The position numbers were made by a program, and so were the translations under genes. Under the pieces are notes generated by a model. It did not search any database, had not been told where the DNA came from, and saw only the letters and a program-made list of their open reading frames with translations. Below, piece by piece: positions 1 through 64,000 of a DNA stretch of 64,000 nucleotides. Origin of the DNA: Clostridiaceae bacterium (GTDB lineage Bacteria; Bacillota; Clostridia; Oscillospirales; Acutalibacteraceae); contig JAEEHB010000035.1 of NCBI GenBank assembly GCA_016280595.1, forward strand, positions 1 to 64,000, written 5' to 3'. Each line of letters begins with the position of its first letter. Position 1 is the stretch's first letter.

Positions 1-321
1 ATAAACACTTACGATGAACTCAAAAGACTTCTTTCCGAAATCTACACCGAGGATGCCGTTATGGATATTCTTGAAAACTATGATTTCTACAAAGATATAG
101 ACGGCAAACTCTACTACGACCTTTCCGATAAAGACAACACGAGAAAAGGCTGCAAGTGGGAGAGAATGAAAGATGTCGCCCCCGAGATTGAGGGCAGAGA
201 AGAAAACACCTATGTAATTGAATACAAGTTTGCTTGCGGCAAAAAAGACGAATTTGATGAATTCACTTTTGTCAGGACCGAAAACGGATACCGCCTGACA
301 AAACTGCAGTATGTTGACTGA
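1..321 (+). CDS. C-terminal part of an unidentified protein (5' end outside window)
   Basis: The frame is open from base 1 and stops at TGA 319-321, giving the last 106 residues of a gene that begins upstream. What is visible is acidic and soluble-looking: a helical start (TYDELKRLLSEIY, then TEDAVMDIL), a KLYYDLSD segment, and a small beta-rich end (FTFVRTENGYRLTKLQYVD). A Tyr/Leu/Lys helix followed by a short sheet recalls IseA-type DL-endopeptidase inhibitor domains, but this is a by-eye resemblance only. Any signal peptide or further domain would lie upstream. The gene sits 13 bases before the GH2 gene on the same strand, so co-transcription is likely. Confidence 0.6.
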   Translation: MNTYDELKRLLSEIYTEDAVMDILENYDFYKDIDGKLYYDLSDKDNTRKGCKWERMKDVAPEIEGREENTYVIEYKFACGKKDEFDEFTFVRTENGYRLTKLQYVD

Positions 322-334
322 AGGAGGAATTACG

Positions 335-2092
335 GTGGAAAAAATGAGAACGCCCTGGTTTGACAAGGTTGATAAGGACTGTCCCTTAAGCGAATATCCG
401 CGCCCGCAGCTTGAGAGAGACTGCTGGCTCTGCCTCAACGGCAGTTATGATTACGCAATAACTGATAAGTCAGCCGGCAAGCCCGAAAAATACGACGGCA
501 AAATACTCGTTCCGTACGCAATAGAGAGCGAACTGAGCGGAGTGCAGAAAGCACTTCTGCCCGATCAGATGCTCTGGTACCGCAGAGTTTTCACTCGCGG
601 CGCCGAATTTGAAGGCAAAAGAATTCTCCTTCACTTCACGAGTGTTGACTATAAATGCACCGTGTGGGTAAACGGTAAAGAAGCCGGAAAGCATACGGGC
701 GGCTACATCCCCTTCACTTTCGATATCACGGATCTTGTGAATTCCGGCGAAAACGAACTCGTTGTTGCCGTTACCGACCCGACTGACAAAGGTCCTCAGC
801 AGAGGGGCAAGCAGATTCTCAAACCCATGGGATTCTGGTACACCGCCACATCCGGCATCTGGCAGACTGTATGGCTCGAAGGCGTTGAAGAAAATTATAT
901 CGAATCTCTCAAAATCCTGCCCGATATTGACAGCGGCAAAGTGCACATTGATGTCAAAGCGGCCGGCGAATACGATTCAATCAGAATAAGCGTGTTTGAA
1001 GGCGATAAAGAAATCTTCTCGGGCGAAACAGGCGAGAGCGCGGACATCCCGGTTGAAAACGCCCGCCTCTGGAGCCCCGAAGACCCCTTCCTTTACACCT
1101 TCACCGTCACGCTCACCAAAGACGGCGCCTCAGATAAGGTAAAGAGTTATTTCGGAATGCGCAAGTTTTCGATTATGAAAGACGGTAAGGGCATTCCGCG
1201 TCTCGCTCTCAACAACAAGCCCTATTTCCAGAGAGGTCTGCTTGACCAGGGCTACTGGCCCGAGAGCGGCCTTACAGCGCCGACAGACGAAGCGATGATT
1301 TTCGATATAGCCGAAATGAAGAGACTCGGTTTCAATATGCTCAGAAAGCATATCAAGAAAGAGCCCGCCAGGTGGTATTACCACTGTGACCGTCTCGGCA
1401 TGCTCGTGTGGCAGGATATGATAAGCGGCGGCAAGGCGCTTAACCCGGTTTACGCCGGCGTTTATCCCAACTTCAATATTCACGTAAAAGACAATCAGTA
1501 TAAAGTTTTCCACAGGGAAAAACCCGAGTGGAGAGAGGAGTTCAAAAAAGAACTCTTTGAACTGATTGACAGTCTCTATAACAGCGTTTCAATCTGCTGC
1601 TGGGTGCCCTTCAACGAGGGTTGGGGGCAGTTTGACGCCAAAGAAATCGGCGAAAAGGTCAAGGCATACGACCCCTCAAGGTTTGTCGACCACGCCAGTG
1701 GCTGGCACGATCAGAAAGGCCCCGATTTCAAGAGCATCCATAAGTATGTGCTGCCCGTGAATCCACCCACCGCAAGAAGAACACGCGGCAGGCCCATAGT
1801 CCTGAGCGAATTCGGCGGCTATCAGAACAGTGTGCCCGGCCACCTGTGGAAAGAGGGCAAGACCTTCGGTATGTATCTTAAATACCCCGATAAGGATTCC
1901 CTTTCCGAGCATTACCGCCGCCTGCATTTCAATCAGATAAAGCCCTTCATCGCAAAAGGGCTGTGCGCCACGGTCTACACCCAGGTGAGCGATGTTGAGT
2001 GCGAACTCAACGGCATTTTCACCTATGACCGCAAGGTGCTCAAAATCCACGAAAATGTTTTGAAAGAAGTAAATGAAGCACTTGACTTCTGA
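335..2092 (+). CDS. Glycoside hydrolase family 2 protein (beta-galactosidase/beta-glucuronidase-like)
   Basis: A 585-residue GH2 enzyme, probably cleaving beta-linked galactosides or related sugars. The order is typical: an N-terminal jelly-roll sugar-binding domain (about 25-190, with VWVNGKEAGKHTGGYIPF), an Ig-like domain (about 190-280), then a TIM barrel. The acid/base Glu428 is in FNEGWGQFD and the nucleophile Glu492 in VLSEFGGY. No signal peptide is seen, so it is probably cytoplasmic. I chose the GTG at 335 because AGGAGG (322-327) lies seven bases before it. An ATG at 311 in the same frame overlaps the preceding stop and has no ribosome site; the ATG at 344 is too far from the AGGAGG. 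At 585 residues it is shorter than LacZ and close to GH2 beta-glucuronidase length. The exact substrate cannot be read from sequence. Confidence 0.88.
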   Translation: MEKMRTPWFDKVDKDCPLSEYPRPQLERDCWLCLNGSYDYAITDKSAGKPEKYDGKILVPYAIESELSGVQKALLPDQMLWYRRVFTRGAEFEGKRILLHFTSVDYKCTVWVNGKEAGKHTGGYIPFTFDITDLVNSGENELVVAVTDPTDKGPQQRGKQILKPMGFWYTATSGIWQTVWLEGVEENYIESLKILPDIDSGKVHIDVKAAGEYDSIRISVFEGDKEIFSGETGESADIPVENARLWSPEDPFLYTFTVTLTKDGASDKVKSYFGMRKFSIMKDGKGIPRLALNNKPYFQRGLLDQGYWPESGLTAPTDEAMIFDIAEMKRLGFNMLRKHIKKEPARWYYHCDRLGMLVWQDMISGGKALNPVYAGVYPNFNIHVKDNQYKVFHREKPEWREEFKKELFELIDSLYNSVSICCWVPFNEGWGQFDAKEIGEKVKAYDPSRFVDHASGWHDQKGPDFKSIHKYVLPVNPPTARRTRGRPIVLSEFGGYQNSVPGHLWKEGKTFGMYLKYPDKDSLSEHYRRLHFNQIKPFIAKGLCATVYTQVSDVECELNGIFTYDRKVLKIHENVLKEVNEALDF

Positions 2093-2101
2093 GGTTATAC
2101 G

Positions 2102-3244
2102 ATGAAAAGAATCACAGCGCTTTTACTTGCCGTTATCACCGTTTTGTCTCTCGCTTCCTGCGGAAGAAAGGTAACGGTGCAAGTACCCAAAAACAAAAAG
2201 GTCGCCATACTCCTCACATCCGCACAGCAGTACCCCGAGGACGCTATGGCAGCCGAAGAACTTGAAGCGGAATTCCCCGGAAAAATCGTCATAAAGCAGC
2301 TCGGCGATTCAAGGGCGCTCACACCGGGCGACCCCGAAATAGTCACAGCCGCGAGAGAGGTTGCCTCGGATAAAAGCATAGGCGCAATCGTCTTTGACCG
2401 CGCCACTCAGTTCACCTCATCCGCTGTGCTTGAGGCAAAGAAGGTAAATCCCGATATCATCACGGTATGCATTGAGCCCGAAAGAGAACTGTTTGAACTC
2501 GAGGGCAAAACGGACCTCACCTACATTGTGAACTGGCACGAGTATGCACGCGATATTATCGCCACCGCCAAAGAGCAGGGAGCCGAATACTTTGTGTTCT
2601 TCTCCTTCCCGGCTCACGCGGAAAACGACCTCTACATCACCGCGAGGGAAAACTTCAAGGTATACTGCGAGGAGCAGGGGATAGAGTATGTCTATTCCGA
2701 GACCAAAGATCCGATTTATTCGGGTGGTATCAATGACGCGAGAAAGAGCGTCAGGGAAAACTACTACAAACTCCTTGAAGACGGCACGATAAGCGGCGAA
2801 AATGTTGCCGTATTTTCAACTGACAGTTCCGTGCAGCCGGAACTCGTTGAACTTACCGACAAGCAGGGTATAATCTATGTCGCCCCCTCGTTCCCCACAC
2901 CATACAACGGCATTTCGGAAGTGTTTGAGGTGGAAAAGCCCGAAGATTATAAAGACACCAAAGCATATATCAAAGCCCTCAAAGAAGCGGTGAAAGACAG
3001 CAAGGGAAGATTCTCCGCCGTCACATACACCCAGGCGGGCACTATGCTCAGGGGCGCGGTTTACGCCGCGTTTGATATGGTGATTTCTCCTTCGATAAGA
3101 GATAATGACTATTTCGCCTTTATGGATAACGCCGTTTCAAGAGCGCTTGACGCCGCGAAGGATAAGAAATATACGGCGATTACGGTTGAAAACCAGCCCA
3201 ACACCGTTTACTGCTACAAGCCCTCAATTAAAATAATCAAGTGA
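2102..3244 (+). CDS. DUF3798-type substrate-binding-like lipoprotein
   Basis: A 380-residue exported lipoprotein. The first 20 residues form a lipoprotein signal (Lys-Arg, hydrophobic stretch, lipobox LASC with Cys20). The body alternates strands and helices as in periplasmic-binding-protein folds. The segments KKVAILLTSAQQYPEDAMAAEEL, IGAIVFDRATQ and EYFVFFSFPAHAEN match my memory of the DUF3798 family, whose ligand is unknown. GAGGT overlapping the GH2 stop (2091-2095) is the ribosome site, so it is probably translated with the GH2 gene. No ABC permease or ATPase genes are adjacent, so it is not a clear transporter component here. A sugar or small-ligand sensor role is inference. Confidence 0.75.
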   Translation: MKRITALLLAVITVLSLASCGRKVTVQVPKNKKVAILLTSAQQYPEDAMAAEELEAEFPGKIVIKQLGDSRALTPGDPEIVTAAREVASDKSIGAIVFDRATQFTSSAVLEAKKVNPDIITVCIEPERELFELEGKTDLTYIVNWHEYARDIIATAKEQGAEYFVFFSFPAHAENDLYITARENFKVYCEEQGIEYVYSETKDPIYSGGINDARKSVRENYYKLLEDGTISGENVAVFSTDSSVQPELVELTDKQGIIYVAPSFPTPYNGISEVFEVEKPEDYKDTKAYIKALKEAVKDSKGRFSAVTYTQAGTMLRGAVYAAFDMVISPSIRDNDYFAFMDNAVSRALDAAKDKKYTAITVENQPNTVYCYKPSIKIIK

Positions 3245-3253
3245 GGAACTTTT

Positions 3254-3604
3254 ATGCTTTTTGTTTGTTACCCAAAGTGCACCACCTGCCAGAAGGCAAA
3301 GAAATATCTTGACGACGCCGGAGTGAAATACACTTTAAGAGACATTAAGGCCGACAGACCTTCCGCCGCCGAGATTAAAAAGTGGTATACCATGAGCGGC
3401 CTGCCTCTCAAAAAATTTTTCAACACGAGCGGGCTTCAGTACAAGGCGCTCGGGCTTAAAGACAAACTGCCCTCTATGAGCGAAAAAGAGCAGATTGAAC
3501 TGCTCGCCTCCGACGGTATGCTCGTCAAACGCCCGATACTCGTTGACGGCAAAAAGGTGCTTGTAGGTTTCAGAGAGAAAGAATACGAAGAAGCGATTAA
3601 ATAA
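3254..3604 (+). CDS. ArsC/Spx-family thioredoxin-fold protein
   Basis: A 116-residue protein of the arsenate reductase/Spx/YffB family. The N-terminus LFVCYPKCTTCQKAKKYL holds the strand-turn-helix with a CTTC redox motif (Cys11, Cys14). KRPILVDGKKVLVGFREKEYEEAI is the family's C-terminal cis-Pro and strand region. Family members either reduce small substrates with thioredoxin or glutaredoxin, or bind RNA polymerase as Spx does. No ars genes are nearby, so a role in arsenate resistance is not supported. It starts 9 bases after the lipoprotein gene with a GAGGA ribosome site, suggesting the same transcript. Confidence 0.8.
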   Translation: MLFVCYPKCTTCQKAKKYLDDAGVKYTLRDIKADRPSAAEIKKWYTMSGLPLKKFFNTSGLQYKALGLKDKLPSMSEKEQIELLASDGMLVKRPILVDGKKVLVGFREKEYEEAIK

Positions 3605-3633
3605 AAACAGACTGCGGAATCGGATGTGATGCG

Positions 3634-5163
3634 ATGTTTGCCCGGATTAACAGTATGGGCCTTTTCGGACTTGAAAGTTATATGGTCGGTGTTGAAGTTG
3701 ACTTCGGCACCGGGCTTTCACGCGTCGATGTGGTAGGCCTTCCTGATTTAGCGGTGAACGAGAGCAAAAACAGAGTCCGCTCCGCGATGAAAAACAGCGG
3801 CTACACTTTCCCGCAGGGCAGGGTTACGGTAAACCTATCGCCCGGCGACATAAAGAAAGAGGGCTCGCTTTACGATCTGCCCATTTTCATAGCCCTTCTC
3901 AAGGCGGGGCATCAGCTTGAAGCAAACCTCGACGAATACGCCTTCATCGGCGAACTCTCGCTTGACGGCCTTGTGCGCCACGTGAAGGGCGCGCTGTCAA
4001 TGGTCATAAGAGCACGCGCAAGCGGAATCAAAAAGGTGATTGTGCCCAAAGAAAACGCCTGCGAAAGTTCTGTGGTTGACGGCATTGAAGTTTACGCGGT
4101 TGAAAACGTGAAGCAGGTGGTTGACCACCTCAAAGGCATACAGCCGCTTGAAAGAGAAATATACAGCCCCGGTTTTGAAAATGTCTCATCTGAGGCTCTG
4201 CCCGATTTCAAGGATGTTATGGGTCAGCAGGAGGCAAGATACGCGCTCGAAATCGCCGCGGCGGGCGGGCACAATATCCTTATGGTCGGCCCTCCCGGCT
4301 CGGGCAAAAGTATGCTCGCGAAACGATTGCCGTCAATCCTGCCGGATATGACGTTTGAGGAATCGCTGTGCACCACCGAAATCTATTCGGTTGCCGGCGC
4401 GCTTCCTTCAGGAGTTTCGCTTATAAGAAACAGGCCTTTCCGCTCGCCTCACCACACGGTTTCACCGGCGGGGCTTTCGGGCGGCGGCGTGATACCGAGG
4501 CCCGGCGAAATCTCGCTCGCGCATAACGGCGTGCTTTTCCTTGACGAGTTTCCCGAGTTTTCGAGGCAGGCGATGGAAGTGCTGCGCCAGCCGATTGAGG
4601 ATAACAAGATTACCATTTCAAGGGTAAACGCCTCTGTCACATATCCCTGCTCGGCTATGATAGTGTGCGCGATGAATCCCTGCCCCTGCGGCTATTACGG
4701 CCACCCGAAGAGGCAGTGCACCTGCCCTGCGGGCGCGGCGCAGAGATACCTCGCAAAGATATCGGGCCCGATGCTTGACAGGATAGATATACATATCGAA
4801 GTGCCTCCCGTTGATTTTGAAAAACTCTCGTCAAAAGTGCAGAGCGAAAGTTCGGCAGAAATCAAAAAGAGAGTAAACGCCGCGAGGAAAATCCAGCAGG
4901 AGCGCCTTGCGGGCACGGGAATAGCCTGCAACGCAAAGATGGATTCACCAATGACAAAGCAATTCTGCAACCCCACCCCGCAGGCGATGGCAATGCTTGA
5001 AAAAGTGTTTGAACGCCTCGACTTTTCCGCGAGGGCTTATGATAAGATTCTCAAAGTGGCGAGAACGGTTGCCGACCTTGAGGGCAGCCCCGCGATAGAG
5101 GTTCCGCATATAGCCCAGGCGGTGCAGTTCAGAAGTCTTGACAGAAAACTGTGGCACACATAA
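3634..5163 (+). CDS. YifB/ComM-family Mg-chelatase-like AAA ATPase
   Basis: A 509-residue protein of the YifB (ComM) family. The N-terminal 180 residues are the Lon-protease-S5-like domain (GLSRVDVVGLPDLAVNESK). A Mg-chelatase-type AAA+ domain follows, with Walker A GPPGSGKS at 219-226 and Walker B-like GVLFLDEFPEF. The Cys-rich MNPCPCGYYGHPKRQCTC insert and the C-terminal helical domain are characteristic. ComM acts as a hexameric helicase that promotes branch migration during natural transformation in Proteobacteria. The role in Clostridia is less defined. Length is normal for the family, and nothing looks damaged. Confidence 0.92.
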   Translation: MFARINSMGLFGLESYMVGVEVDFGTGLSRVDVVGLPDLAVNESKNRVRSAMKNSGYTFPQGRVTVNLSPGDIKKEGSLYDLPIFIALLKAGHQLEANLDEYAFIGELSLDGLVRHVKGALSMVIRARASGIKKVIVPKENACESSVVDGIEVYAVENVKQVVDHLKGIQPLEREIYSPGFENVSSEALPDFKDVMGQQEARYALEIAAAGGHNILMVGPPGSGKSMLAKRLPSILPDMTFEESLCTTEIYSVAGALPSGVSLIRNRPFRSPHHTVSPAGLSGGGVIPRPGEISLAHNGVLFLDEFPEFSRQAMEVLRQPIEDNKITISRVNASVTYPCSAMIVCAMNPCPCGYYGHPKRQCTCPAGAAQRYLAKISGPMLDRIDIHIEVPPVDFEKLSSKVQSESSAEIKKRVNAARKIQQERLAGTGIACNAKMDSPMTKQFCNPTPQAMAMLEKVFERLDFSARAYDKILKVARTVADLEGSPAIEVPHIAQAVQFRSLDRKLWHT

Positions 5164-5218
5164 AAATCCGACCGCACGGACGGATGTTAAATAAATACCC
5201 CAAAGAAAGGGTGTAAGC

Positions 5219-6838
5219 ATGATAAAAGACGATTTTGACCCCAACGCAAATGAAATTGTGCAGGAAGACGGCACAATAGCCGAAGACTATGTTGACACTG
5301 TGCAGGAAGCTGCCGAAGAGGCGGCGCAGGACGCAGTTGACGAGGCAACCGGCGAGACTGCAGAAACCGAAGCACAGGATGCAGACAATGAAATAATCGG
5401 TGACAGCGAATCTGAAGACAGCGCAGAAGCAAGCGAAGAGGACGAAGGTCTTTGCCCGCGCTGCAAAACCAGGAAGATTTCAAAAGGGCGTACCTACTGC
5501 TACCGCTGTGAAGAGTCGCTTTCACGCAAGCACGTGCCGGTAATCGGGCTCATAGCGGCTCTGCTCGCTCTGCTGCTTTCGGCATTCTGCTTCCTTATTG
5601 TCTGCCTTGACCTCGCCCCCGCTTTTCAGACTATGAAAGGCGACAGGGCGCTTGCCAAAAAGAATCTTTTCACGGCATATACCGCTTACAGCGAGGTTGA
5701 CTCAACCGTCGCCGAAATTCAGGAGATTCTCGGCGCCAATTCACCGCTCAATAACTTCGTAAAGGGCGGCCTCGGCATCAAGTCCAAAATGTTCAAGGCA
5801 ATCACCGGCATTTACGACCCGCTCAGGACCTATCAGAGAGCGACCAATGTTTACGGCGAGGATGTCAGCGAAAAATATCTTGCACACGATAAGTTTTATC
5901 AGGAGTGCGGCGAGTATTACAAGCGCTTCGAGAAGACTTACGCCATCATTCAGGAGCCTCTTGATATGATGCAGGATATGGAGGAAGTCACTCCCGAAAA
6001 CGGTGAAACGGTTATCGCCCTGTTTGAAGAAAAGCGAAACGAAAAGGGCTGCGACCCCGTTATCTTCGACTATTTCTATTACACCGTATTGAGTTACTAC
6101 GGTATGGATAAAGACAGGGTGCTCGAAAGCATCGAGAAACTCGACGAGGACGCGAAAGCGACCGGGCTTGACTACTCCTGGCTTTACTATAAAGAGTACG
6201 CCAGAGAACTGATTAAGCGTGACAGGGTTGACGAGGCGGTAAAACTGCTCGATGTGCTTACCGACAGAGACATAAGCGCATATGACCCCACGGCTATGAA
6301 AGCGCGTGCATATATCAGCCTGGGTGAAACAAAGAAAGCCGAAGACCTGGTGGAAAAATACTGCAGGAACAATATGAAGGACGAAAAGACGCAGTCCGAT
6401 TCAAACTACAGCCTGCTTATTTACCTTGCCAGAGCGCTCGGCAAAACGGAAGAGGCGAAGGCGGTTATCGCGGAGGCTAAAGAACTTTACCCGACCGTGC
6501 CCGAGTACGACCGCCAGGAAGCGCTCATTTTCCTCACGGAAGGGGACTATGACCAGGCGTTTGAATCCGCTTATTCATCCGAGCAGATTGCATACAACAT
6601 AGCGAGTTACTACGGTGACACCGAGTATTTCAACTCCGAAATGCTTATGAACACCGTTTATATCTCCGCCAAACTCTGCAAACTTCACGGCAAGCAGAAT
6701 ACGGAGAATGCACAGTATCTTGACGAGGTTATCAAATACTATGAAACCGTAAACTGGGATCAGCAGATAATTGATATTGCCGAGGGCAAGACGGATATCA
6801 AAGAGATTACCACGAAGGGAGCGTGCGACTTTATATGA
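5219..6838 (+). CDS. Zinc-ribbon, single-TM, TPR-containing membrane protein
   Basis: A 539-residue protein that I cannot assign to a named family. Residues 1-78 are a highly acidic, low-complexity Glu/Asp/Ala tract. A treble-clef-like zinc ribbon follows (Cys79, Cys82, Cys94, Cys97), then one strong transmembrane helix (about 106-130). The long C-terminal part (about 140-539) is helical with tetratricopeptide-like repeats (for example YAREL..DRVDEAVKLL and ALGKTEEAKAVIAEAKELYP) and would face the outside if the zinc ribbon is cytoplasmic. It may be a membrane scaffold. Its stop overlaps the ATG of the next gene (ATGA), so the two are probably made together. Confidence 0.75.
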   Translation: MIKDDFDPNANEIVQEDGTIAEDYVDTVQEAAEEAAQDAVDEATGETAETEAQDADNEIIGDSESEDSAEASEEDEGLCPRCKTRKISKGRTYCYRCEESLSRKHVPVIGLIAALLALLLSAFCFLIVCLDLAPAFQTMKGDRALAKKNLFTAYTAYSEVDSTVAEIQEILGANSPLNNFVKGGLGIKSKMFKAITGIYDPLRTYQRATNVYGEDVSEKYLAHDKFYQECGEYYKRFEKTYAIIQEPLDMMQDMEEVTPENGETVIALFEEKRNEKGCDPVIFDYFYYTVLSYYGMDKDRVLESIEKLDEDAKATGLDYSWLYYKEYARELIKRDRVDEAVKLLDVLTDRDISAYDPTAMKARAYISLGETKKAEDLVEKYCRNNMKDEKTQSDSNYSLLIYLARALGKTEEAKAVIAEAKELYPTVPEYDRQEALIFLTEGDYDQAFESAYSSEQIAYNIASYYGDTEYFNSEMLMNTVYISAKLCKLHGKQNTENAQYLDEVIKYYETVNWDQQIIDIAEGKTDIKEITTKGACDFI

Positions 6839-7398
6839 GAATATTCTATGTTATAACAAAGTTCTTACTTTTCCCGGGTGCGTATCTCAGAGGCTTCTGG
6901 GAGCAGGTCACCTGCCGCATTCTTCACCTTATGGTTGAATCCGACGGCTATATGAGGCTCGACGAAGCGTGCGGCCACGTTGACCACTCACTGCCCGAAA
7001 AGCAGTTTGCCGCTTATCTTATGTCCACGGGACCGGGCTTTATGAATTTCAATATGGGTATGGCATTTTTCCTTTTCGGTTTTCTCAATGTCAAAGTGCT
7101 CGGCATCACCCCGTATGACAGCCTCCCGCTTTTCATTGTATATGTTATTTCAATGTATATAGGCGTATCGCTGCTCAACTGCCTTTTCCCGCTCACCGAA
7201 GATATACTCAATTACTGGGATATCGCCTGGGGCAAATCAAAGCCCGTTAAGAAAAAGGGCCGCAAGGTCACCGGCGGCGTGCGCAAAGTTATCGCGCTCC
7301 CGTTTACGCTGATTACTCGCGCGGGCGCCTTCCTCGAAAAGAACTGCGTAATCTTCATACTCTGGGTTGCTTTCCTCGTGTGGCAGTTTGTTTTCTGA
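6835..7398 (+). CDS. Small multi-pass membrane protein of unknown function
   Basis: A 187-residue protein with hydrophobic segments near the N-terminus (IFYVITKFLLFPGAYLRGFW), in the middle (FNMGMAFFLFGFLNV and LPLFIVYVISMYIGVSLL) and at the C-terminus (CVIFILWVAFLVWQFVF). A basic loop (KPVKKKGRKVTGGVRKV) lies before the last one. I chose ATG 6835, which overlaps the preceding TGA as ATGA. The GTG at 6823 in the same frame sits almost on top of the purine-rich AAGGGAG and is less likely. The pairing with the zinc-ribbon/TPR protein suggests a joint membrane role; no specific function is supported. Confidence 0.7.
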   Translation: MRIFYVITKFLLFPGAYLRGFWEQVTCRILHLMVESDGYMRLDEACGHVDHSLPEKQFAAYLMSTGPGFMNFNMGMAFFLFGFLNVKVLGITPYDSLPLFIVYVISMYIGVSLLNCLFPLTEDILNYWDIAWGKSKPVKKKGRKVTGGVRKVIALPFTLITRAGAFLEKNCVIFILWVAFLVWQFVF

Positions 7399-7420
7399 AA
7401 ACAGGATAAAATAAAAACAT

Positions 7421-7456
7421 CGGCACGGTTGTTAACCGTGCCGAGTTTGTTTTTGT
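7421..7456. terminator. Bidirectional intrinsic terminator between membrane protein gene and rpsU
   Basis: A perfect 10-bp stem CGGCACGGTT/AACCGTGCCG with a GTT loop (7421-7443) has a T-rich tail on the + side and A-rich sequence before it, which is T-rich on the - strand. It can end transcription from both converging genes. Confidence 0.85.
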
Positions 7457-7466
7457 TTTCACGCAA

Positions 7467-7643
7467 TTATTTATACTTTCTTTTGCGTGCTGCCTCTGAC
7501 TTTAATTTTCTCTTTACAGAGGGCTTCTCGTAATGTTCTCTTTTACGAACTTCCTGGATAACGCCGTCTCTTGAAGTCTGTCTCTTAAATCTTCTGAGTG
7601 CGCTCTCGAGAGATTCGCCTTCTTTAACCTTTACGGTGCTCAA
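7467..7643 (-). CDS. rpsU: 30S ribosomal protein S21
   Basis: A 58-residue basic protein, part of the small ribosomal subunit near the anti-Shine-Dalgarno region. The sequence [40 protein letters not shown] is clear S21. I chose the TTG at 7643, which gives the conserved start MSTVKVKEG and places AAGGGAG nine bases upstream. The GTG at 7652 in the same frame would overlap the ribosome site and add three residues. It has its own consensus promoter at 7700-7728, just after leuS, and shares the terminator at 7421-7456. Confidence 0.93.
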
Positions 7644-7699
7644 TATATTCACTCCCTTCTTATAATCACAGGGACATAATTTCCTGATTATTCCGCTAC

Positions 7700-7728
7700 A
7701 TTATACTAAATGTTCGGGGCAATGTCAA
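7700..7728 (-). promoter_or_regulatory. Consensus promoter of rpsU
   Basis: On the - strand, TTGACA (7728-7723), a 17-bp spacer and TATAAT (7705-7700): a perfect housekeeping-sigma match. The -35 box begins only about 8 bases after the leuS stop. Confidence 0.9.
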
Positions 7729-7735
7729 CAGTTTT

Positions 7736-10162
7736 TTATGAGGGCTTAACCACTATGTTGACGAGCCTGCCCTTTACATAAAGTTCTTTCACAATGCTCA
7801 TACCTTCGAGCGAGGCGGCAACTTTTTCGCTGCCCTTCGCGGCGGCAATCGCGTCTTCGGATGAAATGTCGGCGGATACCGTAATCTTGTCTTTAACTTT
7901 TCCGTTAATCTGTACCGCTATTTCGATTTCATCGTCAACGCACTTGCTCTCGTCATAGGTCGGCCAGCTTTCGTAGGCGATTGTATCCGTATGGCCGAGA
8001 ATCTGCCAGATTTCTTCGCAGATATGCGGGCAGATGGGTGAGAGCATCTTCACAAGGCCTTCCGCGTAGTCCTTCGGGCAGGAGCCTGCTTTATAAACCG
8101 CGTTTACGAATATCATCATCTGGCTGATGGCTGTGTTGAAGGCAAGGGTCTCAAAGTCACCCGTCACCTTGCGCACGGTCACGTTGTAAACCTTTTCAAG
8201 TTCGCTTCTCTTGTCTTCGCCGAGATTTGCTTCGTCTGTAAAGAAAGTCCACACGCGGGTGAGGAATCTCTTCGCGCCTTCAACGCCCTGATTGCTCCAG
8301 GGTTTTGATGCTTCAATCGGGCCCATGAACATTTCATAAAGGCGAAGAGTGTCCGCTCCGTAATCGCGCACGATATCGGAGGGGTTAACCACAAACTCGG
8401 GGAAACGCTTGCCCATCTTGATGCCGTTGGCACCGAGAATCATACCCTGATGCACGAGTTTCGCAAACGGCTCTTTAACGGGCGAAACTCCCATATTGTA
8501 AAGGAATCTGTTCCAGATTCTTGAATAGATGAGGTGGCCTACGGCGTGCTCCGGTCCGCCGATGTAAAGGTCAACGGGGAGCCAGTGCTTAAGCAGTTCG
8601 GGGTCGCCGATTGCTTTATCGTTCTGCGGGTCGATATAGCGCATATAATACCAGCTTGAGCCCGCGGAGCCCGGCATGGTGGAGGTTTCGCGCTTGCCCT
8701 TTATGCCGTCTTTTTCGATGTATTTCCAGTCCTGAGCGTTTTCGAGAGGAGCCTTGCCGCTTTTGCCCTTGTAGTCGTCAAGTTCGGGCAGCACAAGCGG
8801 CAGTTCGTCATCATCAAGCACGTGGATTTCGCCGTCGTCCGTGTAGTAAACGGGAACGGGCTCGCCCCAGTAACGCTGGCGGGCGAATATCCACTCGCGG
8901 AAGTGATAGTTGGTCTTGCGCCTCGCGACGCCCATATTTTCAAGTTTAACGGTGATTGCCTCTTTCGCTTCCTCAACAGTGAGCCCTGTGAATTCGGCAG
9001 AATTTATGAGTTTGCAGCCCTTGCCGAGATAATCGCCCTTTTCAAAAGCGCACTCGGAAACGTCCGCGCCGTCAATTACCTGAATCATCGGAATACCGTG
9101 CACCTGAGCGTACTCAAAGTCGCGCTGGTCGTGGCTCGGAACAGCCATTACCGCGCCCGTGCCGTAACTCGCAAGCACGAAGTCGCCTATGAATACGGGC
9201 ACTTCCTTGCCGTTTACGGGGTTCACCGCGTATATGCCCTTGAGGCAGCAGCCGCTCTTTGTCTTGTTGAGTTCGGTGCGGTCCATATCGGTCTTCTTAA
9301 CGGTTTCCGCTATGTATGCCTTCACCTCGTCCTGATTCTCAATGCGCGGCATAAGTTTCTGCACAAGGTCGCCGTCGGGCGCAAGCACCATGAAGGTGAT
9401 GCCGTAGATGGTTTCGATACAGGTGGTGTAAATCGAAAACTGACCGCCGCCTACTACGTTGAAATCAACTTCAACGCCAGTGCTCTTGCCTATCCAGTGG
9501 CGCTGCATATCTTTGGTCGATTCGGGCCAGTCAATCTCATTGAGGCCGTCAAGCAGTTCTTCGGCAAACGCCGCCTGGTCGATTACCCACTGTTTCATAT
9601 TCTTACGGATAACGGGGTAGCCGCCGCGCTCGCTCTTGCCGTCAATAACTTCATCGTTCGCAAGCACTGTGCCGAGTTCTTCGCACCAGTTTACGGGGAT
9701 ATCAACGAGTTTCGCGTAGCCTTTGAGATAGAGCTGCTTGAAAATCCACTGAGTCCATTTGTAGTAAGAGGGGTCGGATGTCGCGATCATCTTGGACCAG
9801 TCATAGTCAAAGCCGAGTTCTTTCAGCTGCTTTGAGAAAGTCTGTATATTATCCTGGGTGAAACCGTTGGGATTGTGACCGGTTGACACGGCATACTGCT
9901 CCGCAGGCAGGCCGAATGAGTCATAGCCCATCGGGTGAAGTACATTGTAGCCCTGCATTCTCTTCATGCGGGATACTATGTCGGTGGCTGTGTAGCCCTC
10001 GGGGTGACCCGCGTGAAGGCCTACGCCCGAAGGATAGGGAAACATATCAAGCGCGTAAAACTTGGGCTTTGAAAAATCCCACACATCCGTCTTGAATGTT
10101 TCGTGCTCCTCCCAGTATTTCTGCCATTTTTTTTCAATTGCTTTGTAGTCGTAGGGTGCCAT
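7736..10162 (-). CDS. leuS: Leucyl-tRNA synthetase
   Basis: An 808-residue class I synthetase that charges tRNA-Leu. The HIGH-type motif is in MFPYPSGVGLHAGHPEG (about 40-56). The CP1 editing domain lies roughly at 215-400, followed by the WIFARQRYWGEPVP core element and the C-terminal anticodon-binding region. The KMSKS loop reads KMGKR (582-586), so two of the five residues differ from the standard signature; I believe related Clostridia share this form, but have not checked. Length is normal for bacterial LeuS. The ribosome site AAAGGAAG is just upstream. It follows rsfS by 35 bases and is probably the last gene of the exporter-nadD-rsfS-leuS transcript. Confidence 0.96.
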   Translation of the reverse strand: MAPYDYKAIEKKWQKYWEEHETFKTDVWDFSKPKFYALDMFPYPSGVGLHAGHPEGYTATDIVSRMKRMQGYNVLHPMGYDSFGLPAEQYAVSTGHNPNGFTQDNIQTFSKQLKELGFDYDWSKMIATSDPSYYKWTQWIFKQLYLKGYAKLVDIPVNWCEELGTVLANDEVIDGKSERGGYPVIRKNMKQWVIDQAAFAEELLDGLNEIDWPESTKDMQRHWIGKSTGVEVDFNVVGGGQFSIYTTCIETIYGITFMVLAPDGDLVQKLMPRIENQDEVKAYIAETVKKTDMDRTELNKTKSGCCLKGIYAVNPVNGKEVPVFIGDFVLASYGTGAVMAVPSHDQRDFEYAQVHGIPMIQVIDGADVSECAFEKGDYLGKGCKLINSAEFTGLTVEEAKEAITVKLENMGVARRKTNYHFREWIFARQRYWGEPVPVYYTDDGEIHVLDDDELPLVLPELDDYKGKSGKAPLENAQDWKYIEKDGIKGKRETSTMPGSAGSSWYYMRYIDPQNDKAIGDPELLKHWLPVDLYIGGPEHAVGHLIYSRIWNRFLYNMGVSPVKEPFAKLVHQGMILGANGIKMGKRFPEFVVNPSDIVRDYGADTLRLYEMFMGPIEASKPWSNQGVEGAKRFLTRVWTFFTDEANLGEDKRSELEKVYNVTVRKVTGDFETLAFNTAISQMMIFVNAVYKAGSCPKDYAEGLVKMLSPICPHICEEIWQILGHTDTIAYESWPTYDESKCVDDEIEIAVQINGKVKDKITVSADISSEDAIAAAKGSEKVAASLEGMSIVKELYVKGRLVNIVVKPS

Positions 10163-10197
10163 TTAAGCAACTTCCTTTCAATTCAACTCTTTGATAA

Positions 10198-10560
10198 TCA
10201 GTCAGCCGTGAGCACATCGGACAGGTCAAGCCTTTTCGCATCTGTCCACAGGCGCTCAAGGTTGTAGTATTCTCTGCTTTCAGCGTCAAATATATGCACG
10301 AGCATGGTGCCGTAATCGAGCAGTATCCAGCCTGTGGCTCTGCCTTCAATATGGTCCGGGTCGATATCAAGACGCTTTTTTATTTCATACTCAACCTCTT
10401 CCGCGAGGGCTTTGGTGTGAGTATTCGAAGTGCCGTTTGCTATAATGAAAATGTCGGAAACTATCGTAACCTCTTCCGTCTCAATCGCCACGATGTCAAC
10501 GGCCTTCTTTTCGTCAAGCACTTTTGCTATTTCTTTTGCGAGATTTTTGGGGTCGGTCAT
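10198..10560 (-). CDS. rsfS: Ribosomal silencing factor RsfS (YbeB/Iojap)
   Basis: A 120-residue Iojap/RsfS protein, which binds ribosomal protein L14 and blocks subunit joining in starvation. The core VDIVAIETEEVTIVSDIFIIANGTS and the end GWILLDYGTMLVHIFDAESREYYNLERLW are diagnostic. Its place directly downstream of nadD/yqeK is the classic Gram-positive order. AAGGAGATAA before the ATG gives a strong ribosome site. Confidence 0.95.
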   Translation of the reverse strand: MTDPKNLAKEIAKVLDEKKAVDIVAIETEEVTIVSDIFIIANGTSNTHTKALAEEVEYEIKKRLDIDPDHIEGRATGWILLDYGTMLVHIFDAESREYYNLERLWTDAKRLDLSDVLTAD

Positions 10561-10573
10561 ATTTATCTCCTTT

Positions 10574-11713
10574 TCAGATGCCGAAATGTCTGAGCATATC
10601 GTTGTAGCAGTCCAGCGTGGCGGGATGCACGGGCCTGTCGTTAAGGGCGAGTGTCCTTACCGTGTATCTGCTTGTGTAAAGGATTGCGTGCTCAAGGCTG
10701 AGTGTCGCGAGTTTGCGCACCGTTTCAACATCGGGGTAATCTCTTTCCGCCGAGATATAGTCGGCAACATACACGATTTTCGAAAGCAGGGTCATGCCCG
10801 CCTTGCCCGTAGTATGCCAGCGTATGGCTTCGAGTATCTCCTCATCAGTCACGATTCCTCTGCTCTTTAAGAAAACGGGGGCTGAAATCTGATGCCATAC
10901 TTTCGGGCTCGATTTTTCGAGCGGAGTCATTTTGCCGATAAGGTCAGCGTGCTCATCGGAGTGAAGACGCTTGGTTATATCGTGCAGCAGACCTGCGAGT
11001 TTCGCTTTTTCCGGGTCCGCGCCGTATCTTTCGGCAAGTATGCCCGCGCTCTCGCTCACGCACTCCGAGTGGAAAACTCTCGTTTCATCGAGCATGCTGT
11101 GTATGAGTTCGTGGTATTTGTCAAAGCCGTCGTCATAAAGGTCGTTCGCCTTTATGTAACTGAGCACTTCCGGGGCTACAATGTCGCCGCAGTCGATATT
11201 GCCCTTGATGTAAAACCTCACCTGCGTGGAACTCAGTTCATAGGGCTCAATCGGCATAAAGATTATCTTTTTGCGCTGCGCCTCCGTGTAGCCGGAGAGG
11301 TCCGGCTTGTAGTCCGTCTTTCTCGATGCCGCGCAGATTGTGCACAGCGAAAGGATTTCCTCCCATCTGTACCACTGCGTGAATGTTTCGAGCATATCCG
11401 AGCCGATGATGAAATAGAAATCATCCTTCGGATACATATCGTGAAGAATATGCAGGGTTTCAACGGTGTAACTTCTGTCGCCTCTGTTTATTTCAATATC
11501 GGAGACCTCGAAAAACGGCTCGGGAAATTCGAGTGAGCACATCTCCATCCTGTCCTTTGCCCCGGCGAGCGCCGCGGCGGCCTTGTGAGGCGGAATGCAG
11601 GAGGGCATGATTATCACTCTGTCAAGCCCGAGGCGGCGGTATGCCTCAAGCGCAAGTCTTTTGTGACCGTTGTGCGGGGGGTTGAAGGTGCCGCCCAAGA
11701 TGCCTGTTTTCAT
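10574..11713 (-). CDS. nadD: Fused nicotinate-nucleotide adenylyltransferase (NadD) and YqeK HD-domain hydrolase
   Basis: A 379-residue two-domain protein. Residues 1-195 are NadD, which makes nicotinate adenine dinucleotide in NAD synthesis: GGTFNPPHNGH at 7-17, and SSTQVR at 161-166. Residues 200-379 are an HD-domain phosphohydrolase of the YqeK type (His215, HD at 244-245, then IRWHTTGKAGM and KIVYVADYI), whose family hydrolyses diadenosine tetraphosphate symmetrically. In Bacillus these are separate adjacent genes, so the fusion joins neighbours. The stop codon of the ABC permease is 3 bases before the start and no clear ribosome site is seen, which suggests translational coupling. nadE, the last step of the same pathway, is at 39633-40358. 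Confidence 0.93.
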   Translation of the reverse strand: MKTGILGGTFNPPHNGHKRLALEAYRRLGLDRVIIMPSCIPPHKAAAALAGAKDRMEMCSLEFPEPFFEVSDIEINRGDRSYTVETLHILHDMYPKDDFYFIIGSDMLETFTQWYRWEEILSLCTICAASRKTDYKPDLSGYTEAQRKKIIFMPIEPYELSSTQVRFYIKGNIDCGDIVAPEVLSYIKANDLYDDGFDKYHELIHSMLDETRVFHSECVSESAGILAERYGADPEKAKLAGLLHDITKRLHSDEHADLIGKMTPLEKSSPKVWHQISAPVFLKSRGIVTDEEILEAIRWHTTGKAGMTLLSKIVYVADYISAERDYPDVETVRKLATLSLEHAILYTSRYTVRTLALNDRPVHPATLDCYNDMLRHFGI

Positions 11714-11716
11714 ATT

Positions 11717-12553
11717 TTAACTGATGTTTATTCTCTTGTGCATGATGTGTGCTGTGGCGAAGAAGAGCCCGAGGTCCTGAAGCACCATAAACAGATACGG
11801 CATAAGCGTCAGCTGCATACCGGGGGAGTGCGGGTCGCCGAAATCGAAGGTAAACGACTTGTCATTGCCGAGCACAAGGTAAACGCCGAAGAATTTTTCA
11901 AGATAATAGATGCACACAAGGCCGAGAATCATAGTGCCGGCGGAAATGATGACCGCCCAGATTACATTCGCCTTCTGGAACTGCCTGATGTGTGAAAGAG
12001 CAATTCCGAAGTAAACGATAATGGTGCAGGAAAGGATTATCGTGAAGAATTCAAGAATATAATACACGGCGTAGGTGATTATCTGCGCCTTTGAGGGGAA
12101 GTTTGCAAACACTGAAAGAAGACTTGATGCGGTGTCAATCGTTTCACCGTACTGCTTCTGTATGTATTTTGCGAGTATATCGAGCACGAGCACGAAGTTT
12201 ACAAACGAGAATACCATCCACGCGCCGTAAACGATAACCTTTGAGCCGAGCAGCTGCTTGCTGTTGACGGGCAGGGTGAAACTCAGGTAACCCTGCTGGC
12301 CGAAAAGTGACTTCTGGTAATCGTAAATAACGAAGAAGAGCGAAACGAATACGAGAAGGAAGGAAACGAGCAGGCTGATGATAACGCCCGCGGTGAGAAT
12401 TTTTGTTTTTTCTGTGTATTTGCCTATGAAGAAAGCGCACAGCGCGGCAATCTCAATGAGATAGAAGAGGGGAATAACTCTTGCGCTGGCAAGGAAATCG
12501 TTTTTTATGAGTTTGAGCATCTTGCCCTTTACTTTGTCAGATTTGCCAGTCAC
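11717..12553 (-). CDS. ABC transporter permease (ABC-2 type)
   Basis: A 278-residue integral membrane protein with about six hydrophobic segments, for example VIPLFYLIEIAALCAFF, VIISLLVSFLLVFVSLFFVIY and YAVYYILEFFTIILSCTIIV. It fits the permease half of an ABC exporter with the ATPase encoded just upstream. I chose the GTG at 12553, nine bases after a perfect AAGGAGG; it overlaps the ATPase gene by 17 bases. A TTG at 12559 is too close to that site, and the ATG at 12520 lacks a good one. The substrate is unknown. Confidence 0.8.
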   Translation of the reverse strand: MTGKSDKVKGKMLKLIKNDFLASARVIPLFYLIEIAALCAFFIGKYTEKTKILTAGVIISLLVSFLLVFVSLFFVIYDYQKSLFGQQGYLSFTLPVNSKQLLGSKVIVYGAWMVFSFVNFVLVLDILAKYIQKQYGETIDTASSLLSVFANFPSKAQIITYAVYYILEFFTIILSCTIIVYFGIALSHIRQFQKANVIWAVIISAGTMILGLVCIYYLEKFFGVYLVLGNDKSFTFDFGDPHSPGMQLTLMPYLFMVLQDLGLFFATAHIMHKRINIS

Positions 12554-13244
12554 TTGCAAACACCTCCTTGAATACTTCGTTTACGGTTTTGCCCGTGCTT
12601 GTGAGATGGGCTACGGTATCCTGCATAAGCAGTTTGCCTCTGCCTATCATAATGATTGAATCAAGCACGCCTTCAATATCGTGAATAAGGTGAGTGGACA
12701 TCATAAGGGTTGAGCCCTCGGGACGGTTTTTGATGATTGACGCAAGGATGAAATCCCTTGCCGCGGGGTCAACGCCGCCCATAGGCTCGTCGAGGATGTA
12801 AATCTTCGCGTTTCTGCACATAACGAGTATGAGCTGAAGTTTTTCCTGCTGACCTTTTGACATTGTCCTTGCCTTCTGCTTATGGGGCAGCTGGAAAGTG
12901 TCAAGCATCTTCATCGCTTTCTGAAGGTCGAAATCATCGTAGAAGTCGGCCATATACTTGATGGCGTCATCGGCGGTCATCCAGCTTGCAAGGTAGGTTT
13001 TCTCGGGCAGGTATGCTACCATGGCCTTTGTTTTCGCTCCGGGTTTGAGCCCGTCCACAAGTACCTCGCCGCTGTAGTCGTTGATAAGACCGGTGAGTAT
13101 TTTGATAAGAGAAGTTTTGCCGCTTCCGTTAGGCCCGAGCAGGCCGATAATCTGCCCGTCTTCGAGGCTGAATGAAACATTGTTAAGCACACGGTTGCTG
13201 CCGTAGGATTTTGACAGCCCGTTGATTTTTATTATTTCAGACAA
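12537..13244 (-). CDS. ABC transporter ATP-binding protein
   Basis: A 235-residue single ABC ATPase. Walker A is GPNGSGKT (37-44), the signature motif reads MSKGQQEKL, Walker B is IYILDEP, and the switch histidine is in MMSTHLIHD. The signature has SKGQ instead of SGGQ, which is common in this YtrB/BcrA-like exporter subgroup. With the overlapping permease it forms a two-gene exporter. Homologues often sit beside a GntR regulator, but none is present here. The promoter region carries a near-perfect palindrome (see 13293-13325). Confidence 0.9.
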   Translation of the reverse strand: MSEIIKINGLSKSYGSNRVLNNVSFSLEDGQIIGLLGPNGSGKTSLIKILTGLINDYSGEVLVDGLKPGAKTKAMVAYLPEKTYLASWMTADDAIKYMADFYDDFDLQKAMKMLDTFQLPHKQKARTMSKGQQEKLQLILVMCRNAKIYILDEPMGGVDPAARDFILASIIKNRPEGSTLMMSTHLIHDIEGVLDSIIMIGRGKLLMQDTVAHLTSTGKTVNEVFKEVFASDWQI

Positions 13245-13292
13245 AAGAAACCCTCCGTTTCCGTTATTTACCTTTAAGTGTCGTTTAATCCG

Positions 13293-13325
13293 TGATATTA
13301 TATCACTTAATTAAATAAAATAAAA
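13293..13325 (-). promoter_or_regulatory. Possible promoter and operator of the ABC exporter
   Basis: On the - strand a TATAAT box (13302-13297) sits inside the palindrome GTGATAT-T-ATATCAC (13293-13307). The -35 region is weak (TTTTAT at 13325-13320). A palindrome over the -10 box is what a repressor site would look like; no regulator gene is adjacent. Confidence 0.4.
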
Positions 13326-13408
13326 GAAATTTTTTTCGATTTATGCGAATATAAGTGAATTTTCTGTGAATTTGAGGGCGGGCGTGCGGATAAATATCAC
13401 GGAAAAGA

Positions 13409-13437
13409 TTGATATTGCCTCTCCTTTATAGTAAAAT
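13409..13437 (+). promoter_or_regulatory. Promoter of the CorA-like gene
   Basis: TTGATA (13409-13414), 17-bp spacer, TAAAAT (13432-13437), 29 bases before the ATG, with GGAG at 13455-13458 as ribosome site. Confidence 0.65.
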
Positions 13438-13466
13438 ATATCCATTAAATCAGCGGAGTTGATATT

Positions 13467-14393
13467 ATGTTTTACAGAGCGGAAAACGAACTCAGAGAAA
13501 TACCGTTTGAAGAGATAAGCGAAGATTTCCTCACAATAGGCATAATCAGCGGCGAAGAACTTGACGCGCTTAAAGAGAAACTCGATTTTTCGGATTCTTC
13601 CGCGGAAAAATGCAAAAGAGCGAATCCTCTGTTCAGAACGGAAGTTGAAGTTTACGGCAACTATACTTTCACCGAACTGCGCGTGCCCGCAGGCAACGGG
13701 CAGGATGACTATATCGCCGTTTTCCTCAAAAAGAATTTCATACTCATAGTCGATATCCTTGACCGCGACGGCTCTACCATGGACATATTCCGCCGCGTGG
13801 TTGACAGATTCCCTGCAGAAAAAATCAACCCCGCGAAAGTGGTCTGCTCATTTATGGAATCGCTTGTGTCCGACAGCGGCGCGATAATCGAAAACGCGCG
13901 CAACGAACTTGTGGCTATGGAAGAAAGAATAGTCAGCGGCGACACGGGCGACGACTTCAACATTGAACTGCTCGATATCAAAAAGGATCTGCTCAGATTC
14001 AACAATTACTATGAGCAGCTGCTCGATATATCCGAAACCCTGAGCGACAATGACAACGATATTTTCCGCGAGGAGGATGTCATCTACATCTCCAACCTGC
14101 AAAACAAGATTCAGCGCATAGTCAACGATATCGACTCGCTCGAAAATTCCGCCGACCATCTCGGTGACGCCTATTCATCATCGCTCGACCTCAAACTCAA
14201 CCACTCGATGAAAGTGTTCACGGTGATTACCACCATCTTTTTCCCGCTTACGATTATCGTCGGCTGGTACGGAATGAACTTTGACAGCATGGCGGAATTT
14301 CACTGGAAATACGGGTATTTGTTTGTGATACTGCTCTCGGCGGCAGTCGTAGCCTTTATGATGATTATCGGCAAAAAACGCAAATGGTTTTGA
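13467..14393 (+). CDS. CorA-family divalent cation transporter
   Basis: A 308-residue membrane protein of the CorA Mg2+/Co2+ channel family. The N-terminal two thirds are the cytoplasmic alpha/beta funnel with long charged helices (about 135-235). Two transmembrane helices lie at the C-terminus. The selectivity motif GMN is in WYGMNFDSMAEF between them, and the tail is basic (GKKRKWF). The protein is at the short end for the family but intact. Substrate could be Mg2+ or another divalent ion. The gene ends directly at repeat copy A. Confidence 0.88.
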   Translation: MFYRAENELREIPFEEISEDFLTIGIISGEELDALKEKLDFSDSSAEKCKRANPLFRTEVEVYGNYTFTELRVPAGNGQDDYIAVFLKKNFILIVDILDRDGSTMDIFRRVVDRFPAEKINPAKVVCSFMESLVSDSGAIIENARNELVAMEERIVSGDTGDDFNIELLDIKKDLLRFNNYYEQLLDISETLSDNDNDIFREEDVIYISNLQNKIQRIVNDIDSLENSADHLGDAYSSSLDLKLNHSMKVFTVITTIFFPLTIIVGWYGMNFDSMAEFHWKYGYLFVILLSAAVVAFMMIIGKKRKWF

Positions 14394-14396
14394 GGA

Positions 14397-14637
14397 CGGT
14401 CGGCGAATATACGGCGAAAAACAAACAAAAAAGTATAAGAGGACTGCGAGTTTTTAACTTGCGGTCCTCAATTTTTATTCAATCAAATTTTCATAAGGAA
14501 TATTTTTTATTTTTTTTGTTTTCGGAGCCTTTGCTCATTCGCCGTATCTTGATACTGTCTTCAGTCCGGAAAGAGCCGTTTTCATCCGTTTCTTCGTCCT
14601 CCCTGCTTCTGTGCCTTTGAGTAAGTGACATCAAAAC
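14397..14637 (+). repeat. 3'-end dispersed repeat, copy A
   Basis: One of five related copies in the window (also 14641, 14972, 30884 and 54001). It begins 3 bases after the corA stop. Order: CGGCGAATATACGGCGAAAAAC arm, terminator-type hairpin, ATAAGGAATATT, a GCC...CGCCGTATCTTGATACTGTC block, GTTTTCATC, TCCTCCCT, and an end GTGACATCAAAAC. Its first 85 bases or so are an almost exact inverted copy of the end of copy C (15190-15268), with about four differences. No protein is encoded. Confidence 0.8.
14439..14481 (+). terminator. Terminator-like hairpin in repeat copy A (after corA)
   Basis: A 14-bp stem GAGGACTGCGAGTT/AACTTGCGGTCCTC with two G-T pairs and a TTT loop (14439-14469), followed by a T-rich run. 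It would end the corA transcript about 46 bases after the stop. Confidence 0.75.
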
Positions 14638-14640
14638 CGG

Positions 14641-14876
14641 TCGGGACATAAAAGGCGAAAAACGAAAAGACAATAGTTTGACAGAAGTGCGGGTTTTGAA
14701 CTCGTACTTCTTTTCTTTATTCGATATAGTTTTCTATAAAGAATATTGTTTTGTCTTTTCTCGGCGTTCTTTCGGTCTTGCCGTATCCTGATACTGTCGT
14801 CGGCCGAAATAATCGCCGTTTTCATCCTTTTCTGTTCCCTCCCTGTTGCCGTGCCTTTGATAGAATTACATCAGGA
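14641..14876 (+). repeat. 3'-end dispersed repeat, copy B (tandem to A)
   Basis: Same orientation as copy A and directly behind it. It lacks the first GGCGAATATAC arm but keeps GCGAAAAACGAAAAGACAA, a hairpin AGAAGTGCGGGTT/AACTCGTACTTCT (14683-14711), ATAAAGAATATT, TTGTCTTTTCTCGG, GCCGTATCCTGATACTGTC, TTTTCATC and CCTCCCT. It has diverged more than A, so the tandem is not a recent duplication. This copy is not next to a stop codon. Confidence 0.75.
14683..14720 (+). terminator. Terminator-like hairpin in repeat copy B
   Basis: Stem AGAAGTGCGGGTT/AACTCGTACTTCT with a short loop (14683-14711), then TTTCTTTATT. A second, back-up stop for corA transcripts. Confidence 0.6.
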
Positions 14877-14898
14877 ACAAATTGACAATATAATTGAT

Positions 14899-14966
14899 TG
14901 TCATTCCGAGCCTGTCGAGGAATCTCAAATAGATCCTTCGACTCGTTTCACTCGCTCAGGATGACA
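14899..14966. repeat. Long imperfect palindrome (TGTCATTCCGAG type)
   Basis: Starts TGTCATTCCGAGCCTGTCG and ends CTCGCTCAGGATGACA; the arms can fold into an extended hairpin around AATCTCAAATAGATC. Elements of this look are scattered in many bacterial genomes. It sits between copies B and C of the 3'-end repeat and has no coding potential. Confidence 0.65.
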
Positions 14967-14971
14967 AAACG

Positions 14972-15268
14972 GTTTCAAATGTTGTTACTTCAGCGGCACT
15001 TAGGGAGGACGCAAGAAGCGTTGAACCGCCGATGCGCCGCCTGTGGCGGATGAAGCGAGGCGGTGAGAGGAAAAAACAAGGAGAACTGCGAAGCGAGCCA
15101 GCGAGCAGAGCGACTATGTTTCTGACGGTTAAAAATACGCCGAGAAAAGACGATAACAAAATATTCCTTATGTTAAATCAGAACAAATAAAAATCAAGGA
15201 CCGCAAGTTAAAAACTTGCAGTCCTCTTAAACTTTTTTGTTTGTTTTTCGCCGTATATTCGCCGACCG
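14972..15268 (-). repeat. 3'-end dispersed repeat, copy C (inverted)
   Basis: Reads away from the uracil permease, whose stop codon is at 15270-15272. From the permease side it has the GGCGAATATACGGCGAAAAAC arm, hairpin, ATAAGGAATATT, CGTCTTTTCTCGGCG, an inserted or diverged stretch (about 15020-15120, itself containing CCGCCTGTGGCGG), CCTCCCT, and AACATTTGAAACCG. It makes a roughly 85-bp terminal inverted repeat with copy A, so that 14397-15268 looks like an 872-bp palindromic block without a transposase gene. Confidence 0.78.
15188..15227 (-). terminator. Terminator-like hairpin in repeat copy C (after uracil permease)
   Basis: On the - strand, stem GAGGACTGCAAGTT/AACTTGCGGTCCTT with a TTT loop, followed by GATTTTTATTTG. 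It lies about 45 bases after the permease stop, the mirror image of copy A. Confidence 0.75.
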
Positions 15269-15269
15269 A

Positions 15270-16598
15270 TTATTCTACGGGCTTCTGTGCGGGAGCGGGG
15301 GCTCTGGAGCAAACAAGGTTTACGATAATGCCCAGTATCAGAGCGCACGCAACCTCTGTAAGAGTAACCTTGCCGATTGTGAGGCTCAGGCCGCCGATGC
15401 CGCTGATGAGGATAGTGGCAACCACGAAGAGATTTCTGTTGTCGCCCAGGTCAACGCCCTGAATCATCTTGAGACCGCTTACCGCGATGAAACCGTAAAG
15501 GGTAACGCAAACGCCGCCCATTACGCAGGAGGGGATGGTCGCAAGCAGGGTAACAAACGGAGCAATGAAGGAAGCAACGATTGCGAGACAGGCGGTGGCA
15601 AGGATTGTTGCTACCGAAGCGTTGCCGGTGATGGCTACGCAGCCTACGGATTCGCCGTAAGTGGTGTTCGGGCAGCCGCCGAAGATTGCGCCGACCATTG
15701 AGCCGATACCGTCGCCCAGAAGAGTTCTGTGAAGGCCGGGCTCTTTAAGGAGATCCTGGTCAATGATGGAGGAAAGATTCTTGTGGTCCGCAATATGCTC
15801 TGCAAACACAACAAACGCAACGGGAATGTAAGCAACGGCGATTGTCGCGATGTAGGAGGGAGTGATGTCACCGAGGCTCTTATATGCCTGAACGAAGGTG
15901 AAATCGGGCACCCACTGCATATTCTTGAACAGGTCGAAATTAACAAGGATGAGCGCTTCGTTACCGGTGCTCTTGCCGATGAGGGTGAAGATTGTCGCGG
16001 CGATGTAGCCTGCGGCAATACCGATGATGAAGGGGATAAGTCTTGCTGTCTTTTTGCCGTAAACTGAGCAGATGATAACAACGAAGAGAGTTATGAGAGC
16101 GCAGAGGAAACCTGCCCAGTTCATATTTTCTCCGCCGTTTTTCATAGCGTCGCCGATTGCGTTGCCTGCGAGTGAAAGTCCGATGATGGCAACTGTGGGG
16201 CCGATAACAACAGCCGGCATGAGTTTGGAAATCCATTCAACGCCTGCCGCTTTAACTATGAGAGCGATTACAACATAGACGAGACCTGCGAACACCGCAC
16301 CGATGATCAGGCCTGCGAAGCCTGCGCCTGCGGATGCCGCTCCGCCGAATGCCGCAAACATCGAGCCGATGAAAGCGAAGGAGGAGCCGAGGAAAACGGG
16401 GCTCTTGAACTTTGTGAAGAGCAGATAAACCAGCGTGCCTACGCCTGCTCCGAAAAGAGCGGCCGACTGGCTCATCCCGTTACCGATGATTGCAGGTACG
16501 GCGATTGTTGCCGCAAGAATTGCGAGCAGCTGCTGAAACGCGAAAACGATGAGCTGCCCGGCTTTGGGTTTGTCTTTTACGCCATAGACAAGATTCAT
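15270..16598 (-). CDS. Uracil permease, NCS2 (xanthine/uracil) family
   Basis: A 442-residue transporter with the 12-14 membrane segments of the NCS2 family, importing uracil or a purine by cation symport. The signature TTYGESVGCVAITG (with GCPN before it) is closer to UraA/PyrP than to xanthine carriers. I chose ATG 16598 (MNLVYGVKDKP), seven bases after GGAGGT. The TTG at 16613 in the same frame would overlap that site. A strong promoter and a GC-rich hairpin in the leader (16635-16650) suggest regulation by premature termination. Uracil as the substrate is inferred from the family motif only. Confidence 0.87.
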   Translation of the reverse strand: MNLVYGVKDKPKAGQLIVFAFQQLLAILAATIAVPAIIGNGMSQSAALFGAGVGTLVYLLFTKFKSPVFLGSSFAFIGSMFAAFGGAASAGAGFAGLIIGAVFAGLVYVVIALIVKAAGVEWISKLMPAVVIGPTVAIIGLSLAGNAIGDAMKNGGENMNWAGFLCALITLFVVIICSVYGKKTARLIPFIIGIAAGYIAATIFTLIGKSTGNEALILVNFDLFKNMQWVPDFTFVQAYKSLGDITPSYIATIAVAYIPVAFVVFAEHIADHKNLSSIIDQDLLKEPGLHRTLLGDGIGSMVGAIFGGCPNTTYGESVGCVAITGNASVATILATACLAIVASFIAPFVTLLATIPSCVMGGVCVTLYGFIAVSGLKMIQGVDLGDNRNLFVVATILISGIGGLSLTIGKVTLTEVACALILGIIVNLVCSRAPAPAQKPVE

Positions 16599-16628
16599 TT
16601 CTTTTACCTCCAATTAAGTTACAGTATA

Positions 16629-16656
16629 TAATAAAACCGCCCGGGCGGTTGCTGTA
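16629..16656 (-). promoter_or_regulatory. Attenuator-like hairpin in the uracil permease leader
   Basis: On the - strand the leader contains the perfect palindrome AACCGCCCGGGCGGTT (16635-16650) followed by TTATTATATA, a possible intrinsic terminator before the start codon. TACAGC on one side and ACTGTA on the other could form an outer stem. I cannot identify a PyrR site or a known riboswitch. Confidence 0.5.
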
Positions 16657-16681
16657 CCCCGAATGAAGTCCTATTTCGTAA

Positions 16682-16710
16682 AATATACCACATATTGTGG
16701 TTGATGTAAA
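16682..16710 (-). promoter_or_regulatory. Promoter of the uracil permease gene
   Basis: - strand TTTACA (16710-16705), 17-bp spacer, TATATT (16687-16682). Transcription would start near 16675, giving a leader of about 75 bases. Confidence 0.8.
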
Positions 16711-16762
16711 GAAGTAAAACAATATTTTTTGAAAAAACGGTGTAAAAAGGTAACCGTTTTTC

Positions 16763-16791
16763 TTGACACTTCAATGCCGTTTTAGTATTAT
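16763..16791 (+). promoter_or_regulatory. Promoter of the phoH-ybeY-dgkA-era-recO operon
   Basis: TTGACA (16763-16768), 17-bp spacer, TATTAT (16786-16791). The ATG follows at 16853 with GGAGG at 16843-16847. Confidence 0.85.
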
Positions 16792-16852
16792 TAATATGGA
16801 GTATTTTAATGAATAATTTACCTTAAAAATATTTGACCTTACCGGAGGTTTT

Positions 16853-17830
16853 ATGGCGGAACAGATAATCAATGTTGACAGAATGGAGCAGGCGGTCAGC
16901 CTTTTCGGCTCATTCGATGAAAACATAAAGATAATCGAAAAAGAGTACGGAGTGGGCGTGGTTTCGCGCGGCTCCGAGCTTAAAGTTACGGGCGAGCCCG
17001 AAAACGTGCAGAAGGCTGTCAGGGCAATCAACGGCCTGCTTCTGCTCATCAATAAGGGTGAGGCGCTCAGCGACCAGAATGTGCGCTATGTGCTCTCGCT
17101 TGTCAATGAAGACAATGAGGATAAACTTGAGCAGATGACCGGCGACTGCGTGTGCATCACCGCAAAAGGCAAACCCGTCAAGCCCAAAACGCTCGGTCAG
17201 AAGAGATATGTTGAGAGCATACGCAAAAACACCGTCACTCTCGGCGTGGGCCCTGCGGGCACGGGCAAAACCTACCTCGCCGTCGCTATGGCGGTAAAGG
17301 CTTTCAGGGCAAAGGAAATAAACCGCATCATCCTCACAAGGCCGGCGGTTGAAGCAGGCGAAAAACTCGGTTTCCTGCCGGGCGACTTGCAGCAGAAGGT
17401 TGACCCTTATCTGCGCCCGCTTTATGATGCCCTTTTCGATATGCTCGGCTCCGAGAATTTTCAGAAGCATCAGGAGAGGGGAGATATCGAGGTTGCGCCG
17501 CTCGCCTATATGAGGGGCCGCACCCTTGACGACAGTTTCATTATCCTTGACGAAGCGCAGAATACAACCACCGAGCAAATGAAGATGTTTCTCACCCGTC
17601 TCGGCTTTAATTCCAAGATGGTGGTCACGGGCGATATAACCCAGATTGACCTGCCGGACGGCAAACGCTCAGGACTTAAGGAAGCAATGAGAATACTCAA
17701 AAACATTGACGATATAGGAATAGCAAAATTCAACGAAAAAGATGTTGTAAGGCACCGCCTTGTGCAGGATATAATCAAGGCATATGAAAAAAATGAGGAG
17801 GAGCGCATAAGAAATGAACGCAAAGGCTAA
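16853..17830 (+). CDS. phoH: PhoH-family ATPase
   Basis: A 325-residue PhoH/YbeZ protein. The N-terminal 100 residues include a KH-like RNA-binding region. The P-loop ATPase follows with GVGPAGTGKTYLAVAM (Walker A), IILTRPAVEAGEKLGFLPG, Walker B FIILDEAQNTT and a sensor region VTGDITQIDLP. PhoH proteins are linked to RNA processing and ribosome work together with YbeY, whose gene overlaps this one by 17 bases. First gene of a housekeeping operon that runs to 23323. Confidence 0.95.
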   Translation: MAEQIINVDRMEQAVSLFGSFDENIKIIEKEYGVGVVSRGSELKVTGEPENVQKAVRAINGLLLLINKGEALSDQNVRYVLSLVNEDNEDKLEQMTGDCVCITAKGKPVKPKTLGQKRYVESIRKNTVTLGVGPAGTGKTYLAVAMAVKAFRAKEINRIILTRPAVEAGEKLGFLPGDLQQKVDPYLRPLYDALFDMLGSENFQKHQERGDIEVAPLAYMRGRTLDDSFIILDEAQNTTTEQMKMFLTRLGFNSKMVVTGDITQIDLPDGKRSGLKEAMRILKNIDDIGIAKFNEKDVVRHRLVQDIIKAYEKNEEERIRNERKG

Positions 17831-18317
17831 GGTTATCATTTCCAAAGATGAAGGCGTAAAACTACCCGCAGGTGTAAAACTTCTTGTGCGCCGCTGCTGT
17901 ATAGCGGTGCTTGAGGAGGAGCAGTTTCCCGGTAACGCCGAAGTGAGCGTCACTTTCACGGACGATGAAAGAATCAGGGAACTGAACGCAAAGCACAGGC
18001 ATATAGACAAATCAACCGATGTCCTCTCTTTTCCGCTCGGCGAAAACGGAGTTTACGATGAAAACCCCGCAACGGGCGCGAAACTGCTCGGGGATATCGT
18101 TATTTCCGTGCCTCACGCAGAATCGCAGGCAAAAGAATACGGCCACTCGCTCCAGAGGGAAATCGGTTTTCTCACCGTTCACTCAATGCTTCACCTGCTC
18201 GGTTACGATCACGTGGGCGGCGGGCTTGAAGAGGTGAGAATGCGCGAAAAGGAAGAGCGCGTGCTGACCGAACTCGGGCTTAAAAGAAACGACAGTTATT
18301 ATATGGAGACAGAGTGA
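17814..18317 (+). CDS. ybeY: Endoribonuclease YbeY (16S rRNA 3'-end maturation)
   Basis: A 167-residue metal-dependent RNase. The zinc site is the His-x3-His-x5-His motif in TVHSMLHLLGYDHVG. LGDIVISVPHAESQAKEYG and NAKHRHIDKSTDVLSFPL are family blocks. It overlaps phoH by 17 bases and dgkA by 4, so the three are translated in series. Expected to act on 16S rRNA maturation and ribosome quality control. Confidence 0.95.
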   Translation: MNAKAKVIISKDEGVKLPAGVKLLVRRCCIAVLEEEQFPGNAEVSVTFTDDERIRELNAKHRHIDKSTDVLSFPLGENGVYDENPATGAKLLGDIVISVPHAESQAKEYGHSLQREIGFLTVHSMLHLLGYDHVGGGLEEVRMREKEERVLTELGLKRNDSYYMETE

Positions 18318-18799
18318 TGAAAAGTTTTCTCAAAGGCTTTGTATACGCGGGCAGGGGAGTTGCCTACTGCATCGCGAACGAAAGAAATTTCAGGGTGCAT
18401 CTGTGCTTTACGGTCTATATGTTCTGCTTCTTGCGACTTATGGATTTTTTTGTGATTTCAAACGCGGAACTCGGCGTACTGCTTGCCCTGTGCGCGCTTG
18501 TGCTCGGCTTTGAGTGCATAAATACCGCACTCGAAAGGGCGGTTGACCTTGTGTCTTCCGAAAGAAGTGAACTTGCCCGTATCGCAAAAGACACCGCCGC
18601 GGGCGCAGTGCTCGTGTGCGCGGTATTCGCCGTTATTGCGGGCATAGTGATTATGTATCAGCCTGAGGCGTTTTCAAAGATGTATGCATATTACACGGAG
18701 CATCCCGGCATGCTCGCGATTCTTACGGTGAGCATAATCCTGAGCCTTGTTTTCGTTTTCCTGCCCTCTTACATCAAGGAGAAAAAGAAAAATGACTAA
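18314..18799 (+). CDS. dgkA: Diacylglycerol/undecaprenol kinase family protein
   Basis: A 161-residue integral membrane kinase of the DgkA family, which in Gram-positives usually phosphorylates undecaprenol. The N-terminal NERNFRVHL, then ECINTALERAVDLVSSE, and ARIAKDTAAGAVLVCAV carry the conserved Asn/Glu residues. It has one extra C-terminal hydrophobic segment (about 135-155) compared with the 120-130-residue core, ending in a Lys-rich tail. Start ATG 18314 overlaps the ybeY stop. Confidence 0.92.
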   Translation: MMKSFLKGFVYAGRGVAYCIANERNFRVHLCFTVYMFCFLRLMDFFVISNAELGVLLALCALVLGFECINTALERAVDLVSSERSELARIAKDTAAGAVLVCAVFAVIAGIVIMYQPEAFSKMYAYYTEHPGMLAILTVSIILSLVFVFLPSYIKEKKKND

Positions 18800-19679
18800 G
18801 ACCGCATTTGTTTCAATAGTCGGCTGCCCCAATGTGGGCAAATCCTCTCTGCTCAACAGATTTCTCGGGCAGAAGGTGGCAATCGTCACCCGCAAGCCGC
18901 AGACCACCCGTACCAGGATAATCGGTGTGCTCACAAAGGGCGAAACGCAGTTTGTGTTTACCGATACTCCCGGCTATCACCGCCCCAAGAACAAACTCGG
19001 TGAAAAGATGATAAAGGCGGTGGGCGAGGGCATAAGCGGTATGGATGCCTGCCTGTTTGTAACCGAGCCGGAGGGCGAAATCCGCACGGCGGAAACCGAA
19101 CTTCTCGCGAGGCTTCGCAAAGAGGGTGCTCCCGTTATTCTCGCGCTCAATAAGACAGATTCAGTTACAAACAAAGAGGCGATGATGAAAAAGGTGATGC
19201 AGTTTACCGCCGCTTATGATTTTGAAGCGGTTGTGCCCTGCTCCGCCCTTACCGGAGATAACGTTGACGCGATTCTCGATGAACTCGGCAAACTTGCTTA
19301 CGAATCGCCGCATTTCTTCCCCGACGACACCCTCACGGACCAGCCCGAAAGGGTGATTGCCTCCGAAATGATAAGAGAAAAAATTCTGCTCCTGCTTGAC
19401 CGCGAAGTGCCCCACGGCACCGCCGTTGCGATTGAAAAGATGAGAGAGCGCGAAACGGGCGGCATAATGGATGTTGAGGCGGTAATCTACTGCGAAAAAG
19501 AGAGCCATAAAGGCATTATAATAGGCAAAAAAGGCGAAACTCTCAAAAAGATTTCCACAAAAGCCAGAATGGATATGGAAAGATTTTTCGGCTGCAAGGT
19601 AAACCTGCAGTGCTGGGTTAAAGTTAAAGAAGGATGGAGAAACAGAGAGGGCCTGATTCACAATTTCGGGCTCGACTGA
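18792..19679 (+). CDS. era: GTPase Era
   Basis: A 295-residue GTPase that binds the 3' end of 16S rRNA during 30S assembly. G1 is GCPNVGKSS (10-18), G3 DTPGYH, G4 NKTD and G5 CSALTGDN. The C-terminal KH domain includes GIIIGKKGETLKKI. I chose ATG 18792, which overlaps dgkA by 8 bases and has GGAG ten bases before it. Position next to ybeY and recO is standard. Confidence 0.97.
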   Translation: MTKTAFVSIVGCPNVGKSSLLNRFLGQKVAIVTRKPQTTRTRIIGVLTKGETQFVFTDTPGYHRPKNKLGEKMIKAVGEGISGMDACLFVTEPEGEIRTAETELLARLRKEGAPVILALNKTDSVTNKEAMMKKVMQFTAAYDFEAVVPCSALTGDNVDAILDELGKLAYESPHFFPDDTLTDQPERVIASEMIREKILLLLDREVPHGTAVAIEKMRERETGGIMDVEAVIYCEKESHKGIIIGKKGETLKKISTKARMDMERFFGCKVNLQCWVKVKEGWRNREGLIHNFGLD

Positions 19680-19687
19680 GGTGAAGT

Positions 19688-20434
19688 ATGTCAATCGTCA
19701 CAAACGCTCTTGTCATAAAAGTTAATGATTCAGGCGAAAGCGACCGCATAGTCACCCTGCTGAGCGCAGAACTCGGCGTGGTGAGAGCCTTCGCAAACAG
19801 GGCAAAAAAGATAAACGGCAGGATGAACGCCGCCACGCAGACCTTCTGCTACGGCGAGTTTACCCTCTATGCCGGCAAAGACAGTTACACGGTTGATTCC
19901 GTCACTTCAAAGGAAGTGTTTTTCGGTCTTCGTGAAGATATAGTCAAACTTGCGCTCGGGCAGTATTTCTGCACTCTCGCTCTCGACCTTGTGCCGGAGG
20001 GCGAGCCGGCACCCGATTCACTGCGCGTGATACTCAACTCACTCTCATTTCTTGAAAAGGGCAGGCGCTCGTGTGACTTTCTCAAAAGCGTTACGGAACT
20101 TAAACTCCTTTCTCTCGCGGGCTTTACGCCCAACCTCACCGCCTGCTCCGTTTGCGGCGAAAACCCGGCGGGCAATGTCGGATTCGATATTGCGGGCGGC
20201 ACATTTTCCTGCGGAAAGCACGGCAGGGGAGATATCGTAATTACACCGGGCGTGCTCACGGCTATGAGGCACATCATTTCGAGCCCGGTTGACCGCATTT
20301 ACTCTTTCACACTCACCCCGCAGGATGAAAAACTGCTGGGCTCGGTGTGCGAGCGTTTTGCCGTAAGGCATACGGGCCGAAATCTCAAGGCCCTTGAGTT
20401 TTATAACAATGTAAAAGAGGGTGAAGCACAATGA
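19688..20434 (+). CDS. recO: DNA repair protein RecO
   Basis: A 248-residue RecO, which loads RecA and anneals single strands in the RecFOR pathway. The N-terminal OB fold begins SIVTNALVIKVNDSGESDRIVTLL. A zinc-binding Cys cluster is present: ACSVCGENPAGNVGF and FSCGKH. Length is normal. The ATGA at its end overlaps the start of the GH27 gene. Confidence 0.94.
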   Translation: MSIVTNALVIKVNDSGESDRIVTLLSAELGVVRAFANRAKKINGRMNAATQTFCYGEFTLYAGKDSYTVDSVTSKEVFFGLREDIVKLALGQYFCTLALDLVPEGEPAPDSLRVILNSLSFLEKGRRSCDFLKSVTELKLLSLAGFTPNLTACSVCGENPAGNVGFDIAGGTFSCGKHGRGDIVITPGVLTAMRHIISSPVDRIYSFTLTPQDEKLLGSVCERFAVRHTGRNLKALEFYNNVKEGEAQ

Positions 20435-21693
20435 GCAAAAAGGTTGCCAAAACTCCCCCTATGGGGTGGAACAGCTGGGATTGCTACGGCAATTCCGTAA
20501 ACGAAGAGCAGCTTCTCGCAAACGCGGACTATATGGCAAAGTATCTGAAAGCTTACGGCTGGGAGTATGTTGTGTGCGACATACAGTGGTCCGAGCCGAC
20601 TGCAGACGGCTTTGCCTATCATAATTTTGTGCCGCTTTGCATGGACGAATATTCACGCCTTATTCCCGCACCCAACAGATTTCCCTCATCCGCGGGAGGT
20701 AAGGGCTTTAAGCCTATTGCCGATTACATTCACTCTCTCGGGCTTAAATTCGGTATTCATATAATGAGAGGCATTCCCAGGCAGGCGGTACACGCCGCAG
20801 CGCCTACAATTACGCCCGGTATAACCGCGAGGGATATTGCCCTGCAGTATTCAATCTGCCCGTGGAATACCGATATGTACGGCGTAGATTACGAAAGAAA
20901 AGGCGCACAGGAATACTATGATTCGCTCTTTGAACTTTATGCTTCGTGGGGCGTTGATTACGTTAAATGCGACGATATAGCAAACACCGAATTTCTTCCG
21001 CACAATCCCTATTCCGCGCGCAAAGAAATCGAGATGCTCAGAAAAGCCATTGACAAATGCGGCAGAGATATAGTGCTTTCGCTCTCTCCCGGTCCCGCCC
21101 CCGTTTCCGAGCACGAGCACCTTGCCGCAAACGCGAATATGTGGCGCATCACGGGCGATTTCTGGGATGACTGGGATAAACTCTACGATATGTTTAACCG
21201 CTGTTATCAGTGGCAGGATTACGTTGCGGAGCACTCGTGGCCCGACTGCGATATGCTCCCCGTAGGTCACATAAAACTCTGCGAGGAAAAGAACAGATAC
21301 ACCCATTTCACAAAAGACGAGCAGATTACTCTTATGACTCTGTGGTGCATATTCCGCTCACCCCTTATGATAGGCGCCGAAATGAGAGACAATGACGATT
21401 TCACCCTCTCACTGCTCACAAATGCCGAACTTATCGACGTACTCAAGAATTCGCACGGAGCAAGGCAGTACAGAAGAAATGAGACAGACGGCAAAGGCGA
21501 AATAGTCTGGAAAAGCGAAGGGGAAAACTGCGAATACATTGCCCTTTTCAACACGGACGGCAAAGAGAGAAAGATATCATTTGACGCAAAGGGCGAAAAA
21601 GTAAGAGATTTATGGGCGCACGAAGATATTGAAAACTGCGGCTCGCTCACGGTTGCTCCCCATGGAGCGAGACTGATAAAGGCAGGTAAGTGA
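20431..21693 (+). CDS. Glycoside hydrolase family 27 alpha-galactosidase
   Basis: A 420-residue retaining alpha-galactosidase, probably cytoplasmic since no signal peptide is present. TPPMGWNSWDCYG opens the TIM barrel. The nucleophile is Asp181 in DYVKCDDIAN and the acid/base Asp243 in WRITGDFWDDW. A small C-terminal beta domain follows (about 335-420). Some GH27 members act on alpha-N-acetylgalactosamine, which cannot be excluded. The start overlaps the recO stop by 4 bases, so it is translationally tied to the housekeeping operon, which is unusual. Confidence 0.9.
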   Translation: MSKKVAKTPPMGWNSWDCYGNSVNEEQLLANADYMAKYLKAYGWEYVVCDIQWSEPTADGFAYHNFVPLCMDEYSRLIPAPNRFPSSAGGKGFKPIADYIHSLGLKFGIHIMRGIPRQAVHAAAPTITPGITARDIALQYSICPWNTDMYGVDYERKGAQEYYDSLFELYASWGVDYVKCDDIANTEFLPHNPYSARKEIEMLRKAIDKCGRDIVLSLSPGPAPVSEHEHLAANANMWRITGDFWDDWDKLYDMFNRCYQWQDYVAEHSWPDCDMLPVGHIKLCEEKNRYTHFTKDEQITLMTLWCIFRSPLMIGAEMRDNDDFTLSLLTNAELIDVLKNSHGARQYRRNETDGKGEIVWKSEGENCEYIALFNTDGKERKISFDAKGEKVRDLWAHEDIENCGSLTVAPHGARLIKAGK

Positions 21694-21694
21694 T

Positions 21695-23323
21695 ATGACC
21701 GAAAGACAGCCTAATTACAGATTTGCGACCGAAGCCCCCGACCACATTATGGTGAGCATCTGGGATGACGCGAAAACAAGTATGGCAATCACCTGGCGCA
21801 CAAGCACGGCGGTTGAAACAGGCTATGTCCTCTTTAACGAAGAGGGCGGTGAGGTGATGAGGGCGGACGCCGTCAATAAGTTATTCAAAAGCGACGTTAA
21901 TACTTCATATATCCATTTTGTCCGCCTTTCGGGGCTTAAAAGCGGCACGAGATATTACTACACCTGCGGCGATGACGAGCGCAGGAGCGACGAGTTTTAT
22001 TTTGAGACCGAGCCCGAAAATCTTACGAAATTCAGTTTCATCTGCATTTCCGACCATCAGAAGGATGACGACCACTATAACCCCGATTATTCATCCCTCA
22101 ACGCTTTTCTTAAAAAAGCGCTTGAAGAGCACCCGGAGGTAAAATTCATTTTCACCGCCGGTGACAATACCAACAACGGCCAGCACGAAATTCAGTGGAA
22201 CGCGATGTATGAAGGGCTTAAAGGCATAATCGAATACAGGCCGTATATGATGTGCTGCGGCAATCACGACAACCGCGGCTTTGAGTTTTATTTCCCCGAA
22301 GAAAAGAACAGATACTACGCAGAGCCCGCCGAGTTTTTCAACACCCAGCATCAGTTATCATATCCGCAAAACGGACCCGAAGGATGGCAGACCGAAAACT
22401 ATTCCTTCAATTACGGCAACGCCCATTTCAATGTTTTCGGCGTGAACGAGCCCGAACTTGTAAACGAATGGGCGAAGGGCGATATTGATTCCTGCGGCAA
22501 AACCTGGAAATTCGGTGCCTACCATTTCCCGATTTATTACGCGGGCCCCAACCTCTCAAACGATGACGGCTATCCGATGATGAGGGAGTGTATGGAGAGG
22601 CTCGACGTGCTCTTTTCCGGGCACGAGCACGGCTTTTCAAGATCTTTTCCCATAAAGAACGAAGAGATGTTTGACAGGCCCTCTCAGGGCACCGTTCACT
22701 ATGAACTCGGCAACGGAAACTATAATCCGCCCGGCACCAAAATCCTCGCGAAAATATGGCACGCCTCCTATTATCCGCAGGAGGAGAAGGTCGCCTCCTA
22801 CTGCCTTGTTGAAGTTGACGGTGAAAAAGTTAAATTCACCTCCGTGCTCAGCGACGGCAGAATAGTTGACGAGTGTATAATAGATAAGGAAAAGGACGAA
22901 ATCATCCCGCGAAGAATTGCCCCCGTATTCGGCCCGGGCAGAACAAGGGTGTTTTACAAGGGCGTCGATCTCGGGCTTGCCGCGTCGGAAATTCCTCCCG
23001 AAAACAAAGACGGCGAGTGGTATCTGCCGGCGGGCACGCTCGTTTCCGTAATCGGCGGAGAGACAGTGCGCGAAAAGGACAGTATGACTCTTAAACTTTA
23101 CGGCAGAACGGTGCGATTCACCTGCGGCAGCGACATCGCCGTGACGGATAAGGGCGAGGAGAAACTCGCGGGCGCAGTTTACAGAGGCAGGTGCGATCAG
23201 CTGTATGTGCCGCTTGACTCGATGTGCCGTATATTCGGTATGAAGTGGGCTTACGCCGCGCGCAATAATTTCCTCACCGTTGAAAGCGCAAACGAAAGCC
23301 ACCCCGTTCCGTATCAGCCTTAA
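21695..23323 (+). CDS. Metallophosphoesterase with purple-acid-phosphatase-like and stalk domains
   Basis: A 542-residue protein with three regions. Residues 10-110 are a fibronectin-like domain as in purple acid phosphatases (MAITWRTSTAVETGYV and YYYTCGDD). Residues 110-330 are a calcineurin-like phosphoesterase with CISDHQKDD, FTAGDNTNNG, CCGNHDNRGF, YHFPIYY and FSGHEHGF as metal ligands. Residues 405-540 resemble the copper-amine-oxidase-N stalk domain of Firmicutes surface proteins (LYVPLDSMCRIFGMKW). No export signal is seen, which is odd for this domain set. It starts one base after the GH27 stop. Confidence 0.85.
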   Translation: MTERQPNYRFATEAPDHIMVSIWDDAKTSMAITWRTSTAVETGYVLFNEEGGEVMRADAVNKLFKSDVNTSYIHFVRLSGLKSGTRYYYTCGDDERRSDEFYFETEPENLTKFSFICISDHQKDDDHYNPDYSSLNAFLKKALEEHPEVKFIFTAGDNTNNGQHEIQWNAMYEGLKGIIEYRPYMMCCGNHDNRGFEFYFPEEKNRYYAEPAEFFNTQHQLSYPQNGPEGWQTENYSFNYGNAHFNVFGVNEPELVNEWAKGDIDSCGKTWKFGAYHFPIYYAGPNLSNDDGYPMMRECMERLDVLFSGHEHGFSRSFPIKNEEMFDRPSQGTVHYELGNGNYNPPGTKILAKIWHASYYPQEEKVASYCLVEVDGEKVKFTSVLSDGRIVDECIIDKEKDEIIPRRIAPVFGPGRTRVFYKGVDLGLAASEIPPENKDGEWYLPAGTLVSVIGGETVREKDSMTLKLYGRTVRFTCGSDIAVTDKGEEKLAGAVYRGRCDQLYVPLDSMCRIFGMKWAYAARNNFLTVESANESHPVPYQP

Positions 23324-23330
23324 TAAAAAG

Positions 23331-23363
23331 AAGCGCTCATCCAAAACGGATGAGCGCTTTTGT
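23331..23363. terminator. Bidirectional terminator after the metallophosphoesterase gene
   Basis: A perfect 12-bp stem AAGCGCTCATCC/GGATGAGCGCTT with an AAAAC loop, T-rich on the + side (TTTTGTT) and A-rich before it. It ends the long phoH operon and the converging SDR gene. Confidence 0.9.
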
Positions 23364-23386
23364 TATGCCGGATTATCTACGGTTTT

Positions 23387-24559
23387 TTATTTGTGAAAAA
23401 TACTGTTTACCAGATCCTTGAACAGAACTCTCTGCTTTTTGAGTTCTTTTTCGGTGCTCTGTTCAACCTTCATGAAATCGTCTCCGAGTTTCTTGAAGTC
23501 CTGCTTTATGGTTTCCTCCATAGTGCTTTCAAGGTTTTTCCTTATGGTTTCGAGCATCCTTGTGCTTCTCGGATTCTGCTTGAGCCAGGCTACCGTATCC
23601 CTGAGTGACTGCTCCGTTGTCATCGGTTTGTAATCAAGTTCTGCCGCCGCCTTCTCGTATGAGAAATTGCAGTTTTCGCAGAGCTTGTTGATTGAAAATT
23701 CGGTGATGACGGGCGGAAGTTTCGCCGCTCTGAAGAGTTTGTCGATTACCGGACACATTTTAAGCAGGAAGCCTTTATGCAGCGCGATTTTCGGCGGCTC
23801 CTTGCCTTCGATTTTCGCGAGCGTTGCTATAAAGTCCCTAACGGACATTCTGTCGCCGCACAGGAAATAGCACTCTCCGCCTCTGCCTTTTTCAGCGGCG
23901 GCTATCATTCCCTTTGCCACATCTCTCACGTCAACGAAGTTGTATCCGCCGAAGTTCAAGGTGCAGGGGAAAAGTCCGCTCAGGTAAAGCTGAATCATGG
24001 AGCAGACGCTGTTTGTGCCGTAGATGTCATCGGGGCCTATGCAGCAGCTCGGCTGAACAACGCAGATTTTAAGGCTTTCGTCGCTTTGCTCAATGCAGTA
24101 CTGCGTGGCGGCCGCCTTCGATTTGCCGTAAGCGTCGGGCAGACGGTTGGGGTTTAAGGTTGAGTATTCCTTTATCGGTGCGTTCCCTCTTGACGGGGGA
24201 ATGCAGTCAACCGATGAAACATATACAAGGTTTTTCACTCCGCATTTCTTGCACGCGGCAATCACGTTTTTGGTGCCGCCGTAGTTTACCGACCACACAA
24301 GGCGGTCTCTGGTGCCTTCAATATCCACAAGGCCTGCCACGTGATAAACCGTGTCGGCTCCTTCAAACGCTTTTTCAAGGCTGCTGTAATCGCAGATGTC
24401 GCCCATCACTTTCTCACAGCCGAAGCGGTCGAGTTCTTTACTGTCGTGTCTTAAAAGTACGCGTATTTTTCCGGGCCTTCCTGCAAGTTCGCTTACAAGA
24501 GCATAGCCTACATAGCCTCTTGCGCCGGTCACAACAGATAAACTTTCTTTATTATCCAT
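23387..24559 (-). CDS. NAD-dependent epimerase/dehydratase (extended SDR) with C-terminal coiled coil
   Basis: A 390-residue extended short-chain dehydrogenase. The Rossmann motif is VVTGARGYVGYAL and the catalytic Tyr-x3-Lys is in DAYGKSKAA. DTVYHVAG and VVQPSCCIGPDD are typical of 3-beta-HSD/dihydroflavonol reductase-like members. After about residue 335 comes a charged helix of some 50 residues (RKNLESTMEETIKQ ... VEQSTEKELKKQ) predicted to be a coiled coil, not part of the SDR core. I chose ATG 24559, four bases after GGGAGGT; it has its own consensus promoter. The substrate is unknown. Confidence 0.85.
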   Translation of the reverse strand: MDNKESLSVVTGARGYVGYALVSELAGRPGKIRVLLRHDSKELDRFGCEKVMGDICDYSSLEKAFEGADTVYHVAGLVDIEGTRDRLVWSVNYGGTKNVIAACKKCGVKNLVYVSSVDCIPPSRGNAPIKEYSTLNPNRLPDAYGKSKAAATQYCIEQSDESLKICVVQPSCCIGPDDIYGTNSVCSMIQLYLSGLFPCTLNFGGYNFVDVRDVAKGMIAAAEKGRGGECYFLCGDRMSVRDFIATLAKIEGKEPPKIALHKGFLLKMCPVIDKLFRAAKLPPVITEFSINKLCENCNFSYEKAAAELDYKPMTTEQSLRDTVAWLKQNPRSTRMLETIRKNLESTMEETIKQDFKKLGDDFMKVEQSTEKELKKQRVLFKDLVNSIFHK

Positions 24560-24586
24560 AATAACCTCCCGTATTGGTTTTTCCGT

Positions 24587-24615
24587 ATTATACACTTTTT
24601 CCCACATTTAGTCAA
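24587..24615 (-). promoter_or_regulatory. Promoter of the SDR gene
   Basis: - strand TTGACT (24615-24610), 17-bp spacer, TATAAT (24592-24587). Confidence 0.85.
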
Positions 24616-24701
24616 ATGCCCAAAAAATTCCCGCCGTTTTCCGCCGTTAATCCGCCTCTTCTACTATGCAGAAAATAACCGGATTTCAATATTGAGCAAA
24701 A

Positions 24702-24757
24702 ATGAATATTATGCACATATAATGTATAAAATACGGAAATATCGCATAAAAATACAG
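24702..24757. promoter_or_regulatory. Possible ARG-box-like sites upstream of argF
   Basis: AATGAATATTATGCA (24702-24716), then GTATAAAATAC and GCATAAAAATACAG, are A/T-rich imperfect palindromes loosely like the ArgR consensus TGAAT-W4-ATTCA. Each deviates at several positions, so this is a weak candidate supported mainly by its place before argF. Confidence 0.25.
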
Positions 24758-24774
24758 AAAACTCAAAAAATATG

Positions 24775-24803
24775 TTGACAAATATACAGAATTATTTTAT
24801 AAT
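24775..24803 (+). promoter_or_regulatory. Consensus promoter of the argF-carA-carB/dapF operon
   Basis: TTGACA (24775-24780), 17-bp spacer, TATAAT (24798-24803): a perfect match. Transcription from about 24810 leaves only some 25 bases of leader, so repression rather than attenuation would be expected. Confidence 0.92.
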
Positions 24804-24834
24804 AGTAAAAATTTGCAATCGAGGTGAAAAAGCA

Positions 24835-25824
24835 TTGATTTCGCTTAAAGGAAGAGACTTTTTAAAACTGCTTGATTTTACTCCCGAGGAGATTAATTAT
24901 CTGCTCGATCTTGCTTCGGATCTGAAATATAAAAAGAAAAACGGTGTTGTTCACCGCTATTGCGAGGGCAAAAATGTTGCCCTTATTTTTGAGAAAACCA
25001 GCACCCGCACCAGGTGCTCTTTTGAGGTTGCCGCGGCTGATCTCGGTATGCACCCCGTGTATCTTGACCCCAAGAGTTCGCAGATAGGCAAAAAGGAAAG
25101 CATTGCCGACACCGCCAGAGTTCTCGGTAGAATGTTTGACGGCATAGAATACAGAGGCTACGGCCAGGAGATAGTTGAGGAACTTGCCCGCTATTCCGAT
25201 GTGCCCGTATGGAACGGACTTACAAACGAGTTCCATCCCACTCAGATTCTTGCCGATTTTCTCACCATCAGAGAGCACATCGATTCGCTCAAAGGCATTA
25301 AAATGGTTTATATGGGTGACGCCCGCTACAATATGGGCAATTCCCTTATGGTCGGCTGCGCGAAAATGGGTATGCACTTCGTTGCCTGCGCACCGAAAGA
25401 ATACTTCCCCGATGACGCTCTTGTAAACACCTGCCGCGAAGTTGCCGCTCAGACGGGCGCGACCATCGAATTTGAAGAGGATCCGTCAAAGGCGGTGCAG
25501 GGCGCCGATGTAATCTATACCGATGTATGGGTTTCAATGGGCGAGCCCGAAGAAGTGTGGAAAGAGAGAATTGAAGCGCTCCTTCCTTATCAGGTCAATT
25601 CCGCGCTTATGGCGAAGGCAAAGCCGGACTGTAAGTTTATGCACTGCCTGCCCGCTTTCCACGACCTCAAGACCGAAATCGGCAAAGACGTTTACGAGAA
25701 GTACGCTCTGAGCGGTCTCGAAGTCACCGACGAAGTATTTGAGAGCCCCGCTTCAATCGTCTTTGACGAAGCGGAAAACAGAATGCACACAATCAAGGCC
25801 GTTATGGCTGCTACTCTTATATGA
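24835..25824 (+). CDS. argF: Ornithine carbamoyltransferase
   Basis: A 329-residue enzyme making citrulline from ornithine and carbamoyl phosphate in arginine synthesis. The carbamoyl phosphate site STRTR is at 56-60. [10 protein letters not shown] and the ornithine-site HCLPAFHD are present, and DVWVSMGE marks it as OTCase rather than aspartate carbamoyltransferase. I chose TTG 24835, eight bases after GAGGTG. An upstream ATG at 24772 falls inside the promoter and cannot be the start. It heads an operon with carA and carB, which points to a carbamoyl phosphate supply dedicated to arginine. Confidence 0.95.
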
Positions 25825-25842
25825 TGATGAAAGGATGAAAGT

Positions 25843-26898
25843 ATGAAAAAAGCCTATCTTGTTTTAAGCAACGGTATGATTTTTGAAGGCGAGGCCATCG
25901 GAGCCGAAGGCGAAGCGGCGGGCGAAGTCGTTTTCAACACCTCGGTTGTCGGCTACCTCGAAACTCTTACCGACCCGTGCTACGCGGGGCAGATTATCGT
26001 TCAGACATTTCCCGCTATGGGAAACTACGGTGTGATTGAAGAGGATTTCGTAGGCAAATGCGCCCTGAGAGGCTATGTTGTCAGAGAAATCTGCGACACT
26101 CCGTCAAACTTCCGCAGTCAGTATACTCTTGACAGATTTTTAAAAGAGCACAATGTGCCCGGCATCTGCGGAGTTGACACACGTGAAATCACCAGGATTA
26201 TCCGCGAAAACGGCGTTATGAACGGTATCATCTGCACAGCCCTACCCACAGACCTTTCATCAATCGCAGGTATCGAAACGGGCGGTCAGGTTGCGGCACT
26301 GAGCATAAAGGAAAAAGAGTTTTTCCCCGCGCAGGGTGAAAAGAAATATAACGTGACTCTTATCGATTACAGCGCGAAGGACGCTCTCATCGGCGCGCTC
26401 ACATCAAGAGGCTGTGACGTTACCGCCGTGCCTTACAACACCCCCGCTTCCGAAATCCTCGCCGCAAATCCCGACGGCGTTGTGCTTTCGGACGGACCGG
26501 GTGACCCCGCCGAAAACACAGACTGCATCAAAGAAGTCGCGGAGCTTATCGGCAAAGTGCCCGTGCTCGGCATTTCTCTCGGGCATCAGATCGCCGCGCT
26601 CGCACTCGGCGGCAAAACCGAAAAACTCACTTACGGCCACAGGGGCGGCAATCAGCCGGTTAAAGATGTGTTCGGCACAAGAACTTTCATCACCGGGCAG
26701 AATCACGGTTACGCCGTGCTTGCCGACAGCCTCAAGGGTATAGGCGATGAAACATTTGTAAACGCCAACGACGGCACAAATGAAGGCATGAGTTACCCCG
26801 ATAAAGACTGCGTTACAGTGCAGTTTGCACCCGGCGGAGATACCGCTTTCATTTATGATAACTTTATTTCGATGATGGGAGGAAAAGACAATGCCTAA
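25843..26898 (+). CDS. carA: Carbamoyl phosphate synthase small subunit with degenerate glutaminase site
   Basis: A 351-residue CarA. The N-terminal domain is normal (LSNGMIFEGEAIGAEG, VVGYLETLTDP, GICGVDTREITR). The class I glutamine amidotransferase domain is present but lacks its catalytic triad. The nucleophile Cys is Ser245 (LGISLGHQ; codon TCT), and the usual HPEASPGPHD segment with catalytic His and Glu is replaced by QFAPGGD (327-333). Loss of the Cys is what makes mammalian CPS I ammonia-dependent. So this subunit probably cannot release ammonia from glutamine and may serve only as a structural partner. It overlaps carB by 8 bases and lies 18 bases after argF. Confidence 0.9.
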   Translation: MKKAYLVLSNGMIFEGEAIGAEGEAAGEVVFNTSVVGYLETLTDPCYAGQIIVQTFPAMGNYGVIEEDFVGKCALRGYVVREICDTPSNFRSQYTLDRFLKEHNVPGICGVDTREITRIIRENGVMNGIICTALPTDLSSIAGIETGGQVAALSIKEKEFFPAQGEKKYNVTLIDYSAKDALIGALTSRGCDVTAVPYNTPASEILAANPDGVVLSDGPGDPAENTDCIKEVAELIGKVPVLGISLGHQIAALALGGKTEKLTYGHRGGNQPVKDVFGTRTFITGQNHGYAVLADSLKGIGDETFVNANDGTNEGMSYPDKDCVTVQFAPGGDTAFIYDNFISMMGGKDNA

Positions 26899-29800
26899 AG
26901 ATTCTGCTATAAGAAAAGTGCTTGTTATCGGCTCGGGTCCCATCGTTATCGGCCAGGCCGCGGAGTTTGACTACGCCGGCGCTCAGGCGTGCCGCGTGCT
27001 CAGAGCGGAAGGTATCAACACCGTGCTCGTTAACTCCAACCCCGCCACCATTATGACAGACAAAAATCTTGCGGACGAAATCTACCTTGAAGCCCTCAAC
27101 GCGGAGACAGTCGCAAGGATAATCGAAAAAGAGCGCCCCGACAGCCTGCTTGCAGGTCTCGGCGGTCAGACAGGCCTTACTATTGCGATGCAGCTCACAG
27201 CCAACGGCACTCTCAAGAAATACGGCGTGCGTCTGCTCGGCTCGGATATCAACGCCATCAACAAGGCGGAAGACAGAGAGATGTTCAGGGATACGATGAA
27301 GAGCATCAATCAGCCCTGCGTACCCTCCGACATCGCCGAAGATATTGACACCGCGCTCAAAATCGCCGGTGAAATCGGCTACCCCGTAATTGTAAGACCC
27401 GCTTTCACTCTCGGCGGCACGGGCGGCGGTATTGCCGATAACGCCGAGGAACTTGCAATCATCGCAAAGACGGGTCTTGACCTTTCACCCATCACCCAGA
27501 TACTTGTTGAAAAATGTATCTCCGGCTGGAAGGAAATAGAATTTGAAACCATGAGAGACGCAAACGGCAACGCAATCGCCATCTGCTCTATGGAAAATGT
27601 TGACCCCGTAGGCATTCACACGGGCGATTCAATAGTTGTCGCTCCCGCGCTTACTCTTTCAAATGTTGAGTATCAGATGCTCCGCACGGCTGCTCTCGAT
27701 ATAGTTACCGCGCTCGGTATAGTCGGCGGCTGCAACTGCCAGTTTGCTCTGAATCCCGACAGTTTCGAGTACGCCGTTATCGAAGTTAACCCCAGAGTTT
27801 CGCGTTCCTCCGCTCTCGCTTCCAAGGCAACGGGTTACCCGATTGCAAAGATGACCACCAAACTCGCGCTCGGCTATACGCTCGATGAAATCAAAAACGA
27901 TATCACCGGCGTCACCTGCGCCTGCTTCGAACCCTCGGTTGACTATATCGTTTGCAAATTCCCCAAGTGGCCCTTCGATAAATTCGCGGGTTCAAGCCGT
28001 AAACTCGGCACGCAGATGAAGGCAACCGGCGAGGTTATGTCCATAGGTCAGAATTTCGAATCCGCCCTGCTCAAAGCAATCAGAGGCGCCGAGATTTCAT
28101 TTGACACTCTCAACGCTCCTCCGCTCACCGACGAGCCCGTAAGGGTGCGTCTCGCCAAGCAGGATGACAGAAGAATGTTCACCGTTTTCGAGGCTATCAA
28201 GAGCGGTGTTTCGATAGACGAGATTTTTGAAATCACCAAGATTGACCGCTGGTTCCTTTACAGAATAAAGAACCTTGCCGACTTTGAGGAAATTCTCAAA
28301 AAGGGCGAGATGACCGAAGAACTCTATATGAAGGCGAAGAAACTCGGCTACACGGATGATGCTATCAAGAGGCTCTCCGGAGTAAAAGAGATTCCCTCGC
28401 TCGATTTCAGTTACAAGATGGTTGATACCTGCGCCGCGGAGTTTGACGCGCGTACTCCCTACTTCTACTCCTGCTGCGATAAAGCCTGTGAATCCCGCAC
28501 TTTCAAGAGAAGCGGCAAGCCCGTTATTATGGTGCTCGGCTCGGGCCCCATCCGCATAGGTCAGGGTATAGAATTCGACTACAGTTCCGTTCACTGCGTG
28601 TGGACTTTGAGAGATCTCGGCTATGACGTTGTTATAGTAAACAACAACCCCGAAACCGTTTCCACCGACTATGATACTGCCGACAGACTCTATTTCGAGC
28701 CGCTTACTCCCGAGGATGTTATGAACATCATCAAGGTCGAAAAGCCCATCGGCGTTGTTGTGGCATTCGGCGGTCAGACGGCTATCAAACTTACCTCATT
28801 CCTCGATAAGGCGGGCATCCGTATACTCGGCACATCCGCCGACGGCATCGACCTCGCGGAAGACAGAAGCAGATTTGACGCCCTGCTTGAAACCTTCGGT
28901 ATTTCAAGACCCAAAGGTATGGGCGTAAACACCCTTGAGGAAGCAATCGAAGCGGCGGACAAACTCGGATATCCCGTGCTTCTCAGACCTTCCTATGTTA
29001 TCGGCGGTCAGAATATGACCATATCGCATACCAAAGAGCACACCATAGCCTATATGGAGAAAATCCTCTCCGGCGGCATCGAGAATCCCGTGCTTATAGA
29101 TAAATATATGCCCGGTATCGAACTTGAGGTTGACGTCATTTCCGACGGCAAGGATGTTCTCATCCCCGGCATTATGGAGCATATCGAAAGAGCGGGCGTT
29201 CACAGCGGTGACTCAATCGCCGTCTATCCGCCCTACAATCTCAATGACAAGTTCCTCAAGAAGGTTTGCGACTGCTCCGAGAAACTCGCCCTCGCGCTCG
29301 GCACAAAGGGCCTTGTTAACATTCAGTACCTCATCTATAATGACGAACTCTATGTTATAGAAGTTAACCCCAGAGCATCGCGTACCATCCCCTATATCAG
29401 CAAAGTTACAAATGTGCCTATGGTTGACCTCGCGTCAAGAGTAATGCTCGGCGAAGAACTTGCCGAAATGGGATTCGGCACAGGGCTTTACTGCACGCCG
29501 CCTTACACGGCTGTCAAAGTGCCCGTATTCTCATTTGAAAAACTCAACGACGCAAACTCAATTCTCGGCCCCGAGATGAAGTCAACGGGCGAAGTGCTCG
29601 GCCTCGGCAAAACTCCCGCTGAAGCGCTCTTCAAAGGCCTTGCCGCGGCAGGCTTCAAGGTGCCCTCGAAGAACGAATCGGCAGGCGTGCTCATCAGCGT
29701 TGATCAGCACGATTTTGAAGAGGTGCTTTCCCTCGCGAAGCGCTTTGCAGACCAGGATATAGACCTCTATGCAACCACCGAAACCGCCGAAGCAATCGCG

Positions 29801-30883
29801 TCGCTCGGCATCAATGTGGTGAGCGTGCCCGTGAGCAGCGGCAATAAAGAAATAATCAGCCTTATGGAAAGCGGCAAGGTGAATTACATCATCTACACCG
29901 GCGCTGTCAATGATTCCACCGTGCAGGAGTATAACGGCATTCACCTGAGAGCAATGCAGCTTAGCATTCCCTGTCTCACTTCGCTTGACACCGCAAACGC
30001 CCTCGCCGAAATAATCGAGAGCGGCTTCACAGGCAAGAATACCGAGCTTGTCGATATCAACGATATGCGTACAAGACGCCTCGAGATACCCTTTGCCAAG
30101 ATGCATTCCTGCGGCAACGACTATATCTTCGTTGAGAATTTCGACGGCAAGATTACCTGCCCCGAATCCCTGTGCGTGAGCCTGTGCAGACAGCATTACG
30201 GAATCGGCGGCGACGGCATAGTCCTTATTGAAAAATCAACTGTTGCCGATGCCAAAATGCGCCACTTCAACCGCGACGGCTCCGAAGGCAAAATGGCGGG
30301 CAACAACATCCGCTGCGTGGGCAAATACCTTTATGACAAAGGCTTCCACAGAAACGAATATATAAGCATTGAAACCGCCAGCGGCGTTTACAAACTCAGG
30401 CTCTTTGTCCGTGACGGCAAAGTAACATCCGCGAGGGTTGATATGGGCAAAGCGCTTATCACCGAAACGGACAAGAAGGTAACCGTTGACGGCAAGGAAT
30501 ACACCGGCACCTGCGTAAATGTAGGCAACCCCCACTATGTCACCTTTGTTGACGGCATCGACGGGCTCGACCTTGAAAAAATCGGTCCCGAGTTTGAAAC
30601 CAACAAGGCTTTCCCGCACAGAATCAACACGGAATTCGTAAGAGTAATCAACAAGACGAATATCCGTATGAGAGTATGGGAGAGAGGCAACGGCGAAACT
30701 CTTGCCTGCGGCACGGGTGCGTGCGCGAGCGTAGCGGCGGCGTGTGAAAAAGGTCTTTGCGAAAAGGGCAAGGATATTACCGTGAAACTTGCCGGCGGGG
30801 ATGTGACGGTGAATTATACCGACGAAAGAATCACACTCACAGGGTCGGCAGTGATGGCCTTCGAAGGCAAGTTTGAGTACTGA
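26891..30883 (+). CDS. carB: Carbamoyl phosphate synthase large subunit fused to diaminopimelate epimerase-like domain
   Basis: A 1330-residue fusion. Residues 1-1058 are CarB: two ATP-grasp halves, each opening with GSGPI(V/R)IGQ..EFDY (about 15-29 and 550-564), and a methylglyoxal-synthase-like allosteric domain (about 930-1058). Without a linker, residues 1059-1330 form a DapF domain (FAKMHSCGNDYIF, YGIGGDGIVLI, CVNVGNPHYV, ETLACGTGACAS). The second catalytic cysteine is Cys1273. The first one is Ala1136 (KMAGNNIRC in place of MCGNG). An internal ATG at codon 1059 has no ribosome site, so a fused product is expected. DapF activity is uncertain; CarB looks intact. The gene ends directly at repeat copy D. 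Confidence 0.92.
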   Translation: MPKDSAIRKVLVIGSGPIVIGQAAEFDYAGAQACRVLRAEGINTVLVNSNPATIMTDKNLADEIYLEALNAETVARIIEKERPDSLLAGLGGQTGLTIAMQLTANGTLKKYGVRLLGSDINAINKAEDREMFRDTMKSINQPCVPSDIAEDIDTALKIAGEIGYPVIVRPAFTLGGTGGGIADNAEELAIIAKTGLDLSPITQILVEKCISGWKEIEFETMRDANGNAIAICSMENVDPVGIHTGDSIVVAPALTLSNVEYQMLRTAALDIVTALGIVGGCNCQFALNPDSFEYAVIEVNPRVSRSSALASKATGYPIAKMTTKLALGYTLDEIKNDITGVTCACFEPSVDYIVCKFPKWPFDKFAGSSRKLGTQMKATGEVMSIGQNFESALLKAIRGAEISFDTLNAPPLTDEPVRVRLAKQDDRRMFTVFEAIKSGVSIDEIFEITKIDRWFLYRIKNLADFEEILKKGEMTEELYMKAKKLGYTDDAIKRLSGVKEIPSLDFSYKMVDTCAAEFDARTPYFYSCCDKACESRTFKRSGKPVIMVLGSGPIRIGQGIEFDYSSVHCVWTLRDLGYDVVIVNNNPETVSTDYDTADRLYFEPLTPEDVMNIIKVEKPIGVVVAFGGQTAIKLTSFLDKAGIRILGTSADGIDLAEDRSRFDALLETFGISRPKGMGVNTLEEAIEAADKLGYPVLLRPSYVIGGQNMTISHTKEHTIAYMEKILSGGIENPVLIDKYMPGIELEVDVISDGKDVLIPGIMEHIERAGVHSGDSIAVYPPYNLNDKFLKKVCDCSEKLALALGTKGLVNIQYLIYNDELYVIEVNPRASRTIPYISKVTNVPMVDLASRVMLGEELAEMGFGTGLYCTPPYTAVKVPVFSFEKLNDANSILGPEMKSTGEVLGLGKTPAEALFKGLAAAGFKVPSKNESAGVLISVDQHDFEEVLSLAKRFADQDIDLYATTETAEAIASLGINVVSVPVSSGNKEIISLMESGKVNYIIYTGAVNDSTVQEYNGIHLRAMQLSIPCLTSLDTANALAEIIESGFTGKNTELVDINDMRTRRLEIPFAKMHSCGNDYIFVENFDGKITCPESLCVSLCRQHYGIGGDGIVLIEKSTVADAKMRHFNRDGSEGKMAGNNIRCVGKYLYDKGFHRNEYISIETASGVYKLRLFVRDGKVTSARVDMGKALITETDKKVTVDGKEYTGTCVNVGNPHYVTFVDGIDGLDLEKIGPEFETNKAFPHRINTEFVRVINKTNIRMRVWERGNGETLACGTGACASVAAACEKGLCEKGKDITVKLAGGDVTVNYTDERITLTGSAVMAFEGKFEY

Positions 30884-31122
30884 TCGCTCGGCGAATATAC
30901 GGCGAAAAACGAAAAGACAAATGTTTTACGGACTGCGGGTTTATAACTCGCAGTTCTTTTTTGTGTGCAATTTGATTTGCTATAAGGAATGTTTGATTAT
31001 TGTCTTTTCTCGGAGCCTTTATTCGCTCGCCGTACCTTAGTACTGTCTTCGCTCATAAATGCGTTGTTTTCATCCTTTTCTGTTTCCTCCCTCAGTGCCT
31101 CTGAATTAGTTCCATCAAAAAT
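30884..31122 (+). repeat. 3'-end dispersed repeat, copy D
   Basis: Begins at the base after the carB/dapF stop. Arm GGCGAATATACGGCGAAAAAC-GAAAAGACAA, hairpin, CTATAAGGAATGTT, TTGTCTTTTCTCGGAGCC, TTTATTCGCTCGCCGTACC, ACTGTCTTCGCTCATAAATG, TTTTCATCC, TTCCTCCCT, ending CCATCAAAAA. It is nearly identical to copy E over the TTCGCTCGCCGTA to TTTTCATC block. The two outer arms are partly complementary, so the whole unit could fold around the terminator hairpin. Confidence 0.8.
30930..30962 (+). terminator. Terminator in repeat copy D (after carB/dapF)
   Basis: Stem GGACTGCGGGTT/AACTCGCAGTTC (12 pairs, two of them G-T), loop TAT, then six T residues at 30957-30962. A strong intrinsic terminator 47 bases after the stop codon. 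Confidence 0.85.
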
Positions 31123-31143
31123 ATGTTTTGCTTGTAATGCCTA

Positions 31144-31254
31144 CCCGTAGGGGCGGATATCATCCGCCCGCCACAAGGATATGCGTGAGCATAATACAAT
31201 CGGCGCTTTGTGCCCCTCAATTCTGCATTCTTAATTCTGAATTCTGCATTCTGA
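31144..31254. repeat. GGGCGGATATCATCCGCCC palindrome and ATTCTGCATTCT repeats
   Basis: CCCGTAGGGGCGGATATCATCCGCCCG (31144-31170) is a strong hairpin, followed by AGGATATGCGTGAGCAT. The same combination recurs at 54280-54329, again behind a copy of the 3'-end repeat. At 31218-31254 imperfect copies of AATTCTGCATTCT alternate with AATTCTGA. Together with repeat D and the promoter at 31289 this accounts for the 468-bp gap; no gene is seen in it. Confidence 0.7.
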
Positions 31255-31288
31255 TTGCGCAATATATTGATAAAATACATAAAAATAC

Positions 31289-31316
31289 TTGAAAACAGTG
31301 CAATATGTGGTATAAT
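31289..31316 (+). promoter_or_regulatory. Promoter of the DUF1846 gene
   Basis: TTGAAA (31289-31294), 16-bp spacer, extended -10 TGGTATAAT with TATAAT at 31311-31316. Confidence 0.75.
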
Positions 31317-31351
31317 TATTTTTGGATTTTTTTGAGAGGCGGGTTTGTGAA

Positions 31352-32839
31352 ATGAAGAAAATCGGCTTTAATAACGAGATGTATCTCACAAGGCAGTCGG
31401 AGATGATTAACAAGCGAATCGGCGAGTTCGGCGGCAAGCTTTATCTTGAGCTCGGCGGTAAACTTTTTGACGACCTCCACGCTTCAAGGGTGCTGCCTGG
31501 TTTCGCTCCGGACAGTAAACTTCAGATGCTCAAGAAACTTTCCGAAGAACTTGAGGTTGTCATCGTCATCAATGCCGGAGATATTGAAAACAATAAAATG
31601 CGCAGAGACCTCGGCATCACCTATGACGCCGACGTGCTCAGGCTTATTGACGCTTACTCGGGCGCGGGCCTGTATGTAGGCAGCGTTGTTATCGCTCAGT
31701 ACAGAGACCAGCCCACCGTTGCCGCCTTCAAATCCAAACTCCAGGCTCTCGGAGTAAAAGTTTTCATCCATTATCCGATTGAGGGCTATCCCTATAATCT
31801 TTCCCGCATCGTGAGCGATGAGGGCTTCGGCAAAAACGAATATATCGAAACCGAAAGGCCGCTTGTGGTTGTCACCGCGCCGGGCCCCGGCAGCGGCAAA
31901 ATGGCTACCTGCCTTTCACAGCTTTACCACGAAAACAAGAGAGGCATCCAGGCGGGCTACGCAAAGTTTGAAACCTTCCCCATCTGGAATCTGCCCCTTA
32001 AGCATCCCGTAAACCTCGCCTATGAAGCGGCGACCGCCGACCTCAACGATGTCAATATGATTGACCCTTATCACCTTGAGGCCTACGGCGAGACCACCGT
32101 CAACTACAACAGAGACGTTGAAGCCTTCCCGGTGCTCAACGCGATTTTCGAAAAAATCAGAGGTCAGTCGCCCTACAAATCACCCACCGATATGGGCGTA
32201 AATATGGCGGGCTACTGCATATGCGACGACGAAGTCTGCAAGCAGGCGTCAAAGGACGAAATCATCCGCCGCCTCTTTGCCGCAATGTGCGATGTGAAAC
32301 TCGGCAGGGGCACTCAGGAAGCGGTTGAAAAGATAATCAGCCTTATGAATCAGGCGGGCATCACCGTTGATGACAGAAAAGTTATCGCCGCCGCTCTTCA
32401 AAGGAGTGAAGAGACCGAAGGTCAGCCCGCTGTTGCGATAGAACTGCCCGACGGCAAGATTGTCACGGGCAAAACTTCCAAACTTCTCGGCGCATCCTCA
32501 GCCGCGCTTCTCAACTCGGTAAAGGCGCTCGCCGGTCTGCCCGAAGACTTGCTCACCATCGCCCCCTCTATCATCGAGCCGATTCAGCAGCTCAAAACGG
32601 GTGTGCTTAAAAACCACAATCCGCGTCTGCATCTTGACGAAACTCTGATTGCTCTCTCAATGAGCGCAAATACAAACCCGGTCGCAAAGAAGGCGCTTGA
32701 AGCCGTAGGCGGTCTCGCAGGCTGCGAGGCGCACTCCACGGTCATCCTTTCGCAGGTTGACCAGGATGTTTTCCGCAAACTCGGCATCAACCTCACCTGT
32801 GAGCCAGTTTATCAGACCAAAAAGTTATATCACAAATGA
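31352..32839 (+). CDS. DUF1846 domain-containing protein
   Basis: A 495-residue cytoplasmic protein of the DUF1846 family, recognised by the opening MKKIGFNNEMYLTRQSE...LYLELGGKLFDDLHASRVLPGF and by APGPGSGKMATCLSQLYH, a P-loop-like stretch at about 180-195. The family fold has a nucleotide-binding-like domain, but its reaction is not established. I chose ATG 31352; the frame is open upstream to 31322 in promoter sequence. It overlaps the following glycosidase-like gene as ATGA. Length is as expected for the family. Confidence 0.88.
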   Translation: MKKIGFNNEMYLTRQSEMINKRIGEFGGKLYLELGGKLFDDLHASRVLPGFAPDSKLQMLKKLSEELEVVIVINAGDIENNKMRRDLGITYDADVLRLIDAYSGAGLYVGSVVIAQYRDQPTVAAFKSKLQALGVKVFIHYPIEGYPYNLSRIVSDEGFGKNEYIETERPLVVVTAPGPGSGKMATCLSQLYHENKRGIQAGYAKFETFPIWNLPLKHPVNLAYEAATADLNDVNMIDPYHLEAYGETTVNYNRDVEAFPVLNAIFEKIRGQSPYKSPTDMGVNMAGYCICDDEVCKQASKDEIIRRLFAAMCDVKLGRGTQEAVEKIISLMNQAGITVDDRKVIAAALQRSEETEGQPAVAIELPDGKIVTGKTSKLLGASSAALLNSVKALAGLPEDLLTIAPSIIEPIQQLKTGVLKNHNPRLHLDETLIALSMSANTNPVAKKALEAVGGLAGCEAHSTVILSQVDQDVFRKLGINLTCEPVYQTKKLYHK

Positions 32840-35022
32840 GCAGGGATTACCGCTTTGAAAAAGTGAGAATAAATCCGAAGGCTCCGCTGTCAGTTTTTGC
32901 GGCGGGGTCTTTTTGCCGTGAACTTAACGAAAGAATTGACGGCACAGCCGCTTTGTATGATGAAGACGGAGCGGATTTTGTGTTTGAAGATAATAATGTG
33001 CTCGGCAGAGATGATTTTGCCGTAAGCGAAAGAGACGGAGCAATTGTGCTTTCCGCCTCCGGTGTGCGCGGGTTTATCTACTGCGCGGGCAAAATTCTCA
33101 GGAATATCGTGAAAGACGGCAGCGGATTTATCCTGCTCGCTTCCGCTTTCGGTGAATTCAGCCCCTGCAAATCAATACGCGGGCATCAGCTCGGCTACCG
33201 CACCACCCCAAACACATACGATGCCTGGAGTTATGAGGACTACGAAAGGTATTACCTTGAACTTATGTATTTCGGCGTGAATACCGCCGAGCATATCCCA
33301 TATCAGGGCGGTAAATCAAAGCGCAACCATCTTATGAAATACGACGAAGAGGAATTCCTTATTGAAACAAGCGCCTTTATGGATAAAATCGACCTGGATG
33401 TTTCACTGTGGCACCCGAATTACGACGGCGAAACAGATGAATCTGCGGCACAGTTAAGAGGTGCGCTTTATTCAAAAATACCGCGCATTGACCATGTTTT
33501 CATACCGGGCGGCGACCCGGGCAGTCTGCCGGCGGATGTGTTCGTTACAAGGTGCAGGGCAATATCGGGAGCGCTTAAGAAGAGCCATCCTCACGCAAAG
33601 ATGTGGGCTTCCGCGCAGGCGCCTCACGAAATACCCGGCTGGGGCGAAACTTTCATTGAAGCGATGAGCGCTCTGCCGGAGGAAATCGACGGCGTAATCT
33701 ACGGCCCCAATCACGCTCTGCCGCTTGAAGAATTGCGCGAGCGGTTACCATCAAAATATCCGCTGAGATTTTACCCCGATATAACCCACAATGTGAGATG
33801 CGAGTATCCTGTTCATTTTGAAAAGAATGACTGGCACTACGCTCTCGCCGCCTGCCTCGGCAGGGAGTGCGCCAACCCGAGAGTGCGCGAGTATGCGCAT
33901 CTTTATGAAATCACAAAGGACTACGTTTGCGGCAGCGTAAGTTACTCGGAGGGAATCACAGACGATGTGAACAAAGCCCTCTGGTCCTGCCTCGATTATG
34001 ATGAAAACATGAGCCCCGAAGAAGCGGTTTCGGATTACTGCCGTCTCTTCTTTTTCGGCGCGGATACAGATAAACTTGCCCGTCTTATCTTTGCTCTCGA
34101 AGAAAACTGGCAGGGCGCTCCCGATGAAAACAGCGGCATTGACATAACTTATGACGGTTTCCTCGCCGCCGCTTCGCAGACGCCCGCCCTTACGGAAAAC
34201 TGGAGATTCGTGCTGTTGCTTATGAGGGCGCAGTGCGACAAACTCGTCAGGGACAGACTGATTTTTGAAAAATCTCTGCTCTCCCGTGCAAGGGCCTGTT
34301 TTGAATCGGGCAACAGAGCGGAAGGCATAAGAATTCTTGAAACGCCGTTTCCCGAAGAATATATGAAACTCAGAGATGATATTGAGAAATCAGCCGCTTT
34401 CCTGTTCCGAAAAATCGGACTTCAGAGCGATGTGGAGCGCTATTTCGCCGATAATCCCGAGCGCGGAGCGGTGCTTGACACAATTGACCTGCCAATAACC
34501 GACAGAGCGTTTATCCTGAGTAAAATCAAGGAAAACGGTGAGCGGAATATCCTGCCGCTTTTCATGAGGGGAGAGGACGCTGCTCATCATTTTTCCGTTG
34601 CGCTTGACGGCGTGAAGGATGAGCAGCAGGGTGAAGTCTATCATAACTTTATGGGTGACAGACCTTCCGTAAACGACGGCACTCTGCCGGCGGCGCTTTT
34701 TGATGTGTTTGACAATTTCACTTTTGTACATACGGTCAAAGGATTAAACGATGGCAAAGCCTATACAATGCGCGCCGTATATCTTGACAGGCGCTCGGAA
34801 AACGCCCGCCTTGAAATAAAAGCAAACGGCACTGTGATTTATTCGGGCGCTCAATTCGGCAGAAAAGACAAAGAGTTTGACCGTGAATACGGGCACAGAA
34901 ACTTTGTCAGTGCGCTTTACGATATCCCCGCGGGCACGGTAAAAGACGGAGCACTGAAACTCGAATTTGCCGAGAGCGATATGGGCGTGATGATATCCGA
35001 AATATTCATATACGAGAAATAA
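32836..35022 (+). CDS. Putative glycoside hydrolase (GH20/GH67-like architecture)
   Basis: A 728-residue protein without signal peptide. Residues 1-115 look like the alpha/beta domain that precedes the barrel in GH20 and GH67 enzymes (VSERDGAIVLSASGVRGFIYCAGKIL). From about 115 a TIM-barrel begins with SIRGHQLGYRTTPNTYDAWSYEDYERYYLELMYFGVN, a motif I associate with uncharacterised alpha-glucuronidase/hexosaminidase-like proteins. HVFIPGGDPG and WASAQAPHEIPGW follow. The last 150 residues resemble a galactose-binding-like domain. I cannot name the substrate or the catalytic acids. It is translationally coupled to the DUF1846 gene. Confidence 0.65.
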   Translation: MSRDYRFEKVRINPKAPLSVFAAGSFCRELNERIDGTAALYDEDGADFVFEDNNVLGRDDFAVSERDGAIVLSASGVRGFIYCAGKILRNIVKDGSGFILLASAFGEFSPCKSIRGHQLGYRTTPNTYDAWSYEDYERYYLELMYFGVNTAEHIPYQGGKSKRNHLMKYDEEEFLIETSAFMDKIDLDVSLWHPNYDGETDESAAQLRGALYSKIPRIDHVFIPGGDPGSLPADVFVTRCRAISGALKKSHPHAKMWASAQAPHEIPGWGETFIEAMSALPEEIDGVIYGPNHALPLEELRERLPSKYPLRFYPDITHNVRCEYPVHFEKNDWHYALAACLGRECANPRVREYAHLYEITKDYVCGSVSYSEGITDDVNKALWSCLDYDENMSPEEAVSDYCRLFFFGADTDKLARLIFALEENWQGAPDENSGIDITYDGFLAAASQTPALTENWRFVLLLMRAQCDKLVRDRLIFEKSLLSRARACFESGNRAEGIRILETPFPEEYMKLRDDIEKSAAFLFRKIGLQSDVERYFADNPERGAVLDTIDLPITDRAFILSKIKENGERNILPLFMRGEDAAHHFSVALDGVKDEQQGEVYHNFMGDRPSVNDGTLPAALFDVFDNFTFVHTVKGLNDGKAYTMRAVYLDRRSENARLEIKANGTVIYSGAQFGRKDKEFDREYGHRNFVSALYDIPAGTVKDGALKLEFAESDMGVMISEIFIYEK

Positions 35023-35027
35023 AAAAT

Positions 35028-35058
35028 ACCGGCAGGGGCAAAGCCCTGCCGGTTTTCT
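35028..35058. terminator. Bidirectional terminator
   Basis: Stem ACCGGCAGGG/CCCTGCCGGT with loop GCAAAG (35028-35053), T-run after it on the + strand and A-run before it (T-run for the - strand). Ends the glycosidase-like gene and the converging alkaline phosphatase gene. Confidence 0.9.
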
Positions 35059-35069
35059 GTATTAAATCT

Positions 35070-36233
35070 TTAAGCGGCGATTTTCGCCTTTGCCGCCTTA
35101 AAGAGAGCGGAGAAAAGATCGAAGATGAAAGCGGGATTGATTGACGCGTCGGGGAATCTGCCGTTATAACCCATTTCATCGGCGATGAAAACGGCAACCT
35201 GGCTGTTTTTGACGCTCTTGCCGTCTTTCACAAGTCTGTCGGAGCCGTAAATACGAAGAGGCACATCGACGTTTGAGTGATTGCCCGAGGTGTATTCATA
35301 ACTCTGTGTTTCTTCGTTGTAGGTTATGCCGCCCGTCTCGTGGTCGGCTGTCACAACCACTATCGTGTCCGAGCGCTCGCTCGCATACGCAACCGCGTTT
35401 TCAACCGCCTTGTCAAACTCCATAAGGGCTTTCATCATTCCCTCTTTGTTGTTTGAGTGGCTGTTTTTATCTATATGAGCGCCTTCAACCATGAGGAAAA
35501 AGCCGTCGGGGTTGTCAAGGTTTTTGATTGCCATTGTGGTGAGTGTGCTCAGCGGAGCGTCGCTCTTTGAGCCTGTTTCAAAGCAGATGCTTCCCGTGAT
35601 TGCGGCAAAGGAACGCTCGCCGTTTTCAACTCTCGTGAGTTCGGTTAAACTCTGAGCGTAGGTCCAGCCCGCCGCCTCAAATTCCTCTTTATTCGAGAGG
35701 CCGTTGTCGGCAGCCCAGATAAGGTCAAGGCCGCAGTCTTTCTGCTGAGCGGTGATTTCCTCTGCAAGTTCTCTCTTATAGGTGTGAACGCTGAAGCCTG
35801 CGGGGGTTGCGCCCGAATTCTGGTCGGATGTCACTATGCCCGCACGCTTGCCCATCGACTTTGCGACTTCACTCAGATTTTTGTAACTGCATACCATCGC
35901 GCCCTGACCGTCAATAAGCAACGAGAGCGTGCAGAGATTGCTGTTATATACTCTTTTGCCGCAGGAGAGGGCTGTTGCGCCCGCCGCGGAGTCGGTTGTG
36001 CCGCTGAGTGAATCGGTCTGCGAATAGCCCTGATAGGGGAGCGTATCCATAAACGCTTTATAGCCGAGTTCCGCTTTGGTCCACTCTATGCTGTTTTCAC
36101 CCATTCCGTCGCCTATCATAAGGATAACGTTTTTCACATCGGGTATCACTATAGCCGACGCGGATGAAAGGCAGGTGAGAATCAGCGAAAGGGCAATAAT
36201 TACAGAAATCAGTTTTATTGTTTTCTTTTTCAT
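35070..36233 (-). CDS. Alkaline phosphatase (PhoA family), exported
   Basis: A 387-residue secreted alkaline phosphatase releasing phosphate from organic esters. Residues 1-27 form a signal peptide (KKKTIKLISVIIALSLILTCLSSASA). Metal and catalytic motifs: MIGDGMGENS, the nucleophile Ser in DSAAGATALSCGKRV, VEGAHIDKNSHSNN, and VVVTADHETGG. It is shorter than E. coli PhoA, as is usual in Firmicutes. The C-terminus ends in an amphipathic FDLFSALFKAAKAKI helix. The gene is 76 bases downstream of the M28 peptidase, behind a hairpin; I see no clear promoter of its own and no Pho box. Confidence 0.92.
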   Translation of the reverse strand: MKKKTIKLISVIIALSLILTCLSSASAIVIPDVKNVILMIGDGMGENSIEWTKAELGYKAFMDTLPYQGYSQTDSLSGTTDSAAGATALSCGKRVYNSNLCTLSLLIDGQGAMVCSYKNLSEVAKSMGKRAGIVTSDQNSGATPAGFSVHTYKRELAEEITAQQKDCGLDLIWAADNGLSNKEEFEAAGWTYAQSLTELTRVENGERSFAAITGSICFETGSKSDAPLSTLTTMAIKNLDNPDGFFLMVEGAHIDKNSHSNNKEGMMKALMEFDKAVENAVAYASERSDTIVVVTADHETGGITYNEETQSYEYTSGNHSNVDVPLRIYGSDRLVKDGKSVKNSQVAVFIADEMGYNGRFPDASINPAFIFDLFSALFKAAKAKIAA

Positions 36234-36256
36234 TTAAGTCGCCTCTTAAAACTGTA

Positions 36257-36292
36257 TTTTAAGGGCAGGCGCCTTTTAAGGTTGCCTGCCCC
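36257..36292 (-). terminator. Hairpin between M28 peptidase and upstream alkaline phosphatase gene boundary
   Basis: Stem GGGCAGGC/GCCTGCCC with a long loop (36262-36292); on the - strand it is followed by TTAAAATAC, a weak T-run. It lies after the M28 stop (36310) and before the alkaline phosphatase start (36233), so it may only partly stop transcription. Confidence 0.5.
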
Positions 36293-36309
36293 GTATGGTT
36301 TATTCAGTA

Positions 36310-37647
36310 TTATTTGCGGGGTCCGTTAAAATTGTTTACCGCCTGGAAAGCGGCAATCTTGTCGATTACGCCGAGCAGTACATCGAAGCCCGTGCCTACG
36401 GTTTCGGGCTCAAATCTGTCGGAAGTGTCTCTCCAGGTGTGATAATAATAGGTGAGCATAGGATTCTGAGCAGCGAAGGTTACGCTCTTGATGCCCGCTT
36501 TAGTCATCGGAGTGCTGTCACAGCCGCCGACGGGGTTGTGGATGCAGCCGCCCGTCTTACTCTCGATTTCAAGCTCTGCAAAAGTCTGCTTGAACATCTC
36601 TTCAAGGTCTTTGTCAAACCTTGTAAACTGCCAGTCGTCCTGAATAACAACTTCAAAATAGTCTTTATCCGCAACGGAGTCGATGTTGATATTCCAGGCG
36701 TTGTCAAGGATGGGCTCGCCTTTGTGCTGCTCGGTGAAAGCCATTGAGCCTCTCAGGCCCGCTTCTTCGGAGCCGCAGTTGAGATTAATGATGCGGCATC
36801 TCGGAGGCATTTTTTCGGGATTTTCTTTGAAATATTTGATTACTTCATAGCCGAGCGCAATTCCGGTTGCGTTGTCCATAGCGCCCTTTGAAGCATTTTT
36901 GGGGTCGGAGTCATTCCACATAGCAACGAAGCAGCAGCCTACCGCGCATATGATGGGGATGATGAGCATGAGGTTATAGAAGGTGTTGAATCCGCGCGCG
37001 CTCATAACATTGTATGCCCACTGCGCCTCAAAAAGATTGTAGGCGCCGTAAACTATAGCCATAAAGATTGAGAAGAATGCCATGAAGAAATAGCAGACCG
37101 CGCCGAAACCTACCTTGCCGTAAGTGGCGATTATGCCCTTGATGGGATCGTTTCTGTGCTTGAACGAGTGCTCGGAATGTTTCCAGCACCAGCTTGTGTC
37201 AAGGTGGCCGGAGAGGATGATACTGTAATCATATTCGCCGTCTTCGGGAGTGAGTTCACCGTAAACATTCTGTGAAATCTCTCTCTTGAAAAACATGTCA
37301 AAGCAGGGATTGTAAAGGAAAACTGAGAGGATGAGCCAGGCGATAACGAGAATCGCGAAGCCTGCCATCGCGAACCAGAGTGAAGGAAGGTGGCGTGCGA
37401 AATAGGATGCAACGCACAGTATTATGCCTGCGTATCCCGCATAGGGTATGCCGCCGATTGACGCTCTGGGAGAAACGGCAAATTCCTCTTTAACGGGTTT
37501 AAGACCTATATCCGCGAGTTTTTGAGCCATATAGTCGGCAAATTTTCTTTCTCCGTCGGAGCCGGGAAGGCGGGAGCCTATTTCTTTCTCCGCGTGCTGA
37601 ACTATGGCATAAGCCTCATCTGCGTATTTTTTGCTTTCCGGTTTCAT
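36310..37647 (-). CDS. M28-family metallopeptidase interrupted by membrane helices
   Basis: A 445-residue membrane-anchored aminopeptidase-like protein. The two-zinc M28 ligands are all visible: His148 and Asp150 (SGHLDTSW), Asp258 (GAMDNATG), Glu294-Glu295 (GSEEAGLRG), Asp323 (NIDSVAD) and a final His (YYHTWRDTSD). Unusually, two membrane pairs (about 68-86/90-112 and 178-203/224-244) sit within the peptidase domain, before and after the His-x-Asp motif. No signal peptide is present. The reaction, release of N-terminal residues from peptides, is inferred from the family; the cellular side of the active site is uncertain. Confidence 0.85.
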   Translation of the reverse strand: MKPESKKYADEAYAIVQHAEKEIGSRLPGSDGERKFADYMAQKLADIGLKPVKEEFAVSPRASIGGIPYAGYAGIILCVASYFARHLPSLWFAMAGFAILVIAWLILSVFLYNPCFDMFFKREISQNVYGELTPEDGEYDYSIILSGHLDTSWCWKHSEHSFKHRNDPIKGIIATYGKVGFGAVCYFFMAFFSIFMAIVYGAYNLFEAQWAYNVMSARGFNTFYNLMLIIPIICAVGCCFVAMWNDSDPKNASKGAMDNATGIALGYEVIKYFKENPEKMPPRCRIINLNCGSEEAGLRGSMAFTEQHKGEPILDNAWNINIDSVADKDYFEVVIQDDWQFTRFDKDLEEMFKQTFAELEIESKTGGCIHNPVGGCDSTPMTKAGIKSVTFAAQNPMLTYYYHTWRDTSDRFEPETVGTGFDVLLGVIDKIAAFQAVNNFNGPRK

Positions 37648-37677
37648 ACATTATACCCCCAAAAAGAATGTAATATT

Positions 37678-37706
37678 ATTTTACAATAATGATACTGTAA
37701 TTACAA
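37678..37706 (-). promoter_or_regulatory. Promoter of the M28 peptidase gene
   Basis: - strand TTGTAA (37706-37701), 17-bp spacer, TAAAAT (37683-37678). GGGGG eight bases before the ATG is the ribosome site. Confidence 0.55.
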
Positions 37707-37755
37707 GAAAAAATTGATATTTTTCTTTATATCGGTTCTTTAAACTTTATTTATG

Positions 37756-37782
37756 TTGACTAAATTTTGTTATTGGTATAAA
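37756..37782 (+). promoter_or_regulatory. Promoter of the secreted cysteine protease gene
   Basis: TTGACT (37756-37761), 15-bp spacer and extended -10 TGGTATAAA (TATAAA at 37777-37782). AAAGGGGG before the ATG is the ribosome site. Confidence 0.55.
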
Positions 37783-37840
37783 ATTAATTTAGGAAAATAT
37801 ATCCGTTTTTACCCGATAATCCGGAAAGGGGGCGCGCGAA

Positions 37841-39586
37841 ATGAAAAAGATGATATCTGTTATTCTTTCGGTGCAGATTGTATTCTGCGCTCTGGCTTTC
37901 TGTTTTCATTCTTCCGCCGCACTTGCCCCCTCGATAGGCAGAATAGAATTTTCGGATGACGGCTATTCCTACAGGTTTCTTGACGAAAACGGCAAAGAGC
38001 GTGAGAACAAACCCGCTCCTGCGAAATCACGCGCGGCAAAATCGGGCGGCACGCTGCCTTCATCATACGCCTCATACGATATTCTCCCTGCAGTCAAAAA
38101 CCAGGGCGGCACGGGCTCCTGCTGGGCGTTTGCCGCAATAACGGCTCTTGAAGCGGACGCCGTAGCAAAGGGATATATGCAGAAGGGCGAAAAAGTATTC
38201 TCGCCTTCTCACCTTACCTGGTTTACCTACACTCTGCCCTCTCTGCCGGGCGACCCGCATTTAGGTGAGGGCATGACAAGCAATTCGCCTTACATGACAG
38301 GCGGCAACTGGTATTTCGCCGCTTCCACGCTTTCCGAGTGGAGCGGAATCGCTTTGCTTAATGACTATATGTTTTTCCCCTATAATCAGGAACTTATGAG
38401 CAATTTCAGCGAGAGCGGAAGGTATGACAGAGGCTCGGGCTTTGTGCTCGACGAAGCAGTCCATCTTAATGACGAAAACAGTATAAAGTCCTGGATAATG
38501 GAGCACGGCGTTTGCACCGCCGCCATTTACTATGACTCGAACTATGAAAACCGGACTACGCACGCCTACTATATGGCTCAGGCGATTGACGGCATTAATC
38601 ACAATATTTCACTTGTCGGCTGGGATGACGATTTTCCCGCTTCCTCGTTTGTTACAACGCCCTCACGCAACGGCGCCTGGCTTGTGATGGACAGTTGGGG
38701 CACGGGCAATCACAACAGGGGCTTCTACTGGCTCTCATATGACAACCCGGACTTTGCCTACACCGTAGGCTACGGCGTGAGAGAGTCAGGCGACCTTTTC
38801 CGCAATTATTCATATAACGGAGCATATACGGACGGATATATTTATCTTGACGGCACCACTATACCGGTGTCAAATGTCTATACCGCTCAGGGCTATGAGC
38901 AGATTACAGCGCTCTCTTTCTGGACTGTTGAAGACGGCGACACCGTAACCCTCGCCGTATATAAAGACCTGACCGGCTCTCAGCCCGACAGCGGCACCTA
39001 CGCCACCGGCATTACGCTTACAAATCTTAATGCGGGCTATCACACCGTTGATCTGATTAATCCCGTAGATGTTACCCCGGGCAGCAGGTTTTCCGTTTCG
39101 GCCGTGATACAGAATAATCAGACTACCCCGAGTATTATTGTTGAAATCGACTCGGAAGATATGACTTTCACTCACGGCCCCGGCGAAAGTTTTTACTACC
39201 TCAACAACACCTGGAATGACACGGATAATGAAGAGGGCCTCGGCAATTTCTTTATTCAGGCCTTCACAAAATGCTCTCACCCTTATGAGCAGGTGACGGT
39301 ACAGCCCACCTGCACGCAGGACGGCAGCGTATCGGATGTCTGCCCGCAGTGCGGCAAGATATACGCTATGACCTCTATTCCCGCCACGGGCCATAATTAC
39401 GGCGGATGGTCGGATTATCAGGAGAGCGGCTCCAAAGTTTACAAGCAGAGAGTCTGCGCAAACTGCGGAGATATTGACGAAGATTTCTACTACAAAGGAA
39501 TGAACACGATTACTCTTGAAAAACTGTTGAGGCTGATTTTTACTTCGGTTTTCGATGCGTTTTTCAGGGCATTTTCAAAAAACTGA
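37841..39586 (+). CDS. Secreted papain-family (C1A) cysteine protease
   Basis: A 581-residue exported protease. The signal peptide covers residues 1-27 (ending FHSSAALA). The C1A domain has NQGGTGSCWAFAAITAL with catalytic Cys94, the His in INHNISLVGWDDDF and the Asn-region VMDSWGTGNHNRGFYWLSY. After about residue 325 comes a beta-rich lectin-like domain as in other surface C1A proteases of gut Firmicutes. A Cys-containing segment (CTQDGSVSDVCPQCG and CANCGDIDE) of the kind common in Clostridial surface proteins follows. The end FTSVFDAFFRAFSKN is an amphipathic tail. Confidence 0.9.
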   Translation: MKKMISVILSVQIVFCALAFCFHSSAALAPSIGRIEFSDDGYSYRFLDENGKERENKPAPAKSRAAKSGGTLPSSYASYDILPAVKNQGGTGSCWAFAAITALEADAVAKGYMQKGEKVFSPSHLTWFTYTLPSLPGDPHLGEGMTSNSPYMTGGNWYFAASTLSEWSGIALLNDYMFFPYNQELMSNFSESGRYDRGSGFVLDEAVHLNDENSIKSWIMEHGVCTAAIYYDSNYENRTTHAYYMAQAIDGINHNISLVGWDDDFPASSFVTTPSRNGAWLVMDSWGTGNHNRGFYWLSYDNPDFAYTVGYGVRESGDLFRNYSYNGAYTDGYIYLDGTTIPVSNVYTAQGYEQITALSFWTVEDGDTVTLAVYKDLTGSQPDSGTYATGITLTNLNAGYHTVDLINPVDVTPGSRFSVSAVIQNNQTTPSIIVEIDSEDMTFTHGPGESFYYLNNTWNDTDNEEGLGNFFIQAFTKCSHPYEQVTVQPTCTQDGSVSDVCPQCGKIYAMTSIPATGHNYGGWSDYQESGSKVYKQRVCANCGDIDEDFYYKGMNTITLEKLLRLIFTSVFDAFFRAFSKN

Positions 39587-39601
39587 TATAAACAAAAAAC
39601 T

Positions 39602-39634
39602 GCCGGATGCTTTTTAGCATCCGGCTTTTCTTTT
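39602..39634. terminator. Bidirectional terminator between protease gene and nadE
   Basis: Perfect 9-bp stem GCCGGATGC/GCATCCGGC with loop TTTTTA (39602-39625), TTTTCTTTTAT after it and AAACAAAAAAC before it. Confidence 0.9.
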
Positions 39635-40358
39635 ATATTTCGGGTGTGAAAGAAGGCATCGGTTTGAGTTTGAAAAGATTGTTCTTGTGAAGCGTGTCAA
39701 TCTTTTCTTTGATTTCGAGGCTGTCGATTTCGCCCGTGCGGATGTATCTGTCAAGCACGGCGTATGTGAAACCGATGTTGTCCTCGTCCGTTTTGCCGCA
39801 AAGGCCGTCCGACGGAGTTTTGTCAACCAGCTGTGAGGGAAGGCCGAGAACTCTGCCGATTTCTTTCACTTCCTGTACGGTCAGGTTTGCCAGCGGGCTG
39901 AAATCTCCCGCCGCGTCGCCATATCTTGTGGCGTAGCCTATCCAGTCTTCCGAAAGGTTGCAGGTGTTTACCACTCTGCCGTTGTTGCTCTGTGATACCG
40001 CGTAAAGAGCGGACATACGGATTCTCGGGGGCAGGTTGATTACGCTCTGGCGGCTCAGTTCAAACGGAATAGCGTTTTTGAGCCCTTCAAACGCATCTTT
40101 GATATTCACCTCAAAGTGCTTTATGCCCAGGTGATTTACCAGCATATAGGCGTAATCGATATCGCTCTGCTCGCCGTTTGGCATAAGCACGCCGATTACT
40201 CTGTCTCTGCCGAGCGCTTCGGCGCAAAGGGCGGCGCACACACTGCTGTCTTTGCCGCCGGATATTCCGAGCACCGCGTTACAGCCCTTGCCGTTTTCCT
40301 CAAAGAAATCCCTTATCCACTGCACGCAGGCGTCTTTTACCTTCAATGCGTCAAACAT
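39633..40358 (-). CDS. nadE: NH3-dependent NAD+ synthetase
   Basis: A 241-residue NadE, converting nicotinate adenine dinucleotide to NAD with ATP and ammonia. The PP-loop GISGGKDSS is at 31-39. ARYGDAAGDFSPLANLTVQEV and LPSQLVDKTPSDGLCG are family blocks. There is no glutaminase domain, so it uses free ammonia, like the CarA/CarB pair in this window appears to. It starts one base after the iolC stop with AAGGTGA as ribosome site and is the last gene of the glyS-oad convoy. Confidence 0.95.
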   Translation of the reverse strand: MFDALKVKDACVQWIRDFFEENGKGCNAVLGISGGKDSSVCAALCAEALGRDRVIGVLMPNGEQSDIDYAYMLVNHLGIKHFEVNIKDAFEGLKNAIPFELSRQSVINLPPRIRMSALYAVSQSNNGRVVNTCNLSEDWIGYATRYGDAAGDFSPLANLTVQEVKEIGRVLGLPSQLVDKTPSDGLCGKTDEDNIGFTYAVLDRYIRTGEIDSLEIKEKIDTLHKNNLFKLKPMPSFTPEI

Positions 40359-40359
40359 A

Positions 40360-41379
40360 TTACTTCACCTTCACTATCACTTCGCCGCAGGTGGGCTTGA
40401 GGCCGTCAATGAATTTCTGCACTGCGGCTTCGCCGGGCATAGCCTCGGAGCAGCTGTGAGCGGACACGAGCATTGAAGCGGACGCAGTCGCGAATTCAAG
40501 AGCCGCGGGCACATCCTTGCCTTTGAGCAGGGAATAAATGAAAGCGCTCGCGTAGCCGTCGCCGCCGCCGAAACCTTTGAGAAGTTTTACGGGGAAGGTG
40601 TTTACTTTGTATGCACTGCCGTCATCAAGATAGGCGTAGGAGCCCTCTTTACCGTGCTTTATGATGACAATCTTGTTGCCGTATGAGAACCAGCGGGCGG
40701 CTGATTCTTCGTCACTTGCGCACACGCCGTCTATCTTTTCCGTAAGGTCAAATTCCTCTCTCGAGCCGATTACTATATCACTGTTCTTTGCGGCGATTGA
40801 GTAATAGATTGAGATTTCGTCAAAGTTTTTCCAGGTATAACTTCTGTAATCTATGTCAAAGATTACTTTTACGCCGTTTTTCTTTGCGAGGAAAAGAGTT
40901 TTGAGAGCGGCCTCTCTTGAGGGCGAAGCGCACAGCGCAGTACCTGAGATAACAACCGCTTTAGCGCTCTTTACATATTCCTCGTCCACGTCATCAACGC
41001 ATACCTGAAGGTCGGCAACGCCGTCGCGGTACATAAGGATACTGCTCTGTGTGGGAGAGAGAATCTCAGTGAAAGTAAGACCGAGGTTTTCGCCGCCGGT
41101 GCATCTGAAAACGTGAGAAACATCTATTCCCTCTTTTTTGAAATAGTTGATTACATAGTCGCCGAACTGATCGTCGGAAACTCTTGCTATAAAGCCGCAT
41201 TTTGCGCCGAGACGGGCAAGGCCTACGGCGATGTTGGCGGGGGAGCCGCCCACGTATTTGTTGAAGTTGCTGCTTTCGCTAAGCGGCATATTCATATCTG
41301 TGGGGTTAAAGTCTATTGCAATTCTGCCAACGGGGATAACGTCAATGCTTTTGCTTTCGTCAAACTGGATGTAACTCAT
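40360..41379 (-). CDS. iolC: 5-dehydro-2-deoxygluconokinase (PfkB family)
   Basis: A 339-residue PfkB sugar kinase most like IolC, which phosphorylates 5-dehydro-2-deoxy-D-gluconate in myo-inositol breakdown. DVIPVGRIAIDFNP opens the fold; GGSPANIAVGLARLGAKCGFI is PfkB signature 1 and GFGGGDGYASAFIYSLL carries the catalytic Asp (usual GAGD reads GGGD). The aldolase gene next to it supplies the following step. No other iol genes (iolA, B, D, E, G) are in the window, so the upstream part of the pathway is missing here. Confidence 0.87.
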   Translation of the reverse strand: MSYIQFDESKSIDVIPVGRIAIDFNPTDMNMPLSESSNFNKYVGGSPANIAVGLARLGAKCGFIARVSDDQFGDYVINYFKKEGIDVSHVFRCTGGENLGLTFTEILSPTQSSILMYRDGVADLQVCVDDVDEEYVKSAKAVVISGTALCASPSREAALKTLFLAKKNGVKVIFDIDYRSYTWKNFDEISIYYSIAAKNSDIVIGSREEFDLTEKIDGVCASDEESAARWFSYGNKIVIIKHGKEGSYAYLDDGSAYKVNTFPVKLLKGFGGGDGYASAFIYSLLKGKDVPAALEFATASASMLVSAHSCSEAMPGEAAVQKFIDGLKPTCGEVIVKVK

Positions 41380-41394
41380 ATTTACTCACCTTTC

Positions 41395-42240
41395 TTATGC
41401 TTTTCCGGCACAGCCGAATATTTCTATGTGTTTCATGGCGTTTTCGTAAGCGCCCTGTACTTCTGCCGCCTGCAGGTCATAGTAGCCGTTTATTCCGCCC
41501 TGCTCATATGTTTTTTTGACCGATGCTTCAACGCTGTCAAAGGTGGCGGTAGCTATGTTTATTTTGTGAATGCCGAGTGAAATGCACTTTCTGAAGTCGT
41601 CCGGCAGAATACCCGTGCCGCCGTGAAGCACCAGGGGTACGTCAACGAGCGAGGCGGTCTGCTCAAGGATATCAAAGCGCAGATTCGGCGCCTGCTTGTA
41701 GTTGCCGTGAGCGTTGCCTATCGCAACGGCGAGTGCGTCAACTCCGCTTGCCTTTGCAAAATCACGCGCCTGAACAGGGGATGTGCAGTTAATCGCTATG
41801 TTTTCGCTGCCGTCTTCACTGCCGCCCACACAGCCGATTTCGCCTTCGCAGTCCGCGTCATACTCCGCGGCAATCTGTTTGATTTTTGAGGTGAACGCGC
41901 AGTTTTCTTCAAACGGCAGATGAGAGCCGTCAAACATAACGCTCGTGAATCCTATATCGAGAGCCTGCCTGATTTTCTCCTCTGTTTTGCCGTGGTCGAA
42001 GTGCACCGCTACGGGCACACCCGCATTCTTTGCGGCGGCAACCATCAGCGGTCCTATCACTTCAAGAGGGGACTGCTTGAGGCGCACCTCGGCAATCTGG
42101 ATAATCGCGGGGCTCTTCGTTTCTTCAATCGCTTTGAGCACTCCGAGCACCATTTCCATATTTGCCACGCTGAATGAACCTACCGCGTAGCCCTCATTCT
42201 TCGCCTTTATGAGCAGAGGGCTCATTTTTGAGAGCGGCAT
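41395..42240 (-). CDS. Class II aldolase (IolJ/FbaA-like)
   Basis: A 281-residue zinc-dependent class II aldolase. VAVHFDHGKTEEKI and VLHGGTGI contain zinc-binding histidines; NIATATFDSV is near the phosphate-binding end. Fructose-bisphosphate aldolase and 6-phospho-5-dehydro-2-deoxygluconate aldolase (IolJ) are hard to tell apart by eye; the adjacent iolC favours IolJ, which yields dihydroxyacetone phosphate and malonate semialdehyde. Start ATG 42240 has AAGGTGA six bases before it and lies inside the end of the yibE/F gene (47-base overlap). Confidence 0.85.
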   Translation of the reverse strand: MPLSKMSPLLIKAKNEGYAVGSFSVANMEMVLGVLKAIEETKSPAIIQIAEVRLKQSPLEVIGPLMVAAAKNAGVPVAVHFDHGKTEEKIRQALDIGFTSVMFDGSHLPFEENCAFTSKIKQIAAEYDADCEGEIGCVGGSEDGSENIAINCTSPVQARDFAKASGVDALAVAIGNAHGNYKQAPNLRFDILEQTASLVDVPLVLHGGTGILPDDFRKCISLGIHKINIATATFDSVEASVKKTYEQGGINGYYDLQAAEVQGAYENAMKHIEIFGCAGKA

Positions 42241-43384
42241 CTGTCTTCACCTTTTCTTTCCCGTAGTAAGCCATCGCGCAGATGAAACTTGTCAGCGGCA
42301 GGGCAAGAAGCATACCCAGGCTGCCGGCAAGCGCCTGCAGGATTTCAAACACGATTATTTCTCTGTTAACCACCTGATGTATATTTGCGTTATACGAAAT
42401 GAGAAGCAGCACGCAGGTGAGGTTGCTGCCTATATATGCAAGCACAAGGGTGTTAGCCATTGTGCCCATCATATCTCCGCCGATTCTGAAACCCGATTTC
42501 ATCAGTTCACCGCGCGTGATTGAGGGTGATTTCTGCCTGAGTTCCCAGAGTGATGACGAAATGCTCATCGCCACATCCATCACCGCGCCCAGAGCGCCGA
42601 CGATAATCATCGCGAAAAGAATCGCTTTCATATCAATCGGGTTGTCGGGATAGAGGCGGTAAAGATAAATCGATTCTTCTTCAAGAAGACCCGTCATATT
42701 GAGAAACAGATTTGTTATCAGCGTGATAACTCCGGCGCACGCGACTCCGCTCAGACATCCGAGCAGGGCACAGGCGCTTTTTTTATTGAAACCGCTCACG
42801 AGCGAGAGCGTGACTGCGGTTATAAACACGCAGATGATTATGCTCCAAAGATAAATATTCTTATCGCTGAGCACAGCGGGTATCAGCACGCAGAATACCG
42901 CAAGGCAGGTGACGCCGAGCGAGACTATCGTTTTGAAGCCCTGTGACTTTGAGAAGAGCATCACGAGAGCGCAGAAGATAACGCCGAGCACAATAAGGGG
43001 AGCCACTCTGTAATAGTCGCCGAAATAGTAGCGGACCGTTCCGCTCTCATCGGAGGCGGATTCTATCAGGATTTTATCATTCTGCTCTACTTTCCTCGGG
43101 CTGAAAGCGTAAGTGCCGTCAATCTCCTGTATCACCTCAACGGTCTTGCCGCGCATAGAGCCCGTAAGGACCTGCGCGTTGAAAGTGACCTGAGTAAACT
43201 GCGCGTCTCCGGTGATATTATTCGTTTTTTCGTCCGTTATCCTTATTACCCGCGCCTTTATCGTATCGCCCTGCGCGGTGCCCTTGAATACGGTGCCCCC
43301 GCCGAGCACATAATGATAGCCGGCAAAAACGAGTATAAGCGAAACGGCAAGTGTGATTATCTGCTTTACGGTGTCTTTTTTCAT
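42194..43384 (-). CDS. YibE/F-family membrane protein
   Basis: A 396-residue membrane protein of the YibE/F family, function unknown. An N-terminal membrane anchor (about 8-27) precedes a beta-rich external domain (about 30-115, with VTFNAQVLTGSMRGKTVEV). Seven or so membrane helices follow, including LIVLGVIFCALVML and the conserved ILFAMIIVGALGAVMDVAMSISSSLWEL. It lies 7 bases after oadB and overlaps the aldolase gene by 47 bases, which is long for a coupled pair. Its place behind a Na+ pump may be chance. Confidence 0.88.
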   Translation of the reverse strand: MKKDTVKQIITLAVSLILVFAGYHYVLGGGTVFKGTAQGDTIKARVIRITDEKTNNITGDAQFTQVTFNAQVLTGSMRGKTVEVIQEIDGTYAFSPRKVEQNDKILIESASDESGTVRYYFGDYYRVAPLIVLGVIFCALVMLFSKSQGFKTIVSLGVTCLAVFCVLIPAVLSDKNIYLWSIIICVFITAVTLSLVSGFNKKSACALLGCLSGVACAGVITLITNLFLNMTGLLEEESIYLYRLYPDNPIDMKAILFAMIIVGALGAVMDVAMSISSSLWELRQKSPSITRGELMKSGFRIGGDMMGTMANTLVLAYIGSNLTCVLLLISYNANIHQVVNREIIVFEILQALAGSLGMLLALPLTSFICAMAYYGKEKVKTDAALKNEPSAHKGEE

Positions 43385-43391
43385 TTTGGTA

Positions 43392-44564
43392 TTACCGGCC
43401 GAACATCAGCAGCAGGAAGCCCGCCGCAACGGCAGAGCCGATAACGCCCGCCACGTTGGGTCCCATCGCGTGCATAAGAAGGAAGTTTGTGGGGTTATAT
43501 TTTCTGCCGACAGTCTGTGAAACTCTCGCGGCCATAGGCACGGCGGAAACGCCGGCGGAGCCGATGAGAGGATTGATTTTACCGCGTGTGATTATATAGA
43601 GCAGTTTGCCCAGAAGCAGACCGCCCACGGTGGAAAACGCGAAGGCAAGCAGACCGAGCAGGACTATTTTTATGGTCCTCCACTGGATGAAATCCTGACC
43701 GTTTGCCGTAGCGCCTACGGTTACACCGAGCATAATGGTAACTATGTTGATAAGCGCATTCTGTGAGGTGTCGCTGAGCCTTTCCGTCACGCCGCATTCC
43801 TTGAAAAGATTGCCGAGCATCAGGAAACCGATGAGCGGAGCGGCTGAAGGAAGAAGCAGGGAAACTACCACGAAAACGGAAATCGGGAAGATGATTTTTT
43901 CGGTTTTGCTCACCTTCCTGAGCTGTTTCATTTCAACCTTGCGCTCTTTTTCGGTAGTGAGCAGTTTCATAATCGGCGGCTGAATAAGAGGAATCAGCGC
44001 CATATATGAATACGCCGCAAGAGCTATGGGAGCGAGTAACTCACTCGCGAGTTTTGAGGCAACGAGTATTGCCGTAGGTCCGTCTGCGCCGCCTATGATT
44101 GCGATTGACGCCGCCTGCGCGGGAGTGAAACCGAGCAGGATTGCTATAACAAACGCAACATAAATACCGAGCTGCGCCGCCGCGCCGAGTATAAGGCTTA
44201 TGGGATTTGCAAGCAGAGGACCGAAGTCGGTCATCGCGCCTATGCCCATAAATATAAGGCACGGGAAGATAGAACTTTTGACGCCCGCGTAGATGAGTCT
44301 GAGCACGCCGTCGTTATACCAGTGCGCGCCCTCAACAGCCTGTGAGGAGTCCATAAGCCCCGCAGGGTCAGCCATAAGCCCGGTTTCGGGCATATTCGCG
44401 AGCAGTATTCCGAAAGCAATCGGAACAAGAAGAAGGGGCTCGAATTTCTTGACTATCGCAAGATAGAGGAATACAAGTGAGACGAGGATCATAAGCAGAT
44501 TCTGCCAGGTAAGAGCGGCAAATCCGGACCCTGCCCATATTCCTTTCACTATTTCAAATATCAT
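43392..44564 (-). CDS. oadB: Na+-translocating decarboxylase beta subunit
   Basis: A 390-residue integral membrane subunit that couples carboxybiotin decarboxylation to Na+ export. About ten hydrophobic segments are visible. [22 protein letters not shown] carries the conserved Asp for Na+ binding; [19 protein letters not shown] and [19 protein letters not shown] are typical C-terminal blocks. With OadA, OadG and a biotin carrier upstream, it completes an oxaloacetate decarboxylase-type pump. Glutaconyl- or methylmalonyl-CoA pumps share this subunit, but use different transferases. Confidence 0.95.
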
Positions 44565-44580
44565 AATCGTTCACCCGTTT

Positions 44581-44949
44581 TCAGCCGACAACGGCAAGTA
44601 TCGCTCCGGAGTCAACCGTGGAGCCTTTCTGAGCCGAAACCTGTTTTACCGTGCCGTCACAGGGAGAAACGATTTCGTTTTCCATTTTCATTGCTTCAAG
44701 GATAAACATAACCTGACCGGAGGTAACCCTGTCGCCCTCTTTTACATTTACGGCAAGAATGTTGCCGGGCATCGGGGCTATCACATGAGCGCCCTGAGCC
44801 TGTGCGGGGGCTGATACGGGGGCTGCCGGTGCGGCAGGCGCGGCGGGAGCCTGAGCGGGAGCGGCGTTTGATACATTTACAACGCTCGCCTCTATTTCGT
44901 CAACTTCCACCTCATACTGTTTTCCGTTGAGAGTTACGATATATTTCAT
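44581..44949 (-). CDS. Biotin carrier subunit of the decarboxylase
   Basis: A 122-residue biotin carrier protein. An N-terminal strand-rich 25 residues lead into an Ala/Pro linker (about 30-52) and a lipoyl/biotinyl domain. The biotin-accepting Lys88 lies in ILEAMKMENE, and the domain ends KGSTVDSGAILAVVG. In many species this domain is fused to the end of OadA; here it is separate. It overlaps the oadG stop by 4 bases (ATGA). Confidence 0.95.
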   Translation of the reverse strand: MKYIVTLNGKQYEVEVDEIEASVVNVSNAAPAQAPAAPAAPAAPVSAPAQAQGAHVIAPMPGNILAVNVKEGDRVTSGQVMFILEAMKMENEIVSPCDGTVKQVSAQKGSTVDSGAILAVVG

Positions 44950-45293
44950 TTTTCTCCCTCCTGCATAAGTTTTATGCTTCTGAATCCGAGCCTTTCGAGC
45001 GGGATTCCGCTTCTGTCGCTTACTATCGCCATTATTACCGCCGCCGTAGGCTCGTCAACTCCGGTAAGCACCGGGTCGCGCGGCACCTGAGGTGCGGGCG
45101 GGGGAGCGATAACGGTTTCGGGCGCGTCCGCTTTTTTGCGGCTGAACGCTCTTACAACTCTCGAAATAACCTGAATAATGATTGTAAGAAGTGCAAGTTC
45201 AAGCAAAACAACGCACAGCCCCGTGAGTGAAACGAGCAGCGCCTGTTTGAGCGCCATAGGTGCATCGGGATTGATTATGTAAAGAAAATTCAT
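44946..45293 (-). CDS. oadG: Oxaloacetate decarboxylase gamma-chain-like subunit
   Basis: A 115-residue small membrane subunit. One N-terminal transmembrane helix (about 15-38, LLVSLTGLCVVLLELALLTIII) is followed by a charged Ala/Pro segment and a cytoplasmic end (TAAVIMAIVSDRSGIPLERLGFRSIKLM). The family's gamma chain joins the alpha and beta subunits and often binds zinc. It sits 10 bases after oadA. Assignment relies on size, topology and position. Confidence 0.85.
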   Translation of the reverse strand: MNFLYIINPDAPMALKQALLVSLTGLCVVLLELALLTIIIQVISRVVRAFSRKKADAPETVIAPPPAPQVPRDPVLTGVDEPTAAVIMAIVSDRSGIPLERLGFRSIKLMQEGEK

Positions 45294-45303
45294 AAGTTTT
45301 ACC

Positions 45304-46683
45304 TCAATCGACTTTCTCTATTTCGTATTTAAATGTATATTTCTCTTTCTCATCGCGTTTGTCAAAGAACGCCTCTGCCTGTGCCGGGAAAGCGATATAT
45401 GAAAGCACGTCTTCGTCGCTCTTTGCTTTCTCGCCGATTTCTTTCTTCGCCGCCTCAAAGCCGGGCGCGAGAGTGTCCGCAAATCTGCCGGTATAAGGCT
45501 GCTCGTCGCCGAGTATCTTTTTCATTACATCGGGGTTTATTTCTCCGGGCGCTTTTCCGTATTCACCCCTGACGTAGTTTTTGATTTCCGTTGAAACATT
45601 TTTATATCTCTCGCCCGCGAGCACGTTTGCGGCGGCCTGTACTCCGACCATCTGGCTAAGCGGAGTTACAAGGGGAGGATAGCCTAAATCTTTGCGTACA
45701 TTCGGGGTTTCTTCAAGCACCTCTTCAAGCCTGTCAAGTTCGTTCTGCGCCTTTAACTGCGCCACGAGGTTTGAGAGCATGCCTCCGGGTATCTGATAAT
45801 GAAGCACGTCCGCCTGAGTGGCAAGCACGAGAGGATTGAGTTCGCCTTTTTCAATTTCCGCGTTTCTGTACTGCTTGAAAAAGTCGTTTATCTTCTGGCA
45901 CTTTCTTGTGTTTACATCAATCTCATAGCCGTACTGCCTGAGCACATATATCATTGTTTCGGTAGCCGGCTGTGAAGTGCCGCCTGAAAAAGAGGAAATG
46001 GCGGTGTCTATTATATCCGCGCCTGCTTCAACGCATTTGAGCAGAGTCATAAAGCCGAGCCCTGCTGTGGCGTGCGTGTGCACTGCGATGGGCACGCTCA
46101 CATTTTCCTTGAGCGCTTTCACAAGGTCGTAACCCTCTTTGGGGCTGAGTATGCCCGCCATATCCTTTACGGTGATTGACTGCACTCCGAGCGATTCAAT
46201 CTGCTTCGCGAGTGTAACAAAGGAATCGAGCGAGTGAATCGGGCTTTTCGTGTAGCATATTGTGCCCGACGCGATTGCTCCGCATTTGAGCGTTTCGTCA
46301 ACGGCGGTTTCGATGTTTCTCAGGTCGTTGAGCGCATCGAATATCCTTATGATGTCAATGCCGTTTTCAACGCTTTTTCTTACAAACATACGCACCACAT
46401 CGTCGGGGTAATGTTTGTAGCCGAGCAGATTCTGGCCTCTGAGCAGCATCTGGAGTTTCGTTTTGGGGCAGGCCGCATCGATTTTGCGCAGTCTCTCCCA
46501 CGGGTCCTCATTAAGGTATCTCAGGCACGCGTCAAAGGTCGCGCCGCCCCAGCACTCGAGCGAATAATAACCCGCAGAGTCAAGAGTGCTCAGTATCGGC
46601 TCAAAGACCTCAAACGGCATTCTTGTGGCTATCAGGGACTGGTTTGCGTCACGCAGAACAGTTTCCGTAATGTTGATTTTCAT
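45304..46683 (-). CDS. oadA: Oxaloacetate decarboxylase alpha subunit / pyruvate carboxylase B (carboxyltransferase)
   Basis: A 459-residue carboxyltransferase that moves CO2 from oxaloacetate to biotin. The metal-binding Asp12 is in ETVLRDANQS; the carbamylated Lys is in TVKDMAGILSP, and the His pair in IAVHTHATAGLG. QNLLGYKHYPDDVV and the PYC/OADA domain (about 300-455) follow. No biotin domain is attached; it is encoded two genes downstream. It starts 19 bases after glyS. With oadB and oadG the likely role is Na+ pumping from oxaloacetate. Confidence 0.95.
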   Translation of the reverse strand: MKINITETVLRDANQSLIATRMPFEVFEPILSTLDSAGYYSLECWGGATFDACLRYLNEDPWERLRKIDAACPKTKLQMLLRGQNLLGYKHYPDDVVRMFVRKSVENGIDIIRIFDALNDLRNIETAVDETLKCGAIASGTICYTKSPIHSLDSFVTLAKQIESLGVQSITVKDMAGILSPKEGYDLVKALKENVSVPIAVHTHATAGLGFMTLLKCVEAGADIIDTAISSFSGGTSQPATETMIYVLRQYGYEIDVNTRKCQKINDFFKQYRNAEIEKGELNPLVLATQADVLHYQIPGGMLSNLVAQLKAQNELDRLEEVLEETPNVRKDLGYPPLVTPLSQMVGVQAAANVLAGERYKNVSTEIKNYVRGEYGKAPGEINPDVMKKILGDEQPYTGRFADTLAPGFEAAKKEIGEKAKSDEDVLSYIAFPAQAEAFFDKRDEKEKYTFKYEIEKVD

Positions 46684-46702
46684 CGGTTTTTACCTTCCGA
46701 TT

Positions 46703-48082
46703 TTAAAAATTGATTCTTGCCGCAATATACTCCTCAAGTTTTTCTATGGGCATTCTTTCCTGCTCCATTGTGTCTCTGTCTCTCACGGTCACACAGCCGT
46801 CTTCGAGCGAATCGAAGTCGAATGTGATGCACAGCGGTGTGCCGATTTCGTCTTCACGGCGGTAACGCTTGCCTATGGAGCCGGTTTCGTCAAAGTCCAC
46901 CATAAACTTCTTCTGAAGTGTTTCATACACTTTGAGGGCATCGTCGCTGAGTTTCTTTGAAAGAGGAAGCACTGCCGCTTTGAAAGGAGCGACGGCGGGG
47001 CTCAGGTGAAGCACCACTCTCACGTCGTTTTTCTCTGCGTCGATTACTTCTTCGTCATACGCTTCGCAGAGCAGAGCGAGCACGGTCCTGTCAAGTCCGT
47101 AGGTGGATTCTATGATATAGGGTATGAATTTCTCGTTTGTTTCGGGGTCAAGGTATTCAAGGTTTTTGCCGCTGTATTCCTGATGCCTGGTAAGGTCGAA
47201 ATCGGTCCTGTTGTGGGTGCCGTTGATTTCGCCCCAGCCGAAGGGAAAGAGGAATTCTATATCGCAGGCGGCTTTTGCATAGTGGGCAAGTTTCTCGTGA
47301 TCGTGGAAGCGGAGATGCTCTCCGTCAAGCCCGAGATCCTTGTAATACTGAAGGCCGTACTGCTTGAAATAATCATAGAGTTCGGTGTCGGTGCCTTCCT
47401 TGCAGAAAGTCTGGAATTCCATCTGCTCAAATTCTATGGTCCTGAAGGTGAAGTTGCCGGGCGTGATTTCATTTCTGAACGCCTTGCCTATCTGACCTAT
47501 GCTGAACGGGAGTTTGGCTCTCATTGAGCGCTGAACATTCTGATAGTTTACATATTCGCCCTGAGCGTTTTCGGGTCTGAGATAAATGATGCTCTTGGAG
47601 TCGTTGGTAACGCCCCTGAAAGTCTGAAACATCAGGTTGAATTCCCTGATTTCGGTGAAATTGTGTTTGCCGCAGTGAGGGCAGGGGATGGAATGGGCTT
47701 TGATGTACTCAAACATTTCCTGCTTGGTCATACCGTCGGCGTGAGCGTCGGGGTCGAAATCGTCTATAAGATTATCCGCCCTGTGGCGCATTTTGCATTC
47801 TTTGCAGTCAAGCAGAGGGTCCGAGAAACTTGCCACGTGGCCGCTTGCCTCCCATACTCTGGGGTGCATCAGAATATCAGCGTCAACCTCGTAACTGTTT
47901 TTTCTTTCCTGGATGAATCTTTTTCTCCAGGTGTCTTTCACGTTGTTTTTCATTCTTGTGCCGAGCGGACCGTAATCCCAGGTGTTAGCAAGGCCGCCGT
48001 AGATGTCGCTGCCCGCAAAAATGAAGCCTCTGTTTTTGCACAGAGCAACGATTTTTTCCATTGATTTTTCTGTGTTGTTCAT
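46703..48082 (-). CDS. glyS: Glycyl-tRNA synthetase (dimeric type)
   Basis: A 459-residue class II synthetase of the alpha2 type used by many Gram-positives. Class II motif 1/2 regions are visible (DYGPLGTRMKNNVKDTW, RPENAQGEYVNYQNV, FRNEITPGNFTFRTIEFEQME), with a Cys-x2-Cys zinc-like insert (CKECKMRHRADNL and CPHCGKHNF) and the C-terminal anticodon domain. The leader from the predicted start site is about 35 bases, too short for a T-box. Named glyS here; some databases call the dimeric form glyQS. Confidence 0.95.
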   Translation of the reverse strand: MNNTEKSMEKIVALCKNRGFIFAGSDIYGGLANTWDYGPLGTRMKNNVKDTWRKRFIQERKNSYEVDADILMHPRVWEASGHVASFSDPLLDCKECKMRHRADNLIDDFDPDAHADGMTKQEMFEYIKAHSIPCPHCGKHNFTEIREFNLMFQTFRGVTNDSKSIIYLRPENAQGEYVNYQNVQRSMRAKLPFSIGQIGKAFRNEITPGNFTFRTIEFEQMEFQTFCKEGTDTELYDYFKQYGLQYYKDLGLDGEHLRFHDHEKLAHYAKAACDIEFLFPFGWGEINGTHNRTDFDLTRHQEYSGKNLEYLDPETNEKFIPYIIESTYGLDRTVLALLCEAYDEEVIDAEKNDVRVVLHLSPAVAPFKAAVLPLSKKLSDDALKVYETLQKKFMVDFDETGSIGKRYRREDEIGTPLCITFDFDSLEDGCVTVRDRDTMEQERMPIEKLEEYIAARINF

Positions 48083-48122
48083 TTTGACCGAATCTCCCGT
48101 ATTATAATTTATTTTACAGAAA

Positions 48123-48151
48123 ATTTTACATTAAGTACCGCTGATTGTCAA
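48123..48151 (-). promoter_or_regulatory. Promoter of glyS and the oad-iolC-nadE convoy
   Basis: - strand TTGACA (48151-48146), 17-bp spacer, TAAAAT (48128-48123). It is the only clear promoter I see for the nine closely packed genes down to 39633. Confidence 0.85.
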
Positions 48152-48198
48152 CATAGAAGTTGCACAAAAATATTTTAATAATAAGGCGTAAAAATATG

Positions 48199-48227
48199 TT
48201 TTATTCACCTCATTATTGTGATATGAT
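48199..48227 (+). promoter_or_regulatory. Weak promoter candidate of the NlpC/P60 lipoprotein gene
   Basis: Extended -10 TGATATGAT (TATGAT at 48222-48227) with a poor -35 (TTTTAT at 48199-48204). Confidence 0.35.
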
Positions 48228-48306
48228 ATAGGGGGTAATTGTGAGAAATGGTTCTCTTTGTGAAAAGGACCGTAAAAACCCGAAAAAAGATACTCCGGAG
48301 AAGAAA

Positions 48307-49740
48307 ATGAAAAAAATTACAGCTCTTATTCTGTCTGTGCTGACAGTTCTTATAACATTCTCATCCTGCCGCAGGGTTGCACCCGGCGTGGTGGTCAATG
48401 AAAAAAATGTGGAAAGCGATGAGTTTGTGCCTCTCGCACCCGGCGTGAGCAAAGAAATGATGGACGCCGCCTACTGGATAAAGGACGGTTACACCGACGT
48501 TGTCCTTAACGAAGCGCAGATAAGAAAATTCAACACCGAAAATAATAAACTCATCGGCTCGGCATCATCGGGCAGTTTCTCCCTGCAGAGCATAAAGGAA
48601 ACGATTTCCGGCATCACGGTAAGGGAGATTATCGAATCAATCAAAATGCCCGACCCGAAAGAGCCTCTTTTCATAAACGGCGCGAAGGTAGGCAACGAAT
48701 ACGCCTACGCTCTCACCGCAAATATCGCGAAGGATGCCGTGCCCGAAAAGGTCGAAGTGAAATTCGGCTTTTCCGTGTGCCGCGACACTATGAGGAAATA
48801 TCCCACCGCCGATTACGCCAACAACGAAGCGGACGATTATTTCTATGATTCTTTCACTATGAGCGACCTGCTCCCGTTTTCTCCGCTTGCCGTGCTTCAC
48901 GAGAGCGCCGACGGCGAATGGTTCTTTGTCGCTTCATATGTATGCTGCGGCTGGGTCGCGAGAAACGATGTAGCCATCTGCTCCTCAAGGAGCGACTGGC
49001 TCAAACGGCAGTCGCCAGAAGATTTCCTGGTGGTCACGGGCAGGGAAATCCGCCTTAGCGAAGACCCCTACTGCAAAGAGCTCTCAAACCTGCTTGTGCC
49101 TATGGGAGTTATCATGCCGCTCGTGAAACTTGCCGATATTCCAAGCAGTATCAACCGCCGCAGCGCCTACGGCTGCTATGTTGTCAAACTTCCCGTGAGA
49201 CTTGCCGACGGCAGTCTTTCGGATGCCTACAGCCTTATACCGCATAATTCCGATGTCTCGGTAGGTTTCCTGCCGCTGACAAGGGCAAATGTGATTAACC
49301 TTGCGTTCAAACTGCAGGGTGACATCTACGGCTGGGCGGGCGCTTTCAATTCAAGCGACTGCTCGGGAATAATCAGGCAGATATTCATGTGTTTCGGTAT
49401 GCAGTTTCCGCGCGTCGGAAGTCAGCAGGTGAACGCTCTCACCCTTACCTCCCGCGATGTTTCGCAGCTTAACGAAAAAGAAAAACTTGAGGTTATCACC
49501 TCACTTCCTGCAGGCTCGCTTCTCTATTTCAGCGGCCACATAATGATCTATCTCGGCACCGATTCCGAAAACGAACCTTACGCGCTGAGCAGCGTGGGCA
49601 GCATATCAACCACCGAACTTTCCGGCGAAGTGATGCAGGTCAATACCGTGCTCGTTTCCAGCGTGATAAGAACAGTCAGAAAAACAGGTGTTTCCTGGCT
49701 CGGAAGCATTTCAAAAATACTCGCTTTGCAGGCAGAATAA
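48307..49740 (+). CDS. NlpC/P60-family lipoprotein with SH3-like domains
   Basis: A 477-residue exported lipoprotein, probably a cell-wall peptidase cleaving gamma-D-Glu-diaminoacid bonds. ATG 48307 gives a lipoprotein signal ending FSSC (Cys21), with GGAG shortly before; the frame is open further upstream, but a start there would bury the signal. The middle (about 150-330) has SH3-like segments. The NlpC/P60 catalytic Cys is in FNSSDCSGIIRQIFMCFG and the His in YFSGHIMIYLG. The layout resembles the N_NLPC_P60-SH3-NlpC proteins (dipeptidyl peptidase VI type). Confidence 0.87.
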   Translation: MKKITALILSVLTVLITFSSCRRVAPGVVVNEKNVESDEFVPLAPGVSKEMMDAAYWIKDGYTDVVLNEAQIRKFNTENNKLIGSASSGSFSLQSIKETISGITVREIIESIKMPDPKEPLFINGAKVGNEYAYALTANIAKDAVPEKVEVKFGFSVCRDTMRKYPTADYANNEADDYFYDSFTMSDLLPFSPLAVLHESADGEWFFVASYVCCGWVARNDVAICSSRSDWLKRQSPEDFLVVTGREIRLSEDPYCKELSNLLVPMGVIMPLVKLADIPSSINRRSAYGCYVVKLPVRLADGSLSDAYSLIPHNSDVSVGFLPLTRANVINLAFKLQGDIYGWAGAFNSSDCSGIIRQIFMCFGMQFPRVGSQQVNALTLTSRDVSQLNEKEKLEVITSLPAGSLLYFSGHIMIYLGTDSENEPYALSSVGSISTTELSGEVMQVNTVLVSSVIRTVRKTGVSWLGSISKILALQAE

Positions 49741-49758
49741 TCCGGAAGGAGAACTAAG

Positions 49759-51537
49759 ATGAAAAAGATAATTCTCGAACCTCATTTTGTCAGAAAAAGC
49801 ACGCACTTTGCTTTTGACGATCCCGCCGTGCCGGCATCACTCGGCGAAAGCGCGCTCGAAGTGCCGGACCTCAGCGATTTTCCGCTGCCGCTTCCCTCAA
49901 AGAAATCCGATTACACCTGCTTTGCCAAAGCCGGAAATGTGCTCTGGCTCGGGGCGAGCACGGGCCTTACAAGGTATGACCCGGACGCGAAATATGAGTT
50001 TGACGCCGTGCAGTATTTCTCCGCCGACAGAGACCTCAAAGACAATAATGTAAAGGCTCTGCTTCCCTGTGACACGGGCGTATGGGTCAAAACGGACCGC
50101 GCCGTAACGCTGATTGAACTGCCTGTTATGAGCGCCGAGGAAATCAGTGATGTGCTCCTTCGCGAAACACTTAAATATGTGTCAAGGCACAGTATGATTA
50201 GCCATAAGTATCTCGCGAGGGCAGGCGAGCACGATTCAATCCTGCCTTACGGCTCCTGCGACAATGACGGCGGTTTCACCTCAGGCTTCTGTCTCGGTGA
50301 AATATACAGATACGCCGTGATGAAAAGAGAAAAGGGCAAGGATTCGCCCGAAGCGAAAGACGCTCTCGCCGTTGCGCGCAGGGCTCTTGATGCCTGTATG
50401 CTGCTTATGTACATTCACGGCAGGGGCAACGGTTTTGTGGCAAGGACTTATTCCACCGCCGATGAGCCCGTGCCCGATGACGGCCTGTTTTTCAGAAGGC
50501 AGGGCAACAAAGCAATCTGCCTTGAAACGAGCGATTCGAGAGACAGAGGTATTGTAGGGCTTGAAATTGACTGCTCCGCCCCCGTGCCCGACAGGCTTAA
50601 ATACCTTTATGAAGAAGACGGCTACACGCTTGACGATATCTATTATAAATGTGACACTTCGAGCGATGAAATCACCCTTCATATGCTCAACCTTTTATTT
50701 GCACACAAGATACTCGGCGAAGATGATAAAGACCTCGACGATTTCATCAAAGTCACTGCCTCCGGCATCGTAAATCATATAATCGACAGCGGCTATACGC
50801 TCAGGGATTATTCGGGTGAGCCCACCACCTGGGCGAGATGGGACGAGCCCTATTTTACAAAGGAAATCGGCTGGGTTGACGCCGCGCTAAATTCCGCCGA
50901 AATGCTCTTTTACCTCAAAGCGATAATGGAGATTACGGGCGAAGAGGGCAGATGGAAGGAAATCTATGATTACCTCGCAACAGAGAGAGGTTATGCCGAC
51001 CTTCCGGCGAAGCATTTTGACAGGCTTTATCAGCAGAGTATGAGAGATGATATGGACCCCGCCGAAGAGATAATGTACGGCGACCACTGGCTTGCCACCG
51101 CCTCTCTTTTCGGTCTTTGCTACCTTGAAAAAGACAACGAAGAACTGCTTGAAAAATACAGAAAGGGCTATAAAACCTGGCGCTCATCCATAGCGAGAGA
51201 GCACGACGCCGCTCTTGATTTCCTTTACATTATCGCCTGCCCCGGCGAAGAGATTGACGAGGGCAGAGTCAGGGAATGGTTTATGAGGGCAAATATCAGC
51301 CGTCTTGCCGCAGGTGTTTCGCTCAAAGGGCGCCACGATATTCCCGTGAGAACTTTAAGACAGGGCTACCGCGAAATCTCAACCCTGCTTCCGCAGGATG
51401 AAAAATTCATTTCAAAATATGACAGAAACCCCGTCGAGTATAAAAACGAAGACTCGGGCGGACTTATGGCGATTGAAAGCTGCTATGTCTACACCCTGTC
51501 CTACTGGATGGGCAGATACTTTGATTTCTTAGGTTAA
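49759..51537 (+). CDS. Unassigned helical-barrel-like protein next to GH38
   Basis: A 592-residue cytoplasmic protein that I do not recognise. Residues 45-125 contain propeller-like strands (VLWLGASTGLTRYDPD and TGVWVKTDRAVTLIEL). The rest (about 130-592) alternates helices with Trp/Tyr/Gly-rich turns (DNDGGFTSGFCLGEIYRYA, TTWARWDEPYFTKEIGWVDAALNS, YGDHWLATASLFGLCY), much like the six-hairpin glycosidase folds. The following gene is an alpha-mannosidase, 18 bases downstream, so a role in the same sugar pathway is plausible. No catalytic residues can be named. Confidence 0.65.
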   Translation: MKKIILEPHFVRKSTHFAFDDPAVPASLGESALEVPDLSDFPLPLPSKKSDYTCFAKAGNVLWLGASTGLTRYDPDAKYEFDAVQYFSADRDLKDNNVKALLPCDTGVWVKTDRAVTLIELPVMSAEEISDVLLRETLKYVSRHSMISHKYLARAGEHDSILPYGSCDNDGGFTSGFCLGEIYRYAVMKREKGKDSPEAKDALAVARRALDACMLLMYIHGRGNGFVARTYSTADEPVPDDGLFFRRQGNKAICLETSDSRDRGIVGLEIDCSAPVPDRLKYLYEEDGYTLDDIYYKCDTSSDEITLHMLNLLFAHKILGEDDKDLDDFIKVTASGIVNHIIDSGYTLRDYSGEPTTWARWDEPYFTKEIGWVDAALNSAEMLFYLKAIMEITGEEGRWKEIYDYLATERGYADLPAKHFDRLYQQSMRDDMDPAEEIMYGDHWLATASLFGLCYLEKDNEELLEKYRKGYKTWRSSIAREHDAALDFLYIIACPGEEIDEGRVREWFMRANISRLAAGVSLKGRHDIPVRTLRQGYREISTLLPQDEKFISKYDRNPVEYKNEDSGGLMAIESCYVYTLSYWMGRYFDFLG

Positions 51538-51555
51538 AAGGGGAGGGAGAGAAAA

Positions 51556-54000
51556 ATGAAAGACAGCATTTATTTTATCGGCAACGCTCATCTTGACCCC
51601 ACCTGGCTCTGGAGATGGCAGGAAGGCTGCGGCGAAGTGCTGCAGACTTTCCGCTCTGCGGTTGACCGCCTCAAAGAATACAATGATTTTGTTTTCACCT
51701 GCTCTTCCGCCTGCTACTATAAATGGGTGGAGGAGATTGACCCCGCTCTCTTTTCCGATATCCGCGAACTTGTCAAAGAGGGTCGCTGGGTGCCCGTAAA
51801 CGGCTGGTGGCTTCAGCCGGACTGCAATATGCCCTGCGCCGAAAGTTTCGCGAGGCAGGCTCTTTACAGCCAGTTATATTATAAGGAAAAATTCGGTAAG
51901 ATATGCACCGTCGGCTACAATGTGGATTCATTCGGTCACGGCGCGATGATTCCCAAATTCCTCAATAACGCAGGAATGCGCTGTTATGTTATGATGCGCC
52001 CGAGCGCGGAGGAAAACCCGGATATGCCCAAAGGGCTCTTCTGGTGGGATTCACCCGACGGCTCAAGAGTGCTTACCTACCGTATTCCCGGCAGTTACGC
52101 CGAAAGCGGAAAGAATGCCATAGACGGCGCGCTTGAAAGCCTCAAAGAGGAATTCGGCACGGCAAATCACGGCATGATGCTCTTTTACGGCGTGGGCAAC
52201 CACGGCGGCGGTCCCACAAAGGGTGATATTGAGCATCTGACTGCCGTCAAAAACGAAGGCTACGGCACCATGAAATTCTCGTCTCCCGAGGAGTTTTTCG
52301 AGGAGCAGTGCAACCTTCCGCTTGACCTTCCCGGGTGGGATACCGAACTTCAGCATCACGCCAGCGGCTGTTATTCCGCCACTTCACTTATAAAACAACT
52401 CAACAGAAAAACAGAAAACGCCCTTATCGGCGCCGAAAAATGGAGCAGCGTTTCATCCGCTCTTACAGGCGAAAAGGCGGCAACCGAAGAATTTGCGAAA
52501 GCGTGGCAGAAACTCTGCTATAACCAGTTTCACGATATACTCTGCGGCTGCTCGATAATGGAAGCGTATGAGGACGCAAAACTGCAGCTCGGTTTTGCGC
52601 AGGCAATCGCTCAGGACGAAGAAAACAAAGCCCTGCAGATAATTGCGGGCAGAGTTGATACCTGGCTTGACGGCGTTTCCGATTCCGTTTCGTGCTCCGA
52701 GCGCCACCACTGCCGCAACCTCGCTTATCCGAGACCCGTCATCGTTTTCAACTCCCTTTCCCGCAAGGTCATAACGGCTGTGCGCACCTATCATCCCTCA
52801 TCCCGCGTGACCGACAGCGAGGGCAGAGATGTACTCTTCTCAAATGTGCGCTCCTCAAGGTCAAACGACAGCCACGAAGACACCGTCTTCCTTGCCGAGA
52901 TTCCGGCTCTCGGCTATGCGCTCTACTGGCTGTGGCATAAGGATTCCGATGCCGTGAGCAATGCTCCCGAAAGCCCCGTGAAAGCGGACTCTTACTCGCT
53001 TGAAAACGAGATAATCAGGGTGGAATTCGACAGCGCGACAGGCGGCATTTCCTCACTCGTCACAAAAGCGGACGGCAAAGAGCATCTTGCCCGCGCTTCC
53101 CTTGTGCCGACTGTGATTGACAACTCAAAACCCGATACGTGGGCTCACGGAATTTTCAGCTTTCACGATGTTATCGGCACCGCCTCTCTTTCCGAAATCA
53201 AGGTGGTTGAAAGCGGCGGAGTGCGCGGCGTAATCAGAGTGAAGCACACATATAAAAACTCATACATTTCACAGGATTTCATCCTCGAAGCGGGTTCACC
53301 GATGCTTCGCAGCAAGGTGAGAATTCTCTGGCAGGAACCTCTCACGATGGTAAAAATGCCCGTGAGTATTCCGGGCAAAAATCCTGTTGCTACATATGAA
53401 ATACCCGGCGGATTTATCAAGAGAAAAGCAAACGGCGACGAAGACCCCGCGCTCACCTGGGGCGATGTGACGGCGGACGGAAACGGCGTTTCGGTTATCA
53501 CCGATTCAAAATACAGTTATGACTGTGACGGCTGCACTCTCAGCCTCACCGTGCTCAGAAACTCCATTTTCGCCGACCATTTCTCACACAGACCCGAAGC
53601 CGATTTCGCTTACTGCGACGAGGGGCTTCAGAGGTTTGAATACGGCGTTTATCCGCATTCCGGTGACGCCGAAAAGAGCGAAGTCAGTCGCCTTGCCGAC
53701 CTGCTCAACAACAAGCCCGTCGCGGTGCCCGCAGGTTACCACAAGGGCGACCTGCCGCGGAAAAAGAGTTTCATAAATATCGGCAAAGACAACATCCGTC
53801 TTGACTGTTTCAAGCAGTGCGAGGACGGCAGCGGAGAATACATACTGCGCCTGAGCGAAACGGCGGGTGTGAAGACTAAAACTTCCGTAGTCTGCAACTT
53901 GATTGAGGCGGGATTCTGGGCGGATTTTGAGCCGATGGAAACGAAGACCTTCCGCATCGATGACGAAGGATACATCACAGAAACCTCTTATCTCGAATAA
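51556..54000 (+). CDS. Glycoside hydrolase family 38 alpha-mannosidase
   Basis: An 814-residue zinc-dependent alpha-mannosidase. The N-terminal domain has the metal site IGNAHLDPTWLWRWQEG (His and Asp). The nucleophile Asp is in GYNVDSFGHGAMIPKFL and further metal ligands in the helical region (NQFHDILCGCS). The C-terminal beta sandwich is complete (about 480-814). No signal peptide is seen; cytoplasmic members of this type trim alpha-mannosides from imported glycans. Ribosome site GGGAGGGAG lies just upstream. The gene ends directly at repeat copy E. Confidence 0.93.
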   Translation: MKDSIYFIGNAHLDPTWLWRWQEGCGEVLQTFRSAVDRLKEYNDFVFTCSSACYYKWVEEIDPALFSDIRELVKEGRWVPVNGWWLQPDCNMPCAESFARQALYSQLYYKEKFGKICTVGYNVDSFGHGAMIPKFLNNAGMRCYVMMRPSAEENPDMPKGLFWWDSPDGSRVLTYRIPGSYAESGKNAIDGALESLKEEFGTANHGMMLFYGVGNHGGGPTKGDIEHLTAVKNEGYGTMKFSSPEEFFEEQCNLPLDLPGWDTELQHHASGCYSATSLIKQLNRKTENALIGAEKWSSVSSALTGEKAATEEFAKAWQKLCYNQFHDILCGCSIMEAYEDAKLQLGFAQAIAQDEENKALQIIAGRVDTWLDGVSDSVSCSERHHCRNLAYPRPVIVFNSLSRKVITAVRTYHPSSRVTDSEGRDVLFSNVRSSRSNDSHEDTVFLAEIPALGYALYWLWHKDSDAVSNAPESPVKADSYSLENEIIRVEFDSATGGISSLVTKADGKEHLARASLVPTVIDNSKPDTWAHGIFSFHDVIGTASLSEIKVVESGGVRGVIRVKHTYKNSYISQDFILEAGSPMLRSKVRILWQEPLTMVKMPVSIPGKNPVATYEIPGGFIKRKANGDEDPALTWGDVTADGNGVSVITDSKYSYDCDGCTLSLTVLRNSIFADHFSHRPEADFAYCDEGLQRFEYGVYPHSGDAEKSEVSRLADLLNNKPVAVPAGYHKGDLPRKKSFINIGKDNIRLDCFKQCEDGSGEYILRLSETAGVKTKTSVVCNLIEAGFWADFEPMETKTFRIDDEGYITETSYLE

Positions 54001-54253
54001 TTCGCTCGGTCTTCGGTCGTAGCAATAAGCGCGAAAAACGAAAAGAAAAAGGTTTTAATGAACTGCGGGTTTTACACTCGCAGTTCTTTTTATTGTTTTG
54101 CGGTAATTGATTATAAGGATGAGATTATATTTTTCTTTTCTCAACGCCTTTATTCGCTCGCCGTATCCCGATACTGTCTTCGCTCATAAATGCGTTGTTT
54201 TCATCGCTTCTTGCGTCCTCCCTAAGTGTCACTGATGTAGCAACATCAAAAAC
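54001..54253 (+). repeat. 3'-end dispersed repeat, copy E
   Basis: Begins at the base after the GH38 stop. The first arm is altered (TTCGCTCGGTCTTCGG) but GCGAAAAACGAAAAG, the hairpin, ATAAGGAT, CTTTTCTC, CCTTTATTCGCTCGCCGTATCC, ACTGTCTTCGCTCATAAATG, TTTTCATCG, CGTCCTCCCT and ACATCAAAAAC are all present. Closest to copy D. With the palindrome at 54280 and the tRNA promoter it fills the 410-bp gap before the tRNA. Confidence 0.8.
54060..54092 (+). terminator. Terminator in repeat copy E (after GH38)
   Basis: Stem GAACTGCGGGT/ACTCGCAGTTC with a short loop (54060-54086) followed by TTTTTATTG, 60 bases after the stop codon. Confidence 0.8.
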
Positions 54254-54279
54254 TATCAGTGCTTTCAACAAACACTCAC

Positions 54280-54329
54280 CCCGTAGGGGCGGATATCATC
54301 CGCCCGCTTTCGAGGATATGCGTGAGCAT
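54280..54329. repeat. GGGCGGATATCATCCGCCC palindrome, second copy
   Basis: CCCGTAGGGGCGGATATC, ATCCGCCCGC and AGGATATGCGTGAGCAT match 31144-31192 apart from a few bases in the middle. Both copies come about 25 bases after the end of a 3'-end repeat. Confidence 0.75.
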
Positions 54330-54370
54330 TTTTTCAAATACGTTCATTTCAAAATTGTAAAAATCCAATA

Positions 54371-54399
54371 TTGACCTTTCGGAATGTTTGTGATAGAAT
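54371..54399 (+). promoter_or_regulatory. Promoter of tRNA-Val
   Basis: TTGACC (54371-54376), 17-bp spacer, TAGAAT (54394-54399), 12 bases before the tRNA 5' end. Confidence 0.75.
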
Positions 54400-54410
54400 A
54401 CTGTTCACAC

Positions 54411-54487
54411 GGAGGCGTAGCTCAGCTGGTCAGAGCGCCTGCTTCACACGCAGGAGGTCAACGGTTCGAGCCCGTTCGCGTCCACCA
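54411..54487 (+). tRNA. tRNA-Val (anticodon CAC)
   Basis: A 77-base cloverleaf with encoded CCA. The D stem is GCTC/GAGC, the anticodon stem CCTGC/GCAGG with loop TTCACAC (anticodon CAC, reading GUG), and the T stem AACGG/CCGTT with TTCGAGC loop. The acceptor 5' strand GGAGGCG pairs with CGCGTCC except at position 4, where G4 faces G69. All other pairs are standard. The last 25 bases recur exactly at 54671-54695 as part of an 80-bp repeat. Confidence 0.92.
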
Positions 54488-54750
54488 AAAAACAGGATTC
54501 GCTTTTTGCGGATCCTGTTTTTTTATATCGAACCGTTGACCTCCGTCAAACACCGGGGCCCCCGAAAAGTGAAACTTTTTGGGGAGAGGAGGAGCAACGG
54601 AGTGAATGAGTTTTCGCGCGGACAGGGACAGCAAGGCGCGGAAACGATTGAACGGAGTTTGTGACGACGAGGTTCGAGCCCGTTCGCGTCCACCAAAAAA
54701 CAGGATTCGCTTTTTGCGGATCCTGTTTTTTTATATCGAACCGTTGACCT
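54463..54750 (+). repeat. Exact 80-bp direct repeat covering the tRNA-Val 3' end and terminator
   Basis: 54463-54542 and 54671-54750 are identical over 80 bases, from GGTTCGAGCCC in the T arm through CCA, the terminator hairpin and TCGAACCGTTGACCT. The 128 bases between them hold a hairpin CCCCGAAAAGT/ACTTTTTGGGG (54560-54584) and no gene. A repeated tRNA 3' end looks like the att sites of an integrated element, here without the element. Confidence 0.85.
54491..54524 (+). terminator. Terminator of tRNA-Val
   Basis: Stem AACAGGATTCGC/GCGGATCCTGTT (one G-T pair) with loop TTTTT, then a run of T. An identical second copy lies at 54699-54732. Confidence 0.88.
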
Positions 54751-54806
54751 GTTTCGGCAGGTATTATGTATTTCTTTAATTAGTTTTTAATTTACAGAAA
54801 ATTCTG

Positions 54807-54835
54807 TTGACAAAATACAGTTTATATTTTATTAT
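54807..54835 (+). promoter_or_regulatory. Promoter of lon and the lon-folD operon
   Basis: TTGACA (54807-54812), 17-bp spacer, TATTAT (54830-54835). The leader of about 45 bases includes GGGTTATTAAACCC and the ribosome site GAAAGGAT. I see no CIRCE or CtsR box. Confidence 0.85.
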
Positions 54836-54888
54836 ATGATAACCATACAATGGAGTAATGTGGGTTATTAAACCCGAAAGGATAGATT

Positions 54889-57237
54889 ATGACAGAAACA
54901 GTAAGAATTCCCGTCGTTGCGCTGCGCGGCCTGGTAGTATTTCCGGACCAGCTTCTGCATTTCGATGTGGGCAGGGAAAAGTCAATAAACGCGGTTGAAA
55001 AAGCGGCCGCGGACGGTCACAGAGTTTTCCTCGTGACTCAGAAACATATCGCCACCGAGAATCCCAAGATGGAGGATATATACAAATTCGGCGTAATCGC
55101 GAAGGTTGACCAGATTATCAAGATTCCCGGCAAGTCCGGTAAAGTAGTCCATATTTCCGTCAGGGGAATCTGCAGGGCAAGGATTCATTCGCTTGAGGAT
55201 AACGGCAAGTTTCTTGAGGGCAGTGTGATTCCGCTCAAGGCTAAAAAAGTCAGAGAGAGCGAATATGAATACTCCGTAGCCCTTGTCAGAAGTACCAAGG
55301 ATACCTTCGCCGAGTATTCCGAAAACGCTCCGAGGATACCCGAAGATATCTTTACGGAAGTAATCGAGATGAAAGACCCGGGCAAACTCGCCGATTTCAT
55401 CGCGGGCAACATAATGCTCGAGGTTGAGGACAGGCAGGCTGTGCTTGAAACGCTCGACCCGGTCGAGAGGCTGGAAGAAGTCAAAATCATCCTCGCGGAA
55501 GAATCGTATCTGCTCTCGCTCGAAGCGGAGATAGACGAAAAAGTCCGCGAAAAGATGGATAAGAATCAGCGCGATTACTACCTGCAGGAGCAGATTAAGA
55601 TAATATCCGATGAACTTAACGGCTACTCTCCCGAAGAGGAGACGGCGCAGTTCAGAGAGAAGATAAGCAACCTTCAGGCACCCGAGAGCGTAAAGGAGAA
55701 ACTTCTTAAAGAATGCTCAAGGCTTGAAAAGATGACGGCTTCATCACCCGACGCCGCGGTGTCAAGAAACTACCTCGACATCTGCACTGAACTTCCCTGG
55801 GGCAAATACTCGCAGGAAAACAACGACACCGAAAACTGCCGCAGGGTGCTTGACAGAGATCACTACGGCTTACAGAAAGTCAAGGAAAGAATAATCGAAT
55901 ACCTTGCCGTTTCTTCAATCGCGCCGGATATCAAGGGGCAGATACTCTGCCTTGTAGGTCCTCCGGGCGTAGGCAAAACTTCAATTGCCCGCTCCATAGC
56001 CGATGCCACCGGGCGAAAGTATGTGAGAATCGCTCTGGGCGGTGTCAAGGACGAGGCGGAAATCAGAGGCCACAGGCGCACATACATCGGCTCAATGCCC
56101 GGCAGGATAATCGACGCCCTTCAGAAATCGGGCAGAGCAAATCCGCTTATCCTGCTTGATGAGGTTGATAAACTCTCTGCCGATTACAAGGGAGACCCGA
56201 CTTCCGCTCTTCTCGAGGTGCTTGACCCCGAGCAGAATTTTGAGTTTACCGATCACTATGTGGATCTTCCGTTTGACCTTAGCCGCGTGCTTTTCATCAC
56301 CACGGCGAATGTCCGCTCCGATATTCCCGCTCCTCTGCAGGACAGAATGGAAATAATCGAACTCGGCAGTTACACGGCGGAAGAAAAATTCAATATAGCC
56401 AAAAAACATCTTGTGCCCAAGCAGATAAAACGGCACGGTCTCAAAGCCTCTCAGCTCAGATTCACGGATAAGGCAATCCGCGAAATGATTGACGGCTATA
56501 CAAGAGAGGCGGGCGTGAGAGCGCTCGAGCAGCAGATCGCGACTGTCTGCCGCAAATGCGCCGTTAAAATAATCGACGGCTCGGCGGCAAAGATAAGCGT
56601 GAAACCCGCAGACCTAGAATCGCTTCTCGGCTCACGAAAGTTCAAGGAAGACGATTTCAAACGCGACAGCGAAGTGGGCGTTGCAAACGGCCTCGCCTGG
56701 ACAAGCGTCGGCGGTGAAATGCTCGAAATCGAGTCCGCAGTCCTCGGCGGATCCGGCAAACTTGAACTTACCGGCTCGCTTGGCGATGTTATGAGAGAGA
56801 GCGCGAAAACAGCAGTAAGTTACATCCGCTCAAGAGCAGATGAACTTAACATAAGCAGCGATTTCTATAAGCAGAAAGATATTCACATTCACGTGCCCGA
56901 AGGCGCCACCCCCAAAGACGGCCCCTCCGCCGGCGTCACCATAGCAACTTCGCTTGTGTCCGCACTCACGGGCAAAAAGGTGAAAAACGATGTTGCGATG
57001 ACGGGCGAGATAACTCTCAGGGGCAGAGTGCTCCCGATAGGCGGGCTAAAAGAAAAGTCAATGGCGGCCTACAGAGCGGGTATGAAAACCGTGATTATCC
57101 CTTACGGCAACGTGCCCGACCTTGACGAGGTGGATTCCAAAGTCAAGAGCAGCCTTAAGTTCAAGCCGGTCAAAACCGTTGACCAGGTATGGAAGGAAGC
57201 GGTTGAGGGCTTTGACGGAAAGGCCGGTGTGCAATGA
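54889..57237 (+). CDS. lon: ATP-dependent protease La (Lon)
   Basis: A 782-residue hexameric quality-control protease. Substrate-binding N-domain (about 5-205), AAA+ domain with Walker A GPPGVGKT (357-364) and Walker [10 protein letters not shown], and the peptidase domain with catalytic Ser680 in PKDGPSAGV and the Lys of the GGLKEK motif (about 719-724). Length is typical of Firmicute LonA. Its stop overlaps ysxC as ATGA, the standard Gram-positive order. Confidence 0.97.
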
Positions 57238-57818
57238 GATTTGACAGAATAGAATTTGAAAAGTCTTACGGCACCGCGTCCCAGCTTCCCGCGTCGGAAA
57301 AGAGCGAAATCGTTTTCGCAGGCAAATCCAATGTCGGAAAGTCGTCGCTGCTAAACAAACTTTTCAACCGCAAAAACCTCGCGAGAGTCAGTTCCTCACC
57401 GGGCAAAACGATTACCGTCAATTTCTTCAAGGGTGACGGCGTTTACTTCGTGGACCTGCCCGGCTACGGTTACGCCAAGCGCAACAAGGCGGAACTTGAG
57501 CGCTGGTCGGAACTGATGGAAGGATACTTCGGCTCGGGCAGAAACATTTCCCTTGCGGTGCAGCTGCTTGATATGCGCCATGCGCCTACGGAAAATGACT
57601 ACACGATGCTGGACTTCCTTAAAAACTCGCACATACCCTTTGTGATTGTGCTCACAAAAGCCGACAAACTTAATAAGTCGGAAACCGAAAGCCGCCGCAA
57701 GCAGTTTGAAGAAGAACTGAAGGATTACGGCGCAGAAAGAATTGAATTTTCCTGTGTCACGGGGAAAGGTGTCACGGAACTTCAAAAATATATCGAGAAA
57801 ACTATTGAGGTGAATTAA
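57234..57818 (+). CDS. ysxC: Ribosome biogenesis GTPase YsxC/EngB
   Basis: A 194-residue GTPase needed for 50S subunit assembly. G1 GKSNVGKSSLLN, G2 region SSSPGKTITVNFF, G3 DLPGYGYAK, G4 TKADK and G5 CVTGKG are all present. ATG overlaps the lon stop by 4 bases. Confidence 0.96.
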   Translation: MRFDRIEFEKSYGTASQLPASEKSEIVFAGKSNVGKSSLLNKLFNRKNLARVSSSPGKTITVNFFKGDGVYFVDLPGYGYAKRNKAELERWSELMEGYFGSGRNISLAVQLLDMRHAPTENDYTMLDFLKNSHIPFVIVLTKADKLNKSETESRRKQFEEELKDYGAERIEFSCVTGKGVTELQKYIEKTIEVN

Positions 57819-57819
57819 A

Positions 57820-59118
57820 ATGTATGTTTCGGATTGTATTTCGGCAAATGAAAGAGGCCATCTTACGATAGGCAGTTATGATACCGTGGAACTCGCCAAA
57901 AAATACGGCACTCCGCTGTACGCTTACGATGAAAATGAGATAAGAAAGAATCTCAAAGAGTTCAAAAAGTCAATTGACGATGAATATAACGGCAACGGTC
58001 TTGTGGTCTATGCTTCAAAAGCATTCTGCTGCAAAGAGATGATGAGAATCTGCATGCAGGAAGGCGTAGGCGTTGACGTTGTTTCGGGCGGCGAGCTTTA
58101 CACTGCTCTCTCGGTTGACTTCCCCGCAGAGAATATAGTTTTCCACGGCAACAACAAAACTTACGAAGAACTTGTTATGGCTGTTGAAAACAATGTAGGC
58201 AGAGTAATAGTTGACAACCTCACCGAACTTGAAACTCTCAACACCATCGCCTGTGAAAAGGGCGCAAACATCGGCATTATGCTCAGAATCAAGCCCGGTA
58301 TTGACGCTCACACCCATTCCTTCATCAAGACCGGTCAGATAGATTCCAAATTCGGCTTTGCACTTGAAACAGGCGAAGCCCTTGACGCAATCAAGGAAGC
58401 AATCGGAATGAGCAATGTTACCCTCAGAGGTCTTCACTGCCATATCGGCTCCCAGATTTTCGACCTTGACCCGTTTGAACTCGCGGCAACTGTTATGCTT
58501 GACCTCTTCAAGCAGGTGAAGGATGAAACAGGTTATGTGCTCAAAGAGCTCAACCTCGGCGGCGGCTTCGGCATCAAATACTTAAAGAGCGACCGTCCCA
58601 GAGCGTTCAGCGACTATATGCGCAAGGTGGCAACAGCGGTAAACAGTTATTCCGCTGATCTCGGCCTCGAGTGCCCCTTCATCCTTATTGAGCCCGGCAG
58701 GTCCGTTGTCGGCGCGGCGGGCATTACTCTTTACACAGTCGGCTGCGTTAAGGATATCCCCGATGTGCGTACATATATTTCCGTTGACGGCGGTATGGGC
58801 GACAACCCCAGATACGCCCTTTACCAGTCCGCTTATGAAGTAATCTGCGCAAACAAAGCAGGCGAAAAAAGAGACTGGACCGTAACCGTAGCGGGCAAGT
58901 GCTGTGAGAGCGGCGACCTTATTCAGGAGTGGACAAGGCTTCAGCCTGTTGAGCCCGGCGACATCCTTGCCGTACTTTCAACCGGCGCATACAACTACTC
59001 AATGGCTTCAAACTATAACAGAATTCCCCGCCTGCCCGTAATCTTCGTAAAGAACGGCAAGGCAAGAGAAGTTATCAAAAGAGAAACTTACGAACAGCTC
59101 GTTGAATGTGACATCTGA
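57820..59118 (+). CDS. lysA: Diaminopimelate decarboxylase
   Basis: A 432-residue PLP enzyme making lysine from meso-diaminopimelate. The PLP Lys is in VVYASKAFCCKEM. HGNNKTYEEL, GLHCHIGSQIFDLDPF, NLGGGFGIKY, LIEPGRSVVG and CESGDLIQEW complete the fold-type III barrel and beta domain. It starts one base after the ysxC stop. Its presence shows that lysine is made from meso-DAP, so the cell needs a source of that isomer; compare the altered DapF domain in the carB fusion. Confidence 0.96.
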   Translation: MYVSDCISANERGHLTIGSYDTVELAKKYGTPLYAYDENEIRKNLKEFKKSIDDEYNGNGLVVYASKAFCCKEMMRICMQEGVGVDVVSGGELYTALSVDFPAENIVFHGNNKTYEELVMAVENNVGRVIVDNLTELETLNTIACEKGANIGIMLRIKPGIDAHTHSFIKTGQIDSKFGFALETGEALDAIKEAIGMSNVTLRGLHCHIGSQIFDLDPFELAATVMLDLFKQVKDETGYVLKELNLGGGFGIKYLKSDRPRAFSDYMRKVATAVNSYSADLGLECPFILIEPGRSVVGAAGITLYTVGCVKDIPDVRTYISVDGGMGDNPRYALYQSAYEVICANKAGEKRDWTVTVAGKCCESGDLIQEWTRLQPVEPGDILAVLSTGAYNYSMASNYNRIPRLPVIFVKNGKAREVIKRETYEQLVECDI

Positions 59119-59138
59119 TAAAGTTAGGAAGTGACACT

Positions 59139-60410
59139 GTGCTTAAAACCGTTGACATCGCTCCCGGCGTCCGCCTTGTATGCGTTAAGACGGACAAATA
59201 CAAGACCTTTGACATTAATGTTTCCATGGCTCTGCCGCTTGACGAAAACGCCTCGGCAAACGCCCTGCTTGTGAAACTCCTCAGGCGCTCCTGCAAGGCA
59301 TATCCCGATCTCACCGCCATGAACAGACGCCTCTCCGAGCTTTACGGAGCGTCCGTAGGCGCGTCCGTTTCCAAAATGGGAGACGCCCAGATTCTTACAA
59401 TCTCCGGCGACTGCCTTGATGACAAGTTTGCGCTTGACGGCGAGAGCATTATCTCGGATTTCATTTCGCTTATCTGTGAAATGATTTTCAATCCCAATAT
59501 CAAGAGCAACAGTTTCGGCACCGACAATCTTGCCGGCGAAAAGAGGCTTCTTGTGCAGGATGTGCTCGAAGAACTTGATGACAAGCGCACCTACGCCTTC
59601 AATAAATGCATTGAGCATATGTGCGAAAACGAGCCTTACGGCAAAATGTCAACAGGCACCATCGAGGAAATCGAAAGCACCAAGATGAACGCGGTTTACG
59701 CCGCGTGGAAAAACCTGATTTCCACCGCCCGCATTCAGATTACCGCGGTGGGCAATGTTACCCCGAAAAAAATCGAAACCGCTTTCAAGGCGAAGTTCAA
59801 AAAGATTGACAGACAGCCCTGTGAAATCGAAACAATCTTCCTCAAGAAGCCGCAGAGATTTGCGCGCCACGAGGAGAGAATTACCGCCAACCAGGGCAAA
59901 CTTGTTATCGGCTACAGGACCGGTATGGAAAACAAGTTTGACGGCCTCTATCCCGAGGTTGTTATGATAAACATTTTCGGCGGCGGCACTTATTCAAAAC
60001 TTTTCACCAACATCCGCGAAAAGATGAGCCTTGCCTACTACTGCAGCGCAATGCTTATCGTAAACAAAGGTATCGCTGTTGTGCAGAGCGGAATCGATAC
60101 GGACAAAGAAAAAGCCGTTTCCGCAGGCGTTATCAATCAGCTTAACGAAATCAGAAACGGAAAATTTGACGACGAGCTTATTGCTTCCGCCAAAAAGTCA
60201 ATCCGCGAGGGCTTAACCTTCAATTCGTCCGACGCAATCTGCAGATACTACACAAATCAGATGCTCAATGAAAACATCGAAAAACCCGAAGATTTCATAA
60301 AGGGCATTGATTCAGTTACCAAAGAGCAAATCTGCGAGGCGGCAAAGAAAATGGTGCTCGATAAAATATTCATGCTTTCGGCAGATTCGGGAGAGGAGGC
60401 AGCGCAGTGA
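59139..60410 (+). CDS. M16-family peptidase-like protein without HxxEH (YmfF/YfmF type)
   Basis: A 423-residue member of the insulinase (M16) family. The zinc motif HxxEH expected near the N-terminus is absent (NALLVKLLRRSCKAYPDLTAM occupies that place), so it is probably the inactive partner of the next gene, as in the YmfF/YmfH pairs of Bacillus. The C-terminal half has the M16 second domain (GGGTYSKLFTNIREKMSLAYYCSAML). Start is GTG 59139 with AGGA before it. Confidence 0.88.
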   Translation: MLKTVDIAPGVRLVCVKTDKYKTFDINVSMALPLDENASANALLVKLLRRSCKAYPDLTAMNRRLSELYGASVGASVSKMGDAQILTISGDCLDDKFALDGESIISDFISLICEMIFNPNIKSNSFGTDNLAGEKRLLVQDVLEELDDKRTYAFNKCIEHMCENEPYGKMSTGTIEEIESTKMNAVYAAWKNLISTARIQITAVGNVTPKKIETAFKAKFKKIDRQPCEIETIFLKKPQRFARHEERITANQGKLVIGYRTGMENKFDGLYPEVVMINIFGGGTYSKLFTNIREKMSLAYYCSAMLIVNKGIAVVQSGIDTDKEKAVSAGVINQLNEIRNGKFDDELIASAKKSIREGLTFNSSDAICRYYTNQMLNENIEKPEDFIKGIDSVTKEQICEAAKKMVLDKIFMLSADSGEEAAQ

Positions 60411-61678
60411 AGATAAATGAATTCAGAGATGAAACTCTCGGCGAAGTTGTCTATACCGCAAAGCATTCCTCCGGGCTTGAAATCAGACTTATGCCCAAAG
60501 AAAACTATGACTCCGTGTTTGCTCTTTTCTCGGTAAATTACGGCTCCATAGATACACATGTTCAGCAGAAAAACGGCTCTTTCAAAGCCATACCCGAAGG
60601 CACCGCCCATTTCCTTGAGCACAAACTTTTCGAGAGCGAAGAACTTGACGCTTTCGAACTCTTTCAGAGGACGGGCGCCTACGCAAACGCCTTCACGAGT
60701 TTTGACCGCACCGCTTATCTCTTCAAGGGAAGCGAAAGAACGGAAGAGTCGCTCGGCTATCTGCTCGATTTCGTTCAGAAGCCCTACTTTACGGCGGAAA
60801 CTGTGCAGAAGGAGCAGGGCATAATCGGTCAGGAAATCAGAATGTATAAGGATCTGCCCGACTGGGAAGTCTTCTTTAACCTTCTGAGCATACTTTACCC
60901 CAAGCATCCCGTGAGCATTGATATCGCGGGCACGCAGGAGTCCATAGCGAAAATCGACGACAAACTTCTTTATAAACTCTACGAAACTTTCTACAATCCC
61001 TCAAATATGTGCATCACCCTTGTGGGCAAGATGGACAAGGACGCTGTTTTCAAGCAGATAGATAAGAGCATTATCCGCAAGAAGCAGCCCGTTCCCGAAA
61101 GAAAGTTTGACCCCAAAACACCCAAGTCAAAGCAGAAATATATCGAAGAGCGCCTTGCCGTTGGCAGAAAGCAGTTCTGCCTCGGCATAAGGGAAGAAAT
61201 CGACAAGCCCGAACTCAGCCTTGAGGATGAATATGCTTCCGGCATACTTCTCGATATCCTCTTCGGCAAGGATTCCGATTTCTTCAGAAAAATCGTTGAC
61301 GAAGGCCTTACCACAATGGAATTCTCCGGCTCACTTTTCAACGGCTACGGCTACAGCGCTTATCTGATAAGCGGTCCGAGCGAAGACCCCGAAAAACTTG
61401 CCGATTTGATTAAAAAGGAGATTGCAAAAGCCCAGAAGACGGGCGTGAGCAAAGAGGAGTTTGAAAGAGCCAAGCGTAAATACTACGGCTACGCAGTCAG
61501 GGGCTATGACGATATCAACGGTATGGCAAACACCCTCACCGCGCTCTACTATTCAGGCTACAAACCGTTTGACGATATAAACGCAATCAAGAAAATCACC
61601 CTCGCAAGAGTCAACAAGAGGCTCAAGAGCATCAATGTCAAGGATGCCGCGCTCTCTGTGATTCTGCCTGCCGAATAA
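60407..61678 (+). CDS. M16-family zinc peptidase (YmfH type)
   Basis: A 423-residue M16 peptidase with the inverted zinc motif HFLEH in EGTAHFLEHKLFE and the distal Glu in EQGIIGQEIRMYKD. In Bacillus the partners YmfF and YmfH are reported to affect processing linked to EF-P or mating-type peptides; a specific role here is not shown. Start GTG overlaps the previous stop (GTGA), fitting stoichiometric production of active and inactive subunits. Confidence 0.92.
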   Translation: MKINEFRDETLGEVVYTAKHSSGLEIRLMPKENYDSVFALFSVNYGSIDTHVQQKNGSFKAIPEGTAHFLEHKLFESEELDAFELFQRTGAYANAFTSFDRTAYLFKGSERTEESLGYLLDFVQKPYFTAETVQKEQGIIGQEIRMYKDLPDWEVFFNLLSILYPKHPVSIDIAGTQESIAKIDDKLLYKLYETFYNPSNMCITLVGKMDKDAVFKQIDKSIIRKKQPVPERKFDPKTPKSKQKYIEERLAVGRKQFCLGIREEIDKPELSLEDEYASGILLDILFGKDSDFFRKIVDEGLTTMEFSGSLFNGYGYSAYLISGPSEDPEKLADLIKKEIAKAQKTGVSKEEFERAKRKYYGYAVRGYDDINGMANTLTALYYSGYKPFDDINAIKKITLARVNKRLKSINVKDAALSVILPAE

Positions 61679-61689
61679 GGAGGATTATT

Positions 61690-62781
61690 ATGTCCGGTGT
61701 TACAGAAATATATTTCAAAGGGCTTGAACACGTTTTCCACGTTTCTCCCGTGCTCTTTGATTTCACAATTTTCAGACACACTTTCACAATTCATACTTAC
61801 GGAGCAATAATCGCTTTCGGCTTCCTTCTTGCCGTGCTTCTGGGCGGCAGAATTGCCTACACCTGGAAGATGAGCCTCGATAAGATGGTCGATGTGCTCA
61901 TTTACGGCACAATTCTCGGTATGATAGGCGCAAGGCTCTATTACGTCTTTTCAAAATGGAGTTACTACGGACAGCATCCCGCGGATATAATCAAAATCTG
62001 GGAAGGCGGTCTTGCCATTTACGGCGGCCTTATAGGCGGTCTTATCGGTGCTTACATAGTGTGCCGCAAGAGAAAGATGAATTTCTTCAATCTTCTCGAC
62101 TGCTGCGCTATTTCCTTCCTCGTGGGGCAGGGTATAGGCCGCTGGGGCAACTATGTAAACCAGGAAGCATTCGGCACAAATACAACTATGCCCTGGGGTA
62201 TGAAGAGCGCAAAGACAGCCGAATACCTTTATACCAATTTCAACGAGATTTCCGCCAAAGGAATCGAAGTTGACCCCACAGGCTATGTTCATCCCACATT
62301 TCTTTATGAGTCAATCTGGTGTCTTCTCGGTGTGCTTGTGCTTTACCTTGTATGCCGCAAGTTCAGAAGATTCAGCGGCCAGATGATACTCTGGTACGGC
62401 GTATGGTACGGCACCGAGAGAGCGATAGTCGAAGGCTTCAGGACCGACAGCCTCTATCTCGGCTCCACCGGCATACGCACAAGCCAGCTTCTTTCAATCA
62501 TAATCGCAGTTGTCAGCCTTGCTCTGCTCGTTTATTTCACCCTTAAATACAAGAAGAATCCCAAGCCCATCGACGGCATAGATTTTTTCCTTGAAGAGCA
62601 GCTCAAAGCAGAAGGCGAGCCCGAAGCCGAAGAGGAGCAGGCACCCGCCGGCGCTGAGGAAATCAGCGAAGCGGATGCCGGAGAAAACGGTGAAGCGGAA
62701 GTTGAGGAAAGCGGAGAAGCGGTCGAAGAAACCGAAACACCGGAAGGAGCGCAGTCCGAAGACGATGGCGATAATAATTGA
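61690..62781 (+). CDS. lgt: Prolipoprotein diacylglyceryl transferase with acidic C-terminal tail
   Basis: A 363-residue membrane enzyme that attaches diacylglycerol to lipobox Cys residues, needed for the lipoproteins at 2102 and 48307. The core has seven membrane segments with IRTYGAI-like HTYGAIIAFGF, the Lgt signature GRWGNYVNQEAFG, and HPTFLYESIWCL. After about residue 295 there is a 65-residue tail almost entirely of Glu, Ala, Gly and Asp, which is not part of the usual enzyme (about 270-290 residues). The tail sequence overlaps the folD start by 17 bases. Confidence 0.94.
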   Translation: MSGVTEIYFKGLEHVFHVSPVLFDFTIFRHTFTIHTYGAIIAFGFLLAVLLGGRIAYTWKMSLDKMVDVLIYGTILGMIGARLYYVFSKWSYYGQHPADIIKIWEGGLAIYGGLIGGLIGAYIVCRKRKMNFFNLLDCCAISFLVGQGIGRWGNYVNQEAFGTNTTMPWGMKSAKTAEYLYTNFNEISAKGIEVDPTGYVHPTFLYESIWCLLGVLVLYLVCRKFRRFSGQMILWYGVWYGTERAIVEGFRTDSLYLGSTGIRTSQLLSIIIAVVSLALLVYFTLKYKKNPKPIDGIDFFLEEQLKAEGEPEAEEEQAPAGAEEISEADAGENGEAEVEESGEAVEETETPEGAQSEDDGDNN

Positions 62782-63631
62782 CGGAAAAAAGGTGCGGGAT
62801 GAAAATCTCGCGGTTATGAAGCAGGAGGTTGCCGAGCTCAACGCACAGGGGATTTACCCCTGCCTTTGCGTTATCATAGTCGGCAGCGATCCCGCCTCAA
62901 GAGTATATGTAAACAACAAGAAAAAAGCGTGTGAAAACATCGGCATCATCTCGCGCGAGTACGCCATGCCGGAGGAGACAACAACCGCACAGCTTCTTGA
63001 CCTGATTGATACCCTCAACGCGGACGAGAGCGTGAGCGGAATTCTCTGCCAGATGCCTGTGCCGAAGCACATCGATTCAAAAGCGGTGCTTGAAAGAATT
63101 TCACCGGCAAAGGATGTGGACTGTTTCCATCCCTTCAATGTGGGCAAACTCGTTCACGGCGAAAATATTATGCGTCCCTGTACCCCTGCGGGCATGGAAA
63201 CATTGCTCGACTATATGGGCGTTGAAATCGAGGGCAAAACCTGCGTCATTATCGGCAGGAGCGAAATAGTCGGCAAACCGATGTCTCTGCTTATGACCAA
63301 CAGAAACGCCACGGTTACCCTCTGCCACTCAAAAACCAAGAATCTCAAAGAAGTGACAAGCAAAGCTGATATTTTAGTTGCAAGCGTGGGCAAGCCTGCT
63401 TTTGTGACCGGCGATATGGTCAAGGAGGGCGCGATAGTGCTCGACGTAGGCATTAACCGTGACGAAAACGGCAAAATCTGCGGCGACTGCGTGTTTGACG
63501 AATGCGCCGCGAAAGCCTCCATGATTACTCCCGTGCCGGGCGGCGTAGGTCCGATGACAATCACGATGCTTATGCGCAACACAATCACAGCCGAAAAGGC
63601 CAGGAAAAATATTCCCTTAAACGAAAAATAA
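62765..63631 (+). CDS. folD: Methylenetetrahydrofolate dehydrogenase / cyclohydrolase
   Basis: A 288-residue bifunctional FolD that interconverts methylene-, methenyl- and formyl-tetrahydrofolate. VNNKKKACENIGI holds the active-site Lys region; GILCQMPVPKHID, PCTPAGMETLL, the NADP-binding VIIGRSEIVGKP, and TPVPGGVGPMTITMLM are diagnostic. I chose ATG 62765 (MAIIIDGKKV). The frame is open further upstream, but only as a Lys/Arg-rich reading of the lgt tail, so a longer protein is not credible. Confidence 0.96.
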   Translation: MAIIIDGKKVRDENLAVMKQEVAELNAQGIYPCLCVIIVGSDPASRVYVNNKKKACENIGIISREYAMPEETTTAQLLDLIDTLNADESVSGILCQMPVPKHIDSKAVLERISPAKDVDCFHPFNVGKLVHGENIMRPCTPAGMETLLDYMGVEIEGKTCVIIGRSEIVGKPMSLLMTNRNATVTLCHSKTKNLKEVTSKADILVASVGKPAFVTGDMVKEGAIVLDVGINRDENGKICGDCVFDECAAKASMITPVPGGVGPMTITMLMRNTITAEKARKNIPLNEK

Positions 63632-63634
63632 TAA

Positions 63635-63663
63635 TTGACATTATATAAATATAATGATATAAT
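63635..63663 (+). promoter_or_regulatory. Consensus promoter of rplU
   Basis: TTGACA (63635-63640), 17-bp spacer, TATAAT (63658-63663), beginning four bases after the folD stop. Confidence 0.93.
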
Positions 63664-63670
63664 GCATTTT

Positions 63671-63750
63671 GCCGCTTGTCAGGGGCGGGTGAGTTATGCC
63701 CGGAATTATCCCGAAAGGATAAGCCCGATGACAGCGAGTCTGAAAAAAGG
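63671..63750 (+). ncRNA. Structured 5' leader of rplU (candidate L21 leader)
   Basis: The roughly 95-base leader can close with CTTGTCA (63675-63681) against TGACAG (63729-63734). Inside are a GGGC...GCCC hairpin (63683-63701) and TTATCC-CGAAA-GGATAA (63706-63722). This layout fits a ribosomal-protein autoregulatory leader such as the known L21 leader; I could not check it against a model. Confidence 0.5.
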
Positions 63751-63764
63751 AATGGTAATTCTAA

Positions 63765-64000
63765 ATGTACGCAATTATCGAAACCGGCGGCAAGCAGTAC
63801 AAGGTAGAAGCAGGCGATGTTGTCTACGTTGAAAAGCTCGGCGCTGAAGAAGAAAGCGAATACACCTTTGATAAGGTTATCGCTGTAGGCAATGATGACG
63901 GTATCACCGTCGGTGCTCCTTATGTTGACGGCGCAAGCGTCAGCGCAAAGGTAGTTAAAAACGGCAAGGCTAAGAAGATCACTGTTATGACCTACAAGCC
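63765..64000 (+). CDS. rplU: 50S ribosomal protein L21 (3' end outside window)
   Basis: The first 78 codons of L21 are present and the gene continues beyond the window. [25 protein letters not shown] is unmistakable, and [21 protein letters not shown] with [12 protein letters not shown] follows. The ATG at 63765 gives the conserved start; AAAAAGGA lies 12 bases before it. ysxB and rpmA would be expected next. Confidence 0.95.

Follow-up and report, generated by a model that had tools for sequence, protein, structure and literature searches.

The argF-carA-carB::dapF operon

The window, a stretch of 64,000 nucleotides from a Clostridiaceae bacterium, carries an ornithine carbamoyltransferase gene followed by the two genes of a carbamoyl phosphate synthase (CPS), the second of which, carB, runs into a diaminopimelate epimerase (DapF) domain. 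The locus contains the following features.

24772..25824, + strand: argF, ornithine carbamoyltransferase with the HCLPA motif (TIGR00658, 455 bits, match beginning at residue 28)
24775..24803, + strand: sigma-70-like promoter before argF (12 of 12 consensus matches; consensus match only)
25843..26898, + strand: carA, glutaminase triad lost, 8-base overlap with carB (TIGR01368, 357 bits; triad by alignment)
26891..30883, + strand: carB::dapF fusion gene (stop-free frame; TIGR01369 and TIGR00652 both over cut-off)
26891..30064, + strand: CarB part, residues 1-1058, with two ATP-grasp halves and a C-terminal MGS domain (Pfam and NCBIfam)
29678..30041, + strand: YTG-type MGS domain, allosteric (alignments with relatives and E. 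coli CPS; Pfam MGS at 945-1030)
30044..30085, + strand: junction, the CarB tail TELVDINDMR and a few residues before the DapF fold (tail conserved among relatives, checked against the ends of unfused CarBs)
30083..30880, + strand: DapF-fold domain, predicted non-epimerising (TIGR00652, 260 bits; Foldseek best match 2otn)
30296..30298, + strand: Ala1136, at the site of the first catalytic Cys (Cys73 in H. influenzae DapF, Cys83 in that of C. glutamicum; alignment)
30707..30709, + strand: Cys1273, the second catalytic Cys, retained (alignment)
30930..30956, + strand: terminator-like hairpin, 47 bases past the carB::dapF stop (pattern match only)

We found that carB::dapF is a single open frame of 1330 aa with zero internal stops. 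Its product was matched by the NCBIfam models TIGR01369 (CarB) over residues 2-1041 (1388 bits, cut-off 1027) and TIGR00652 (DapF) over residues 1067-1328 (cut-off 114.65), and a Pfam search agreed with these matches, CPSase_L_D2 being matched twice (both ATP-grasp halves). The CarB part shares 78% to 62% identity with the CarB parts of other fusions. These results bear out the in-frame CarB-DapF fusion put forward by the sequence-only reading. That reading had also claimed that codon 1059 has no obvious internal ribosome site, and by eye the DNA 5′ of this ATG indeed showed no Shine-Dalgarno-like stretch. The Met of codon 1059 lies inside a tail that is conserved among relatives (TELVDINxMR). 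Just past this Met many relatives show K-M-K-L-K-F-T-K-M, the apparent old dapF start, so that the junction bears a scar: unfused sister CarBs end in ELIDITQI or ELLDITKI, and the fused ones read TELVDINNMR...KMKLKFTKM. As part of the explanation that we favour below, the gene would probably yield one polypeptide of ~145 kDa. The structure predicted for residues 930-1330 (pLDDT 87, pTM 0.65) had its lowest confidence at the junction (model residues 122-125), and the best Foldseek match of the modelled DapF fold was 2otn, B. anthracis DapF (E 1.8e-35, 40% identity). UniProt presumably names such CarB-DapF proteins automatically as multifunctional fusions, and no paper on a CarB-DapF fusion was found among the matches listed from the open-access literature.

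Upstream of the fusion, argF probably starts further downstream than the ATG listed for it. The carA gene adjoins carB, as expected of a CarB, while the Cys-His-Glu triad of a glutamine-dependent CPS is lost in the window CarA, which carries Ser (at 26575), Ala (26827) and Gly (26833) in its place; the CarA of the second CPS encoded in this genome, at C15, is intact. In the MGS domain, the stretch reading STSSKGR..RDSVKIRRK in relatives that keep the first DapF cysteine is replaced, and such YTG-type MGS domains make up 13 of the 30 rows of the alignment. The promoter comes from a scan that found 15 sites where 6.9 were expected, and the hairpin from one that found 11 against 8.6 expected; an Rfam search of 24300-31300 returned nothing at the gathering threshold.

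Recurrence and origin of the fusion

The same architecture was found widely. Within the same family, 150 genomes were sampled, and at least 43 of them carry a DapF match inside a frame of at least 1200 aa. Of the 391 genomes sampled across the class, at least 49, spanning 25 family codes, carry one inside a frame of at least 1300 aa, a lower bound as only matches at E <= 1e-75 were counted. An isolate, Ruminococcus sp. FC2018, carries it as well. The search for other CarB-DapF architectures and their phylogeny, suggested with the original observation, thus shows the fusion to be widespread rather than unique. This recurrence rules out a chance, missed-stop or mis-assembled frame. As the window genome is a draft (65 contigs, 78% complete), two genes might have been joined by an error of sequencing or assembly; however, with the architecture recurring in an isolate and in so many genomes, and with no internal ribosome site seen at codon 1059, an artefact or one frame giving two proteins is extremely improbable.

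Relationships among CarBs and DapFs were examined with quick tree searches. For the DapF tree, the 167 rows were reduced to 141 by dropping 26 identical domains and two short pieces of L052; for the CarB tree and the counts, repeated entries of the same gene were removed. The main fused CarB clade comprises 84 rows (SH-aLRT 100), and none of the 45 sampled unfused CarBs falls inside it. L043 and L054 have a different, longer junction, lie outside this clade and probably represent a second fusion event. In the DapF tree, the standalone L116 falls inside the fused part and the fused L053 among the standalone rows, both on weak forks; L053 has a main-type junction and a main-clade CarB and was therefore not counted as a separate fusion.

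The sequence-only reading knew of no established functional link between CarB and DapF. This overlooked the gene neighbourhood, as carAB, dapF, pyrG and dapL are often clustered in the same bacterial group. Since unfused carA-carB-dapF-dapL clusters exist (L125, L127, L133, L171, L172 and L207, with a CarB of another subfamily), the fusion probably joined adjacent carB and dapF genes. The exact precursor operon was not seen, because in L174 and L175, the closest unfused sisters, the ~2 kb of downstream sequence read contains no dapF.

Loss of the first catalytic cysteine

The DapF half was described as full-length, which holds for its fold but not for the activity that this would imply. It matches the DapF profile and retains the second catalytic Cys, and the first is Ala1136. 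According to PMC5296763, DAP is bound in C. glutamicum DapF by Asn74, Asn85, Asn159, Asn194, Glu212, Arg213, Gly222 and Thr223; the window domain has Asn1127, Asn1138, Asn1213, Asn1246, Glu1264, Arg1265 and Thr1275 with its preceding Gly. Moreover, the window genome carries a separate canonical dapF adjoining dapL, away from the fusion gene. Because of Ala1136 and this standalone dapF, the DapF half is predicted not to epimerise, and a simple bifunctional CPS/DAP epimerase was rejected for this genome.

Among 88 distinct fused domains, the first Cys is kept in 42 and absent in 46, whereas all 53 standalone rows keep it (53 of 54 if L018, counted as fused though the contig does not reach its upstream part, is taken as standalone). 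The loss requires 10-11 changes on the trees (11 on the CarB tree), although starred branches alone force just 2 on the DapF tree and 8 on the CarB tree. In 44 Cys-lost rows, the replacing residue is Ala (29), Gly (11), Ser (2), Tyr (1) or Phe (1), the second Cys is retained in 43, and the carboxylate- and amine-binding pocket residues are retained in 40-44; at the N11 site, Asn is changed to Asp in 11.

Such a pocket with one remaining Cys base could belong to a new enzyme, catalysing an elimination or half-reaction on a DAP-like amino acid and perhaps supplying CPS with ammonia or an intermediate. Cys-to-Thr is reported to convert hydroxyproline epimerase to a dehydratase, and Cys-to-Ser glutamate racemases to eliminate (PMC8142540), and the superfamily dehydratases 6r76 and 4k7g are among the fold matches. 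However, those conversions require Thr or Ser, or unnatural substrates, whereas the replacing residue here varies and is mostly Ala or Gly, which provide no acid/base; nor does any adjacent gene point to a substrate. We therefore regard a new activity as quite unlikely.

We also considered whether the domain is a functionless, decaying remnant, kept since deletion of a C-terminal domain is rare or since it aids folding. Consistent with this, overall conservation is lower in the main Cys-lost clade: of 276 columns, 55 are at least 95% conserved in it, compared with 91 in the Cys-kept and 70 in the standalone group, and 15 of the 65 columns strict in both of these groups are loosened. Some members are degraded further, as L051 has also changed the second Cys and other motif residues and L052 has an interrupted frame. 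On the other hand, the pocket is retained, and finite dN/dS values of Cys-lost DapF halves lie at 0.05-0.25 (two finite values being 0.195 and 0.245), with most dS values near or past saturation. The median DapF dN relative to CarB dN is 1.74 in Cys-lost (11 pairs) and 1.67 in Cys-kept relatives (14 pairs), i.e., the same as in catalytic relatives, and no unfused CarB was sampled within the 84-row clade despite ~11 Cys losses. A mere remnant thus appears unlikely. The Cys-lost halves combine a lost catalytic residue with purifying selection, along with some loosening of columns, and since the domain is kept largely intact despite the lost residue, these results suggest that it now supports or controls CPS.

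Gene neighbourhood and other sources of meso-DAP

Cys-kept and Cys-lost fusions differ in their surroundings. The 49-genome tables exclude G113, whose fused DapF was read over just 63 to 68 residues. Of the 24 Cys-kept genomes in them, 17 have dapL no more than 8 kb from the fused gene; of the 25 Cys-lost genomes, none does. Considering named loci that extend 2.5 kb or more downstream, pyrG and/or dapL follow in 13/15 Cys-kept and 0/15 Cys-lost cases. Conversely, ornithine carbamoyltransferase adjoins 15 Cys-lost loci and no Cys-kept locus (7/16 and 0/11, respectively, for named loci that extend 3 kb or more upstream).

An alternative meso-DAP enzyme, either standalone DapF or Ddh/Ddh-like, was identified in 23/25 Cys-lost and 13/24 Cys-kept genomes (Fisher p = 0.004; p = 0.02 in genomes at least 90% complete). 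The contrast was not significant for standalone DapF alone (14/25 versus 7/24, p = 0.08), nor in phylogenetically independent pairs, a test of low power (4 pairs, on average 0.8 the same way and 0 opposite). Eleven Cys-kept genomes have dapL and neither standalone DapF nor Ddh.

One Cys-lost genome, G047 (99% complete), has dapL, and neither standalone DapF nor Ddh was found in it; a dead fused domain would therefore be lethal there or leave the cell auxotrophic. This argues for a domain that still epimerises DAP despite the substitution, through another base or water. However, C83A of C. glutamicum DapF is reported to have almost no activity (PMC5296763) and C73A/C217A E. coli DapF to be inactive (PMC4227774), every standalone row keeps the first Cys, and the window genome has its canonical dapF beside dapL. 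We consider retained epimerase activity very unlikely.

Next to Cys-lost fusions, 10 of 31 CarAs have changed triad residues, as against 1 of 21 next to Cys-kept fusions, with three and one of them unread at the Cys; next to unfused CarBs, 5 of 38 have such changes. On these counts, a strict coupling of DapF Cys loss to CarA triad loss was rejected.

A putative non-catalytic role in carbamoyl phosphate synthase

The explanation that we favour, and consider probable as a whole, is that an ancestral CPS-epimerase fusion here came to provide the large subunit of a CPS linked to argF, with DapF kept as a non-epimerising regulatory or structural domain. A working epimerase would have been fused to CarB in an ancestor, probably via a lost stop between neighbouring carB and dapF. 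In many Cys-kept relatives, the most likely epimerase of the cell is still the fused domain. In the window lineage meso-DAP would come from the separate DapF, or in relatives from Ddh; the catalytic Cys would then have become Ala, and the domain would persist as a tethered module with a DAP-type pocket that may stabilise or allosterically tune CPS. In the operon, the fused polypeptide would act as the CPS large subunit supplying ornithine carbamoyltransferase.

More tentatively, the dead epimerase could possibly be an amino-acid sensor that takes the place of the nucleotide-sensing MGS: DAP, or a similar compound such as lysine, ornithine or arginine, would bind in its pocket and thereby control CPS activity. 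The STSSKGR-type MGS stretch was lost in the same clade as the DapF Cys. If so, CPS, a textbook allosteric enzyme, would gain an unsuspected input from cell-wall or lysine metabolism. In the Cys-kept case, one protein would couple pyrimidine supply (UTP for UDP-sugars) to meso-DAP; UTP-derived UDP-sugars and meso-DAP are two precursors of UDP-MurNAc-peptide.

The fusion is seen at several stages across Clostridia, as unfused clusters, fused and probably catalytic, and fused with the Cys lost about ten times, offering a natural experiment on the conversion of an enzyme domain to a regulatory one. It also carries an annotation risk: TIGR00652 scores a domain predicted to be dead far over its cut-off, and genomes may therefore be credited with a nonexistent second DAP epimerase.

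Comparison with known systems

Like the CarB of E. coli (1bxr, 1jdb and 1ce8), the window CarB is full-length, over the TIGR01369 cut-off and encoded in the order carA-carB. It differs in the DapF domain after the MGS, in the replaced nucleotide-site stretch of the MGS of its lineage and in a CarA without the glutaminase triad. In vertebrate CPS I, an ammonia-dependent CPS, the glutaminase Cys is replaced by Ser. CPS I structures (5dot and 6uel) are among the matches, and the window CarA likewise has Ser for the glutaminase nucleophile; however, this CarA is a separate, bacterial subunit, and any ammonia dependence is putative.

The window domain shares the fold, pocket residues and second catalytic Cys with known DapFs (2otn, 9mro and 5m47), and differs from them by Ala at the first Cys, by its tether to CarB and by the presence of another DapF in the genome. 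A parallel for a non-catalytic role is E. coli DapF, which is reported to bind and stimulate RppH (6d13) without needing its catalytic cysteines (PMC4227774). In both cases a DapF fold would stimulate a partner enzyme apart from epimerase catalysis; there it is a free, active epimerase acting on an RNA hydrolase, whereas here it is a covalent domain of CPS with a putative effect.

Structure of the carB::dapF gene and its probable operon

The protein comprises a CarB half at residues 2-1041 (TIGR01369, NCBIfam), followed by a DapF half at residues 1067-1328 (TIGR00652, NCBIfam). The gene lies among the following features:

24772-25824, + strand, argF, 5' of carA and on the strand of carB::dapF
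24775-24803, sigma-70-like promoter, perfect consensus match (pattern only)
25843-26898, + strand, carA, overlapping carB by 8 bases
26891-30883, + strand, carB::dapF, one frame of 1330 aa
30930-30956, terminator-like hairpin (pattern match only)

Because of the promoter-like site and the hairpin, argF, carA and carB::dapF are probably transcribed as a single transcript. The gene after carB::dapF (31322-32839) matches PRK13663 (NF010184, 811 bits) and is conserved, but is named only 'hypothetical protein'.

In a predicted model of residues 930-1330 (mean pLDDT 87), the DapF fold was confident and the linker poorly resolved, and the structure nearest to the modelled domain was B. anthracis DapF (2otn). 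The DapF motif MCGN reads MAGN in the window, placing Ala1136 at the position of the first of two catalytic cysteines, while the second (Cys1273) is retained. According to excerpts of PMC5296763, the equivalent change in C. glutamicum DapF, C83A, left activity almost gone; every mapped DAP-binding residue given in those excerpts was found in the window domain. The same draft genome (65 contigs, 78% complete) carries a second, standalone DapF with MCGN directly 5' of dapL (contig C36), and a second, unfused CarA-CarB pair on contig C15 (L058). By eye, the neighbours of this pair form a nitrogen assimilation cluster with asparagine synthase-like, two glutamine synthetase-like (glnA), gdhA-like and guaA genes.

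Spread and origin of the fusion

At least 43 of 150 sampled genomes of the same family had DapF in a frame of at least 1200 aa, and at least 49 of 391 sampled genomes of the class, falling in 25 family codes, had a DapF match (E <= 1e-75) in a frame of at least 1300 aa. Named carriers were Oscillospiraceae, Ruminococcus and Clostridia. Most were metagenome assemblies and one, Ruminococcus sp. FC2018, was an isolate. One contig filed as Treponema (L080), either mis-binned or transferred, carried a fusion without the first cysteine that grouped with Oscillospiraceae.

In the CarB tree, 84 fused rows formed one clade (SH-aLRT 100). Two further fused loci, L043 and L054 (genomes G032 and G055), fell outside it with a different and longer junction, and probably represent a second, independent fusion; G032 carries an unfused carA-carB-dapF-dapL cluster (L172) as well. 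L174 and L175, the nearest of the unfused CarBs, end in ELIDITQI and ELLDITKI, and fused CarBs run on through TELVDINNMR to KMKLKFTKM, which resembles a former start of dapF. This junction, together with the unfused clusters (also L125, L127, L133, L171 and L207), makes a joining of neighbouring genes likely. A direct precursor operon was not seen among the loci examined, since the cluster CarBs belong to a different subfamily and no dapF was found in the ~2 kb examined downstream of L174 and L175.

Repeated loss of the catalytic cysteine

After identical rows were dropped, the comparison covered DapF domains of both kinds, 88 fused and 53 standalone. The first catalytic cysteine was kept in 42 fused rows (Cys-kept) and gone in 46 (Cys-lost), and was present in 53/53 standalone rows. 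Three contig-edge rows initially scored as standalone were recounted as fused: L072 and L078 contain CarB sequence, and L018 was assigned by its start within the linker and its tree position. The first table included 44 Cys-lost rows, in which the cysteine had been replaced by Ala (29), Gly (11), Ser (2), Tyr (1) or Phe (1). The DapF tree, computed with the cysteine column masked, needed 10 changes of state and the CarB tree 11, of which starred branches alone forced 2 and 8, respectively. As 0/45 sampled unfused CarBs fell inside the 84-row clade, no case of domain loss came to light, whereas cysteine loss was observed many times.

Pocket residues were kept in 40 to 44 of the 44 Cys-lost rows; the N11-site Asn was Asp in 11. 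The second cysteine was kept in 43/44. For pairs with finite dS, dN/dS of the DapF half was 0.05-0.25 (Cys-lost) and 0.03-0.16 (Cys-kept), with many dS values saturated. Median DapF dN relative to CarB was 1.74 in 11 Cys-lost pairs versus 1.67 in 14 Cys-kept pairs, with just half of CarB usable for some loci. Columns at least 95% conserved numbered 55 of 276 in the main Cys-lost clade versus 91 in Cys-kept and 70 in standalone domains. Of 65 columns that are strict in those two groups, 15 were relaxed in that clade. Judged from these alignments, the Cys-lost domain is under constraint, yet less than working DapF.

Gene neighbourhood and meso-DAP supply

We compared 49 genomes with a scorable fusion, 24 Cys-kept and 25 Cys-lost. 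dapL lay no more than 8 kb from the fused gene in 17/24 Cys-kept versus 0/25 Cys-lost genomes (Fisher p 4e-6 for genomes with dapL only, not corrected for relatedness). In the Cys-lost genomes it was elsewhere in 15, adjoining a standalone dapF in 14 of these, and was not found in 10. Where named loci had sufficient flanking sequence, the fusion was followed by pyrG and/or dapL in 13/15 Cys-kept versus 0/15 Cys-lost, and preceded by ornithine carbamoyltransferase in 0/11 versus 7/16. A standalone DapF or Ddh/Ddh-like gene was present in 23/25 Cys-lost versus 13/24 Cys-kept genomes (p 0.004), and in 19/20 versus 13/21 of those at least 90% complete (p 0.02); four Ddh-like matches were split and short, and one (G138) was a contig-edge fragment. 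In 11 Cys-kept genomes, dapL was present and no other meso-DAP route was found when standalone DapF and Ddh were sought, which leaves the fused domain as the sole epimerase candidate there. Against a division of labour, standalone DapF by itself was no separator (14/25 versus 7/24, p 0.08), and an independent-pairs test was not significant. Further counter-evidence came from G047 (L170), a 99% complete genome with a Cys-lost fusion and dapL, in which dapL has no dapF beside it and no standalone DapF, Ddh or other meso-DAP route was found.

Changes in the carbamoyl phosphate synthase

In the main Cys-lost clade, the stretch STSSKGR..RDSVKIRRK of MGS, the C-terminal allosteric domain of CarB, was replaced by a YTG..-type sequence (13 of 30 aligned rows); all five sporadic Cys-lost rows of that alignment retained STS. 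In E. coli, the corresponding region contributes to UMP/IMP binding.

The Cys-His-Glu glutaminase triad of the window CarA is replaced by Ser, Ala and Gly, so that this carbamoyl phosphate synthase (CPS) probably runs on free ammonia. Triad residues were altered in 10/31 CarAs by Cys-lost fusions, 1/21 by Cys-kept fusions and 5/38 by unfused CarBs:

By fusions: window, L040, L044, L049, L077, L084, L088, L122, L184, L189, L085
By unfused CarBs: L174, L175, L200, L204, L217

Ammonia-dependent CPS thus seems to have arisen repeatedly in the gut Clostridia sampled. The 97% complete genome of a congener, G145, had one CarB, which was fused, and no match at all to CarA. In G145 (L182) and its close relative L073, carB::dapF lies directly 3' of ornithine carbamoyltransferase with no carA between, and the G145 fusion is predicted to be a CPS without a glutaminase subunit.

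Proposed function and comparison with known systems

Most likely, the window protein would be a CPS subunit serving argF, whose DapF fold would be tethered to it as a pseudo-epimerase, stabilising or tuning CPS. Excerpts of PMC4227774 report that E. coli DapF stimulates RppH without its catalytic cysteines, indicating that the fold can act as a non-catalytic modulator. In a bolder version, the DapF domain may be an amino-acid sensor on CPS. Less likely, though compatible with the sequence, are single-Cys chemistry, passive retention of the domain and residual epimerase activity.

We found no paper describing a carB-dapF fusion in the open-access literature searched, and the NCBIfam matches listed for the window protein (25 of 42) include no model of the fusion. 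CarB and DapF are known families; new to us are their fusion, its spread and the repeated catalytic loss.
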